Assembly (NCBI RefSeq): GCF_026151205.1
Contig: NC_087077.1
Location: 8,795,983 to 8,859,982 of the forward strand
Source: Bolinopsis microptera
Taxonomy: Eukaryota > Ctenophora > Tentaculata > Lobata > Bolinopsidae
DNA: 64,000 bases
Direction: 5' to 3'
Every line of letters starts with the position of its first letter. The first letter of the stretch is position 1. This document shows positions 1 to 64,000 of this stretch, one piece after another. The position numbers were made by a program, and so were the translations under genes. The notes under the pieces are model-generated. The model did not search any database. It was not told the DNA's origin and saw only the letters and a program-made list of their open reading frames with translations.

Positions 1-1643
1 TCCGTGGTTGTTAGATTTGCCAAAAGCAAAAGTTCTTACTTCTTTCTGATCAAGGTATTCCATTAGCGTTGCATCACCATTAGCCTTAGGTAAAGGTATA
101 AAATTCGATAACTGTTTTATCGTCTTATCGGTATCCGCATGATTTTCTGATCTAATTCTACCGGCCGAATGGCAAAGCGATAAACATTATTTTTCATAAC
201 ACATCCGCGTTTTCCGACCAGTTTAAGTTAAACAAGGTTAACGGTGACCAGTCCTGTGGACAATGACATGGAGCCTATTACCTATGACTATAAATTTATA
301 ATAATGCAATTCACAGAATTGCATTGCATTTTGACGTACTTTTGGGAGTACCAAAAAGCGCGCAAACTAAATATATTTGACGCGCGAATCTGTTTTTGAA
401 AGAAACTGATCAAAGTGAAAGAGAATCTAATTTGTAATAACATCACGCGGGAATAATATTGGTCACGTACGTGTAATAATAAAACTATACTATAAGTATA
501 CGAATACCTAACGATTCCCTTGAAAATAAGGATAATCTATAAATCACTTTGACGTGGGACTGGGAAGCTATTCTCGCACATAACTTACGAATCCAAAATT
601 ACTAGGTCTAGAGAAGGTTCCAAAATCAAACCAGCAATGATAAGTTTATCTTATTGAACTTTAATTAACTTTAATTTTGAATCGACACCAATTCGAATTG
701 AACGCTCGAGAGTCTGAGAAGAGGCCCCAGCTAGGGCATAGCGTACATATATTAATATCCGTTTAACCTTAAAGTTAAATAGTCTGCCCATTTACGTTCA
801 AGTCAACGCCCGTAGGTACGTAAACGTTTGAATGCCTCCGGGCTCCGAGCGTTCATTTTAATGTCCGTTTTTAACTTTAAATGGATACAATGAGATAAAA
901 CTATGTTGTCGGAATTAGACAGTAAATAAACAATAATGAATAAAAATAAGTCACTAGTATAGCAATAAGCAAATAATAATAAAATTATTGCTCCTTAATT
1001 CGTGAATTTTCATAAGACGCAAACTTGTGTTAACATAAATATAATAACATAAATATAATAACATAAATAATAATAAGGTCTCGCTGCTTGTTAACTGTGG
1101 GGCGGTTTCTTTTTTTTGTTTATCACCCAGTCGTACAAGCTCCAATTCGTCTCACAGGGTGAGGCTGATGTCGATTGCGACAGCGCTTTCATTGGAAAAC
1201 TCTGTAGTTCGGGTACCTCTCAACCGAAGTTGCTCCACCAAGAGACTGGACCGTCAGAATCTTGGCTAAAACTTGAGGCAGCGTCAGTAGAGAATAAGCC
1301 TCTTTTCTCTCGGTAGAACGTGTACTGCGAAATTAAAGTATCTTCTTCTTTGTTGCGCCGTCACACCACGTGTCCATGACATCTAGAAACTCCTTCCAAG
1401 TAGTAGAATAATATTGATTGCTCAATGAAATAAATGATTACGATTAAAATGTGGTATATAAGTCGTTCGTTTTTGGTGAAGTATTATCAGTTGCCATCAT
1501 CAACAACAACAACAACAGCTATTCCAATTCCTGACATGGTACTCTTCTGTCTAATGGACGAAATTAATGGACCCACCGCCTCCCGTAAGGTTGCTTAATC
1601 GTTTAATAAGCCTTGACACCACCGCTGATTGAAATTCGCGTGC
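1..1643. other. Gene-free AT-rich stretch
   Basis: No reading frame with splice sites or recognisable protein was found on either strand. Small items seen are about three near-copies of a 14-bp AT-rich unit (roughly 1030-1072) and a short CAA run near 1499-1517. Confidence 0.6.
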
Positions 1644-1755
1644 GATGATGTGAACCCTGCTTGATTCAGGGGATGATGTGAACCCTGCTTGATTCAGGGG
1701 TTGATGTGAACCCTGCTTGATTCAGGGGATGATGTGAACCCTGCTTGATTCAGGG
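1644..1755. repeat. 28-bp tandem repeat, four copies
   Basis: Four head-to-tail copies of a 28-bp unit start at 1644, 1672, 1700 and 1728. Copies 1, 2 and 4 look identical and copy 3 differs by one base near its start (GTTGATG instead of GATGATG). The near-identity suggests a recent expansion. No gene overlaps it. Confidence 0.95.
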
Positions 1756-2223
1756 GATACTGTTATTATGCAGTAATGATCTGGTAGACAGGTGTTCGTG
1801 GACAGTTGTCCGCGGACAGTGGTCGGGCTATCTCGATACTGCCGAAACTCCTTCCAGACATCCTGATTCGTGTGTTGATCAAATCCCTGATATATAAGCC
1901 GGGTGAACACAAAACCCTACTGAATGTAGGGGGAATGGAGCTCGAGCCACCTTTTGTTGGCAAGACTAATCATATCGCTTTTATAGTTTCAATTGCGAAA
2001 AGCAAAATTTGCTAACTTTAAGGCGAACAGATAATATTTGTAATAAATTACACCATGCAATGAAACCAACTGGAATCTTAAGACTATTGTCTGAAAATCT
2101 AAGCAAGACTATTATCGGCTCGAGAATTGAGCATAAATAGTCGACTTCTATCCAGAAACACTATATAGCGGAGTTTTAGGGCCTGAAAAGTGAAACGTGC
2201 ATGCATGCGCGCTAAAACTCTCC
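1756..2223. other. Gene-free stretch between repeats
   Basis: The short open frames here show no protein-family resemblance and no paired splice sites. I see nothing that can be annotated. Confidence 0.5.
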
Positions 2224-2225
2224 TA

Positions 2226-2900
2226 CAGCAGGGTGTCATAATTATTGGCGCGTAGACAATTCTGCGTGAAATTTTAGCTTACCCAAGCTTTTAGAAACGA
2301 TCATTACTTGACTTCTGAGGGTCAGTTTCCTATGGAGTCTTGATCATTCGAGAGATAATCCTTTATACTACAGTTCAGTCTAAAAACGAAGTCCGAAAGA
2401 AGTTAAATTTCGTTGATAATCACGACGAAAGAGAAAAATTTGGATTATTGGACTTGAAGCCTTCGGCTGCTTCCCCTGAATTCCGGGATGAGTCCGCCCG
2501 ACTATATTTTATTGGGTCAGTTAGAGGAGAAAGAGAGCTTTTATAAAATCTATAGTTTTCGATATGTTTCGCTATCGCCTGAAGAGCTGTGCACTTTAGT
2601 CTAAAGAATAATTTCAGAAAAAATTCACCAAAAAAAATACACATAAATCCCTTACTCCTTCGTAAATCTAACCAAGTATGGAATCGACCCTTTAAATAAC
2701 GGCCTAAATTATGGGTTTTGAGGTACATCAACACAAAATTTTGAAATTCTGAAAAAGTTCAGACGATTGTCTACAGACCAGTTTTTGAATTTTGTAATTT
2801 CGATATTCAGAAGTAAAGTTATGACCAGTCGAAAAATATTGATTTCATCATAAAATACACATAAAATTTCAAACACGCCAATAATTCTGACACCCTGCTG
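2226..2900. mobile_element. Tc1/mariner-like MITE, TA target duplication
   Basis: The segment begins CAGCAGGGTGTC and ends GACACCCTGCTG, and each end is flanked by TA. The inverted ends match over about 25 bp (2226-2250 and 2876-2900) with one mismatch. CAG-type ends with a TA duplication are typical of Tc1/mariner elements. At 675 bp it is too short for a transposase, and the one longer minus frame inside (2420-2734) does not resemble one, so this is a non-autonomous copy. Confidence 0.8.
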
Positions 2901-2968
2901 TAACTCATCTAGAACATGTAAAATTGCGGGAAACGATGGCGTGTCGACGTGTTGATATTTTAAATCTG

Positions 2969-3041
2969 ATTAACGTTCCTTTACCATTATGTTGCGAACG
3001 TTAAAATCTTTTAGCGAACGCGTTCACAAACTATTTTTAGT
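2969..3041 (+). repeat. Dispersed repeat fragment, copy 1
   Basis: About 45 bp here, containing the palindrome GAACGCGTTC, recur almost unchanged at 6841-6886. The preceding ~25 bp (TTAACGTTCCTT...) also correspond, with a few indels. The family is unidentified. Confidence 0.75.
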
Positions 3042-3489
3042 GGTCTGTACCTAATTAATGACGCCTAAACTAGGTAAATTTGCGCATGAACCTATCAATA
3101 TAGGGACTGATGAAATCAAGGCAGTTAGTGGCACAGAAATCGAAAAGATTAGTGATTTCATAAATCAGTAGTCAATGACTAGACAGGGTTATTGAAAATT
3201 ACAAAGAATAAAATGGCGTCTGGACTTGGGACCAGCTCATAGCACAGTTCATTAATGCAATCTGAAAACCATTCTGCTAGCTAAAAGTAAAAAATGATTT
3301 TGTTAGGTAAAACGTACTGAAAATTAAAATTAAGATTAAAAATTGAAAACGAACTGAACTAAAAAAAAGAATGACACGTCATGCTAAAATACATATTCCG
3401 AAGTAAAATTAATCCCAAATTTTCCCCAAATGTTAAAATACTTGTCGACAAAGATTTCAAACCGTTTGCGCAAGGTGCAGCAATATTAA

Positions 3490-5522
3490 AGGACCAGTTA
3501 ACTGAAAAAAAGTTATCCTCATATTTTGACAGATTGTGACAAATAGCAAACTAAGCAACGAGTCGAAATTCCTAAATCTCTAACTGCTCTCTAACGCGTG
3601 TAAATAGCGTTTGTATTATTTTGGCGATGACGTCATAAAGTCCCTCTTGCGCGCAGAGTAGCTCGTGAGACTGTATTTTACAGGTAAAAAATGGACATAA
3701 TACAATCTTTTCCCCCGAATAACTCGAAAAGTAAGTAATTTAGGGTACATGTTGCTTCATAAGTTGTATATAAACATGGCCATTCTGCACAATTTGCACA
3801 CATTCAAAAACCTTTAGGGCCTTCATAGCCCAATTAACCAGATACCCATAGTTTTGCATGATTTCTGGAACCGAAAATCAGTTTTTCGCCAATAACTGAA
3901 AAAGTAAGCACTTTAAGGCATATGTTTGTTCGTAAGTCATATATTAATATGCTAATTGCGGTTCTTTTGCATCCTGTCTGAAGACTCCTTCACGATCATA
4001 TCGAAAATGGGCTTAGCACCACGCCAAAAATGGTTTTTGGCAAATTTATCGAAAAGTAAGGATTTTAGGCCATGTGTTGCTCAATAACTCCTATATAAAC
4101 ATGCATATGCGGCTTCGTTCAAGCCTATTTTGAAGTCTCTACGACCTTCAGAAGCAAGGGGTCGGTTACGTTATTGGGTCAATATGGGCGTGGCCCTCCT
4201 GGGTTTTCTCCACGGTCAAAAAAATGTCTCCAAACGAAAATCGTTTAATCATAACTTCGGGAAGGTCTGTGCAAAGTTTCGTGAGTATTAGAACATTTGC
4301 AGGTTCATTTCCATAAATGTCCATAAATGACTGGACTACACAACTTTAGAGTTAACTTTAGAGAAACTCATAAGTCATTTATCTCAAATTAAGCTGTTAG
4401 TGTCCATGATCAACCTCTGGCGACAATGTTTTACGTGAAATGTAAAAATCAGGAGTAATATAAAAAAGGTATTTTTAGAATAAAGTGCTAGCTCATAGTT
4501 TTAGAATTGTATAGATTAACGTTGGTCATTTAGCCATCTAACAATCGATCGTGCCGTAATATATGGCCAGAGAATAATAGGGTCTTGGAAATTCTATAGT
4601 TGTTCAGTGGGTCGATCGACTGAACACGTTTGCACTTGGTATTTAAACTTACCAGTAGTTTATTTATGTTATGCACCGATGATAATGCAATTAGGATAAC
4701 AACTAGGTAAGCCGGAAGTCTAATTCAAAACACACCTCACACCATACACACCTCCAATCAGTAATTTTACTATTTGGTAGACCGGGTATTTTGGCGGGAA
4801 TTCTGTTCCCACGGCACTGTTCTGATAGAAGCTACTTCTACTAATGGTCCCAGAGGAACGGCCGTAAAGTAGCCAGACTTCTTGTCTCCTGTACTGGCAG
4901 ACACTTGCAGATTAAAGTTAGAAATTTCGCTATGCTATAAATATAATTGCTCTCGGAATTGAACAAACTCCTACTTATCTGTATCCTTTCTAAATTCGTT
5001 AGAGTTTCATGGACTGGGGAAAAATAATCGGTACAGTCTCCCTGCTTGTGTAATTAAGCAATGAAAACAATCCAAAATTATCACATATGACATAAGTTGT
5101 AATAGCAGAAACTTTCTAACCGTACATTCAGTATTCACCCGCCACTGTTCAAGAACCTATATCACTGTTTAAAATCATGACGTGAGCACTGTACATCCAA
5201 TCAGCTATTCCTTTAGTTAGGATGATAGCCAAAACTATAAGGATTTTGGAGAACTAGGGTAATAGTCATAATTCTAAAATTTGAGTGAGTTACACGTGTT
5301 TTATTGACGATGATAAACATTTGTAATGTAAATTACGCTATGCAAGCGCGCACTGAGGGACTTTATGACGTCACGAGGCCACAGCTTATTATTGCAATAA
5401 CACGCGTTACACGTACGCTAGAGAGTTGGTTCTTTCGGCGATACGATTCTTTACCAGTTTGTCACAGCTGATTTAAATCTTAGCCAAATTGGAGACTACA
5501 AATTTTTCAGTTAACTGGTCCT
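3490..5522. mobile_element. TTAA-flanked non-autonomous DNA transposon with long inverted ends
   Basis: TTAA at 3486-3489 and 5523-5526 bracket a 2,033-bp segment. Its first ~20 bases (AGGACCAGTTAACTGAAAAA) are the exact complement of its last. Weaker inverted similarity continues inward for about 170 bp and includes the shared ATGACGTCATAAAGTCCCTC region near 3625-3650 and 5355-5375. TTAA duplications are typical of piggyBac-like and some Kolobok elements. No transposase frame is present. Three diverged copies of a ~150-170-bp unit lie inside, starting near 3717, 3889 and 4038. It is best read as a MITE-like derivative. Confidence 0.85.
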
Positions 5523-5526
5523 TTAA

Positions 5527-6600
5527 AACTTTGTCGTGCAAGTTTACGAACTACATTTTTACAATCCAAAATAAAACTGTTATAAGAACTATTAATACGA
5601 GCTAAACGAACTAACTGACTAATAAATTTACCATAATACTGGCCTTTGGGATTATTCCCATCTAATATAAGGGATAATTAATGACATCAAAATTATAATC
5701 GTTCCTCTTGTCGTAAAGTTTTTTTAAAAATTTTCCCTTATAAATATTGATAGTGATAGTAAGACTAATATCTAAAAAGTCAGTTTCACGAACTCAAGTA
5801 TTATTTTTATTCATAATCATCTCTGGAGGATATATTTCACTTAAAACTCGTTCTAATAGACCAAAATCATATATAAGACCATACCATGAAGATAATACTT
5901 TTCCGAGCCACCGTTGAGCCTATATTGTTCTAAATCTATGGCTGAGACCCATTGGATATTAGTTGCTGTTTGATAACTATAACTCAATAAGCGTATCAAT
6001 GGTTGTTACAGTAAGCCCTCAACAGTTGAATACCATCCCCAAGCCAACAGTGATGATTAGTCGAAGCATAATGAAACTAGCCAAGTATTTAGCGAGACAC
6101 AATGATGAACTGGCCGATCAAGCACTTTTTGGGATTCCCAGCATAAAATAACAACACCTGTTTCCAAACAGTTAAAGTTAAAGATTATAAACTTACCGTT
6201 GCCTAATTCTGAGAACATGGAACGCACACGTGCCAATATGATTTTACGCGCGAATTACCCAGAATTAACTGAAACTGAATGCTGAAAGAGAATCTTATCA
6301 GTTATCGGCTATCGCGTCGCGCGGGGAATAATTTTGGTCACGTTCATCATTTTGTGTTCCCTTTTAAATACAATTACCAGTGCAGAGAGTGGTTTCAGAA
6401 ACGCAAATTCAACTTGCAAAGATCAATTTACCTGGGTACGGTACCTCGCTCAGGCTTTTGCATTTATTAAGTTAAACACATTGATTTAACATTGAACATA
6501 TTATGGCGATTAAAAATATGTCTATAGCAGATAGGGCGGAATGACAGGTTCAGCAACGCCCAGGAATTACAAGCAGCAAATTCTGCTACTGCTAGTGCTA
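5527..6600. other. Gene-free AT-rich stretch
   Basis: Only short uninformative frames are present. Nothing recognisable was found on either strand. Confidence 0.5.
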
Positions 6601-6806
6601 TCACGGAGAATCAAACCAAATATTATAGTGGTACCGTGGCATGTCCTGTGTCCATTCTTGGTCAGTGTTGTATAGGTTGCATGGATTAGGATAAGTTCCT
6701 GCTTGCTGTTGGCGTTGCTGCGGTGAGGCTGGCTGGAACAATTGTCGGAGAACTCTTTGGCTTCGTTCTCTCTTCACTTCTTTCTCCGCACAAAACTGTT
6801 TAATCC
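6601..6806 (-). pseudogene. Possible coding fragment, glutamine-rich, unidentified
   Basis: Read on the minus strand from about 6806 down to a TGA at 6601-6603, an open frame of roughly 65 codons has protein-like composition. It has a basic start (KQFCAEKEVKRERSQRVLRQ), a glutamine-rich middle and a tail rich in Tyr and Trp. It has no in-frame ATG near its start and follows an AAACAG that could be a splice acceptor. I do not recognise it. It may be the last exon of a gene, a gene relic or a chance frame. Confidence 0.25.
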
Positions 6807-6821
6807 GTGGGAGGCCCTGTT

Positions 6822-6886
6822 TTAACGTTCCTTATGTTCCAAACGTTAAAATCTTTTAGCGAACGCGTTCACAAACTATTTTTAGT
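6822..6886 (+). repeat. Dispersed repeat fragment, copy 2
   Basis: This is the second copy of the repeat at 2969-3041, in the same orientation. The AACGTTAAAATC... block with the GAACGCGTTC palindrome is shared. Confidence 0.75.
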
Positions 6887-7868
6887 GAACGTTCCGTACG
6901 AATTCACTACAAGTACAACTAAGCTATAATAAGGGCAAAATCATCGCGATTAGAGGCTTTTATCTTAAAGAGTGAACCGGAACGTGAAACATATCCTATT
7001 GCACGGTGGAGAACCAAACTAGCAACTTTTCTATTATGAATACGTTCAGTAGGTGAAATTTATTGTTATTAATTTTTACCTGTCAGATACGTAAAAGCAC
7101 ACATCAATCTTGCCGTTAGGCGTTAAGGTAGGAGAAGTAAGCAAGCCATGAGAAAAGACAATAAAATTACAAACGTATGCAATTAGTGTGTGGCGTGAGG
7201 TATATTTACTTTAATTTTTAGTGCCGACTTTAGCTTCAATGATATCACCGCGCACCGTTAACATACTCATAGTCTGGACAGCACCCTTCTAAATCCGAAA
7301 AGTGTCATACTTGTAGTAAATATTTGGTAGAATTCGGTCCAGGACAAGCTATTAAATTTTTTGCTGCGCTCCGGTCTATCACAGCAGTTTTCCTAATACC
7401 GTAGAGAAGTTTTTTTTATTAACAAATAAAACTCGATTACTAGACTCCTAGCCTGATACGAACTAAATTAAAAATTGCTCATAATGAACTTATCATCTTA
7501 TCATAAATAAAAATAAATGCTGTTAGCTGTGAGCTTTTGCTGGTCCCATGAATATAATTCAATGGATATGATATAATATAAATATTCATATAATACTTGC
7601 ACATTTACGAGTCTTCTGAATCTATTATATTACATAATACACGACTTCTCATTTCATAATTCATATCAAACATTTATATACTCATGCAGCGAGAACAAAA
7701 TATTTAGTGTCGAAACTAACACAAGCAGTCATATTGCCGTGTTGTAAAACGGCCGACCGTTTACTACAAGTTAAGTCAAGTCAAATCAAATCAAAACATA
7801 GTTTTAAAAAACGTATACGCTATCTGCAACATTTGACATCTAGCACAACGTGCACAGTCTGGTTTAGT
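6887..7868. other. Gene-free AT-rich stretch
   Basis: No supported coding or RNA feature was found in this very AT-rich DNA. Confidence 0.5.
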
Positions 7869-7960
7869 CAACAATGTTACCTGGGAACCTCAGGCTATCA
7901 TGTTCATTAATGAATAGAGATTCGGCGGAATGACAGGCTGAGCGCTGCCCAATAATCAAC
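7869..7960 (+). repeat. Dispersed repeat with GGCGGAATGACAGGCTGAGC core
   Basis: About 90 bp here match, in reverse orientation, the repeat at 41837-41956. Both share an ACCTCAGGCTAT block and then the GGCGGAATGACAGGCTGAGC core. A shorter relative of the core lies near 6535-6565. The element class is unknown. Confidence 0.75.
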
Positions 7961-8038
7961 AATGCAGCTCTAAACGCTGCGGACTTGCTATTATAAAAAT
8001 TGATGAGCGCTCGATTTGAAATCCCGACGCGCATAAAA

Positions 8039-8243
8039 ACTGCCACTAACTGCTACTAACTGCCACTAACTGCCACTAACTGCCACTAACTGCTACTGTC
8101 GCGCGCAAATGCGTGGGCGCAATTGTAGCAGTTAGTGGCAGTTAGTGGCAGTTAGTGGCAGTTTGTAGCAGTTAGTGGCAGTTTGTGGCAGTTAGTGGCA
8201 GTTTGTGGCAGTTAGTGGCAGTTTGTAGCAGTTAGTGACAGTT
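8039..8243. repeat. Inverted 10-bp microsatellite
   Basis: A 10-bp unit (TAACTGCCAC, with CTACT variants) repeats about six times from 8039 to 8097. After a ~27-bp GC-rich spacer its reverse complement (AGTTAGTGGC, with GTTTGT variants) repeats about twelve times from 8125 to 8243. The two arrays face each other and could fold into a long imperfect hairpin. Confidence 0.95.
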
Positions 8244-8786
8244 TCTTTGCACTTAGCTCCTCCTGTGACGAGTAACATCCGTCAAATTCTTATTAGCTTT
8301 TATTATTTAAATGACTGAACAACAAGTTGATTGTTGATCATTTAAATCGAAGTATTAAATTCTGCCGTGTGACATTATTAAATTCAATTTATAGTATAAA
8401 TAACATACAATTGACGATTTGCTGTATATTATTTTATTTTAAATTATATGCGTAATGTGAGGCAATTTGTGTACATTTTTATTTTATGAATAAGTAGCAA
8501 ACATTATGTGGATGTTGAAAATGCACAATATGAATTGAACCATCAAAAGTCACAGTCAGCATTAATTGAGGATGCAGGGTTTGGGGTTAGTGTTTAAAAA
8601 CGCAATCGAAGATATGGCGGAGTATTCGGTCAATCGATCATTGATGTTCAGCAAAGATAATGTAACTGATAACGCCGATTATTTCGATTTTTAAAATATT
8701 TTTATTTATACTATCTTGTAGCTGTCTTTTTCCTGTTTCGGTACGAAATAAAAGGGTTTTTGTGACCTAATAATCAAAATTCGCTT
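8244..8786. other. Gene-free stretch
   Basis: AT-rich DNA without a supportable feature, ending at a LINE fragment. Confidence 0.5.
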
Positions 8787-8955
8787 GTGATGTGTCTTTG
8801 TGTTATTATTGGCGATCAGTTTAAATGGGATGCTCATATACAGTCGCTTAACACAAAGCTGAAATGTGAAATTGGGAAATTTAGTAGAATACGGCACATT
8901 ATCCCAGATAAACTCTATAACGAACTGTATTACACTCTATTTGAATCACAAGAGA
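8787..8955 (+). pseudogene. LINE reverse-transcriptase fragment
   Basis: About 55 codons read as the region just after the catalytic palm of a LINE reverse transcriptase. The sequence VIIGDQFKWDAHIQSLNTKL is followed by KFSRIRHIIPDKLYNELYYT. This fits the family pattern of a 'LGV-D--L-W--HI' block followed by an 'IP---L--LY-SL-' block. There are no upstream palm motifs and no downstream continuation, so it is a truncated relic. The clade cannot be fixed from so little. Confidence 0.75.
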
Positions 8956-9130
8956 GAACCCTCCTTAAATTATTTTAATTCACTCACTCAGGTAAGTTTT
9001 ATACCAGGACACTTCAACAAAGACACATACTCTGCCCACAATAACAGCACACAAAACCGCTATTTAAAAAAGGGGGGGGGGTGTCACGTCCGTCTATGTC
9101 CGCTTGTCTCATAGAATCCAAAAAGGACAG

Positions 9131-9214
9131 GACATAGGCGGACATAGGCGGACATAGACGGACATAGGCGGACATAGGCGGACATAGACGGACATAGGCG
9201 GACATAGGCGGACA
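9131..9214 (+). repeat. GGACATAGGC minisatellite
   Basis: About eight copies of a 10-bp unit (GGACATAGGC, with GGACATAGAC variants), followed at 9305-9368 by a related array of the CGGACAAAAA type. Confidence 0.95.
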
Positions 9215-9383
9215 TTAATGGACACCTAAATTGCTAAATAAAATGTTTAATTTTTGCTGTTATAGGGGGATCATGTTTTTTGTCCGTTCGGTACCCTATA
9301 TTTTCAAAACGGACAAAAAATAGAGCGGACAAAAACGGACAAAAATGGACAAAAACGGACAAAAATGGAAATAACATTTAGAT

Positions 9384-10799
9384 GCTTCCTCCTCCTACTC
9401 TTCCTCCTCCTCCCCCTGGGTCTTCCTGATCTTCCTCAGTCCTCTTCCAGCTTCCTCCTCCCCTCCTCAGTCCTCCTCCTACTCCTATTCGTCGTCCTCA
9501 ACAGTCCTCCTCCCCAGTCCTCCTCCTCCTCCTGAGTCCTCCTCCTGGGTCCTCCTCCTGGGTCCTCATCCTCCTCCTCTTCCTCCTCAGTCCTCAGTCC
9601 TCCTCCTCATAATTCTCCTCAGTCCTCCATCCTCCTCCTCCTCAGTCCTCCCCCAGTCCCCCTCCTCCTCCTCCTATCCAGTGCTCCTCCTCCTCAGTCC
9701 TCTTCCCTCTCAGTCATCCTCCTCAGCCATCCTCCTCAGTCCTCCTCATTCTTCCTCCTCAGTACTCCTCCTCCTAGGTCCTCCTTCTCCTCTTCATCCT
9801 CCTCCTATTCCTCCTCGGTCCTCAGTCCTCCTCCTCCTGGATCCTCCTCCTCATCCTTCTCATCAGTCCTCCTCCTCCCCAGTCCTCTCCCAGTCCCCCT
9901 CCTTCTCCTCCTCCTATTCAGTCCTCCTCCTCCTCCTCCTCCTCAGTTCTCCTGAGTCCTCCTTCTCATTTCTCCTAAGTCCTCCTCCTGAGTCCTCCTC
10001 TTCCTCCTGAGTCCTCCTCCTGAGTCCTCCTCCTCCCTCTCAGTCATCCTCCTCAGTCATCCTCCTCAGCCATCCTCCCCAGCCATCCTCCTCAGCCATC
10101 CTCCTCAGTACTCCTCAGTCCTCCTCATTCTCAGTCATCGTCAGTCCTCCTCCACAGTCCTCCTCAGTCCTCCTCCTCCTCCTCCTGGGTCCTCCTGGGT
10201 CTTCCTGATCCTCCCCAGTCCTCTTCCTCCTCCCCTCCTCAGTCCTCCTCCTACTCCTCCTCCTCGTCCTCAGTCCTCTTCATCAGTCCTCAACAGTTCT
10301 CCTCCTCCTCCTGGGGCCTTTTCCTGGGTCCTCCTCCTGGGTCCTCCTCCTCCTGGGTCCTCCTCCTCCTGGGTCCTCCTTCTCCTCCTCAGTCCTTCTC
10401 CTCCTCCTCCTCAGTCCTCTTCCTCCTCTTCCTCCTCCTCCTCCCTCTCAGTCATCCTCCTCAGCTATCCTCCTCAGCCATCCTCCTCAGTCCTCCTCCT
10501 TTTCAGTCCTCCTCAGTCCTCCTCCTGAGTCCTCCTCCTTTTGAGTCATCCTCCTCAGTTCTCCTCCTACTCCTCCTCCTCCTCCTAGGTCCTCCTTCTG
10601 GGTCCTCCTCCTCCTCCTCCTCCTCCTGTGTCTTCCTGATCATTCTCCTCCCTCTCAGTCATCCTCCTCAGTCATCCGCCTCAGTCATCCTCCTCAGCCA
10701 TCCTCCTCAGCCATCCTCCTCAGCCATCCTCCTCAGCCATCCTCCTCAGCCATCCTCCTCAGCCATCCTCCTCAGTACTCTTCAGTACTCTTCAGTCCT
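9384..10799 (+). repeat. 1.4-kb polypyrimidine tract (TCCTCC/CAGTCC)
   Basis: The + strand is almost wholly C and T, built from TCCTCC, CAGTCCTCC and CAGCCATCC units, with only scattered A and G. Frames through it encode Ser/Pro/Leu-rich low-complexity peptides and are not genes. Such homopurine-homopyrimidine DNA can form triplex structures. Confidence 0.97.
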
Positions 10800-10803
10800 C
10801 AAA

Positions 10804-10975
10804 ATGTTTGTCCGCTTATGTCCACCAATGTCCGCTAATGTCCACCAATGTCCGTCCAAGTCCGCCAATGTCCGTCCGGGTCCGCCAATGTCCGTCCGAG
10901 TCCGCCAATGTCCGTCCGTGTCCGCCAATGTCCGTCCGTGTCCGCCCATGTCCGCCCATGTCCCAAAAAACACGT
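10804..10975 (+). repeat. GTCCGCCAAT minisatellite
   Basis: A 10-12-bp unit (AATGTCCGTCCGNGTCCGCC type) repeats to 10975. It is the complement in kind of the GGACATAGGC array at the other end of the element, so the two arrays face each other. Confidence 0.9.
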
Positions 10976-11530
10976 CCGTTGTCTCATAGAATCCAAAAAG
11001 GACAGGACATAGGCGGACATAGACGGACATGACACCCCCCCCAAAAAGGGTTTACTAACCGTACATAGTTTGTATAAACACACATGTTTATTGGAAATGT
11101 TCAAAATCAATAAATTAGAATCCCTCGTACAGTCCCACTCCTACATCTATTTTACAGATCATCAAGACGTACTGATCAATTCATCACTCCAACCCCATCC
11201 GCCTCCTTCATATCAGTGGTGTAACGTTGCCTGTTGAGTGTTGGCGCCAGTGGCGTAACGTTGCCTGTTGGCGCCCCCGCTGAAAAAGCACCTCCCTGTT
11301 AGCGCCCCCTCCCCTTTTGGCGTCTCTCACATTAGCTGATTTTAGAGGATACGCCGGTAAAATCTCTAAAAATGTGTGTTTTTAGAGCAAAACGCACAGT
11401 TTTGCTAGTACCGTAGTTAATTTTTTCCAAATTCTCCCACATTCAAACAACGATTTGGCGCCCCCCTAAGATGGCGCCCCCCCCCCCCCCCCCCCCCCAC
11501 AATGCGGGGTTGGCGGGGCCCTTCGTTACG

Positions 11531-13031
11531 GGACATGTTCAAACCTGGTTGGTGGTTTTGTTTCACTGCCAAAATGGGCAATTATCTCATTTTTACAATA
11601 AGTCCATTTATAATTACTCAATGGTCTTTAAACTTTCAGAGATGATTATAATTGTCATAACAAATGGTCTTTGGTCATCGGCTATGAATAATATTGTAAA
11701 ATGGCCCAGTTATGTTGAAAAATGTAACATTTGGTTACACTTTTCAATGGTTCAGCCAATTATTTATTGCTTAGCTGTGGAATGAAAAAAGACCCACTTT
11801 CGACTTCATTATAAGGCTCAAAATGGACATTTTGTAACATCATGATATCTTTATAGTAACCACAGCTAGTGTAGGATATGTATTTTACTCTTAAACCAGG
11901 TTATTAGTGCAGCAATTCTTGTATAAAGGCATTACCACAATCTTGGTATATGGTTCATAATCAATAAAAGGCCCATTTCTTTGAATAACGTAACATGGTT
12001 ACAAATGAGTATGTTATACAGAGTTGTTTGATCTAGTATTGGTTTTAAGTTGGTTGATGCATTCAAATAAAAACATGAAACAACTTTACAAATTTTCAAA
12101 AATGGTGATTGGGACCAAATTGTTGAATTTTGTAACAATTTAAATTGACAATCCGCGACAGAACGCGGTAAATTTAATCAAATGAATAAAGCTAAATAGA
12201 TTAAAGGTTGGATATGCAAAAACTTTTAATCTAAATACCAAATTGTATAGAAAATAGAAATTGGGCCCAATATATTGAAATTTGTAACATTAAAACGTCA
12301 GACGAGGTCAGAGCTAACGAGTTTATCCACTGAAATGGCATTAAAACGTTACAAAATTCAATGTTTTGGGCCCAAGTACAAAATTTGGTCAATAATATGG
12401 TTGATGGAACCCTTTATGACCTAGACAAACTGGTCTGAACTTCAAAAACTATAATATAGCTTGCCTAATACCCCTTACACTAGGATACATACTCTATACA
12501 TTTACTTTCTAATATTACTTTATTCAAGTTCCGCAGCCATTTTATCAAATTATACGAATAAGGATTGCTTCAGAATTCTGTATGAGAATCTAAAAACCAT
12601 GTTACCAATACAAAAATATATTGAATATTCCAGATATATGAGCTTGGCAGTCAAAACATAAATATAAATAAAATAATAATAATTTAAACTTTTATATTAT
12701 AGTGTTATGTAGAATTCAATGTTTTGGGCCCAAGGACAAAATTTGGTCAAGAATATGGTTGATGGAACCCTTTGTGACCTAGAAAAACTGGTCTGAACTT
12801 CAAAAACTATTCACAAGTTTCTCTAACAACCCATTGAAAAAGTGTAACGCGGAAGTGCGTTACAAAATTCAATATCCAGGGCCCCCAACTAAACTGCTAT
12901 ATCTCAGAACCTGAATATGTTACAAAATTTCTGATTCAAGGGTGCCCTCAGTCAAAGGGTCTAGTTTTTGTCAGTAGTTTCAGTTTTTTGAAAAAATGAA
13001 ACAAAACCACCAACCAGGTTTGAACATGTCC
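11531..13031. mobile_element. 1.5-kb element inserted in the hAT MITE
   Basis: Perfect 35-bp inverted ends (11531-11565 and 12997-13031, starting GGACATGTTCAAACC) are flanked by TACG on both sides (11527-11530, 13032-13035). Removing the element plus one TACG restores a perfect end of the outer MITE, which supports the boundary. No transposase is seen; frames inside are short. A 105-bp direct repeat (12349-12453 and 12711-12815) lies within. The superfamily is not identified. Confidence 0.8.
12349..12453 (+). repeat. Direct repeat, copy 1 (copy 2 at 12711-12815)
   Basis: About 105 bp beginning AATTCAATGTTTTGGGCCCA recur at 12711 with a handful of differences, both inside the 1.5-kb element. 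Confidence 0.9.
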
Positions 13032-13049
13032 TACGCCACTGGTTGGCGC

Positions 13050-13663
13050 CCCCCTATAACATACATTAGTGATGATGCTATGTACATGTCATAATTTTTA
13101 CTTTACTTTACTTTTACTTTACATCTGAGCATTAAGGTGTGTACTATACAGTTTCATGTTCACAATTATCCGCATCATATCACCTATCTCATGACACGAT
13201 TTCCCACTCGAGTTATCTCGAATCCCAAACAGGTTAAATAGTGATGCAATTTGCAACAATGAGAATTGTTTGCTCAATGAAAATGTGCTAAGCGCGATCG
13301 CCGATTGACATGTCAGTACAAAAAGTATTTTGCGAGCTATGACGCTATTTTTGCGACATTTTAAAGCTTTTTCAAACTAGGTAGATACCCATATTACTGA
13401 TTGTAGAGCAGCTCAGTTCAGTTGAATGCTGCCGACATTTTAAATTTCAATTATTGCAAAAATTCGTGAGATAAACCAAGTCACCCACCATGTTGCACAT
13501 TACTTGCATTGTCGACTGTATCATGGCCTATGCTGTAGGCAAATGTACTGACCTATCTTAATAAGTCTACATCACACAATTGCTTGATAGATCTTGTAGG
13601 GGCATCCTTCAGTATAAATTTAAAGGGAACATTTATCAATTAATGTTTATTTTATATTTTTAG
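13050..13663. other. Gene-free stretch
   Basis: Nothing supportable was seen between the nested transposons and the SINE. Confidence 0.5.
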
Positions 13664-14028
13664 GGCCAGGTAGCGCAGTTGGTTAGAACGCCAGCTTTAC
13701 AATCGTAAGGTTGCGGGTTCGAATCCCACTGTCTGCCTGGTCGTGGGGTGAGAGTCGTTGACGTTCAGCTAAGGATCCTGAGTGGTCTATGCAGCCCCCC
13801 GGTCTACTCAGCCGAATACTCGAGAAATCGGGTGTGAGGGTTAAATGAGGAGCTGCACATTGCAGCAAAGTCTTGGGCAAAGAAAGTATGGTACACACTA
13901 CCTGAACCGTCACTGGCTAAAAACAAATCCTTCGGCTTCCTGTAATTGGTTGGTTGCACTTGTGTAACAATGTGGCTGTTGGAATACACCGAAGTAAAAG
14001 AGGTGTCTTGATAAAAAATTAAAAAATA
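13664..14028 (+). mobile_element. tRNA-derived SINE
   Basis: The head has exact RNA polymerase III promoter boxes: A box TAGCGCAGTTGG at 13671-13682 and B box GGTTCGAATCC at 13716-13726. GGCCAGG (13664-13670) and CCTGGTC (13736-13742) can pair as an acceptor stem. The arms in between fold imperfectly, so this is a tRNA relic and not a working tRNA. A ~290-bp unrelated body follows and ends in an A-rich tail (about 14011-14028). Transcription would run on the + strand. Confidence 0.8.
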
Positions 14029-14479
14029 AGCTACATTGGAGTGTACCGAAAACTCTATTGAATTATGAAATATGAATAATGATAACCTATGATTCATGTT
14101 CTCAGTAATTAGACTGTAACATCTGTTTAATCATCTGTCTGTAAGTATAATCAATTTTCCTTGAAGAAATTAGAGATCTGCAAAGCAACCATCGACGTCA
14201 GCAGTTTAAAAAAATCTTTCACAAATTAAGGTATTAATCTTCTCAACATTCACACTCCCTGTTAGCTGTACTATTTAAAACTGAGTGGAGTTGGGTTAAA
14301 AACATATAAGAGATACGATGATTTAACTTGTAGAAGCTTTCAATAAACATGTGTTAATCGTCGTCAGCTGAATGTGATGTGGTGGACAATGCTTATATGT
14401 GATTGAGTGGTGTCAGGGATGGAGGGTGGGGGAGGTGTGGGTGGGAAAGTGAAAATTACAGTACAATGTCAATAAAAAT
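14029..14479. other. Flank of SINE and 3' region of the Penelope-like element
   Basis: No gene is present. The part nearest 14480 is the likely 3' untranslated region of the minus-strand Penelope-like element. On the minus strand it contains CTGACGA (around 14365) followed 19 bases later by GAAA, resembling a degenerate hammerhead core. Confidence 0.4.
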
Positions 14480-17014
14480 TTAGTCTTCTGTTGAGGTTGA
14501 GAAGGAAATGCCAGATGGTCTGGACTTTAAGGATTTGGCAATTTTAGGAAGAATGGGGTCCCAGAGGGAACTACATTTGGGTGCGCGGTCTGTTCTGTTC
14601 ATAGCTGGTTGTCGTATTTGTATAGCTGCGTGTTCTGTGAGGTCAAGTTGGGAGCGTGAGGTGAGGGATTTGAGGACTTCGATGTTGTTCCAGGAGATGG
14701 TGTGGCCGGTGGTCAGGGCATGATGTGCAGGGGCTGATTTGATTCTGTCTGTGGATTCGTCGATGGCGTTGTTGAGTCTGTAACATCGTTCGTGTTCTTT
14801 CATGCGGTGGACCAAGGGTCTGTAGGTCTGTCCGGCGTATTTGGAGGGGCACTGTGAGCAGGAAATTTCGTAGATGGTGTTGGGAGTGAGGTGAGTAGGG
14901 GGTGTGGTCTTCGTTTTGGTGAGGAGGTTGCGGAGGGAGGTAGCAGAGGAGTGGGTGACTTTGATGTCGTGTTGTCCGAGTATCTTGGAGATGGGTTTGG
15001 ATAGGGAGGGATGGAAAGGAAGAGAAACACTAAGGGCATGTTCACGGGTCTGTCGGTTGAATGAGGCTAGGGATTGGTGGCGAGAGGGGTTGGTGAATTT
15101 CCGTTGTACTTCGTCCATGATGGTGGTGATGCGGTGAGGAGGGAAGCCGTTCTGGAGGCAAACGTGTCGTACTGTCTGGAGTTCGTCGTCAAGGTGTTGG
15201 GGTGAGCAGATGTTGTGGGCTCTTCTGGTCAGTGATCGGATGACTGCGTTCTTAGATGAGTTGGTGGTGCAGGAGGAGTACTTGGTGTAGAGGTTGGTGT
15301 GGGTGGGTTTTCTGTAGACTGATGTGGATTTGTCAGGGTGGATGAGAACGTCAAGGAAGGGTATAGTTCCGTCTGTAGAGGGATGTTCTTGGGTAAAGTT
15401 GAGGTCTTCAGTAAGGGAGTTAAGGAATGTAAGGAAGGATTCTGCGTGGTTTCTGTCTCTGAAAGATCCAAGGCCGTCGTCAACGAAATGGGAGTAAGTG
15501 TTCGGAGGGTCAGGACATGAGGATAAAGCTAAGGTCTCGATTTCAGCAAGGCGGATTTCAGCTAGTTCAACAATGAGGGGGGATCCCATTGTACCACCTT
15601 CGTCTTGGGAGTAGAAGGAGCCGTTGAATTCAAGGTATGAGTTGTCAAGGCAAAAGTTGATAAGGGAGCCTATGGTGGTGGTGGTGACATTGGAGGGAAG
15701 ACGAGAGGGGTTCTGTTCAAAGGAGGAGATGACAGTTTTGAGGGCTAGGCGCATGTCACAGGAGGTGTACAAGGATTGGACGTCTAAGGAGGCGTGGTAG
15801 TGGAAGGAGGGATTGAGAGAGGAGTCGAAGCGATGTTTGAAGTCGGAAGAGTCTTTGAGGCGTAAGGGGTTCTGGGCTAGGGGTTTGAGGAAAGATGCGA
15901 GGACTTTGTGGAGGGCTTGGAGGGGGGTGTTGTAGAAGCTGACTACGGGACGGATAGGTGCGCCGGGTTTGTGTATCTTAGGTTGTCCGTAAAGTTGAGG
16001 CCATCTAGGATGTAGGTTGCGCATCTTGTGGTATAGGTCGGTCGTGATCTTCTTGTCGGTGTGTAGTTTCTTGAGGACTTTCTGTAGTTTAGTGGTAACG
16101 GATTGAGTGGGGTCTTTCGTTAGGAGGGTGTAACTACCTGAGGATAAGTGGTCGGTAACTTTGGTTATGTATTGATCGTGAGTCAGTACAACAGTGGCGT
16201 TGCCCTTATCAGCAGGAAGAAATTTCAATTCAGATTTCTTAGATTTTAAAGATTTAAGAGCGGTACGTTGTTGTGGAGTCAAATTGTCGGTGGTCATGTC
16301 ACGTTTATTGTCAAATTTAGATAATACAGAGGTGACCTGATATGTGGCTGAGGCTTCCATGCCTTCTCCTAGTTGTTTAGTGATATTCTGTATGAGGGGA
16401 GCCAGGTCGGGGGTAGGATCTGAGGTGGGTGTCGGGACGAACTTCAGTCCAAGGGAGAGGACGTCAGTTTCAGCTGTGGAGAGGGTCTGTCCAGAGAGGT
16501 TGATCACTGTTTTGGCTGTGGTGTCTTTCTTGGGGGTAGGTGAGGTCTTGAGGAGGGGACCATGAAATGTGGGAGAGGGTATGTCGAGCGTTTTAAGAGT
16601 GTCGTAGGGTGAGAGGAACGGGGTGTCGTATTCTGAGAGTAGTACCGCGAACTTCTTTTGGTGAGTAAGGAGTTGTTTTCTGTGGGTGTATGAGGATTTT
16701 TTGGTGTTGAGGTGTCCTAGTTTCTGAAAATATTGAGGGGTTATGAGTGATTCTATGTGTCTGAGGTTGTGCTCATAAGTGCGTTTGTGTTGTGCATATT
16801 TGAGGCGATAGTGGTTGAGTCTTTCAGTGATGAGGAGGTTAGATGCGTGAGTGAGGACTTCAGTTGAGCGTTTGGTGGATAGTGGGTTGGTGAGTCTGAG
16901 TCCCTTAGGGATGAGTGAGTGATCACGGCAGGCTTTCAGGAATGATATGTGACATGAGGTACTATTTAACTTTATCGTTATTTCTGTTGTTATGGTGAGA
17001 TAATCTCCTTTATT
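14480..17014 (-). CDS. Penelope-like element polyprotein (reverse transcriptase + GIY-YIG)
   Basis: The minus frame is open from 17014 to a TAA at 14480-14482, about 844 codons. In order it shows an N-terminal block typical of Penelope-like elements (FLKACRDHSLIPKGLRLTNP, then a long basic helical stretch). Then come the reverse-transcriptase motifs ADKGNATVVL, KIHKPGAPIRPVVS, SLDVQSLYTS, GGTMGSPL and HFVDDGL, where FVDD replaces the usual YVDD, followed by PFLDVLI. The C-terminal GIY-YIG endonuclease has YEISCSQCPSKYAGQT and a downstream HRMKEHE. No in-frame ATG precedes the reverse transcriptase: one part of the frame begins at a GTG (16505-16507) and the frame runs on upstream to a stop at 17015-17017. 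The copy is therefore 5'-truncated, spliced from further upstream or has lost its start. It is otherwise uninterrupted, which suggests a recent insertion, placed head-to-head with MMAA. Confidence 0.92.
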   Translation of the reverse strand, partial: NKGDYLTITTEITIKLNSTSCHISFLKACRDHSLIPKGLRLTNPLSTKRSTEVLTHASNLLITERLNHYRLKYAQHKRTYEHNLRHIESLITPQYFQKLGHLNTKKSSYTHRKQLLTHQKKFAVLLSEYDTPFLSPYDTLKTLDIPSPTFHGPLLKTSPTPKKDTTAKTVINLSGQTLSTAETDVLSLGLKFVPTPTSDPTPDLAPLIQNITKQLGEGMEASATYQVTSVLSKFDNKRDMTTDNLTPQQRTALKSLKSKKSELKFLPADKGNATVVLTHDQYITKVTDHLSSGSYTLLTKDPTQSVTTKLQKVLKKLHTDKKITTDLYHKMRNLHPRWPQLYGQPKIHKPGAPIRPVVSFYNTPLQALHKVLASFLKPLAQNPLRLKDSSDFKHRFDSSLNPSFHYHASLDVQSLYTSCDMRLALKTVISSFEQNPSRLPSNVTTTTIGSLINFCLDNSYLEFNGSFYSQDEGGTMGSPLIVELAEIRLAEIETLALSSCPDPPNTYSHFVDDGLGSFRDRNHAESFLTFLNSLTEDLNFTQEHPSTDGTIPFLDVLIHPDKSTSVYRKPTHTNLYTKYSSCTTNSSKNAVIRSLTRRAHNICSPQHLDDELQTVRHVCLQNGFPPHRITTIMDEVQRKFTNPSRHQSLASFNRQTREHALSVSLPFHPSLSKPISKILGQHDIKVTHSSATSLRNLLTKTKTTPPTHLTPNTIYEISCSQCPSKYAGQTYRPLVHRMKEHERCYRLNNAIDESTDRIKSAPAHHALTTGHTISWNNIEVLKSLTSRSQLDLTEHAAIQIRQPAMNRTDRAPKCSSLWDPILPKIAKSLKSRPSGISFSTSTED

Positions 17015-17186
17015 TTATTAAACATTTCATGCTTCCCCCAGGATAAAAAATCAAATCTGAATTTTCTTCACCCCTAAATTTACTATACTCTTTTCATTGT
17101 GATGAAAATCAAGGCACATGTTCATGTAATGGCATGTCTTAATAAATTGATTTTTCTTGAATAGAACTCCCTCATTTCAGTATATC

Positions 17187-18260
17187 ATGAACAAGATGAA
17201 AATGTTCAACACCAAAATAGTCTATTCTTACGGTTTGTGCAAATCCTGCACAAGAAATGTAAGCAATGGTCAGGTCCATCCTCTCTTCAATCCTCTTATC
17301 TCCAAGGAGAGGGCAGCTCTAGCCAGGGCTATTACCTTATCTGAGTCTAGTCTTGATAAACACAAGATAGAGGCAGCCAATCTTATGTCATCTGTTTTGA
17401 AACACAATTTGAAGAATACATCACTCAGAATAGGAATATCTGGACCACCGGGGGCTGGAAAGTCTACATTTATTGAAGCTCTTGGATTACATTTAGCTGA
17501 GCTTAACAACAAATTAGCTGTGTTAGCAGTTGACCCTTCATCAACTAGGTCTGGAGGATCTTTACTAGCAGACAAGACAAGAATGCAACATCTCTCTGTA
17601 CACAAATCAGCATATATAAGGCCATCGCCAAACAGAGGACATCTTGGGGGAGTGGCCCGAGCTACTAGCAATGCTATTCAACTATGTGAAGCAGCTGGTT
17701 ACAATGTTATTATTGTGGAGACTGTTGGGGCTGGGCAGAGTGAGATTGCAGTAGCAAACATGACTGATTTGTTTGTTTTACTTATACCACCTGGCTCTGG
17801 TGATGAATTACAGGGTATTAAGAAAGGGATCGTGGAAGTTGCAGACATGATTATTGTTACCAAAGCTGATGGAAACCTAAAAACAGCTACAAGACTTGTA
17901 AAGACTGAGTATTCACGAGCTCTAAGGCTACTTCGTAACCATGACGACACAAGTTGGAAACCATTTGTTCTTACTGTATCAGCTCTCAATGGAGAAGGTA
18001 TTTCAGATGCATGGGATGAAATGCTGGAGTTTCAAAAAGAAATGATATCAACTGGAAAGTATTATGATAGGAGGAGGAGACAAAGGGTTTCATGGCTGTG
18101 GGATCACGTCCAATATGAACTCATGGATCACTTCAAGAGAGATAATACAATTACAGAATTTCAAAAGAAACTTGAAGAAGATGTGAAAGATGGGGTTATG
18201 ATGCCCAGTACTGCTGCTCAGCAGTTATTGAGTGAATTTTTGGCTGGTAGAAAGTCATGA
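17187..18260 (+). CDS. MMAA: Methylmalonic aciduria type A protein (mitochondrial G3E GTPase)
   Basis: A single 357-codon frame encodes a MeaB/ArgK-family GTPase. In animals MMAA works in mitochondria, where it protects methylmalonyl-CoA mutase and gates cobalamin loading. Visible motifs are the Walker A loop GPPGAGKST (residues 86-94), DPSSTRSGGSLL (115-126), ETVGAGQSE (177-185), and TKAD (224-227) as the guanine-specificity box. The first ~35 residues are basic and hydroxylated, consistent with a mitochondrial presequence. The ATG at 17187 was chosen because an acceptor-like TTTCAG ends at 17180, and the upstream in-frame extension has no ATG. At 357 residues it is somewhat shorter than the roughly 420 of vertebrates, the difference being at the N terminus. 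No intron interrupts the coding part. A Penelope-like element ends about 170 bp upstream. Confidence 0.95.
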   Translation: MNKMKMFNTKIVYSYGLCKSCTRNVSNGQVHPLFNPLISKERAALARAITLSESSLDKHKIEAANLMSSVLKHNLKNTSLRIGISGPPGAGKSTFIEALGLHLAELNNKLAVLAVDPSSTRSGGSLLADKTRMQHLSVHKSAYIRPSPNRGHLGGVARATSNAIQLCEAAGYNVIIVETVGAGQSEIAVANMTDLFVLLIPPGSGDELQGIKKGIVEVADMIIVTKADGNLKTATRLVKTEYSRALRLLRNHDDTSWKPFVLTVSALNGEGISDAWDEMLEFQKEMISTGKYYDRRRRQRVSWLWDHVQYELMDHFKRDNTITEFQKKLEEDVKDGVMMPSTAAQQLLSEFLAGRKS

Positions 18261-18616
18261 ACATGACTATTTAGTCTTTCAATTAGTTAAATTAGCAAAT
18301 TTTTATTGACGTTATTTGTAGATTTTGGTACAGATTTTGTGTGACCCTTTTTGTGAGTTTTATAGTTTAGGTACAGATATGATATAATGTGCCCAATTAA
18401 TATCAGTGTATGAAATAGAAATATTTAACATCTAATACTGAACTTATTTTACTGAGATTATTTGATTCCTCTGATATGCTTTAAATCCTAACGAATCTAC
18501 CCTTATATTTTATGATTGCATGAGTACAGTGTTATGGATAACTCATGTCAAATGATATTTTAAATTAGATAATAAAATACAAATTTTAGAATGTGAATGT
18601 GGCTAACGTTTATTAG
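18261..18616 (+). terminator. MMAA 3' region with AATAAA, abutting PEX5
   Basis: The 356-bp gap between MMAA and PEX5 contains AATAAA at 18571-18576, a plausible poly(A) signal for MMAA. Only 40 bp further the PEX5 ATG begins, directly after TATTAG (AG at 18615-18616). That spacing leaves almost no room for a separate PEX5 promoter downstream of the MMAA cleavage site. Confidence 0.5.
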
Positions 18617-21600
18617 ATGACTCTATCTGCAGATGCATGTGGTGGACCAAATCCGTTGGTTTCTTTAGCCAACAATTATAGAGCAGCCGGAAGGTATATT
18701 TAAAGTTTTAATCTATAATTTTAATGAGAAATTTGACTTTATGTTCATGAATAACAATACAACATATTATTAAATATATTATTATCATGTATCACAATAA
18801 ATACCATGATAACGCGATCTCTTTTAGGGCTGATAAGAGATATGGCAACAATCCCAGTTGCAGTTCACATAACATCTCAGATCTACTGAAACAAGTGGAA
18901 AATGTTCAACTTGACTCTAGTTCAGCAGGTAAATAGATAGCCATGATCAGCTGGTGATCAATTTCGAGCTCTTAAATTTTGAACGTTATATTTTATCTTA
19001 AAATCGTGTCTGTATTCTGCATATCAATATCCCTAGATAATAATGATTTTTTATGATAGTACAAATTATGTATTGATAAAAGTGTTTTCAGTTCAAGCAA
19101 ACCAATCTGATTTTAGTCAGTTTCAACATGTACATGTGCCGCTTATTCAAAGTGCCTCCAAACAGCCCCTACTTAAGACGAAATCTCTGAACCAATACTG
19201 TAAGTATGGATGACAGGATGTTGAGAGAAAAAGGAACAACAAAAGAGCCACATCATACCTCAAACCTAAACTGAAATTATACACCAACTGTTCAACTAAT
19301 ATTACTATTCATACTACTAAACAGTTTCAGAATTTAGTGGTACTCAACGGGAAGCATCCTCAATTGTACCTCCTTCACAATATTTCTGGAGACCTCACCA
19401 GCGATTCTCGCAAGAGAGACAAGAACCAGACCATAGACAATTTCAGAACAGAAACTTTGCGGAATGGTAAATTACGAGTTACTTCACCTATTTAATACAG
19501 TAACCCAACATGCTCAAATTCCTGGGCATAGCTAAGTAGAACATCCTCATATCATAATATTAGCACTTAATAGCCGTGACCTGTTCTTGTTGCTCATTGT
19601 TTATTGTTGATGATAATTGTTGAGCAACCCATTCTGCATTAGGATCCGAAGATTCCACCCCGAGGTACTCCTTAAAGTCAGAGCGTCGGAAGTTGTTGAT
19701 GTTGAACTCTCCCACGAGCTAGCAGAGGAATGGTTAAAAGATTTCCACCTTAACGATGTGATAAAAGTTGAGAATCTTTCTGAGGCAGAAAACATCGTAG
19801 AACAGTGGATACGAGAGTTCAGGTAACTTTTTAATAAACATCAAAATTCGTTTTAAAGTTTTAAAGACCTGTACTTAAAGTTAAGGTATTAAAATAAACA
19901 TATTTCGAAGTGAAACTGAACTCTCACCAGGTTAGGAAGAGAAGTCAGCAACGAGTTAACTGCACAAGACAGAGTAGATATGGAGAAAGTAGATACAGAA
20001 TATGAGTACGTGACTCAGACTCAGGACTCCACCAGTAATATCGATATGGGCATTGACATGATCAAACGAGGTGATTGAAATGAGATTCATAAATTTTTAC
20101 CATCACTAATCACTATTCCCTTTTAATTTCCAAGTTACCCTCACTTAAATGCCTCAGAATATCACGCTTTATTACATAATGATCTTACTACCAAATATAA
20201 CAACAGCTGAACTCCCGACAGGTGATCTACTGTCTGCTATCTCTATATTCGAGACGTTAGTGCAGCTAGATAAGCAGTGTGGTGAAGCGTGGTATTACCT
20301 GGGACTGTGTCACCAACAGAGCGAGAACGAACCCCAGGCTATCAGTGCTTTCAACAAGTATGTGGTTACTAAATCAGGCCACCCTCCTCCGCAAGCCATC
20401 GTGTCGCGTTTAAATTTGTGTGACCTAATTATGATCTTAAAACGTTATTTAATTATATTATGTATTTTAGATACGACATGCGACATTGCTCTTCGGCCCT
20501 TTCTCTACAATTTATCCTGTTATAATAGGATATTTTAACTAGTAAGCTATTCTCAATCCACCCCCATTTGACGATGGTTCCCCCATAACTTCAGAGTAGA
20601 AGAGGACGACATGTGTTACCCCTCCACACTGTTAGGATTAGCTGCTAGCTACCTGAACGAATACAAGTACCCTACGTCAACTGACTGCCTTGCAAAGTGG
20701 CTTCAAGTTTCTCACCCTGGAGCTCTCACAAAAGGTGGGACTGGTTGAGGGCTTTTGTGGTTATTTATAGTTCCATCACGTGATGGGAGTGGAGCAATAT
20801 GACACAGCCACAAAAAGCTAATCGCTAAAAGCTTGAGACTTGAAATTGTAGTTTTTTTTGTGAGATTTACAGCACTTTCGACTTCTTCTATTCAATCATT
20901 TGGATTGACGAGAAGGGGATTTTAGAATCATATAAATTATCATTGTTTAACTTTGGCTACTTACGAAACTTTTAATGAAAGGCACTTTGACCCGCCCATA
21001 TTATACAATATAGTCGTCACGAGGCAAAATCGTTCGGTTTGGTTCCAAATTTTGACATGATTTGACATATCATCAGTCACTACCCAGAACAGTTATACAG
21101 AACTAAACGAATTCGTAAGACTTAAGGGGAGATACACCAAAACCGTTTTTGCTCCGAACATCGATTTTATTTTATATTATTTTTAAATAGACAAAAAGAA
21201 TAAGATTGTACACCTTCAAAAATTTTTAAAAATATTCCCTCATCGAGAAAAAAAATATTTTTCTTTTTCGAAAATTTTTAAAATTTGGAGAAGTCTGTCA
21301 CTGTAATACCGATAGTTCGGCCATTTAAAAAGTTTTTTGGTTGATTATTTTACTGAACATTACTTACAGTCCGTACTAGAAGCCATTGAAAGGATTATAT
21401 AATTGAACAATAAATGACCAAGTTACAGACCGAACAAGGTGAAAAAAGAAAAATTGGGATTTTTGCCTACCACCAAAGTTGTACATTTCACCACCCGCCC
21501 AGGTCATCAGATATCGCTTCAAAAATTCTTGTGAGTGTAGTTGATGATCATGGCAAGCGTTTTGGAACCGGATTTCTCTCAATTTTGAGTTTTAAGCTAT

Positions 21601-24600
21601 GCAATGTGGCCTCAAACGACTAAGTAAAATTCATCGTAAAAAAGGGCAAAAAAGGCAGATTTAAGGCTTAAAATGCCTATAACTCAAAAAGTATCAGTTT
21701 TTTTGAAATAATTTTTACAGGATCGTAATCAGCTTGGTAAGACGAATCTTTTAGTACCAAATAGGTGCTTTAAGAAGACAAATTGTCTTAAATAATTTTC
21801 TAGCTCGAACACAAGGGTCCCCCCTTGTATAAATTTTGTACAAATTGTACACATTTTTTTACAAATTTTGTGGCTTTGAATATTATAAATGTCGTACTAA
21901 AAGATTCGTCTTACCAAGCTGATTACGATCCTGTAAAAATTATTTCAAAAAAACTGATACTTTTTGAGTTATAGGCATTTTAAGCCTTAAATCTGCCTTT
22001 TTTGCCCTTTTTTACGATGAATTTTACTAAGTCGTTTGAGGCCTCATTGCATAGCTTAAAACTCAAAATTGAGAGAAATCCGGTTCCAAAACGCTTGCCA
22101 TGATCATCAACTACACTCACAAGAATTTTTGAAGCGATATCTGATGACCTGGGCGGGTGGTGAAATGTACAACTTTGGTGGTAGGCAAAAATCCCAATTT
22201 TTCTTTTTTCACCTTGTTCGGTCTGTAACTTGGTCATTTATTGTCCAATTATATAATCCTTTCATTGGCTTCTAGTACGGAGTGTAAGTAATGTTCAGTA
22301 AAAAAATCAGCCAAAAAACTTTTTAAATGGCCGAACTATCGGTATTACAGTGACAGACTTCTCCAAATTTTAAAAATTTTCGAAAAAGAAAAATAATTTT
22401 TTTCTCGATGAGGGAATATTTTTAAAAATTTTTGAAGGTGTACAATCTTATTCTTTTTGTCTATTTAAAAATAATATAAAATAAAATCGATGTTCGGAGC
22501 AAAAACGGTTTTGGTGTATCTCCCCTTAAAGACTATCACGCTTTTTAGCATCTTTACAAACAGTAATGTGGCTTGATTGGCAAACAATGACATAGATCAG
22601 GCGGGCCATGCACAACTTAAAAGAGCTAATATCTTTCGCAAAAGTAATGTTTCGTAATTTACATATGAATAAAACTCGTTTAATTTGATTCTTACACGAT
22701 GACCTATAACTTCAAAGACGAATAACACGCAAAAGTACAGTCCTGCGATTGAACCCTATCACGAACTATCACATCCCTCCATCCCTGTTCTTAACACGAC
22801 AGTTTTTAAAATATAATATAGTTAGTCAGATAAATTGGCACCTCCTCCGCAAGCAATTGGCACGCGATACCAGGAACACAGTGTAGTCTGGGCAACAGTA
22901 CGGGTTTAGTTTATCAGCTCTGCTCACAGCGCTAGTTTTACTATGTACGTTGTTTCGCGAGGAGATTCTCTCAAGTACGCATGTTAACATACTGTGTAAT
23001 ATTATATATTTTCAGGATTTTAAGTGATGAGTTAATGTTAAAACCTCAAGTAGCAGCTACCTATAAATACCAGCTCATATTTGATAACATTGCTACGGTG
23101 GTCCGCACATTAACTTTGTCTTTAAACAGGAGATGTACCAGTAAACGCGGTAACGTTACGCAACACTTACAGCTCTCTGCCTCGAACCCCAAACACCGAC
23201 ATAGAGGTGCACACAGCGCTTGGAATCATCGCGTGCTTGTTGGACGAGCCCCACGTGGGAGCAGAGCACTTCGGGGACGCAGTCAGGAAGTCGCCGCAGG
23301 ACTTCATGTTGTGGAACAGATTAGGTGCTACACTGGCTAACTCGGATAGGAGCAGTGAGAGCGTGGAGGCGTACAGACGCGCTCTCAGTCTCTCTCCTGG
23401 ATACATCCGCGCGCGATACAACTTAGGGATAGCCTGTTTGAACCTTCACGCTTACAGGTAAGCTGGTGATGCTGTCATTATTTTAGTTGTAAATTTGCAG
23501 GTTAACGCGCTGAAATCTAATCTGTGAGATTGTTTTACTTACAGCGGTATTTGGGATCTCAAAAGTTATCTGTTTAACGTGATATTTGATACCCACTTTA
23601 TCTGGGGACCTGGTATCAAATATTTGATGTCACGTCTTACTCTGACGGCTGTTCGGCTCTTTTCTTTCACGTTTCGTTGTGTGTATACTCTGGGATACTC
23701 TACAATTGTTATATTATGTGGACTGATACATTAATTGTGTAGTGTTTACTAATTGTTAACTAATTATTGTTTACTAATTGCTTTGTAGATCGCTTCTGGT
23801 TCATGAGTTTATCTTCATTTGCATTTCACCCACACATTTTAAAATGCATAAGAAACGACAACTTTTTCTTTAATTTTTAAACATTTAACGCAGCGTTTTT
23901 GTTTGTTTGTCAAATGACTTTATTTCCATTCCTAAGTAACTTTGTTATGTCTCACGTTTCGTCGTGTACACTATTTCATCACATTTTTGGTAATCATTGG
24001 AACTAGACTACTTATCAAGGAAAATTTTGAAATTTCTGCATTTTTATTGATAATTTCGCGGAAACGTCAAATATTCCTTTACAGTTACATGCATTTCTCG
24101 ATAGCTACTTTAAAGATTATCGATATCGTGAATTATTTGCCGTGTCATTTACCGTAAATTCTCATAATTAAGCGTCGAAATTTTTCCAAAATCTCTCTTA
24201 TTTTGACACATTATGAACTAGGCTTGAAGTTTGATATCTTCACCCAGCTCTCGGATATTTCCCTGTTATGACAGCTTCCCCAAAGTAATTCCAAAGCAGA
24301 CAGTAAATCTGTGTCGAACTAGATTGCGTGTCGAACTTAAGTACATGTACCGGAGCCCACTTGTCTGCGAATATGGAATTAAAATTATAACTTAAAGTCG
24401 CCAAACGGATTTACGTATAATAATTCACTTTCTCGTTAATGACGTACTTTAATAAATGGCCTACTTTATCGAATGACGGGCTACAACTTTATAAGACTAA
24501 GAGTAGTCATCCGTGCAATACTATATATTATATGATATGATAATATATAGTTTAATATGTTATATTATATAATAATCATCTTACAGTTTGCATTCATTTC

Positions 24601-24877
24601 CACTAGATATATCATCACGATCCTGCTCTGTATATTAAATAAGGTAATATTTTACAGGGACATAACCTGCAGTATATTGAACAACAGTTTATTGAGCTGC
24701 ACTATATTTTGCAGGGAGGGAATAGAGCACTTCCTAACGTGTTTAAAGCAACAAGACAGCGCAGCAGTTTGGCAGACTCTCAGACTGGCGCTGTCACTGG
24801 CTCGTCACTACGACGAACTGGTTCACATCGACACCAGATCTCTTCAACCTCTTCTCACTGCTTTTAATATCGAGTAG
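18617..24877 (+). CDS. PEX5: Peroxisomal PTS1 receptor PEX5, ten exons
   Basis: Exons: 18617-18693, 18828-18928, 19092-19199, 19325-19466, 19643-19822, 19931-20070, 20222-20357, 20595-20734, 23130-23457, 24715-24877; all introns are GT-AG, phases match, and the product is 504 residues. PEX5 is the shuttling receptor that carries PTS1-tagged proteins from the cytosol into peroxisomes. The N terminus has the conserved CGGPNPL block with Cys8, equivalent to the cysteine ubiquitinated for export in other species. Three WxxxF motifs that bind PEX14 follow (WIRRF 143-147, WLKDF 173-177, WIREF 198-202). The C-terminal TPR domain runs from about residue 235 and includes LWNRLGATLANSD and PGYIRARYNLGIACLN, hallmarks of the PTS1-binding repeats. 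The exon 4 acceptor is taken at 19323-19324 because the next AG gives a stop. Intron 8 holds a 1.4-kb palindromic transposon. The protein is about 100 residues shorter than human PEX5, mainly in the linker. Confidence 0.95.
21126..22525. mobile_element. Palindromic TTAA-flanked foldback element in PEX5 intron 8
   Basis: Two 632-bp arms (21126-21757 and 21894-22525) are near-perfect reverse complements around a 136-bp spacer. The ends read GGGGAGATACACC and its complement, and TTAA flanks both sides (21122-21125, 22526-22529). Mirror-image frames in the two arms encode the same ~69-residue peptide, a by-product of the palindrome. TTAA suggests piggyBac-type mobilisation; there is no transposase. 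Confidence 0.92.
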
Positions 24878-26855
24878 ACACTGCTCATGCTCGGGAGGTG
24901 TATTTGTGGAAATGGAATGTATAGTATTAGTATTAGATATTTGAGTTTGACGTTTAAGTTTTAGAATAGTTTCCTGTGCCGGTATTTAATGTGTATTGGT
25001 AAGGAGTGGGGATAAAGTGTTTTTCTATAATGGTGTAACTATTTTTATATATTGTAGAACTTCGTGAAGTGACGTTTCTTCTTTGGATATATATTTTGTC
25101 CGTTTTCAGATATTTAACCTATAAAATTTTAAACTTAGTTTGAGATAATTTGTTTGATAAATGTTTTTTGAATATTTTGATTTTTAGAATATAAATTTGA
25201 ATATCCAAAATCAGTAACCTGACAGCATGATATTGGTAAATATTCATCTGGTTACTTGGTGTACATATTTTTCTGCGTATTTCGTGCATATAAAAGGATT
25301 CTCCCTCATTTTAATATTGCTGTGTTTCCTAGTATTGAATAACAGTACGGTATTTCACTCACTTCAAATATGTAGCTACCAGACGCACCCTGGTCCTTGC
25401 CCTGCCCTTTTCAGTCTCCACCTGTCAACTAATTATCTAATTAACTAGATAATCAGAGCCTACTTTATCGTATGTTTCCACCAAACTTTCAATCAAAACC
25501 CCCTTATTACCCTTTTGATACCTCGCAGTATCAACAGTGATTAGCAGTTTCTTGATAAAAGTGGTTGTGGAATTTAAAATCTTCACCTGTTTGACATGTC
25601 CTGAATACCCTCAACCGTGGAGCATACCAAAATACCGCACATGTTATGTGCGGTATTGTGTACTCTCTGCTGCTTAAGTTTGGGTAAATTGTTCCATGTT
25701 TGTGTCTAATCGTCCAATATAAAGAGGCCATCCTTAATACTCCTTATCAAACTAATTGTCCAATTTCACGAAACGTCTATCAAATTATGCTAGATGGGAC
25801 TATTATCTCGACAGTCACCCCCCTGGTGTAAAGTTAGCACCACGCTGTTCCCTCCTCTACTTTCTCTTAATATTGTATCTTGGGCTTACTGCTGTTTGTA
25901 TATTTTGTATTTCTCTATTCCGATATGTTACTGGCTGCTTTCTATTGTTTGTGTTTTTAGTGCTTCCACACTTTAGCTATTATCCTTTGAGATGTTCGTT
26001 TGATGTAACGCCGAATCCAAACATGGTTAATTTGTGAATCTGTTTTTTCTCGTAAACAGTTTTTAATTGAGAACGGACAAAGACTTCAGACAGTTCGCAA
26101 TTAAGCAGCTGAAATGCATTAAAATTGATAGAATTCCTCTATTTAGTGACAGATTCATTAATTGTTTGTTCCATATTCAGTTCTTATGACTGCGACTGGT
26201 GCTCGTTATTATAGTCTGAGATGGATAAGTGAACCCTTTTTCCTTGAAACTTACATTTTTACGTGGCACTGCGAATAGTTTATTCAGCTACGTAGATTTG
26301 TGGTTTAATAGGATCATTTTCTCGAGCTTTGAGCAGCCATAATCCTATTGTTTTTGTTTTTAGGGCACTTAACCCTCGATATTAGCTTTGAAATGTATAA
26401 AGTATTTGAGGGGAATAGTTTGGAGACTGCTAGAAATAATCTCCCTAAGAGTTGTAAGAGAAATAGTTTCAGGGGAAAGAGAGAAGTTTACATCTCGTCT
26501 GTCAGAGTTCTATAGAAATTTACCGGGGAAAAAGCACATCTAAAACACAAATACCTCTCCAACATTTCCACGATTTATTAACTTTCTACCATCTTACACT
26601 CAACTTGTGTGTTTCTGTGAACTTCATGACACTCAATACTCTTATTAACCGTTACATTGGTTACGGGGCTGACACTGCACCACTTACACACCATGACAAC
26701 ACGTAACGTTCAACACATTTAGCGATAAGGGATCGTTTACATAATATTACGTCAGCAATATTTTAGTTTTCAGACACCCCTCCCCACCCCGTCAGAAAGT
26801 GCAGCAGGGCTTACAATTAACTAACTAATTAATTTACTAATTAACTTATTAGGCG
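24878..26855 (+). other. PEX5 3' region and intergenic DNA before CHIC
   Basis: No gene is supported. A hydrophobic frame around 25756-26037 lacks splice or start evidence. A 12-bp-arm hairpin (AATACCGCACAT / ATGTGCGGTATT) sits near 25630-25656. The last bases (TTATTAG, AG at 26851-26852) form an acceptor-like site three bases before the CHIC ATG. Confidence 0.5.
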
Positions 26856-29800
26856 ATGTGGCAAGTTCAAGATGAGATAGAGAGTACAGATCAGCACGAA
26901 CTTCTAAACGACGACAACATTCTGATACGGTGCAGTGGCAACATAACAATGTAAGTGCATATTTTACATATTTTAGTTTAAATTATGGGCATATCCTGTA
27001 TTTTTTAATGTGTAACTCCTAGTGAACAAATTTTCTTTCAATAAGAATTTTGCTATTATTATAAACTAGTAGTTGGCAGTTGCTACTGATAATTTCGCAA
27101 TTAAAACTCTTGATCTGTAAGACCTGTAGGAACGAGTACATTCACATCACTACGAGCAAAGAGTCATTAAGTAATTATCTACGTCATTACATAATTATAC
27201 CCATAATTACATAATCATAAATTAATTATGTGACCTGGAGTTTGACAAGGCTGATCTATCTACATCCAATAAGAGAGAGCGTGGTTATAATTATAGATTA
27301 TAATATACTCCGATCTCCGTGTTCTTTAACAGCTATACTAGAGAAATGTGACATGGACGTGTAATATTAGTTTTGATATGATACTCTCGCGTGATGATAG
27401 TCTGACGATGATCATGGTGGGAGGGGTTGTTGAACTGGGAGCTTGTCTTTATGTGATTGAATTACACTGCACTTTTCTATATTATAGTTACTCCTTACGC
27501 TACTCCTTACATGCCTTACATTTCATCTGATCCAGGGCTTTATGATAACATTTCAGGTGTCACCACATACCACGTTTCTTGTGAGACAGCTTCATGTTAA
27601 CTCTCAAATTCTAATGATCATTTCAGATAATGCAAGTGACCTCAAGCTGAATTAAGAAAATTACAATTGTTTACTACAAACGTATACACTATACGTTACT
27701 ATGGTCTTATCCAGCTAAAACTTTGCCAAACATATATATGATTTAACTTTCAAGTGAGACGTCTGTATATTTTACAACTCAGTGACAAGCTCCATGTCCG
27801 CCATGACAGCTTGATCCACACAGTAGGAGATATATCGTGTGTGTACATACTTGATTATACATGCTAACTATACATTATACACTGTACACTGATCTGTATT
27901 CTTACATAATTACTATACGTTACATGCACTCTAACTGTGGTGAGCACATGTAAAGGTATAATTAATTCTGTGGAATTGAGTTTAATGAACCGCAGAGAGA
28001 TAATGATAAAAAAGTAAACGTCATAATAATAATACGAAGAGTTTAACTAACATTCCAAGGGTGGAATTAGGTAACAATCAGAGTATGGTGGTAAATAAAA
28101 ACAAGTTGTTAACATCAACTCTCTCATTAACTTAAATATAGTGTATTAGTTATTATTAGCGTGTCCAATACACATGGTAATACAATGTTACTGACCTTAC
28201 TTCTCCATAACAATGTAAACAATTAGGCCGGGTCACAGGACAAACACTTCACATTCTACCCACATTCCTACATTCTTCCTGCATTCTTCTACTCGGTACC
28301 ATGGTAACACTACGGTGACTCTACTCACGTTGTTACTGCATCTACACACTGGCGTGTACCACTACAGTATACACTAGCTACTACTACTACTACTACTACT
28401 CTGCCATATTGGTTATATACTGTAATTAGTGGTTGTCTACATGTAGCCTGAAGTCCACGGTATTGAACGTCATGTATCATGTGGCGTATTCGCTATATTA
28501 CAGTGCAGTTATTATAGCTGCTAGTTAGTAGTTATTAATTTTATATATATATATGTATTTATTTATATATAGTAGCTAGTTACTGATATGATAATATGTC
28601 TAGTTAGGAGTTATTCATATAATAATATTTAATTGCTAGTTATTGTTCTGATAATTAGTGAGATGATGTAAAATGTGCTGTTATTAACTGGTATTATATA
28701 TCAGTAGTTGACATATCCGGTTATATGTCTGACTACAGACACATATATATTAGTACAGACACAAATATAATTAGTACAGACACAGATATTAGTACAGACA
28801 GACAGTTCCATAAATATGGGTACAGTTTGGATTAACGGACACACAGTGTTCTCCCAACAACACCTCACATCATGATCTAAAGCTTGATGTTAAGATATCT
28901 GAAGAAGTTTAGTTTTTAACAAAGCACAACTCTCTAGACTCAGCCCTTCCCACGGGCGGAAGGTTTTTAAAACCCACCTGACTTGTCAATGATAACAGAG
29001 TTCGTGCTTTACGTCCACTTTTCTCCAAAAATGGGCAATGAAGCCGTGTTCCTCTAAAACTAGGTCACATCGTGGAGTATTATATGATTGATAATTCCCT
29101 GTTGAAATGATGTGATAGGGATTTTTTCATCGCTGACCACTGAAAGGATTGTCTAAAGATTAAGTGAGGATGGATTGATCAGAGTGTTCCCAGGCCCATG
29201 TGAAGATAGTATAGTGATTGTGCAAAGTTTTCAGGCACAATACGGTTATATCTCATAAAGACGTGAGAGAATGACGTGATTTTCATTATGATCAACCACA
29301 AACTTCAGATTTCTAGATTAAATGTGTCCCAGCCCTACCAATATATCTACGATACCATTCATATGATCTGTTTTAACCATCATGTGATAAGTAGTCCCCG
29401 GAGAGGGTCGGGCTTCTTGGATACTGCCCCAACACTTTTCTAAACATGTTCAGATACAAAATATCACCCGATTATTCCAGTCCGCAACAGATATATTAAA
29501 CTTTTATCTAGCCATGTATTTAGCCAAGTAAATATTTTGTTTTTCCTCAGAAAACACAATTTCATTAATATCTAATTAAAATTGTGTTCTGGTTGACTTG
29601 AAATAAGAGCTGCTAGACAGGTTGTTCTGTTATTGTCACCAGGTGGTAATAAAGTAATAACAGCTTGCTCTCCTTCGTATCACGATAAAAACACGACTTT
29701 GGCATGTTTCCAAAAAATCAGCTGTTGATAAAACTATAAAATTGGTTTTTAGGGTGTTAATGATGTACACTATTGGTGCTTTTTACTTAGAAATGAGACT

Positions 29801-31786
29801 TTTGAGTTTTATGCCGTCAGGATTAAAAGCAGCTGCCTCAATTTCCTCTTAATCATCACAACTTCTACGTTACATTTTCGATAGAAATTGCAGTAAGTAT
29901 TGTTATTACAAAAAGCAGCATTACTATTATTACTCGATTATACTGATAAAAACTAAATTATATAACACGTTCTTCTTCCCCAGATTTGGTCTGTGTAACA
30001 AGTACAATACTTCCTACCCCTCACAACTGACTGCTAAAGTAGCTCCAGAAGAATTCGCAGAAACCATCAACAAGATCAACAAAGAACTACGGAAGAATAT
30101 AGACTTCACTTGGAAAGCTCTCATTTTAGGTGAGATTTTTGTGCTGGTTGGAAATTATCTTGATATTTCAGTACTAGAATATATTTCATATTTTTCAGAA
30201 ATATATTGGTAATACTAATATATAAAATACAACGATAAATCTTTAAAACCGTATGTTATCGAATTTTCTTGGCCAAAGACCAAACAGGATAGGTTAAAGC
30301 TATTGAACGCCGCATTGAGGTGTTGTTTTTAAAAAAACATTTTAAAAGGTCATTATCAGTAACATACCTCGACTGGTTTAAACCAATAGAATTTTACCCA
30401 TTATGACCTGTATTCCAGGGTGTCTGTGTTGTTGTTGCTCATGTGGTATGACAATGATACCTCCACTACTCCTCAACAATAAGGTATGTGCTTACATTTC
30501 TTGATTTCTGTGTGGTTTTAAACAGGTATTTTGCAGTCTCCAACATTTTCGTTGTAATGTATATTAAACTTTTATTGACCTTGTTTCATTTTAATATTTT
30601 AAAATAATATACCAATTTCATATTCTGGATTCATGCCTATTATATTATGATCATTGCGTGCTATCTTGTATCTGGCTCGGAGTTCATCATGTCTCCAATT
30701 CCGCCAAGCGTTGCCCAGTTACTAATATTGGAATAACTTATACTCACAGTGATCACACTGTCCACACACTTATTCCAGGCTAAACGTCAGATGAAGAAGA
30801 TATTAGATTGGGAAAACACTAGAGTGTATAATAAGGTAATATTATAATGTGGTAATATTATATAATAAGGTAATATTATAATGTGGTAATATTATAATAT
30901 AATATAATATATAATATAAGGTAATATTATAATGTGGTCAACTTTTAAAATAATCCTCTTTACATGTTGACTCTTTTCTGATCGAGCTGGTTACAAGATT
31001 CAAAGAATGTTGATTTTTTCCTGGGCTAGTGACACAAGTTTGACTTCTGTCTAGTCCCGTATTCAGTCAGAAATTATGTGTTTGATAGAAATGATATGGG
31101 TATTAAAACAATACTACTCATAAGTCAGTCTAAAATCAGGCTAGTGGAGGTTTACTGTAGGTGACAGTTTTATTAGGGACCTGATAACTAATAAGTATTG
31201 ATCAAGCTGGGTGATATTTTCACATTAATCTGGTAGAGCATGAGACCAGCGTTACTTGTGTGATCTGAGTACATGATCAACAAATCCTGTACTTATGACA
31301 GCTTGAGAGACTGACCAGCTTGCATCAGACCTCTGCCGCGAACCCTGATCAAATGTGTGAAGTTGTCTATTACACTTACCTGTGGCATGGCTTGCAACTT
31401 AACAAAACTTCAATTATTGTGAATTATTATGAATTCATAATTATATCTTCAGATTGGGCTGAATTGGATTCTGCGGAGACTCCCCTGTGAAAGAAGCCCC
31501 ATGTTAGAATATGTAAGTCATTTTAATTACATTTATAGACATCAAAATATCTTTCTACGTTCTTTTGTTTCATTGAATAAAATCATATACTCCTTACTCT
31601 AAGTTTATTATACTTAATTACGTCGCATTCTGTAAATAGTGGAATGAGTGTCTGAAAAGCTTTGCTGTACGGGGGGTGGGGGAGTTGGTGGTGATACAGG
31701 ATTCCTGAGCTGATTCAATTACTCTTATTCGACAGGTGTTGATACTGGAAAAAGTACGACAAGATCAGATCTTAGCAGTTGACTGA
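26856..31786 (+). CDS. Cysteine-rich hydrophobic domain protein (CHIC1/2 family), six exons
   Basis: Exons: 26856-26950, 29984-30129, 30419-30483, 30779-30835, 31453-31512, 31736-31786; phases join cleanly into 157 residues, close to the ~165 of human CHIC2. CHIC proteins are small, palmitoylated proteins of the plasma membrane and vesicles. The signature is GCLCCCCSCG followed by a short hydrophobic stretch (MTMIPPLLLNN), then KKILDWENTRVYNKIGLNWI, which matches the conserved EWEN-type region of the family, and a C-terminal LEYVLILEKV. Upstream conserved words are ITIFGLCNKYN and KVAPEEF, with IN-IN repeats. An acceptor-like TTAG three bases before the ATG may mark a 5'UTR intron or a trans-splice site. 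Orthology to CHIC1 versus CHIC2 cannot be decided, so no symbol is given. Confidence 0.93.
26951..29983 (+). other. CHIC intron 1 with simple repeats
   Basis: This 3.0-kb intron has no nested gene that I can support. It contains a CTA microsatellite (28377-28401), a short AT run near 28540-28555 and a minisatellite of ATTAGTACAGACACA type, about three to four copies, at 28734-28806. Confidence 0.7.
30836..30938 (+). repeat. Minisatellite duplicating a 5' splice site in CHIC intron 4
   Basis: Just after exon 4 the donor and the following bases (AAGGTAATATTATAATGTGG) are repeated. Further donor-like AAG-GTAATA sites stand at 30870 and 30921, separated by AT-rich DNA. Confidence 0.8.
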
Positions 31787-33356
31787 CGCCGGGACAACGC
31801 ATATTATGACGTCATAATTACGTAATTAATTGGATAATTACGTCACAGAAAAGTGAGATTGGGTCCAGTCATCAAATAGCTGGCAGTTTGCCAAGGAGAC
31901 TGTGTTTATATTTTGTAAAGTGTTTTCATATTTTCTCATGGTCACAGAGTAACAAGAGCTAGAAAAGATGTAAGATGTAAGATACATAAATAAAAGGCGG
32001 AGAAATTCCAAACATATCTGCGAAAAATTCTGCGTTCCTTCATTGTTCTTGGCCACCATTTCACGGGATTTATCGACTTGGCTTCATATTTCTAGACTTC
32101 CTGAAGCACTGCATTCTCCATGCATGGAGACATGAAGCCATTTTGTGATAGAAGTCATAATGTTATAAGTACTGTTATAGTAATCTTTAAACTTAACTCA
32201 TATTGGCAAATCAGCAAGATACTTCACTATATATTTAAATATGTTTGGGGTTTCTGTTCTATTAAATGAACTATTCAGCTTTTAGGCAATCTAATGCTTG
32301 GGAGGAATTTCGATATTACTCGTGCAATCATCTCTTATTTATAAGATAGTTTTTACAAAAACACTGAACACTGAATAGTGAGTCAGCCTCAATTTTGTAA
32401 TTTCTAATATGTTAATTTAAGCAACTTTGCTGGTAAAATTTAAAACACAGCTTGATAATTGTGTTATCAAGACATCATTTCAAGTTCATGGAAATGTTGA
32501 AAAAGGTGAAAAAGGAGATGATTGCAAATAGATAGATACGTGTGTACTATAATATTATCTTATATTGTTTGAGTTTTGTATAAACGTGCGTTGTTTGATA
32601 GAAAGTCAGTATACTATATCCTTATATAACTTAGTCACTGTACTGTTAGATATACGTTAAGAGGGACATACCTTTCACCAATCACCATATATAGCCACAA
32701 CCATTCGTATTAATGCTTTTCATACAAAGTTACAGCAAAGTCTTCATGTTATGTATCCTGGGTTTGGACAGGATATTACCCGCTTAAAATATTTCTATCG
32801 CGTTACATAATACTCAATAAATGTAATAGATTTGTAGCGTTGTAATTAGTTTTTTTTTAATGACAAATCTCTCATTTTAAAGAAAACTGAAATATTCACC
32901 GTCCCCTAACAGGTCTTATCATTGGAATGTAACAAGCAAAATATGTTTCAAGATTTTAAATTCATTTCCAATCCATTTTAAGGATATTGTGATCACTTAT
33001 TATTCACATGAGCTGATCTTCATTCAAGATTCATCGTTGTTTTATAGAGCTCAACTTTGTTGAGTAACATTGTATTATTATTATTATTGATTTGTTTTCA
33101 ATGATATAAAGTTTATCAGTGAGATGGCTGTATTATTTTCACTAAAAATTATACTTCACTAACAAAATTACTGTCTATTCTTAAAACATCGTTAAATTTC
33201 TGTACTATCAAATAATTTAAAATTTCTGCGATGCTCTACTGAACTTCTTGTGCATGTAACCGCCGACCACACAAAAACACATCAGACCAAATCTAACAAT
33301 TTAAATGCAAGTACACAAACTCTTAAAAGTGTACAGTTATAATTGTTTAGCTCATA
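31787..33356 (+). other. CHIC 3' region and intergenic DNA before WBP4
   Basis: No coding feature is supported. The minus frame at 31838-32059 looks like chance. ATTATTATTATTATT occurs near 33075. GTTTAG ends at 33350, seven bases before the WBP4-like ATG. Confidence 0.5.
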
Positions 33357-35023
33357 ATGTCTGAGTACTGGAAGTCGCAGCCCCGCAAGTTTTGTCCCCA
33401 ATGTAAATGCTGGATTGCAGACAACAAGATCAGCAGGGAGTTCCATGAAGGGGGCAAGAAACACAAGGAAGCCGTTGCCGTGAGTTGTCTCTTACCGCTC
33501 TTTAAATATCGGTGAGATTTCGCCAAATTTATCTTGTTCATACCATGCCCGCTTTCATTACTGTAAGTGTTGAAATGAGAATAAAGTAATAGCAAATTTG
33601 CTAAAAATTGGTTGTGAACCAATGCCCTGCCCAGATCCAACTCAAAGAAGCAAGGAAGAGAGGCGCCGCCGTCATGAAGGAGAGAGACGATCTAGCTGAA
33701 GCGTTAGTGGCTATCGAAAAGAAGGCCAGACTAGCAGTTATGAAGGATCAAGTTGGTGTGGACGAGTTGACGAATTCCTCTAGCTTGTCTGGCGGAAGGT
33801 TTGTCTGCTGTACCTTTGAGACTTCTCCTGGAAATTTGGAATAGCGCCAGAATAGCTGTGGCTCACACTTTAATTGTATGGTTTCTTGGCTGGTGTAAAT
33901 TACGGCGATTCTTAAAGTTCTAAGCGGTGGCGTTGAGTTTGAGGTTTAACCGGTTGCCAGCAATTTTTGAGGTTTGTGGTGAGGGAGCAAATGCTGCGAC
34001 GAACATTGGCAACCTCTGAAATATGTATCGCGCGATGATAGAATTATTGTAATACGGCATCGGATAGCTGCGCGGCTCTACGATTTCTTGTCGTGCACAG
34101 AAAGGGCAAAACAAAGAAACCGGAAGGGAGTGGCACTGAGCGAGTGATACGTGTGTGGCACATTTGGTTGATGAATTATCTCATGTTGCTTACTAATCAG
34201 TGACCTCTAACATCACCAATCTCAGGTCAGATGATAAAGATGTGTCAGAGGTTAACAAGATTCTCTACGCAACAAAAGAACCGGAAGGTAAATTTAGATT
34301 CATCCAATCTGAGCTTACTTAGTATGACGACATCTAATGAGTATCGTTTATTTTCACACGGGATTCCCTTAACTTATCTTGATGTGTGTATTGTAGAAAT
34401 ACACTATTGTGCTGTGTCTTTCCTCGGTGGTTAATAAAATGATAACGGATCACATTCACAGGTCACTAAATTTGTGACCCCTTATTCAGAGTCACGTCAC
34501 TCTTAAAAGCTTAAACAACTTATAACTCACAATTTTATTTTTAGAGGAAGAGGAAGAAGAGAAGAACTTAGCCCCCGACACAGGGTTAGGAGTCTGGGAA
34601 ACATTGCCCTCATACATTGCTCCTGATGAGGACATAGACCCGAGTAAGTGATCGCTCATGATAGAATTATAAGCTTCGATCACTTCAAGGATGCTTATTG
34701 TAGTACATGTAGTGGATGTTAGTTGGCCAATGAGATGTGAACTGGTACTTTTTAGTACTGATGAGGAAAGAGCAGGTATATTCTATAAATAGAACTTGCT
34801 TGTAACTAGTTATTTAGTTACAACTATAAATGTTATTATCCGGGCCCTTAATTCAGGTGAGTTACCAGAGACAGAAAGTTATGAAGTCAAGGAAAAAGCG
34901 TACGAAGTGAAGACCTGCGCTGTGATCCAATCCCTAGACGTGGAATCAGACCCCAAACCAAGCGTTGGCTTCAAAAAACGAAGAGCTAAAAACTTACGTA
35001 AAAAGCAAAAGACGGACGATTGA
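33357..35023 (+). CDS. WBP4: WBP4/FBP21-like spliceosomal zinc-finger protein, WW domains absent
   Basis: Exons: 33357-33479, 33635-33798, 34226-34287, 34545-34643, 34857-35023; 204 residues. The start MSEYWKSQPRKFCPQC is the WBP4 matrin/U1-type zinc finger (Cys13, Cys16, His30, His36, ending GKKHKEAVA). WBP4 is a splicing factor joining the spliceosome before activation. A charged helical segment follows (residues ~42-85), then an acidic run, then GLGVWETLPSY and a basic tail with VGFKKRRAKNLRKKQ, which matches the conserved C terminus of WBP4. Human WBP4 has two WW domains between these parts and is nearly twice as long. No W-x(n)-YYYN-type exon was found in the introns, so either the WW domains are lost or an exon was missed. 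Phases are consistent without one. Confidence 0.85.
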
Positions 35024-36124
35024 ACTTTCATTTCGTAGGTTCACGGGCCTCTTCGTGATTTCTCTTACATTGGGTACATTAAATCAACACTCGAGCATTT
35101 GCCTGTTATCAGAATTTTTATTCGGAGTTTTTAAACATTTTGTTGTTAGGGTATCGAGAAGTTGTCTGAATATTACATGTAAAATGTGCCAGTATATTCG
35201 GGATTATTCTGTTGACAGAAGATTTGGTTAGCAATCTGATAAGAAGTACTTGGGTTGAAATGTAAGACCGACATTTCCCCCATTTAGAGCCATGACATGT
35301 TTTATCAGCTCTTTACATACCTTCTTATCTCTCCATAAACCGAGTTATTTTATTCTGCATTTTTATAAGTGGTTCCCGGATTCTTTCCATTCCTTTGAAG
35401 CTGTGACCTTCTGTGTGTAAACGATACTTTGCACAATGGTACAACAAATCGAATATTTATCAATATCATGGAATGATGTTACATTTAACTTACATTAGGT
35501 CATAGCTCACGTTTATATTTCATCCACTTTGACTGGTAATATTTGGAATATTTATTCATTCCTCTCTGCTCTCGATGTAATTTTGTTCATTCCGCGCCGC
35601 CAGTAAGTATGTGATTTTAAGTTCGAATGCGTGACTTGGTATCAGAGCGTGAGTTGGTATCACAGCTTTACCCCTTAAATCTTATTACCCGTAATGAGGC
35701 TAAGGCTCGGCTTGGGCGGTGTTATAAATCCTTTGCTTTGTCCGATTACTCATTTTGTCAGATCTCCCATCGATATTAGTTAATAGCTTTGCCACACCCG
35801 CAACTTTGAGTTTTATTGTCTCTCTCATAATAAAATGAACCACCAAAAACCTTTGTAATTCTACCCGCTGTGATTATCGGTCACAAAACAATTTAATCAA
35901 ATTCAGGTACACGGTAAAGCCAACTTAAAGATCGTATTAACATATTCGTGAACCAGGCAACAGCTGGGAGCTGTGTTCAGCAATATGATCTCAGACATAT
36001 CGTGCATCACTTCTCCGGCTGTATCGTGACCATCTCCGAGTGCTACACTCGATTAATGATTACTGGTGGCCCTGCCCCTACTTGTGAAGCATTCCACACA
36101 TTTTGCTTTTTGTAATATAGCTGA
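35024..36124 (+). other. Intergenic DNA after the WBP4-like gene
   Basis: No supported gene; 3'UTR of the preceding gene and AT-rich spacer. Confidence 0.5.
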
Positions 36125-36328
36125 CTAGGTACTAGATTTCATTAAAGTTTCACGGATTGCATGCAAGCTGTGATCTCTTAACATCTCACGGGTTGTGATG
36201 TTTACTTTTTCCTTTTTTATTTCTTGGAGTAAATGTTGAAATACAGACATTAGATGAAAACCGCCTTTTTTAATTGTTGTGCCCAGTATTTTATCAGTTT
36301 TTACCTCACCATGTGCCCATTCTTGCAC
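36125..36328 (-). pseudogene. Possible coding fragment, unidentified
   Basis: A 67-residue minus frame has protein-like composition (EWAHGEVKTDKILGTTIKKG, then a helical KEKVNITTREML segment) and can be extended upstream by about nine codons to a stop. I do not recognise a family. It could be a transposon relic, since no companion exon is visible, or chance. Confidence 0.2.
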
Positions 36329-36709
36329 GACAATTTGGCTCCTCCTCAGTCAGAAAACTTCAACAAAATGGCCCAACGATGGTTTATGTTTCAGTTTTGT
36401 ATAATTACAATCCAATGTCATATGACTCACCAGGTGTTGTAAGTCTCGTAATTATATAATAGAATTGACATTAGTCATTTCTCACGGTGAATAGTAAGAA
36501 GCTTTGTGACCTCATTTGTTAATGTTCCAAAAAATCCTATAGATATGACTTGCCAGTTGCCAGAGTTTGATCATTGTTCTCTTTACGTTATATTTTAGTT
36601 CCGATGTTTAAACATGTCGTCATCACTTTAACAGACTAGTATTTATTTATCTAAATTAATTATTTAAACCCTACCCTAAAGTTACTGGCTACCAACCTGC
36701 CTGTTACTC

Positions 36710-39700
36710 ATGGCTACCATGCCAGAGAGGCGGGTGACAATGCCGTCTAAACCGACCATGAGTGTGTCTCCAAAACCAAAGCTGCTACCACTGCCTAAGC
36801 TGTCTCCTAAGCCTGATTCACCTCTGAAACCTGAGTCTCCACTCTCCCCTAAACCAAGACTGTCTCCAAAACCGTTGCTGTCTTCAAAATCTATGGTGTC
36901 TCTTTCAATTTCTCGTAAAGCACCCCCTGAGACGCCTCCAAAGCCGCTGTCTCCAAAACCAAAGCCGGTTCCTCCAAAGAAAAACCAGCCTCTCCACAGG
37001 CTGAAAAACCCTCTCCTCCAGCGGTGATACTAAGACCAAAAGTTTCCAAAAGTGGTGCTCCTGATAAAAAGGAGAGGCTAAGTAAGTCGTGTTGAAATAA
37101 AACACAGGTGTTGTATTCTCTGCCTTGTTGTATTCTCTGCCTTGGTAATCGTTACACTTTACAGCGTGGCTTTGTAACTCGACTCAATGTGTGGTCTTTA
37201 TTCTTGTTTTGTAGCTGACAATACGTGTTAAGTTACTCATTTAAGGCATTGTTCAGTGATCTGAATAATATAGTGATGTCTATAGCATATCTGTAATATG
37301 AATATTGTCTATAACATGCCTATAACATGTCTACAACATGGCCGATGTATGAATTAAAGTATGTGACCATGTCATTTACAGTCATTGAGTTATGATTTCC
37401 TTCATTCACACTTCTTGTTTGGCACATCCATGTTGATTATAACAGCCATAAGATTTATTAATAAACTCATTCTGTGTCAGGAAATCTTATGCTATCAAAT
37501 TACGGTCGTTTGAGTGGGAAAATTCCTCAGATTTACCACATTCTTTTGTCGTGTCTTGGTGTTTTACATCGCTTGTACTTTGACTGAAAGTGTGGAATAA
37601 TCAAACGCATGTTTACAAGAGTGCTACAATAGTGTGAAGGAATGGCGGAGATTTTTTGTGCCGGCAGTAAAATGTTTAAAATTTACGTTGCATTTTCGTA
37701 TTCTGTCAGCATGTGCGCAACTTTGGTCTTTGTTGTATTTTATTGTGGTTGTTTAATACTTCGCTAAGCCAGCCATTTTTATAACTGTTAAATTCTTTCG
37801 ACGGAATTTGTGTTTTGAATTTGATTTATCGGTCGAAATAAGTATTTAGATGGATTCTGATTTCGCAATTACTTTCCGAGGTTGTTTTTTATTTCTCTCG
37901 GCACTTTTTTCAGCACTGAATGTTTATTTATTTATTCTTTCAAAGCATCGGGTTGGCCATTACCGTTGACTCAAATTCAACCTTATAACCTTACTACTAA
38001 ACATATAATCATGTTTTGTTTTTATAATTTTTTTTGTGAAAGCATGTTTTTACTTCAACGGAGTCGGACTCAGAGGCAACATTAAAGTGGGGCAAGTGCA
38101 AATCAAACTATTGGCCGTTTTCCGCACATATTCGCACACAAAAACAAAAACATTTAATCGACCATCCTTCCACGCTGCAGAGTGATTGCAATCCTAACCT
38201 AGTAGTAGTAGTAGTGCTAGAAACACTAATAGCTTTGTTGTTCCCCTTTGTTCGAGAAGCTTATTGTCAATACTACGTGGACCATAAAATAGTGGACCAT
38301 GGGCGAACACTGGACATAACCAAACTGTAGATGTATTGGAAACTGCTATTATAATCATTCATTCATGCCAAACACTGAGCTAACATTCCTGCAGTGCAAA
38401 TATCTAAGAACTATTCATCAATCTCCTCGTATGTGTGCCTGCCAATTATCTCATCTTGATAACGTTCTCGATGTTGTAAATTTTATATGGGATTAATGCT
38501 AAGTCAAAGTACAGCCTTATTACCACTAGGGTTAACTTACACTCTTATTTATTTACCACCGATTTCCTCTAATAAGTTACGGCCGCTCAATTCGCCAAAT
38601 TTGTCGCACACATGCCCCACGTAAAACAATTTATGCATGCGAGATCGCACATTATGTTGCCGCCGTTAATGAATGTTGCTTCTGACTCAAGTTTTCAGGA
38701 TTATAATTTTCAACAAAATATCCAGTATTAATATTGGTAAATTTTCCTGATCTCTAAAATATGTTGACGAATTCTAATGTGTCCTATGGCCGTTTGAGTT
38801 TGACGTTTTGTGATGTTGCAAATTCAATAATTTACATGCAACATTAAACATTTGTTACTATCAGGGAGGCGATATTCTCTGGCAGTGATGAGCAACGTCG
38901 CAGCCCCTGAAACTGCTAGCTCTAGTTCTCGTAAGTGAAACAGTTATTGTCCGTTATCATATTTTCTTAGACTAACGCTCACTATCCCATGACATGTAGG
39001 TTGAGAATTTAATCTTATTTTGGTGTTGAGTCATACCAGACCTAATCCAATCAGTATTATCACAATCTCGTATCCGATATCTATATTCATCATAAACTAG
39101 GTTTGAGATATACCGACAATTAAATAAACATGTTGCATCTGATATCAGATATCAATTAGATTACCCATCTGTGACTGTCTCCCCAGATGATTTACGAAGA
39201 GATATTGAGCGTAAAGGCGAGGATATCTGGAAAACTTACTGCCGAAACCCGCCGGGCTACCCGACCCTCTTCCCTCCTGTCCCCCAACTTCCTGCCAAAC
39301 TTCGGGACAAGCTATGCAGTGACAAGGAAGATGCGGTATCTCGATATCAGTGCGAGGCTACGGTGTATCGAGCCCTAGCGAACCTTCCAGAAGATCTCGT
39401 AGTTCTGCAAGGCTTCGAGTTTACTCACCAGGAGTTTGGATTGTACGTGAATCACGAATGTGATAAGACCGATACGGAGGTCGAGGGAGGCTGTGATTTC
39501 GTTGCCATTGGAGAAAATCATGTGGTTATTCTTGATGTTAGATCCATGAGTTTGGACGGTGATGGTGCTGGTGATTTGTTTCTGGAGAATTTTAAAGAGT
39601 CGGCAGGACTAAGAGCAAAGGTGTCGAAATTGGCACTCCGATTATTATCAAGACATTCCGTTTCAAAATGCCGACCATCCGTCAATTCACTGTATTTCCG

Positions 39701-41032
39701 AACATATCAAAATCGGAATGCGAAAAGCTACCCCAGTTTGCTACACTTTCTGACGCAGAAAAAGGTAACCTACTATTTTCCAACGAACTTACTACTTGGT
39801 GGGCCAGTCAAAATAAAGCAGATAAGGTAAAGATTAAGAAGGACAAGGAATTTCACGTAGCTCTTCAGCGCGTAAAACAGACTCTGATCGGTATTTGGTC
39901 TATGGACAGGGAGAATGTCAGTGGTACAGGTAATTGTGGACTTGGCAAGAATTTAACACGTGTTGAAGCGCTTCTCGACGGGAGAAAAACTGTGGAAATT
40001 GAGGATTTTGTTTCGGCTATCAGTAAACTATCTAACAAAGATCATAGCTCCGAGCTAAATGGGGGAGATGAGGTAGATGGTGGAGATGACCATCAAAATA
40101 TTATGTACGGAGTAAAACCAGTTCTACACTTGGTAACCCGGAGAGTCGGTCACGAAACTGTGCCACTCACCACCTTGATTAGCAACATCTTAGAAACAGA
40201 CATCACGAATCTTGCAGATGTAGACCCTGCGACCACAGCTATAGTTGACGTGAACACCAACTCTTCTAGTTCATTGCTAGCAAGTTTAGAGTCCATGTCA
40301 GCGATAAAGGGTTATGATGAAGTGGTAGCCTCGGACTGGACCGCTGTAACATGTGTTGTAGACTTGTCCGAAGTCTTAAGACTATCCGCAATGAAAGCCG
40401 GCCAGTGTCAGGATCTGGACACAATTCTTGTTCGAATGAATTCCGTTTTTGCAAGAGTTAAGTCTTACTTGTCCGTGATTCTAATCGTCGGCGCTACAGA
40501 AGTTATGGGCGACGAACAATTCGACGAATTCGGAAAAGAAACTCTGAATAAAATCAACAGAGCTTACTTCCTGAAAACTAAAACCACTCTTAGCAACCTT
40601 GTTCAAGCTCAAGTTTCCCAGTCATGTGTCAAGTATTACAACACGGCCTCTTCGTCAAGTAGCAGTGACTGTGTTCAGCTCCCCTGGGCTGAGATCAAGA
40701 AGAAACTAGATTCCATGTTCATCTTCCCGGAACAAAGAATAAACAAGCAGGTGGTTATTTTGATAACCACACAGATCGCCACCGTTGAGAACCATGTTTT
40801 GAGTATTGCCAGCAAGATAAACACTCAAAAGAGTGCAACCAAGAACTGGATAGACAAATTAGGACCAGGTTGTCGAAACGATGATCTAAAAAGGATAAAA
40901 AATACCATTGATAAACTACAAGAAGGAATATTTGAAATGCACGAACTTCACGGTAAACTGACGACGCAATTGTGTGATCTGAGCCGAATGTACCAAGAGG
41001 TTTACGAAGATGTTGAGGCCAACATCGACTAA
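36710..41032 (+). CDS. Uncharacterised proline-rich protein with NERD-like nuclease fold; two frame breaks
   Basis: Exons: 36710-37081, 38865-38930, 39187-41032, about 760 codons. Exon 1 is a low-complexity Pro/Lys/Ser region with repeated SPKP and PxxP motifs, possible SH3 ligands. Exon 3 opens with a domain resembling NERD/PD-(D/E)XK nucleases: CEATVYRALANLPEDLVV, then GGCDFVAIGENHVVILDVRS, where the usual D...(E/D)xK core reads D...DVR. A later part (residues ~330-760) has no recognised domain and ends in a helical, probably coiled-coil segment. Two -1 shifts break the frame: in the A-run at 36980-36984 (frame 2 stops at 37027 while the other frame runs KPASPQAEKPSPPAVI to the donor), and near 39627-39629 (first frame stops at 39828; the second reads IGTPIIIKTFRF onward). 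They may be assembly errors in A-runs or pseudogene decay. Nuclease activity is unproven. Confidence 0.65.
37082..38864 (+). other. Intron 1 of the NERD-like gene
   Basis: No nested gene or transposon was recognised in this 1.8-kb intron. A short TAG microsatellite lies near 38201-38215. Confidence 0.6.
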
Positions 41033-41836
41033 AGAATTTTAGTGGTTTACTTTAAAATTGTTCTTGACAATAATTTTGCACGAAATTTACTCAAAGATTT
41101 TTGAAAATGTTAAGTTATAAATGGTTAAGAATAGATTCTATTTTAAGCACAAAATGGAGAAGCTTGTTTTATATTGCACGCATTTTATATTCCTTTTTGT
41201 TATACTAAGTTGTTTGAGAATTGTTAGATTGGACTTAATTCCAGGACATTTTCCTGATATAATTAAAAATTGTTAGTTTGTAGTAATGTTGAACATTGAA
41301 GTATGGCAAAACTATTTAATTAAAATTGATTTTTATAATTGCAAACTCAAAATCTATCATTATTGTTTAAAATTGAATCAAATTTTGACAAATAAAAAAT
41401 TGTCGAGATTTGGAAATTGGCTACTTTATAAATCTTATACAATGTCTTGCAGAAATTCTACCCAATACTTTGTCATACGTTGTATGACCCGCCTGTATCG
41501 TCAGGACGATAAAGGGGGACCTAGTGAAACGACCGTGGGGGTAACGACTTGCTCTAACCAGAGCCCTCTCGCTTGCAGTAGCGCGCGACCGCCGTGAAAC
41601 AAGCGCGTCACGCAGTGCGCGTATACACATGGCTATGTTGTATGTGAAGGTCACGACGTGATACAACCAATACTATAGTACTATTATAATAATTCTAGTT
41701 GTTAGTCAATCCTTTCCAGCTTCTTTCAGATAAAATATTTGTTCCAAATATTATGTTCATATTGTTCCAAGACCGTCAACGATTCCTATCCAAATCGGCC
41801 CACGTCTTCGTAGGTTGTAAACCTACAATTATTACT
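41033..41836. other. Intergenic DNA
   Basis: No gene is supported. A CpG-richer patch (about 41570-41625) stands out in otherwise AT-rich DNA. Confidence 0.5.
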
Positions 41837-41956
41837 TACTGGGCCGCGCTCAGCCTGTCATTCCGCCTAATCAGCTCTATTACTGGGCCGCGCTCAGCCT
41901 GTCATTCCGCCTAATTTCTATTATAAACATAATAGCCTGAGGTCCCCAAGTAAACA
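41837..41956 (-). repeat. Dispersed repeat, 44-bp duplication of its core
   Basis: TACTGGGCCGCGCTCAGCCT and the following bases to CCGCCTAAT occur twice, starting at 41837 and 41881. The second copy continues into the same ACCTCAGGCTAT block seen, reversed, at 7869-7960. Orientation is assigned relative to that copy. Confidence 0.85.
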
Positions 41957-43951
41957 ATTACTTGCTACATGAAATGCATTTTCGAACGCTGATCCCCAAT
42001 GACCTGGGAGTGGGACCGCAGGCCCCACTATCTATCAAGTAGTGACCCTCATTGTCGTTTCACTATAGAATAGTTTCAACCCAAGAAACCTTACTGGCTG
42101 GAGCCTAACTTTGAAAGTAAAAGAGATAGCGTCTTCCGGTTTTTTGCAAAATGTTCGTTTCGCAAAAATAACGTTTCCCCCCAGGGGAAAATTGAAAACA
42201 ACGTAGATTTTGAATTATCGCGAAAAGTCATATTTTAGGCCTTATAAAACTGCGTAGCTTTAACTTTGCAGATTGTTGTTCTCTGATTGGCTGAATCGTA
42301 TCACGTGGTACGCGGTACAATTGCATTCCTGGAATATTTGAAGCGTGCAAATGCAATGAACTAGCGAGCGCGCGCGGAGTTCAACATGCTGTGAAAAGGC
42401 GATCACCCTGTAGTAATATCGCTAGCCAGTAAGGATTGCTGGGAACGCAAACGATACAGGAGAAGCCGCGCACTCGGGCCATACAACCTATGAGTATAAC
42501 AATAAAGTCTTAATGCTTAAGTCTGAACTTCTGCAAAAGTCGAAATCGTGCAAAAATGAGATATGCGCAATGGTGTTAATTTTTGATGGTCAGCTAGAAC
42601 ATAAAAACAATTTTTTCTTGACAATTTCAAACAACCAAGCGTATGAAGCATTGTTATTAAAATAAAACGATATTTTGAATCAAGTGCGTCGCGTCACGCG
42701 CATTTCTGTAATTTTCATTACAATAAAATTGTATGAATCGAGCGCTATCACCAACTTCTTTACCTGAAGCTGCATTAACGAGTTCTTAGAAGCTTGTCCT
42801 TGCCTTGGTCAAAATTGAATTTGTTTGCAGAGCCTATCTAGTAAACTATTATAACCATTAATGCAAAGCCCATAATTTTTCGCCAGCCCACCAATAGATA
42901 ATATTCGCCTTCAAGTGGCATTTTATTTTCTTGATTTGCACAACATAAAAAGCATAATCAATAATAGAGTGTAGAGTTTCTGTCACAACAAGACTGCAAT
43001 CCCTAGCCTAGTAACAACACTTTATTTCTCCCAACAATTTGTATCTGGTCTAAGTAAGAGCCTTGTCTCCGAAAACTCATCTGGACTAACGTTTTGGTGT
43101 GTGCAAAAACTTCCAGGCCCTCACATTCCTTGCCCCGTTGCCTGTCCGTTTACAACCCAATTAGCAGTTAAAGACAGAACGTCATAAACCAAATGCGCAT
43201 TATATTTTCATTGTTGTAAATTTGTAGATTCTGTAAAATGTGCTAAAATTAAATTTCTTGTTTTATTGAAATTTCTTGTTTGATTGAGTAAGGGGTGTCA
43301 CAGAGTTTTATTCTCGCTGGAAAGCTGACCACCAACGCAACTCACAAGTGCATAATGATCAAAGAAAACCAAGATCAAGTTACAAATTACTGTCCAGGCC
43401 GACCAAATTGGCAGTTGTTCTGACTTGGCCACCCAAGCAGGTCATGAAGTGCAATCTTGGTTTACTAGATTTCACTCTGCTAATGTGACTGCAGCCCGGG
43501 GGCTGGCACAGACCTTGATAATTAGTAGAATTATTAGCTGTTTTAGATTTAATAATAATAATTTTATGAAATGTAAATCCTAACATTTAAACCTATAGGC
43601 TAGACATACTAGCAGCAAATTTGTGGCTAATAATCTCAGTATCCCAAATCTTGCAACTACGTTTTCTGGGCCGAAGGTTTAATAATAATGTAATCGTGCT
43701 TTTTAAGGGAGCCCTGAGCAGGGGAGTTCAGTTAGCAAATTGGTGGTATCATTGTGATATGTTTTGTTAATTGGAAGTTAGAAAGCTGATACTCTTCTTA
43801 GCACATTATATACACTAACTGTGGTACTATTTCCATGTAATTAACCTAATAATGTACAGTTGTAATAATTGACTTAATAGGAGTGTGTTAATTAACCTAA
43901 TCGAATCAATTATTTATTCCTAACATTCAATCTTCCCTGTAGGTATGGCCA
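41957..43951. other. Intergenic DNA before CENPX
   Basis: No coding feature is supported over 2 kb. It ends with CCTGTAG (AG at 43941-43942), an acceptor-like site nine bases before the CENPX ATG. Confidence 0.5.
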
Positions 43952-46900
43952 ATGGATTCCAATAACACCAAGGCCCTCTTTAAAGAGGTAAGGTATTTTT
44001 CATGTTTCTGATTTATTTGAAAAACCTGCACTGCTGTCTGACTTTTATTTATTTGTTCACAGCTAGTATACAAATCACATGATATTGTACACTTTTAATC
44101 AGTAATCATTGCTTGTTGACCACTAATATCATCATATTTTCAGTCTACAGTGACAAAGTTATTACAAGAGCACTTTGGAAACCCCAAGACTAAATGTAAG
44201 TTGTCACTCACGCCCTCCGACATTATATTAGTCCCAGTTAATAATAGTTAATATATTGATAGTCATTGTGCAATTAAATACATATTTTAGTTTTAGTTTT
44301 GTTGTCGCTCTGCTCCAATTGAAGCTTGGTACATTGTTGTGTTTGATAATGTTATACATTTTGAAGCCGTCGATTGTTGCCGTCAATTATTTTAATTTAA
44401 TTTCAATTATAATTCATATAATTCTGATTTAGATATTTCAGTATAATTATTTAATTTTGACATGTACACCGAAAGTAAATGTCATTCGGTTTATTGCAGG
44501 TGTACCTTTCAGAAAAAGTAAAATCATAGTTGTCACAATATTTACTTAAGTATATATTTATATAAGTGCTGTACTTTTCCTCAATTCGAAGTCTGTGAAC
44601 TTTTTAAGTTAACAGAGAACTGGACAATATCATTAAAAACTGCCCATCGGTCATTGTGACAACTATGGTTTTATCTTGCTCTTTGTTTTCTTGAACCAGG
44701 TATTTTTTAGCACTGATAGTAATCACAACTATCAGTCTTAACATTCATGATCTCAGATATAGCAGATTTAGGATGAGGTGGACTCTTTGGATTCTAACAA
44801 TTATCTGTATAATACTCCACATCAGTAGTTCACAAAGTAACCCTTATCACGTTCTGGGTGTTTCTAGATCAGCCTCCAAATCAGAAATTCAGAAAGCGTA
44901 CCGAAAGCTTGCCAAGAAATATCACCCTGATGTAAGTAGTGATCCTGATGCTGAAAGAAAGTTTACTGAAGTGGCTGCTGCGTATGAATCGCTGACAAAA
45001 GAACAAAACCAGCCCAAACAACAGCAAAGTAGACAGGGTGGATCCAGACAAGAGTTCTACTTCAACGGTCAGCGGTACACGTTCAGCGGAGGAAATGAGT
45101 TTGGGGGTGGCCGTGGATTTAACAGCTTTAACAACTTTCGGAAGAAGGAACCACACAAGGATTCTCCCATATTAACAGTTAAGCGGTTTGAACAGGAAGT
45201 TCTTCCAGACAGTTACATGTCAATTCATCTCGTTAAAGTTACATCTCGGTGGTGTTTCCTCTGTATGGAGTATGATCGAGCGTGGCCTGATGTCATGAAC
45301 CATTTCAAACCCTATGGTATGAAATTCTGGGAGTTACCCTATGACTCCTCAAATATGAAGCAGAAGATATCAGTCTATGAAACTCCATCATTTTTGATAA
45401 TCGTATCAGGACGGGTTTATCATTTCACCCTTTCTCTTACTTTCACAAACCTTGAGAGATTCATATTATCTAAAGTTCAGTCTGTTCTGGTTATGGATCA
45501 AGTGAACGACAGGAAAGTTGACACCTTTGTTGGTGATTTCACAGACTATAAAGCTAAGGTAATATTTGTCTCCAAGACATTCTCTTTTCCCCAAGCAATG
45601 GCTGCGTTCAAGTTTAAGGATTACTACAAGTATGGCTTCAGCTCAACTGATGACGAGTCTACAAAGAACATTCTACAGATTCTACCCTCACCAAGTAAAA
45701 TGGGAGTCATTATATTTAAGGAGGTTTACCCTGCGATAAGTAGGAAGGACAATGTAGATTCTATTGGGCAGTTACTGCAGATTCTTGAGGCCGAAAAGAA
45801 GTTGATTTTACCCAAAATAAGCTCTCCGAAAACATTTGATGAGATATGTTCTCGGTCTGTTGATCAACCATGTGTGATATTTGTGTTTGCTTCAAAAGAA
45901 GAGTACAAGTCAACCAGATTGCTGATTCAAACTGGAGAGCTTCAATTCAAACGAAACATGCAATTCTCTTTCTTATACCGTGATGCCCAATTTGAATTCA
46001 TAGAATCGTTCTTCCCACCGTATCCTCTGAACAATGTTCTGCTTCTAAAACGAACATCAAACACCCACGCTCACGTTTTGTGGCTCCCCAGATGGGATCT
46101 GTCTGATGTAGCCTCACTTTACATAAACTTAAGAGAGGGTGAAGCCAAATTGGGAGGAGATCGAGTAAAACTAGGCGCCATTATCAACGAACATGCTCCT
46201 TCACTCCTGGACAATGTTATGGAGTTCATATCATTCTCTATTGAGAGTACTATTGGACAAATACATCTGATCAGCCTCAACACCTGGTTATCAGTAATAT
46301 CTATAATAACACTCTTCTGTGTCACCTTCCTGATAAACAATGATCCAGAGGAAGCGCAGCGCCGTCAGCGCAATGGAGGTCAACAACAGAGCGCTGAGCA
46401 GCAAACCTTCCAAGAAAACACACCTAACTTTGTGGATTTGCCCGAGCTGACTGCTCTAACAGCTAGCAAACTCCTCCCCTCAGATAAATCACAGATGACA
46501 TTGCTCGTTGTGGGGGACCTTAAGGATGGAAGTTCGGTCCCTCTACCCGTTAGAGTTGTATCGGCTAAACTAAAAGAGTTGTGTATAAGAGGCCCTCAGT
46601 CCGTCGCTTTTGTCTCTCATGACAAATACGAATCTTGGTTGTTTTTGTTTGCTGAGCTGGCAGGGTGTAGGCTGATCCAGGGTTCGGTGATTGCGGTGAA
46701 CTTTAATAAGAAATATTTCAACTTCTTTACCCCAATCAACACATGTTCTAACTCCTCGTTAGTTAACCTGCAGGATAGGGTTACTCTCTGGTTTGAGAGG
46801 TTGTGTGAGGGAAGTTTACCTAGGTTCGGTCATGGGGAGTTGGAGTATCCTACAGGCTGATTTATTTAAAATTAGTATATATATATAATATATTGTAATT

Positions 46901-49900
46901 GATTAATAATTTATAATAGAATTTTAATCTTAAACAGAAATATTGATGGAGCTAATTATTTTTTTATTTTTTGACCTTAAAGTGACTTAACTTATGAACT
47001 TCCCCAATCTGTGTGAGTTGTGACTATATTTAACGGGCTTGCACTTTTCCAGCTAGTACATTTAATTTGTAGATTTCAATCGTAAGCTGAAATAATATAT
47101 GTTGTTAAATTTTTTGTTTATTCTGTATAGTCAAGGATCTGACGACATTCCCGTCTATATAACTTCCGCCCCGGGGTTTGAGACTTGGAATACCTCAAGG
47201 GACCCATTAGAAACAAATTTGGCTTGGGTAGAAATTTTGGCTATGGGGCAGTTTTGCGCAATTGACCACGCCCTTTTTTGGCGCTTTTGCAACTTTAGAA
47301 TCAAAATAACTTCGCTTCTAATTGGAATTAGAAGCTCAGCTTGGCTTTGAAGTTGTTCAGAATCATCACATTTAGGGGGGTAGAGCATAATTTTAAAGTC
47401 AACAGACATCGGGTTGTTGAGTTATGTGACCACACCCTTATTTACCCTCGCGAGTCGTGATTTTCACACTAAATACGAGATATCTCGGCTTCTGATTGAG
47501 CTACGTGCTCATCCTGGGCATTAAAATGTTCAGAATCATCACATTGAGTAGGGTAGACCACAATTTCAAAGTCCTCAGATGTCAGGTTGTTGAGTTATTA
47601 GGCCCCAACCTGTTTTTACGCTCTTGCGGGTAGCGATTGCAGCGCTTAAAATCAAAATAACTCAGCCTCCAATTGAAGTTAGGAGCAAAACTCGGGCAGC
47701 AAAATGTTCACAATCATCACATTGAGTGGGGTAGAACGTAGTTTCAAAGTCCTCAGACGTCAGGTTGTTGAGTTATTAGGCCCACACCATAATATTTACG
47801 CTCTCGCGAGTCGCGAGTCGACACTTAAAATCAAAATAACTCGGCTTCTGATTAGAGTTAGGAACTAAACTTGGGCATAAAAACGTTCAGAATCATCACA
47901 TTAAGTGGGGTAGAACGTGGTTTCAAAGTTCTCAGGCGTCAGGTTGTTGAGTTATTAGGCCCACACAATAATATTTACTCTCTCTCAAGTCGCGAGTTGA
48001 CACTTAAAATCAAAATAACTCGGCTTCTGATTAGAGTTAGGAACTAAACTTGGGCATAAAAATGTTCAGAATCATCACATTAAGTGGGGTAGAACGTGGT
48101 TTCAAAGTTCTCAGGCGTCAGGTTGTTGAGTTATTAGGCGGAACCCTATTTTTATGCTCTCGCGAGTCGCGAGTTGACACTTAAAATCAAAATAACTCGG
48201 CTTCTGATTAGAGTTAGGAACTAAACTTGGGCATAAAAATGTTCAGAATCATCACATTGAGTGGGATAGAACGTAGTTTCAAAGTCCTCAGACGTCAGGT
48301 TGTTGAGTTATTAGGCGGAACCCTATTTTTACGCTCTCGCGAGTCAACACTTAAAATCAAGATAACTCGGTTCCTGATTAGAGTTAGGAACAAAACTTGG
48401 GCATGGAAATGTTCAGAATTATCACATTAAGTGGGGTAGAACTTGGTTTCAAAGTCTTCAGACGTCAGGTTGTTAAGTTATTCGACGGAACCCTATTTTT
48501 ACGTTCTCGCAAGTAGTGATTCTATGCTTAAAATCAAAATAACTCTGCTCCGGATTAGAGTTAGGAATTAAACTTGGGCATAGAAATGTCCAGAATTGTG
48601 AACATTTTTATGCCCAAGTTTAGTTCCTAACTCTAATCAGAAGCCGAGTTATTTTGATTTTAAGTGTCGACTCGCGACTTGCGAGAGAGTAAATATTATG
48701 GTGTGGGCCTAATAACTCAACAACCTGACGTCTGATGACTTTGAAACTACGTTCTATCCCACTCAATGTGATGATTCTGAACATTTTTATGCCCAAGTTT
48801 TGTTCCTAATTCTACTCAGAAACCGAGTTATTTTGATTTTAAGTGTCGACTCGCGACTCGCGAGAGCATAAAAATAGGGTTCCGCCTAATAACTCAACAA
48901 CCTGACGCCTGAGAACTTTGAAACCACGTTCTACCCCACTTAATATGATAATTCTGAACATTTCCATGCCCAAGTTTTGTTCCTAACTCTAATCAGAAGC
49001 CGAGTTATCTTGATTTTAAGTGTTGACTCGCGACTCGCGAGAGCATAAAAATAGGGTTCCGCCTAATAACTCAACAACCTGACGTCTGAGGACTTTGAAA
49101 CTACGTTCTATCCCACTCAATGTGATGATTCTGGACATTTTTATGCCCAAGTTTAGTTCCTAACTCTAATTAGTAGAGGCTGTTACGGGCAAATATCACG
49201 CTTTTTTGCTCGAGCCCTGGGACTTCTTTTAGGGTTCTTATATGATAGAATGGAGTGTACTGAACACTCTGACGGTATCGGGAACCTTCTAGAGCCTTCA
49301 GAAGCTGTGTTGTGAGCACTTTACTGCCAAAACTTCGGACATCTACAGACACCGGAATATCGACTAAAAATTTTTTCTGAGTTGTTCCCCTAATTTCTCT
49401 TAGGTTGCTTAAGCCCCAGAAAGTGTCAGATCGTCTAAATATTGCTCCATTCCGGTGTTAGAGACCTCGAAAATTTCGACCACGTAGAACGTGTTGCGCG
49501 TCGTATGTAGTGTTTACAATGAAAAAAGTGCACTTAAATCTGATTCGGTTGCGGCGCGTGACGTATCTAGCACGATATTTGCTCAAAAGCGCGTCACTGC
49601 GCCAGAAACCTCGTGGTACCGTAACACTGTAGAAAATAGATAATCACAAGAGACACAATAAACGTATCATCACTATGCAAAGTTAATGTTAAAATGATAC
49701 AATAGCCCTGCTTTAACAGATTAATCCACATAAACACTATATTTCTACAGATGCCACCGATCGGTAAATCGAACATGTTTTTGAAGATAAATCGTCTTAC
49801 GGAACGATAGCTGATAGAATTCGTTTCTACATTGAAAGATTTCTTTTCTAATCTCCGTTATGAGTGCTGTCTTTGTTAAAGTGTTATCATCTCTATCCGA

Positions 49901-52900
49901 ATCTATTGTTGCGGCAAGATTAGATACAAACTCGTCTTACCGACATTGTCTTTCTGAAAACTGATGTGATCAGATTAAACATTGCTGGAGTTTGCAGCGT
50001 TCTCAGATAAATTAGACGTCACATAGTCATTGTACTTAAGCTTCAGGTCAGACACGAGGTACAGTTCTGGTAAAACATTCTCCTGCTCCAGTTAAAAGGT
50101 CCGTACAGCGTCAATACCTGCACTCATTAATGCAGCATTGGTGTTGTCGTGCGTGGACACGTGTCTTTCCATTTTAAAACAGGTTTTTAGAGACAGGTTT
50201 TAAACTTACAGCTTCAGATAATTTACCCTTCAATTGTTTCACCCTCGAGTTGCTGTACCTCAAACGACACGTTTTGTGATATCTACCTAGCTTGCTATAG
50301 AGATATTTTCCGAGACTCTCAGGGTTAAGAACAGGGCACTTGTTCATGTGCGAATCAGGATTAACATCGATGTTGCACAGATCCTGACGATTTCTGTAGA
50401 TGTCCACAGATAGTATGTTGCGAAATCGACGAAGAAACTTTTATCTTTTCCTTGAATCAGACTATCCTTTTTCGTTTCTAACGTCTAGGGAAATTCGTAT
50501 TGTTAAAGAAGAATATCCTCTCATACTCTTAAAATTAAATCGAGATAATATGTATAATAATTATATTTGCGAGCAAAAGTTTCACACAAACCTGTTCAAC
50601 CTGGCATATGAAACACAAGTCTCAGTCCATTTCAAACAAATCAACATCTGGTCCACTTGATTGGGAACTAAATGAAGAAAGTCTCCACATTTTCTTAGTT
50701 CTATTCGAGGAGGCCGAGGGTGACAAAGGCGGGACTTTTTCCACTTGGATGGCAATAGCTTCTTCAATCTTCATCACAAGAAGATTCGTCAATTTCAGAA
50801 ACAGCACTGTACACCTGCAAATACTTTATTACTTCCCACATTTATATCAACAGTATCATATCACATAAGTTTGAGATCGTACAAGTGTTATATCATTTTA
50901 AAAGTTTGCAAATCCGATAGAAATGGATTAAAAATTACTACTCGCTGTCTATTTAACTTTGAATAATAATGTTTTTAAATGTTAGTAAAACAGGAGGAAA
51001 CCACTCACCCTGTTATAGTTGTCTTTTACATAGTTAAGACACTGAATACACAAAAAAGAGGTTTGCTTTGGTGAGCACAACCCAGGATTGATCTTCTGCA
51101 GCAGGGCGAGGAATTCTCTAGACTGTTTTGTCATTCGTTCACTTTCAGAGCGGAAGAAAACTGTTTCATTAAAATCCTTTATTTCTATTCGGGTACAGAT
51201 ACAGCACTCTGAAAATTGATGAATGATCACATTTTTGTATACCTTACGGCAAAGTCTTATGTCTGTGGTAAAAGAATGATATTCTTTCAATAGTATTTTA
51301 TTAAAGCCTAAACTTAACTTCTACCAATTCAAAATTGTTTACGTCGGTCTCCCCTCCTTGAGCCACTTTTCACATAGCTATTGAGTATAAATCACTCTAG
51401 CACAAGCGACTTCAAACCCCCTCCCCTAGGCTGGATTAGGTTATATGTGAACTGTGCTCTAGTGCATGACTGACTTTACATAATGCAGAGCATGCAAAGT
51501 TTTGATGTTTCATAAACTTATGAATAAAGTTTTTTAAATCGTGACATAAAAAGCAGTGGTCGCCCGGTGCCCCGGCCAAAATCACAACCCCCAGCGGGCC
51601 CAGCCCTTCCCGGCCCCGGCCAAAAATTGGCAATTCGCCGGGGGTAAACACCGGCCCCGGCCAATAAATTTAACCCCGGCCAATTCTCAGTGGTCAGCCC
51701 GTCAGCCCAGCCCCAGCTATATTGGGGCTCCCCGGCCCCGGTCAGAATCCTGCCCCCGGTCGACCACTGATAAAAAGTTAACTCACTGGATTTGTCCAAA
51801 AGCGAGAGAAAGTACTGAGAAAGCACTTATACGTCACCACCAGAGGGCCTAGAGAGGTTATCTTTGTCTGTTTAATTGAATATTGAGTATATAATATGAG
51901 ATTTAAGATGAACATGATAGATATAATGTCCAAATTCTAAAGTTCCACCAAAATTGAGTCACATTAAACTTGGTTAACACAACAATTTTCTTCATTATAG
52001 TAGGTGATTTGACATAGTGAAGTGTAAACTAAATTATTATTTATAATAATTACCTGTCGGAGGGATTTAAGTGTTCCTTTGAACAGTCCTTTTCTGGAAG
52101 GTTGAGAGCTTTCAATACATCCAGAGAGCCAAATTGGATTCGTCCTTCTTTCGGGCATTATATGCAGTCTTTGATATGATGCCTTGTACATTTTGAAACC
52201 CTGCAGTTATCATTATTCAATACTTATAGAGCCTTAGATAAGGGGTTAGGGGTCGTTCACATAATATTGTGTAATTGCAATATAGTAAGGTTACTGTACA
52301 TTTCCAACCCTTTGTCATGTATATCACAACAGATGATGTTAAAAGCATACTTATATTATGATACAGTTTTACAGTTTTTGTTACGTGTTGATAATCTAGC
52401 TCTTATCTCTATTTTATCGCTACATTACAACTGCCGGTTGGATCACTGAACTCGCGGAAGCTACGAACCGTGACAATAAATCTGAGTTTTCAGTTGAAAC
52501 GTTCAAAAAGCCAGTGAAGTCAGTTTCAGTAAAACATTTGTAATTTGTATTCTGCGTATCAGACTACCGATAATCATGTAAGTACGTTTCTGGATAACAA
52601 GAAAGATATGGAGGAGTTGAAGAGCGATCTTATCCGATCGCAAAGTACTGTTATCAAGCTGCAGGCTGAACTTCTGGAAACTAAATCGAAGCAGTTGGAA
52701 TCCGTGCACTCCAACGTCAAGACCGCCGTTCAAGACACTGTCCAAGCTGAGATGAACTCATACAGTCAAGCTGTGACTAAAAATGCACCTGTGCTTGCAG
52801 AAGAGAGTTTAAAAAAGGTTGTACAGAATGCTGTATCGGAAGAGGATCGCAGTAGGAATGTGCTCATCTTTGGTTTGAAGGAGACTGATGAAGAGGAACT

Positions 52901-55900
52901 GTGCAATAAAGTTACCGTGATTTTTCAGCAGATTGAAGAAAAACCACGTTTTGAAGCTATCTGGGTTGGGAGAAAATCAGCCAACAAGACGAGACCAGTC
53001 AAAGTTTCGCTAGGTAATTCTAACTTACCGTTCATGAGATATTAGTAAATGCCAAAAAGCTGAGACTGTGTGAAGATCATAAGACTGTTTTCATCTCTCC
53101 AGATCGATCACCTGAAGATCGAGCTATCCATCAGCGGTTGGTCTTGGAAATGAAACAGATAGCCAAAGCAGGCATGGCTCCACCGTGTAGGTTCGGGTGG
53201 GTGCGCACCCACCAAAGGATGTTGCACCCACCCAAACGATTCGAAAATGTTCACACAAAAATTGTCAAATTTTGTATAAACTAAGGGTCAATTGACTTCT
53301 GTTATCAATTGAGACTGTTTTGGAGATATTAAAATACGTTTAGGAGAGTAAAATTCCAAAATTTTCCAGGGGGCTTCACCCCCCCCCCCCCGCCGTGCGC
53401 CAAGCTGCACCCACCCAAAGTTTTTGAGCTGGAGCCATGCTTGAGCCAAAGAAGACACAAAAAAACATTATTATATCAGAAGTGGTAATATTTGTAGTGA
53501 GGACAAGATGTTAGAGAGTGATACATAATAATGAGTGATATACATCCATAAGTTTTTAATTTTGATTGTTGATATAAGCGGGATAAAAATAATTTATTTC
53601 ATTTGTATTGGACGGGACATACACAAAGATGCTACGTATGGTGCTGGGTATCTCATGGAAGGACAAGGTCAGCAATATAACTTTGTATGGTAGTCTACCA
53701 AGGCTGTCAAACAAGTTACGAAGCAGGAGACTAAAAATGGCGGACACTGCATCAGACATCCTGAGCTACTTGCCAGTGATTTAGTCTTATGGAAACCTAT
53801 GCATGGTAGAGCACAGCAAGGCCGACCAAGACAAAGCTACTTGTCTATGTTACTGAAGGAAATTGGGACAAACTCAAAAGAGGAACTGTGAACCCTGATG
53901 CGGGACAGGGATATATGGAGGGGGTTATCTGGCGTAGATCGGACTTAGTTCCGAAAAAATAGTAGTACCTATTTCATTAATAACCTGCATAGTTGAAAAG
54001 TTGATTGATGTAGTTTCGATAAACAGGGCGTCGTTCAACTCCACTCATTTCGTTCCAAGCTGGAATGTAGTATTGTTTAGTGTAGGTTTGTTCATGTACC
54101 TCTCATCATCAAAAGGTTTCAACTTATACAGCATCGATAACATCATCTAACAAAGCTGTTTGAACAGCTTAAGATTCAGTTAAAATTACATTATTCAGAT
54201 ACAGTTTGTGAAATGAAACATTGTCAGCCTGTATTTAATTAATTATAATAATTATGGTAATTTAGCTAAAAATCAAACCATTTGAGTTTTCATTGTTATC
54301 AAAATAATTTCGATCTAAATTCGTCTTAATCTGCATGGCTGTGAGCGGATCGAAGTCTTTTAACAAACCACAAGATTCTTGAAGTGATCCGAATGTACAC
54401 AGAGAACTGTCTTAGCTAGTTCTGGGTCCATAAACATGTCACCTTCTTTCTAATGGTGATTGTCAAGTTTGTTCAGCAACATAATTCAGAATTACAGAAA
54501 TTATTTGAATCTACTAGAGATGAAATGGCTTAAATAACAAGCAATAGATGTAACTAAACAATTAAATACATATTGTAGTTTGACTACTTCTTTGAAACAA
54601 TCAAAGAACGGGGGAGCTAAGGGAATGATTGCTCAAAACGAATGATATCTTCATGAATTCAATGCAGCATCTATACATTTATTCGAAATAAGTGATGGAT
54701 GAGGGGGTTTAAGTCAGGCATTCCTGACATTTACTCTGATGTCAGGGGCCTTTTATATATTATATTTGAGTATAATACATTTTACCTTATAATTAACCAT
54801 CACTCCCGTCTAGGAAGTACTATGTATTTGTGTATGTAATTGAGATCGTATCAGCGCCTTTCATTCTACTCAACGCGTTTCATTCTCATATATGTCAAGC
54901 TTGTTTAGAGTAGAATGAAACGCGTTGAGTAGAATGAAAGGCGCTGATACGATCTCAATTACATACACAAATACATAGTACTTCCTAGACGGGAGTGATG
55001 GTTAATTATAAGGTAAAATGTATTATACTCAAATATAATATATAAAAGGCCCCTGACACTACTACTATTTATAAATTCAAAATCATGTTAAGAAGATAGC
55101 AGCAACTAATCCATATTATTTACAGTGCTCTATTTTATGTGTACTGAAGAGTGCCTTTACAATATTCCACTTTGTGGTGTAGATTTCCTCCATATCCAAC
55201 AGGCAACACTGAATGAGTGATGGATGAGGGGGTTTAAGACAGGTGTTCCTGACATGTATTCAAAATTGCATTGAGAAGATAGCAGTAACTAATCTATATT
55301 ATTTACAGTGCTCTATTTATGTACTGAAGGGTACCTTAACAATATTTCAGTTTGTGGTAGGGTTCCTCCACATCCAACAGGTAACACGGAATGAGTGATG
55401 GATGAGGGGGTTTAAGTAAGGCATTCCTGTCAAAAGATCTATAATTAATCTTGTAAGGGTACCACACAGTAGACATTATATTGTTGATTGTGAACCAAAA
55501 GTTTATTCATACCCACAATCGATAAATTATAAATCCAAATAGTCATATAAGCAATGCAATACTAAATTGGTGAAATTGTATTAACAAAAGGTATACAGCC
55601 AAGTAAAGGTATCTCAACAATATAACATTGAAGTATTAGAAATGGCACTCTACTATTATAAAACACTTTACTGTACTGTATTAAACAATATTAAATGAAA
55701 TTAAGCCAGAGAAGGCATGAACTTCAGAAAAGGACAATACACTAACGGTACAAAAACTTAAATGAGTTTCAGGGAAGGGTTACTAAAATTTTACGGTAGC
55801 GCTCGATTTTATTCAAAAATTTTCAAAGTGCTCAGCACCACGAAAAATATAATTTTTTCTTCCGCTTTCAAAACTTGTTTTGACGCTGAAAAACTATCAA

Positions 55901-58594
55901 ATAGTATTATTGAACAGTATTAAAACACTTTGTGGGCAAAAATATTTCATTTTGGATGTATAAAGAGCCGATAAAATTTAGCGCGCAAAAAAACATTTTT
56001 TTTGGAAGGTTTTTTAAAATTTTGAACAGGTTAACTCTTATGTGTGCTTATGAACTTAATATTAGCTAATGCGGCATATCAAAATGTATCAGAAACCGAA
56101 ATATCTAAGCTTTTGCTTGAAATTAACCTATCGATAATCCTGAAAAACCTCAAAAAATGACCATTTTTAGGGCCAAAAATCGGTTTTTTTCAAATAAAAC
56201 CAGGTTACCCCCATTTTCAACACTTCCCACTATCACCAATCGATTCAGGGGCCAAAAATACGTCTTTTAAGACATGTCTGATGACTCTGGTGTATCGAGC
56301 AGAAAATCCCCGTAACAGCTCCTACTAAATCAGAAGCCGAGTTATTTTGATTTTAAGTGTCGACTCGCGACTTGCGAGAGAGTAAATATTATGGTGTGGG
56401 CCTAATAACTCAACAACCTGACGTCTGATGACTTTGAAACTACGTTCTATCCCACTCAATGTGATGATTCTGAACATTTTTATGCCCAAGTTTAGTTCCT
56501 AACTCTAATCAGAAGCCGAGTTATTTTGATTTTAAGTGTCGACTCGCGACTCGCGAGAGCATAAAAATAGGGTTCCGCCTAATAACTCAACAACCTGACG
56601 CCTGAGAACTTTGAAACCACGTTTTACCCCACTTAATGTGATGATTCTGAACATTTTTATGCCCAAGTTTAGTTCCTAACTCTAATCAGAAGCCGAGTTA
56701 TTTTGATTTTAAGTGTCGACTCGCGACTCGCGAGAGCGTAAATATTATGGTGTGGGCCTAATAACTCAACAACCTGACGTCTGAGGACTTTGAAACTACG
56801 TTCTACCCCACTCAATGTGATGATTGTGAACATTTTGCTGCCCGAGTTTTGCTCCTAACTTCAATTGGAGGCTGAGTTATTTTGATTTTAAGCGCTGCAA
56901 TCGCTACCCGCGAGAGCGTAAAAACAGGTTGGGGCCTAATAACTCAACAACCTGACATCTGAGGACTTTGAAATTGTGGTCTACCCTACTCAATGTGATG
57001 ATTCTGAACATTTTAATGCCCAGGATGAGCACGTAGCTCAATCAGAAGCCGAGATATCTCGTATTTAGTGTGAAAATCATGACTCGCGAGGGTAAATAAG
57101 GGTGTGGTCACATAACTCAACAACCCGATGTCTGTTGACTTTAAAATTATGCTCTACCCCCCTAAATGTGATGATTCTGAACAACTTCAAAGCCAAGCTG
57201 AGCTTCTAATTCCAATTAGAAGCGGAGTTATTTTGATTCTAAAGTTGCAAAAGCGCCAAAAAAGTGCGTGGTCAATTGCGCAAAACTGCCCCATAGCCAA
57301 AATTTCTACCCAAGCCAAATTTGTTTCTAATGGGTCCCTTGAGGTATTCCAAGTCTCAAACCCCGGGGCGGAAGTTATATAGACGGGAATGTTGTCAGAT
57401 CCATGACTAGTATAATTTGCTGAGCATTTCATATAATCAAACTTTTATTAATCCCCGCGTCTCAAACCAAGGTATTTTAAAACATTTTCAGTAGATCAAT
57501 ATGTACCTGATTACCATAATTCTTGGTACAAATACTGATCGTGTAAAACTGACACTTCAAATAGTTAAGGTACTGACAATACTTACGATCGTAAGTATCC
57601 GATGGTCGCCATCATGACGCCTTTCAACTGTGAGTATCTACATTCAAACAGACAGTGAAAATACACCTGCGCTCAAGCTTGCGACACGAATATTAAAAAA
57701 CCGTGACCGTTGAAAGTGAGAGTTTACACTGCCGATTACAATAGTTTTCACTGTCTGTAGCATTAAATACGTTGCCCATATTTTAATTACGTTAATTAAC
57801 TTTTACTTTAATTACGTTAATTAACTTTTACTTTAATTATGTAAGTAAGGTTAAAACCATCACAACCAGCATGTGGGCCAGCAATTTTTGGGCCGGCCGT
57901 AACATGTATTGCACTGTGATTAGGAGACAGATTTAGCGGCTTGGGCAGCTTTTGGGCCCGCCATACTAAACTGTCGACCGGTGGGCTGTGCCCGCCACCT
58001 AGACTTTTACTTGATCATAAACTGTGTTTATGTAAGAACTTTAAAATCATAATATTAGCTTAACAGCATTCTTTATCATGAGGATTTATTATTCATAATT
58101 ACCATGTTCTATTTTATGCATTATGTTATGCTATTACTGCTGTACAATGAAGTACTCAACACGATCAATAATATTGATTTTCCTCAGTGAACGCTGAAGG
58201 ATCCGCCCTTGTAACGGAATACCTCGGCCTCTTTGTAAAAGGTTGGTCGCTAGATCACATTTTTGTCAAATAGTTCACCAGTGACAGAGATTATGTAATC
58301 GGAATTCGCTAGTTTGATGATTTCAGTTCTAGTTTAAACAAAAATTTCCCCTCAGAGATCATCAGTAGAGCCGAACGGCAGGCTAAAACAGAAGGAGATT
58401 CACAGGTGGAAGGCTCCCATCTAGAGAAAGTCATCCCTCAAATTGTAAGTAAACTGTTCAGGCTAACTCAAAATAACTTAATAAGCTATGTTTTCTGGTA
58501 TAGGTATGAGTAGAGGGTATAATTCGAAATACCTAACATTGTTGGGATTGCTGTTTTAACCATTTCTCCATTTCAGCTCCTCGACTTCTCATAA
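43952..58594 (+). CDS. CENPX: Centromere protein X (CENP-X/MHF2), five exons over 14.6 kb
   Basis: Exons: 43952-43987, 44144-44195, 58188-58241, 58356-58444, 58577-58594; phases agree and give 82 residues, matching the ~81 of human CENP-X. It is a histone-fold protein that pairs with CENP-S in the kinetochore CENP-T/W/S/X complex and in the FANCM-MHF complex. Evidence is the whole-length pattern: [40 protein letters not shown], and the diagnostic C terminus [13 protein letters not shown]. Intron 2 (44196-58187) is almost 14 kb and contains DNAJC16 and a large nest of transposons, while the other introns are 100-160 bp. The stop TAA (58592-58594) overlaps the ATG of the next gene in the same exon. 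Confidence 0.92.
44519..44673. repeat. Short inverted-repeat element in CENPX intron 2
   Basis: TAAAATCATAGTTGTCACAA... (44519-44539) and its complement (44653-44673, two mismatches) bracket about 113 bp. It could be a small MITE or a hairpin. It lies just upstream of DNAJC16. Confidence 0.6.
44773..46860 (+). CDS. DNAJC16: DnaJ homolog subfamily C member 16 (ER membrane co-chaperone)
   Basis: An intronless 695-residue frame. It begins with a signal peptide ([20 protein letters not shown]), then a J domain at about 23-75 with HPD at 51-53, which stimulates Hsp70 ATPase. A Gly/Phe/Gln-rich linker follows, then a thioredoxin-like region with CFLC (161-164) after LVKVTSRW. A long lumenal region comes next, then a membrane segment near 503-521 ([15 protein letters not shown]) and a cytosolic tail. 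This order matches DNAJC16 (782 residues in human), a single-pass ER protein. The ATG lies 16 bases after an acceptor-like TCTCAG (44755-44756). The gene sits inside CENPX intron 2 on the same strand. The lack of introns could reflect retroposition, although no poly(A) tail relic was seen. Confidence 0.93.
50206..52190 (-). CDS. Putative multi-exon protein of the 7.2-kb element, cysteine-rich
   Basis: Minus-strand segments look like exons with proper borders. About 52190-52055 ([20 protein letters not shown], donor after LRQ). About 51225-51004 (ECCICTR ... [15 protein letters not shown], donor GTGAGT). About 50800-50625 ([20 protein letters not shown], weakest). And 50393-50206 ([18 protein letters not shown], then [17 protein letters not shown], acceptor CTACAG, donor GTAAGT). 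The second segment has paired CxxC motifs with a hydrophobic spacer, like a zinc-binding ZAD- or THAP-type module. The last has C...H...C with a basic tail. The exon chain is not proven, and no transposase catalytic core is recognised. Likely encoded by the transposon, function unknown. Confidence 0.35.
51554..51769. mobile_element. GC-rich hAT-type MITE, 216 bp
   Basis: CAGTGGTCGCCCGG at the left and CCGGTCGACCACTG at the right are inverted with one mismatch. An 8-bp duplication ATAAAAAG (51546-51553, 51770-51777) flanks it. The inside is CCCCGGCC-rich, unlike its AT-rich surroundings. Confidence 0.9.
52545..53951 (+). pseudogene. Decayed LINE: ORF1 fragment and ORF2 tail
   Basis: From about 52560 the frame encodes a coiled-coil region ([20 protein letters not shown]), then an RRM-like part ([16 protein letters not shown] ... 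[16 protein letters not shown]) typical of LINE ORF1 proteins. After a frame shift near 53040 it continues as [20 protein letters not shown] to 53168. A hAT MITE interrupts at 53169-53443. From 53613 the C-terminal tail of an ORF2 follows ([17 protein letters not shown], then [14 protein letters not shown]), with another shift near 53740 and a stop at 53889. Endonuclease and reverse transcriptase are missing, so most of ORF2 is deleted. CR1/L2-like by resemblance of the tail. Confidence 0.75.
53169..53443. mobile_element. hAT-type MITE inside the LINE relic, 275 bp
   Basis: CAGGCATGGCTCCA and the reversed TGGAGCCATGCTTG form 14-bp ends with one mismatch, flanked by AGCCAAAG on both sides (53161-53168, 53444-53451). 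A GTGGGTGCGCACCCAC palindrome and a C-run lie inside. Confidence 0.9.
54690..55440 (+). repeat. ~179-bp tandem repeat, three copies
   Basis: GAGTGATGGATGAGGGGGTT starts at about 54692, 55213 and 55392. Copies 2 and 3 are 179 bp apart and share GAAGATAGCAG and TACAGTGCTCTATTT segments. Copy 1 is interrupted by the palindrome at 54741-55057. Confidence 0.85.
54741..55057. repeat. Near-perfect palindrome, 146-bp arms
   Basis: Arms 54741-54886 and 54912-55057 appear to be exact reverse complements around a 25-bp spacer. The outer ends are GTCAGGGGCC / GGCCCCTGAC. It sits within the first unit of the 179-bp tandem repeat, so it is probably a small foldback insertion. Confidence 0.93.
55441..56320. 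other. Right interior of the 7.2-kb element, no gene seen
   Basis: AT-rich DNA without a supportable frame on either strand. Confidence 0.5.
57413..58187 (+). other. Distal part of CENPX intron 2
   Basis: No gene. About 2.6 copies of a 25-bp unit containing TTAATTACGTTAATTAAC lie at 57782-57842. A GGGCCGGCC palindrome lies near 57890. Confidence 0.7.
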
Positions 58595-58596
58595 TG
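58575..58596 (+). promoter_or_regulatory. Shared acceptor and TAATG stop/start overlap of CENPX and downstream gene
   Basis: The acceptor TTTCAG (AG 58575-58576) opens an exon holding the last five CENPX codons, TAA at 58592-58594, and ATG at 58594-58596 in another frame. The A is shared. Either a bicistronic mRNA with termination-reinitiation, or trans-splicing at this acceptor, could give the second protein. Confidence 0.7.
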
Positions 58597-61500
58597 ACAC
58601 TATCAGTAATGGATGATCTAGACTTCAACACGCGATATGACTGTCCTAAATGTGAGAAACTTGAGACTGATCTCAAAACTTCTAAATCAGAGGTAATGTT
58701 CTAGAATAATGTATCGATTATAATATCATATTAAATTATAAAAACTGTAGATTGTCTTTTTTATAAATTACAATTGTTCAAAATGAAATGTTAATAAGAA
58801 AATTACTGTTGATAAGATTAATTAATTAATAAGTCTATTAATCTTACAATATTATGATCTAAAATCCCAGGTTGCTGATTTGCGAAACTTGGTAACAGTA
58901 ATGAGAACTCAGACTGCTAAAACTACAACACTGCTCCACAAATTTGATACGACTAAGAAAACGTTGCTGTTACAGAAGCAGAAAATAGAAGCAGTGAGTT
59001 GTTACTTATTATATCAGCAATACAATTTATAATAACAATTTAGTGGATGCTTTAACTAAAAGATTTAATAAAACTTCACAATGATATCTTATACATAATA
59101 TTATTAAATTTACTGCTTATGATGTTTATTGATAATGGGCTGAGATGGTGATTGGAAATTCACCTACTCAAATTTCAGTTAGAGAAACATAACGGGATAC
59201 TAAAAGCTGAAGCGAAGACAGTAAACGAGCAACTAAAGAAACAGCTCGACTCCACAGAAGATTCCAACTACCTCAAAAGTTCAGACGAAAACGAGGAACT
59301 TCGAAACAACATGCAATCTCAGCAGGCTGTTATCGAGCAGTACAAAGCACAGTTCTCTAGAATGGAGAAGGAAATAGAGGTGTACAAAAAGAGGAAGACC
59401 GAGGCTGAGAGGGCGTGCAGTTTATTACAGGCTAAAGTGGCAAAGTTGAAAGATAGCTCCAAATCCGAGAAGAAGCAACCTGATAATTCAGAGGCTATTG
59501 CTAAGTTGAAGTCTGAGATCGGTGTCTTGAAAAGGGAGAATACCCGGTTGAAAGACAGTCGAGAGGAAACAGTAAACAGACTTGCTGATAAAAAGAACCA
59601 AGATATAACCAAGAAACTGACTGCCATGATGAATAAGCAAACCAGTTTAGATACTACCATAGAAAAAACTATCGAGCGAACTATACAGAGAAACTTAAAA
59701 GATATCCTGCTATCTCCAACGAAGGGAGGGAGCATGTACCGGACACCTGCTGCTCGGCCTCGCAGGAACACTAAGAGCACAGAGGGAGGTGTTACACCTA
59801 GCACGCCTACATCTGCCAAGAAACGAGGTAGACCTGTTGGGTGGAAGAAAAACAAACCTAAGCAGTCCAGTTCTGAAGAGGACAGTGAGCTAGAGTTGAA
59901 CCCCAGACCCAAGAAGAGCGTCAAGAGGCCAGTCAAACGGAAACTTAGCCATTCAGCTGAACCAAAGAAGAAAGCGAAACCCTTGGTTCAAGATAGTGGG
60001 CACTTGTCAAACAGCTCCTCGGATGATGATGTAGACTTGGTGGGATTCCTGGAGAATTCCTTAAATTTTCCAACTAGCGCTAGGAGCGAACCTGATGGGG
60101 TCTTGGTATGTGATGCTTTGCCTTCCACATCGAGTGAGTTCAATCTGTTTGACCAGCATTCTGCTGAAACAGATGGTATTCCTAAAGAATCTCCTAAACT
60201 TATGAATTCCCCCAAACCTATGAATTCCCCCAAACCTCAAAGAAAAGTGCCCACAGTACTCAATGTAAAGAGCATCTTCAGTTTAATGGTTTCTCCTGGA
60301 CAGCTTTCACCTTTGAAGACATATCAAGAAAGCAATAACCCTGCCGAGCTAATTGATATAAAAAATGAAGAGCAAGGTACCACTAATCCTCAACCAGCCG
60401 TTCCAATCTCCTTGGAAGAATTTTCTGTAGAAACTCCCTCCTCATCCTCTGGTCCCACACCCGCTGTTTCCAGTCCCAAGACTACTCCTAAGAAGGAAGA
60501 CCAAACCATCTTAGATCTGATTGGCTCCTCAAAATCTCCAGCTCGGACCGTTTCTCCTATTGTTACAGAGACTGCTTCGACAGACCCATGTTTTCAACCT
60601 ATTTCAATAAAAAACGAAATGACGAAGACGAAATCGGAGCCAAACGACCCCATCATTACCCTGAAGCCAATGTCTAGTAGAGAAGCTAGATCAGCTCCTA
60701 TAGTCTCGACTCTTGGAGACCTGTTGAGCCCGAGTAAGGTAGAGTCTGACTCCGCAGCAGCCAGTACACCAGATGTTGAGATTGTTAGTGTGGTTCAGGT
60801 GGAGAGGGAAGAGCCGTGTGTCTCGGCGTCTGATTCTCAAACTGAAGACGATTTACCAGAAGTTTCCACTGCTAAACCGGTAACGAAATCATCAAAGTTC
60901 AAACCAGTTCAGTTAGCAGCTCCATCAACCTCTCAAAACTCAGAAGATGAGCGAACGACTTTTCCAGCCAAGACTTCACGGCCTAGTTTCAAACCGGTAT
61001 CTTTTGTAGCTAAGTCTTCAAGACCTAGTTTTAAACCTGTAGCTTTTGCGACAACAGCTGTCCAAAAGCCCACCCAGCAAATTACTAGTGTTTCCTCTAG
61101 CAGCCCCAAGTCACGGTTTCCTCCTATTTCAATGTCGTTCTGTAAACCGAAAACAAGCTCCATTTTATTACCACCAACGGTTACAAAGGGTTACCAAACC
61201 CTTACGCAGCCTGATATTGTTCAGAAAGTAAACCTGCCTCCTATATCAATATCCTTCGTCAAACCGAAAGCAAGTCCCAGTTTATTACAACCTAAGGTTG
61301 TGGAGCCGGATATTGAACATGAAGCAGACTTACCTACAACCTCAGATACTGGAGTTCCAACAACCTCCTCAGTTCCTGATCTAACGACAAAGCAGGAAGA
61401 GGACTACAAACCCTCAGTGACAAATGGGCCAGTTTTATCTCCTGCAGTGCCCTCTCCTGGAATTGCCATTGAAGCTTCATCTACTTCCAATGAGAAAGAA

Positions 61501-64000
61501 ACTGAGTCTCATGAATCTGATCCACTCTCCGTTTTATGTAATAATGATGCCACCCCTCAAGTGGCTCTTGAACCTGAAACTTCTTCTGTAACTCCGAAGG
61601 TAAAATCGGAGAAATCACCCACCAGGAGACAATCAGAGGTCAATGTCACATTGTCTAGTGATAGCCTAGTAACCCCTACAACTCCCACAGAAGTGGTTGT
61701 CTCTGAAGATGTCATGGTATGTGCTTTTGAGATGGATATCAGTGGTGTAAGCAGCAGTCAGAGCGATGCTGATACTCAGTCAGACAGCGCTGCTGATGTT
61801 TCTCAATCTCCCAAACAAGTTGAGATCTATCATGAGCTACTGCCTACAACACGGTCAAGAAAGTCAGCTTCAAATAATGATGCTTTTGTTGCTCCAAGGC
61901 GGGCCAGGGAACGCAAGAGTATGTCTCAAGATCAGGATAAACAGCCTGAGGTGATCACTAAATCATTGAGAAGCAGGAAAGTCAGTGTTACTGAAGAGTC
62001 TGCAGAGGTTCCCAAGCGCCGGAGATCAGCAAGGACTTCAAGCGTTTCTGATGTTAGTGACAGTAGTAGATCACCTGCACCTAGAAGATCTAGGAGAATC
62101 CAGAACTCAACCAGTCCAGTCAAAGCACTAAAACCAAAGAAGAGTCCCATGAAGAAGGCACTTCCAGAAACATTGACTCCAGAGGAGATGATTGTTGATG
62201 AAGTTATCCTAGGTTCTGAAAACAGGAATATCATGATTCCTAGCGATCTTATGGAGCTCAAGAAGTCAATAGACCAAGCACAACTTCAAGAAACCGTTGT
62301 CAAAACTCTCGAACAATCTGTGGTCCCTGAAGTTGAAGAGCCCCAAAACATATCAAATGAAGTTCAGAGTATCGTGAAACCAGAACAAAATGACAGTTCT
62401 GATAATCTGGAACCTCTCAAAGTCCCTGCCATGGAACTGGCTGTGTTTGCTGAAAACACTCTTGAACCTGCTGCTGAAGACACTCATGGTCCTGCTGTTG
62501 AGTCCATTCCAGGACCTTCGCTCCCTCTGAAAACATCTAACACTGACCTGTCTCCTCTTGATTCACCTGTGGCATTGAAATATTCTGATGAAAATAATGG
62601 AGCTAAAGCTGTTGACACGGCAAATGATATCAAAGGTCAAGTCCAAGTGAATGCGGTTACCGTACAATCTGATACAGTGAAAACACTGACAAATTTGTCA
62701 GAGAAAAGGAAAGTTGCTAAATCTTTACCGTCACCTGCAGTGAAACGTATTCCTCCACCACCTTCGGGAGACTGGCATGCAGTAAAGTCTCTTGATCTAA
62801 ATCTCACTCCAGTGTCCAGAAAAGTTGAAGCGAACAATGTTGATGGTCATTTCAACATAACTGCATTATCTAATAAAGGAAAAGTCCAGAAATCTAACAG
62901 TGTAGAAAAGAAAAGAGAGAGAAGAAAGAAGAGAAAAGCTGCAAAGGCTGTCTCATCGCTTACAATAAAATCTGTGCCCCCACCTTTATGCAACTGGGAC
63001 TTAGTAAAATCTCTAGATCTAGATCTTACTCCAGTCTCCAGGACGGTACAACCCTTCAAAGAAGCACCAATCCCTGATTCTTCAGATATTTCAGATGAGG
63101 ACTTGATGATTGCTGATACAACTGTTATAAGTCAGGATGTTGAGGATGTTCAGAAGGTTGAGGTTGATATTACGGTTGATGAAGATGAAACCTCTACATC
63201 GGCAGTGCAAGTAGAGAAATCAGATGAAGCTCCAAAACTTATGACTGAGAAAGAAAAGACTGTTAAAGTTGTAGTTCCCCCCTCTTCTGAATGGTTTACT
63301 GCAAAGTCTCAAGATTTCACTTCAGTCGAAAAACTACCATCTTTCAACGCAGCAGCTGCAATAAGTGATCAGTCTGACTCAGAGCTACCTTCCAAAACTA
63401 CAGAATCTAGGAAGAGGAAAAAGACGAAAGGACCAGACCACTACATCTCCCTCGCTCAAATATTTGACATATTTATCCCCAAACCTGCTATCACACTTCT
63501 TGGTTTTAACAAAGACAACGACCATCTCGTCATGGATACAAGTGACTGTGAATCTCAGGTACCATCACCTGCCGCTTTTAGCAGTACTCAAAAACCCATC
63601 GAATCAGTTGATATGAATCTTCTGAGCAATCTAAGAACCATGGCAAAGAAAGGTGCAGAACCTGCGTTACCAGTAGATGATGAACCATTGTACCACCAGA
63701 CATATGAGGACTACACACATTTGGTACCCAACGGAACTACACAGCATCTGGTAGGAATGTTTAGAAGGAATCTCTGTACCAGTGCACCAGATGTACCGTA
63801 CATTGTGGAAACAATAGTGTATAATCATAAGAAAAAGGCACTGCAGAATATAGAAGAAAAGTTGATAATAGCTATCAGAAATGAGATCAGTATTCGAGAT
63901 ACCAGCCCGGCTAACGTCGAGATTCCTCCCATTGATGTTTTGGTGGAATTCTTCTTTGATTTGTTTTCTCAGTTGGTAAATAACGATTACTCATACTTTG
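58594..64000 (+). CDS. Long coiled-coil and disordered nuclear protein, possibly ICE1; continues past window
   Basis: Exons: 58594-58692, 58871-58993, 59179 to beyond 64000; in phase, at least 1,680 residues with no stop. The N terminus has a CxxC pair (YDCPKCEKLETDL, Cys17/Cys20) followed by about 170 residues of coiled coil. This resembles the N terminus of ICE1 of the little elongation complex, which promotes snRNA transcription. An AT-hook-like KKRGRPVGWKK (residues 288-298) and many basic patches suggest nuclear location. The middle is Ser/Pro/Thr-rich and disordered, with internal repeats: SRPSFKPV twice near 60985-61040, PPISMSFCKPK and PPISISFVKPK (61121, 61231), and a W-KSLDL motif three times (62749-63325). 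From about 63680 the sequence becomes folded-looking (HLVGMFRRNLCTSAPDVPYI and on). The ICE1 assignment rests on architecture and the CxxC-coil start and is uncertain. Confidence 0.6.

What the first reader, a model, noticed from the sequence alone, without database searches (positions are those of the whole stretch)
58577..58596. CENPX stop codon overlaps the next gene's start codon (TAATG) in a shared exon
CENPX exon 5 is only 18 bp long and ends TAA; the ATG of the long coiled-coil protein uses the last A. Both models have matching splice phases on their own sides, so the overlap is not an artefact of a forced start. TAATG is a known layout for termination-reinitiation, and it places a kinetochore/Fanconi histone-fold protein and a putative nuclear scaffold on one transcript.
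Basis: partly seen in the sequence, partly recalled or inferred. Interest (0 to 1): 0.75.

Follow-up and report, generated by a model that had tools for sequence, protein, structure and literature searches.

The report
Comb-jelly genes sharing a splice site
In a comb jelly, the last 18 coding letters of one gene run straight into the start of the next, and the splice site that makes the first gene's end is probably also where a spliced leader is joined on to start the second, a compact layout that RNA data could confirm or refute.

Summary
CENPX ends in an 18-nt exon (58577-58594, LLDFS-stop) whose TAA shares its last A with the ATG (58594-58596) of a 1987-residue model that I read as ICE1 (named against a recalled human sequence). 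The spliced 82-aa CENPX matches Pfam CENP-X end to end (E=1.5e-21). The pentamer itself is chance-level: 30 of 653 TAAs in 26 kb are followed by TG.

Termination-reinitiation is not the best explanation. The genome fits the ctenophore Bolinopsis microptera and holds 78 exact copies of a spliced-leader donor; the leader has 39 identities over 44 nt to that of Hormiphora. The four window genes whose start I could place have an acceptor-like site 6-17 nt before the ATG; for ICE1 it is the CENPX exon-5 acceptor at 58576. Most likely one 3' splice site serves both: cis-splicing makes CENPX, leader trans-splicing makes ICE1. This resembles zero-gap operons of Ciona and SL1-type operons of Caenorhabditis; a 2021 paper says operons were unreported in ctenophores. 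No RNA evidence was available, tight pairs were not shown to be common here, and conservation could not be tested.

The parts
43943..43987 (+). CENPX exon 1: acceptor-like AG ends at 43942, a 6-codon uORF starts at 43945, CENPX ATG at 43952
   Evidence: acceptor score only 4.0
44144..44195 (+). CENPX exon 2
   Evidence: phase 1 out into exon 3
44773..46860 (+). DnaJ-domain gene with an uninterrupted 695-aa frame (DNAJC16-like, name recalled), nested in CENPX intron 2, same strand, acceptor-like site 16 nt before its ATG
   Evidence: (DnaJ E=2.3e-20)
58188..58241 (+). CENPX exon 3
58356..58444 (+). CENPX exon 4, donor gtaagt
   Evidence: the only PF09415 match listed in G000, alone below the family cut-off (21.9 bits)
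58559..58576 (+). 3' splice site ACCATTTCTCCATTTCAG: cis acceptor of CENPX exon 5 and proposed spliced-leader acceptor of ICE1
   Evidence: score 7.1 left out of its own matrix, best of 10 AGs in 58445-58640; the next scores 3.1
58577..58594 (+). CENPX exon 5 (L L D F S stop); the first 17 nt would be the ICE1 5' UTR after the leader
58592..58596 (+). TAATG: CENPX stop and ICE1 start share one A
58594..58692 (+). ICE1 exon 1 (coding)
58871..58993 (+). ICE1 exon 2
59067..59072 (+). AATAAA in ICE1 intron 2; possible poly(A) signal for a short CENPX mRNA (speculative)
59179..64000 (+). ICE1 exon 3, continuing past the window to 64482

Best explanation
CENPX and ICE1 form a zero-gap, operon-like pair in a spliced-leader (SL) animal. 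The 3' splice site at 58576|58577 has two uses. Joined in cis to the CENPX exon-4 donor (58444), it adds the 18-nt exon that ends CENPX. Joined in trans to the ctenophore SL, it yields a capped ICE1 mRNA: leader, 17-nt 5' UTR, AUG. The TAATG overlap follows from this packing and is not itself the device. Shown: the two gene models, the SL RNA-like genes, and acceptor-like sites just upstream of many other start codons. Inferred: that the SL is actually joined at 58576, and that the ICE1 precursor comes from the CENPX promoter and not from a promoter inside CENPX. If one precursor feeds both, each precursor molecule can give CENPX or ICE1 but not both.
For: G000 (264.65 Mb; C1 26,206,493 and C11 20,825,282 bases) fits Bolinopsis microptera as tabulated in PMC11797021 (265 Mb, largest chromosome 26.2 Mb, N50 20.8 Mb; passages). 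The SL donor AAATAATTTGAGGTAAGATTAAG occurs 78 times, reversed control 0. The 44 nt before the donor have 39 identities to the H. californensis leader, score 28 against a maximum of 14 in 2000 shuffles. The SL RNA-like unit folds better than shuffles (z=-3.3, 1 of 200 as good). In H. californensis 56% of Iso-Seq reads carry the SL (passages). An acceptor-like AG within 60 nt upstream of the ATG scores >=3 in 23 of 30 surveyed genes (16 of 20 after reducing a tandem array to four members) against 30% of control windows; >=5 in 18 of 30 (14 of 20) against 16%. In the window: MMAA 6 nt (11.7), CENPX 9 nt (4.0), DnaJ gene 16 nt (9.7), ICE1 17 nt before the ATG. 58576 scores 7.1 left out and is the best AG nearby.
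Against: No RNA was available. A strong cis donor (gtaagt, 58444) lies 132 nt upstream and should favour cis-splicing. CENPX intron 2 is 14 kb and holds another gene, so a shared primary transcript would be long. PMC7986045 (2021) says operons were not reported in ctenophores (passages). Pfam screening upstream of six other genes found a same-strand neighbour in only 1 of 6, 542 nt away, so tight packing was not shown to be common. 7 of 30 surveyed genes had no acceptor-like site at score 3, and the CENPX one is weak. Acceptors near an ATG can also be cis acceptors of 5'-UTR introns. The acceptor matrix was built from only nine cis sites, all of these same two genes.
Confidence: 0.6

Rival explanations
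1. ICE1 has its own promoter inside CENPX (intron 2 or intron 4). Its mRNA either starts just before 58594 or includes CENPX exons 3-5 as an untranslated leader. No trans-splicing at 58576 is needed.
For: CENPX exons 3-5 hold no ATG in any frame, so scanning would reach the ICE1 AUG first. The last ATG in intron 4 is at 58506, leaving 58509-58593 free.
Against: ATG absence in the CENPX CDS is expected about half the time from synonymous codons (P=0.51; 0.75 with its own codons). Most surveyed genes here have an acceptor-like site close to the ATG, as this one does.
Confidence: 0.2
2. One cis-spliced dicistronic mRNA makes both proteins. ICE1 is translated by termination-reinitiation at UAAUG, or by leaky scanning past the uORF and CENPX AUGs.
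For: UAAUG is the influenza B M1/BM2 layout (PMC3035654, passages). There is no AUG between the CENPX AUG and the ICE1 AUG in the spliced sequence.
Against: No UGGGA core of TURBS motif 1 anywhere in the CENPX CDS. The CENPX ORF is 82 codons long. An ICE1 exon junction 98 nt after the CENPX stop would mark the RNA for decay (NMD rule, recalled). SL trans-splicing is available.
Confidence: 0.13
3. One of the models is wrong at the junction: CENPX normally uses another last exon, or ICE1 starts elsewhere (second ATG 58609 or an upstream exon), so the overlap is nominal.
For: ATG 58609 (GTAATGG) is a usable start with its own weak acceptor (4.1). The frame upstream of ATG 58594 is open through the acceptor.
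Against: LLDF, the conserved CENP-X end, is encoded only at 58577 on the + strand of 58400-66500, and CENP-X family coverage is complete only with this exon.
Confidence: 0.07

Closest known systems
Ciona intestinalis operons resolved by SL trans-splicing (PMC2760879, passages; PMC7986045, passages)
   Same: Same-strand genes directly abutted without intergenic DNA, with a 3' splice site at the boundary; a leader that also serves ordinary genes
   Different: Here the proposed acceptor lies inside the upstream coding sequence and is its last cis acceptor; no RNA proof yet; different phylum
SL1-type operons of Caenorhabditis (PMC9258526, passages)
   Same: No intercistronic region, same leader as ordinary genes
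   Different: The passages describe genes directly adjacent to one another; here the 3' splice site is 15 nt before the upstream stop codon, inside the upstream coding sequence
Influenza B M1/BM2 UAAUG termination-reinitiation (PMC3035654, passages)
   Same: Identical stop-start pentamer
   Different: No motif 1 core in the upstream ORF; cellular gene with introns; an SL route is available
Nested genes and trans-spliced leaders of Hormiphora californensis (PMC8527503, passages)
   Same: Nearly the same leader; 2357 genes nested in introns of others are reported there
   Different: That paper has 0 occurrences of 'operon' or 'polycistronic' in its main text

Membership tests
SL-resolved operon (Ciona / SL1-type) | genome encodes a spliced-leader RNA | tested here: met
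   78 donor copies, 39 identities over 44 nt to the H. californensis leader, SL RNA-like unit; its expression was not tested
SL-resolved operon (Ciona / SL1-type) | same-strand neighbours with no intercistronic DNA | tested here: met
   stop and start share one base; both models hold
SL-resolved operon (Ciona / SL1-type) | 3' splice site immediately upstream of the downstream start codon | tested here: met
   58576, 17 nt before the ATG, best AG in 58445-58640
SL-resolved operon (Ciona / SL1-type) | downstream mRNA carries the SL at that site | not testable with these tools
   no RNA reads held
SL-resolved operon (Ciona / SL1-type) | both genes transcribed from one promoter | not testable with these tools
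   no RNA reads held; a DnaJ gene lies in between
SL-resolved operon (Ciona / SL1-type) | gene order kept in relatives | not testable with these tools
   states that G000 has no relatives here
TURBS-dependent termination-reinitiation | overlapping or adjacent stop and start | tested here: met
TURBS-dependent termination-reinitiation | motif 1 (core UGGGA) upstream of the stop | tested here: not met
   no TGGG in the 249-nt CENPX CDS; the ctenophore 18S helix 26 was not examined
CENP-X (PF09415) | full-length family match | tested here: met
   E=1.5e-21, 76.9 bits against cut-off 25, 2-74/74
ICE1 / KIAA0947 | sequence similarity to human ICE1 | tested here: inconclusive
   C-terminus: semi-global score 124.5 against 53.8+/-11.7 in shuffles, z=6.0, 0 of 1000, maximum 64 over 52 other windows of the same protein (one gap setting). 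But the human letters were recalled, blastp hits of N- and C-terminus were not significant, and phmmer placed the real C-terminus below 11 of 500 shuffles
ICE1 / KIAA0947 | C-terminal MIF4G-like fold | tested here: inconclusive
   all-helical single-sequence model, mean pLDDT 41.8; no Pfam match

The most novel reading that the evidence does not exclude
One 3' splice site is a switch between two proteins. Every CENPX-ICE1 precursor is spliced at 58576 either in cis, giving CENPX, or in trans to the SL, giving ICE1, so SL supply sets the ratio. ICE1 belongs (recalled) to the little elongation complex, which acts at snRNA genes, and is reported to promote exon-junction-dependent RNA decay in human cells (PMC5896957, abstract and passages). 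It could therefore feed back on SL RNA supply and on decay of the cis-spliced read-through RNA. As far as my searches show, it would also be the first operon described in a ctenophore.
Probability: 0.25. Interest if true: 0.75.

Novelty: new variant of a known kind. Interest (0 to 1): 0.5.

Why it matters
If the site is used in trans, operon-like gene packing resolved by spliced leaders extends to comb jellies, a lineage at the base of animals. It would also show a case where the trans acceptor lies inside the upstream coding sequence, so that cis- and trans-splicing compete directly. That makes a question about SL systems, what decides between cis and trans at one site, testable at a single locus.

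Tried and rejected
Absence of ATG in the CENPX CDS as a sign of leaky scanning: rejected. Synonymous recoding gives no internal ATG in 51% of 20,000 draws, and 75% with its own codons permuted. The codon table of the first test included the DnaJ gene read off frame, so 0.51 is approximate; the second test is unaffected.

TAATG as significant in itself: rejected.

CENPX first exons: a regex search of 52,000-58,175 found nothing; comparison with CENP-X N-termini over 38,000-58,186 found exon 2 at 44144, and exon 1 was then read by eye.

ICE1 by ordinary searches: Pfam gave no match to the long protein above its cut-offs and PDB nothing for its C-terminus. Against the recalled human sequence, the best three C-terminal blastp hits had E 0.25-0.77 and fell in the right order, the N-terminal hits had E 2.6 or worse, and phmmer put the real C-terminus at E=3.8, below 11 of 500 shuffles. 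Only the semi-global test separated it. The structure model was too poor to search.

Operon packing elsewhere: Pfam screening of about 1.4 kb upstream, same strand, of six genes (L010, L011, L012, L024, L025, L029) gave 1 of 6 with a coding neighbour (DBP10 C-terminus, 542 nt gap, L024) and one sub-threshold match (L012, E=0.0053). This does not show that tight pairs are common. In the acceptor survey, 18 of 22 LSM matches and 28 of 113 Ras matches were cut as loci. Of those 46 I used 33 (10 LSM, 23 Ras) and dropped 13 whose match starts inside the domain. Three of the 33 had no usable ATG, leaving 30. L040/L041 and L048/L050 have near-identical upstream sequences and were counted separately, also among the 20. 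One search read minus-strand loci in the wrong orientation; one search corrects it.
Full report
What is there. At 58559-58596 the window reads ACCATTTCTCCATTTCAG|CTCCTCGACTTCTCATAATG. Spliced to four upstream exons (43952-43987, 44144-44195, 58188-58241, 58356-58444) the 18 nt after the AG complete an 82-residue protein. It matches Pfam CENP-X from model position 2 to 74 of 74, E=1.5e-21, and solved CENP-X chains to their C-terminal LLDF. The family search of the genome lists one place only, CENPX exon 4, which alone is below the cut-off. The ATG that shares the A of TAA opens a second model of six exons and 1987 aa, finished in the next stretch of the contig.

Chance. TAATG is not rare: 30 of 653 TAAs in a 26-kb stretch are followed by TG, and 321 of 1581 stops of any kind have an ATG at -3..+5. 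What is unusual is that two coding genes meet without a gap and that the downstream gene's first coding exon begins at the upstream gene's last 3' splice site.

Which genes. CENPX is secure. The long gene has no Pfam match above a cut-off and no PDB match for its C-terminus. I read it as ICE1 (KIAA0947). A semi-global comparison of its last 347 residues with human ICE1 as I recall it gives 124.5 against 53.8+/-11.7 for 1000 shuffles (none as high) and at most 64 for 52 other windows of the same protein (one gap setting). Local searches with the same recalled letters were not significant for either end, and phmmer placed the real C-terminus below 11 of 500 shuffles, so the name is likely but not proven. 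A C-x2-C motif before a coiled coil at the N-terminus also resembles the recalled human protein. That ICE1 is a subunit of the little elongation complex is recalled; that this complex is recruited to snRNA genes is in an abstract of the listing (PMC7044329). PMC5896957 describes ICE1 as promoting NMD through a putative C-terminal MIF4G domain (abstract and passages). My single-sequence model is all-helical but too poor to use.

Which organism. G000 has 264.65 Mb in 232 contigs. I saw the lengths of 12 of the contigs C1-C13, 16.3 to 26.2 Mb, with C1 at 26,206,493 and C11 at 20,825,282 (C12 not seen). PMC11797021 Table 1 gives Bolinopsis microptera 265 Mb, 13 chromosomes, largest 26.2 Mb, N50 20.8 Mb (passages). 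The number of scaffolds differs (346 there, 232 here). Looking beside the 5S genes I found, on the minus strand of L008, an SL RNA-like unit: leader ending AATTTGAG, GTAAG donor, a hairpin, ATCTTTTGG, a second hairpin. In the predicted fold (z=-3.3, 1 of 200 shuffles as good) both hairpins form, but the Sm-like stretch between them is partly paired. The 44 nt before the donor have 39 identities to the leader of the ctenophore Hormiphora californensis; the true 5' end here is not known. A 23-nt piece across the donor is present 78 times, 0 in the reversed control. So this is a ctenophore with SL RNA genes. In H. californensis 56% of Iso-Seq reads carry the leader (PMC8527503, passages).

What the start of a gene looks like here. 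I built an acceptor matrix from the nine cis acceptors of the two models and scored 60 nt upstream of the ATG in 30 LSM and Ras-family genes. 23 of 30 have a site scoring at least 3, and 18 of 30 at least 5, against 30% and 16% of control windows (20 per locus, further upstream); with a tandem Ras array reduced from 14 to 4 members it is 16 and 14 of 20. In the window I could place the start of four genes, and each has such a site: MMAA 6 nt (score 11.7), CENPX 9 nt (4.0), the DnaJ gene 16 nt (9.7) and ICE1 17 nt before the ATG. Starts of the other window genes were not placed. The ICE1 site is 58576. It scores 7.1 when left out of its own matrix, and the next best of the 10 AGs in 58445-58640 scores 3.1. 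Acceptors this close to start codons are what SL addition leaves, though 5'-UTR introns could give some.

Mechanism. The most economical reading is that 58576 is an ordinary SL acceptor for ICE1 that also serves as the cis acceptor of the CENPX exon of 18 nt. Two sources for the ICE1 precursor remain open: the CENPX promoter (an operon), or a promoter within CENPX whose transcript is trans-spliced. Under an operon, cis and trans use of the site exclude each other on one molecule. CENPX then needs a poly(A) site inside ICE1; candidates are ATTAAA 58730, AATAAA 59067 and ATTAAA 59103, all in ICE1 introns. This step is speculation.

Against reinitiation. The layout is the influenza B one, but the CENPX CDS has no TGGG at all, whereas motif 1 (core UGGGA) is described as essential in such signals (PMC3035654, passages). 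Helix 26 of the ctenophore rRNA was not examined. The lack of internal ATGs does not help the case.

Known or new. Abutting operon genes without intergenic DNA are typical in Ciona (PMC2760879, passages), and SL1-type operons without an intercistronic region exist in Caenorhabditis (PMC9258526, passages). PMC7986045 states that operons and polycistronic mRNAs had not been reported in ctenophores (passages). My searches for ctenophores with spliced leaders, trans-splicing, operons or polycistronic RNA listed 11 different papers, none for Bolinopsis with polycistronic. I opened passages of 4 of the 11 and saw no ctenophore operon described in them. The library holds only open-licence papers, and Derelle 2010 was not held. 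I therefore call it a new variant of a known kind, pending RNA.

Limits. No transcript, no second ctenophore genome and no annotation could be consulted. Tight packing was not shown to be common: 1 of 6 genes examined had a Pfam-visible same-strand neighbour within about 1.4 kb, at 542 nt.

Noticed in passing
44773-46860 (+): A DnaJ-domain gene with one uninterrupted 695-aa frame (DNAJC16-like, name recalled) sits inside the 14-kb CENPX intron 2 on the same strand; lack of introns suggests a retrocopy or an SL-capped nested gene.
   Followed up: partly
L008, L009 and G000:C3:13511047-13551295: SL RNA-like genes lie in tandem with 5S genes (units of about 855-885 bp on C5 and C13) and in a separate array with about 591-bp spacing on C3; one of the two copies in L009 is one T short in its Sm-like site.
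   Followed up: partly
43943-43965: CENPX exon 1 begins GTATGGCCAATGG: a 6-codon uORF (MANGFQ stop) overlaps the CENPX start, 2 nt after the presumed SL acceptor.
   Followed up: no
56317-57242: Diverged tandem repeat with a 179-bp period, 5.2 copies, in CENPX intron 2. By eye, an inverted copy of the sequence next to it (about 57310-57410) lies near 47140-47250.
   Followed up: no
G000:C1:12425539-12459122: A same-strand array of 22 Ras-family matches (exons counted apart) in 34 kb, 14 of them nearly full-length in one open frame, several with acceptor-like sites close to the ATG.
   Followed up: partly
L024:203-1845: A DBP10/DDX54 C-terminus is followed 542 nt later on the same strand by an LSM-domain gene, a possible second tandem pair.
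   Followed up: partly
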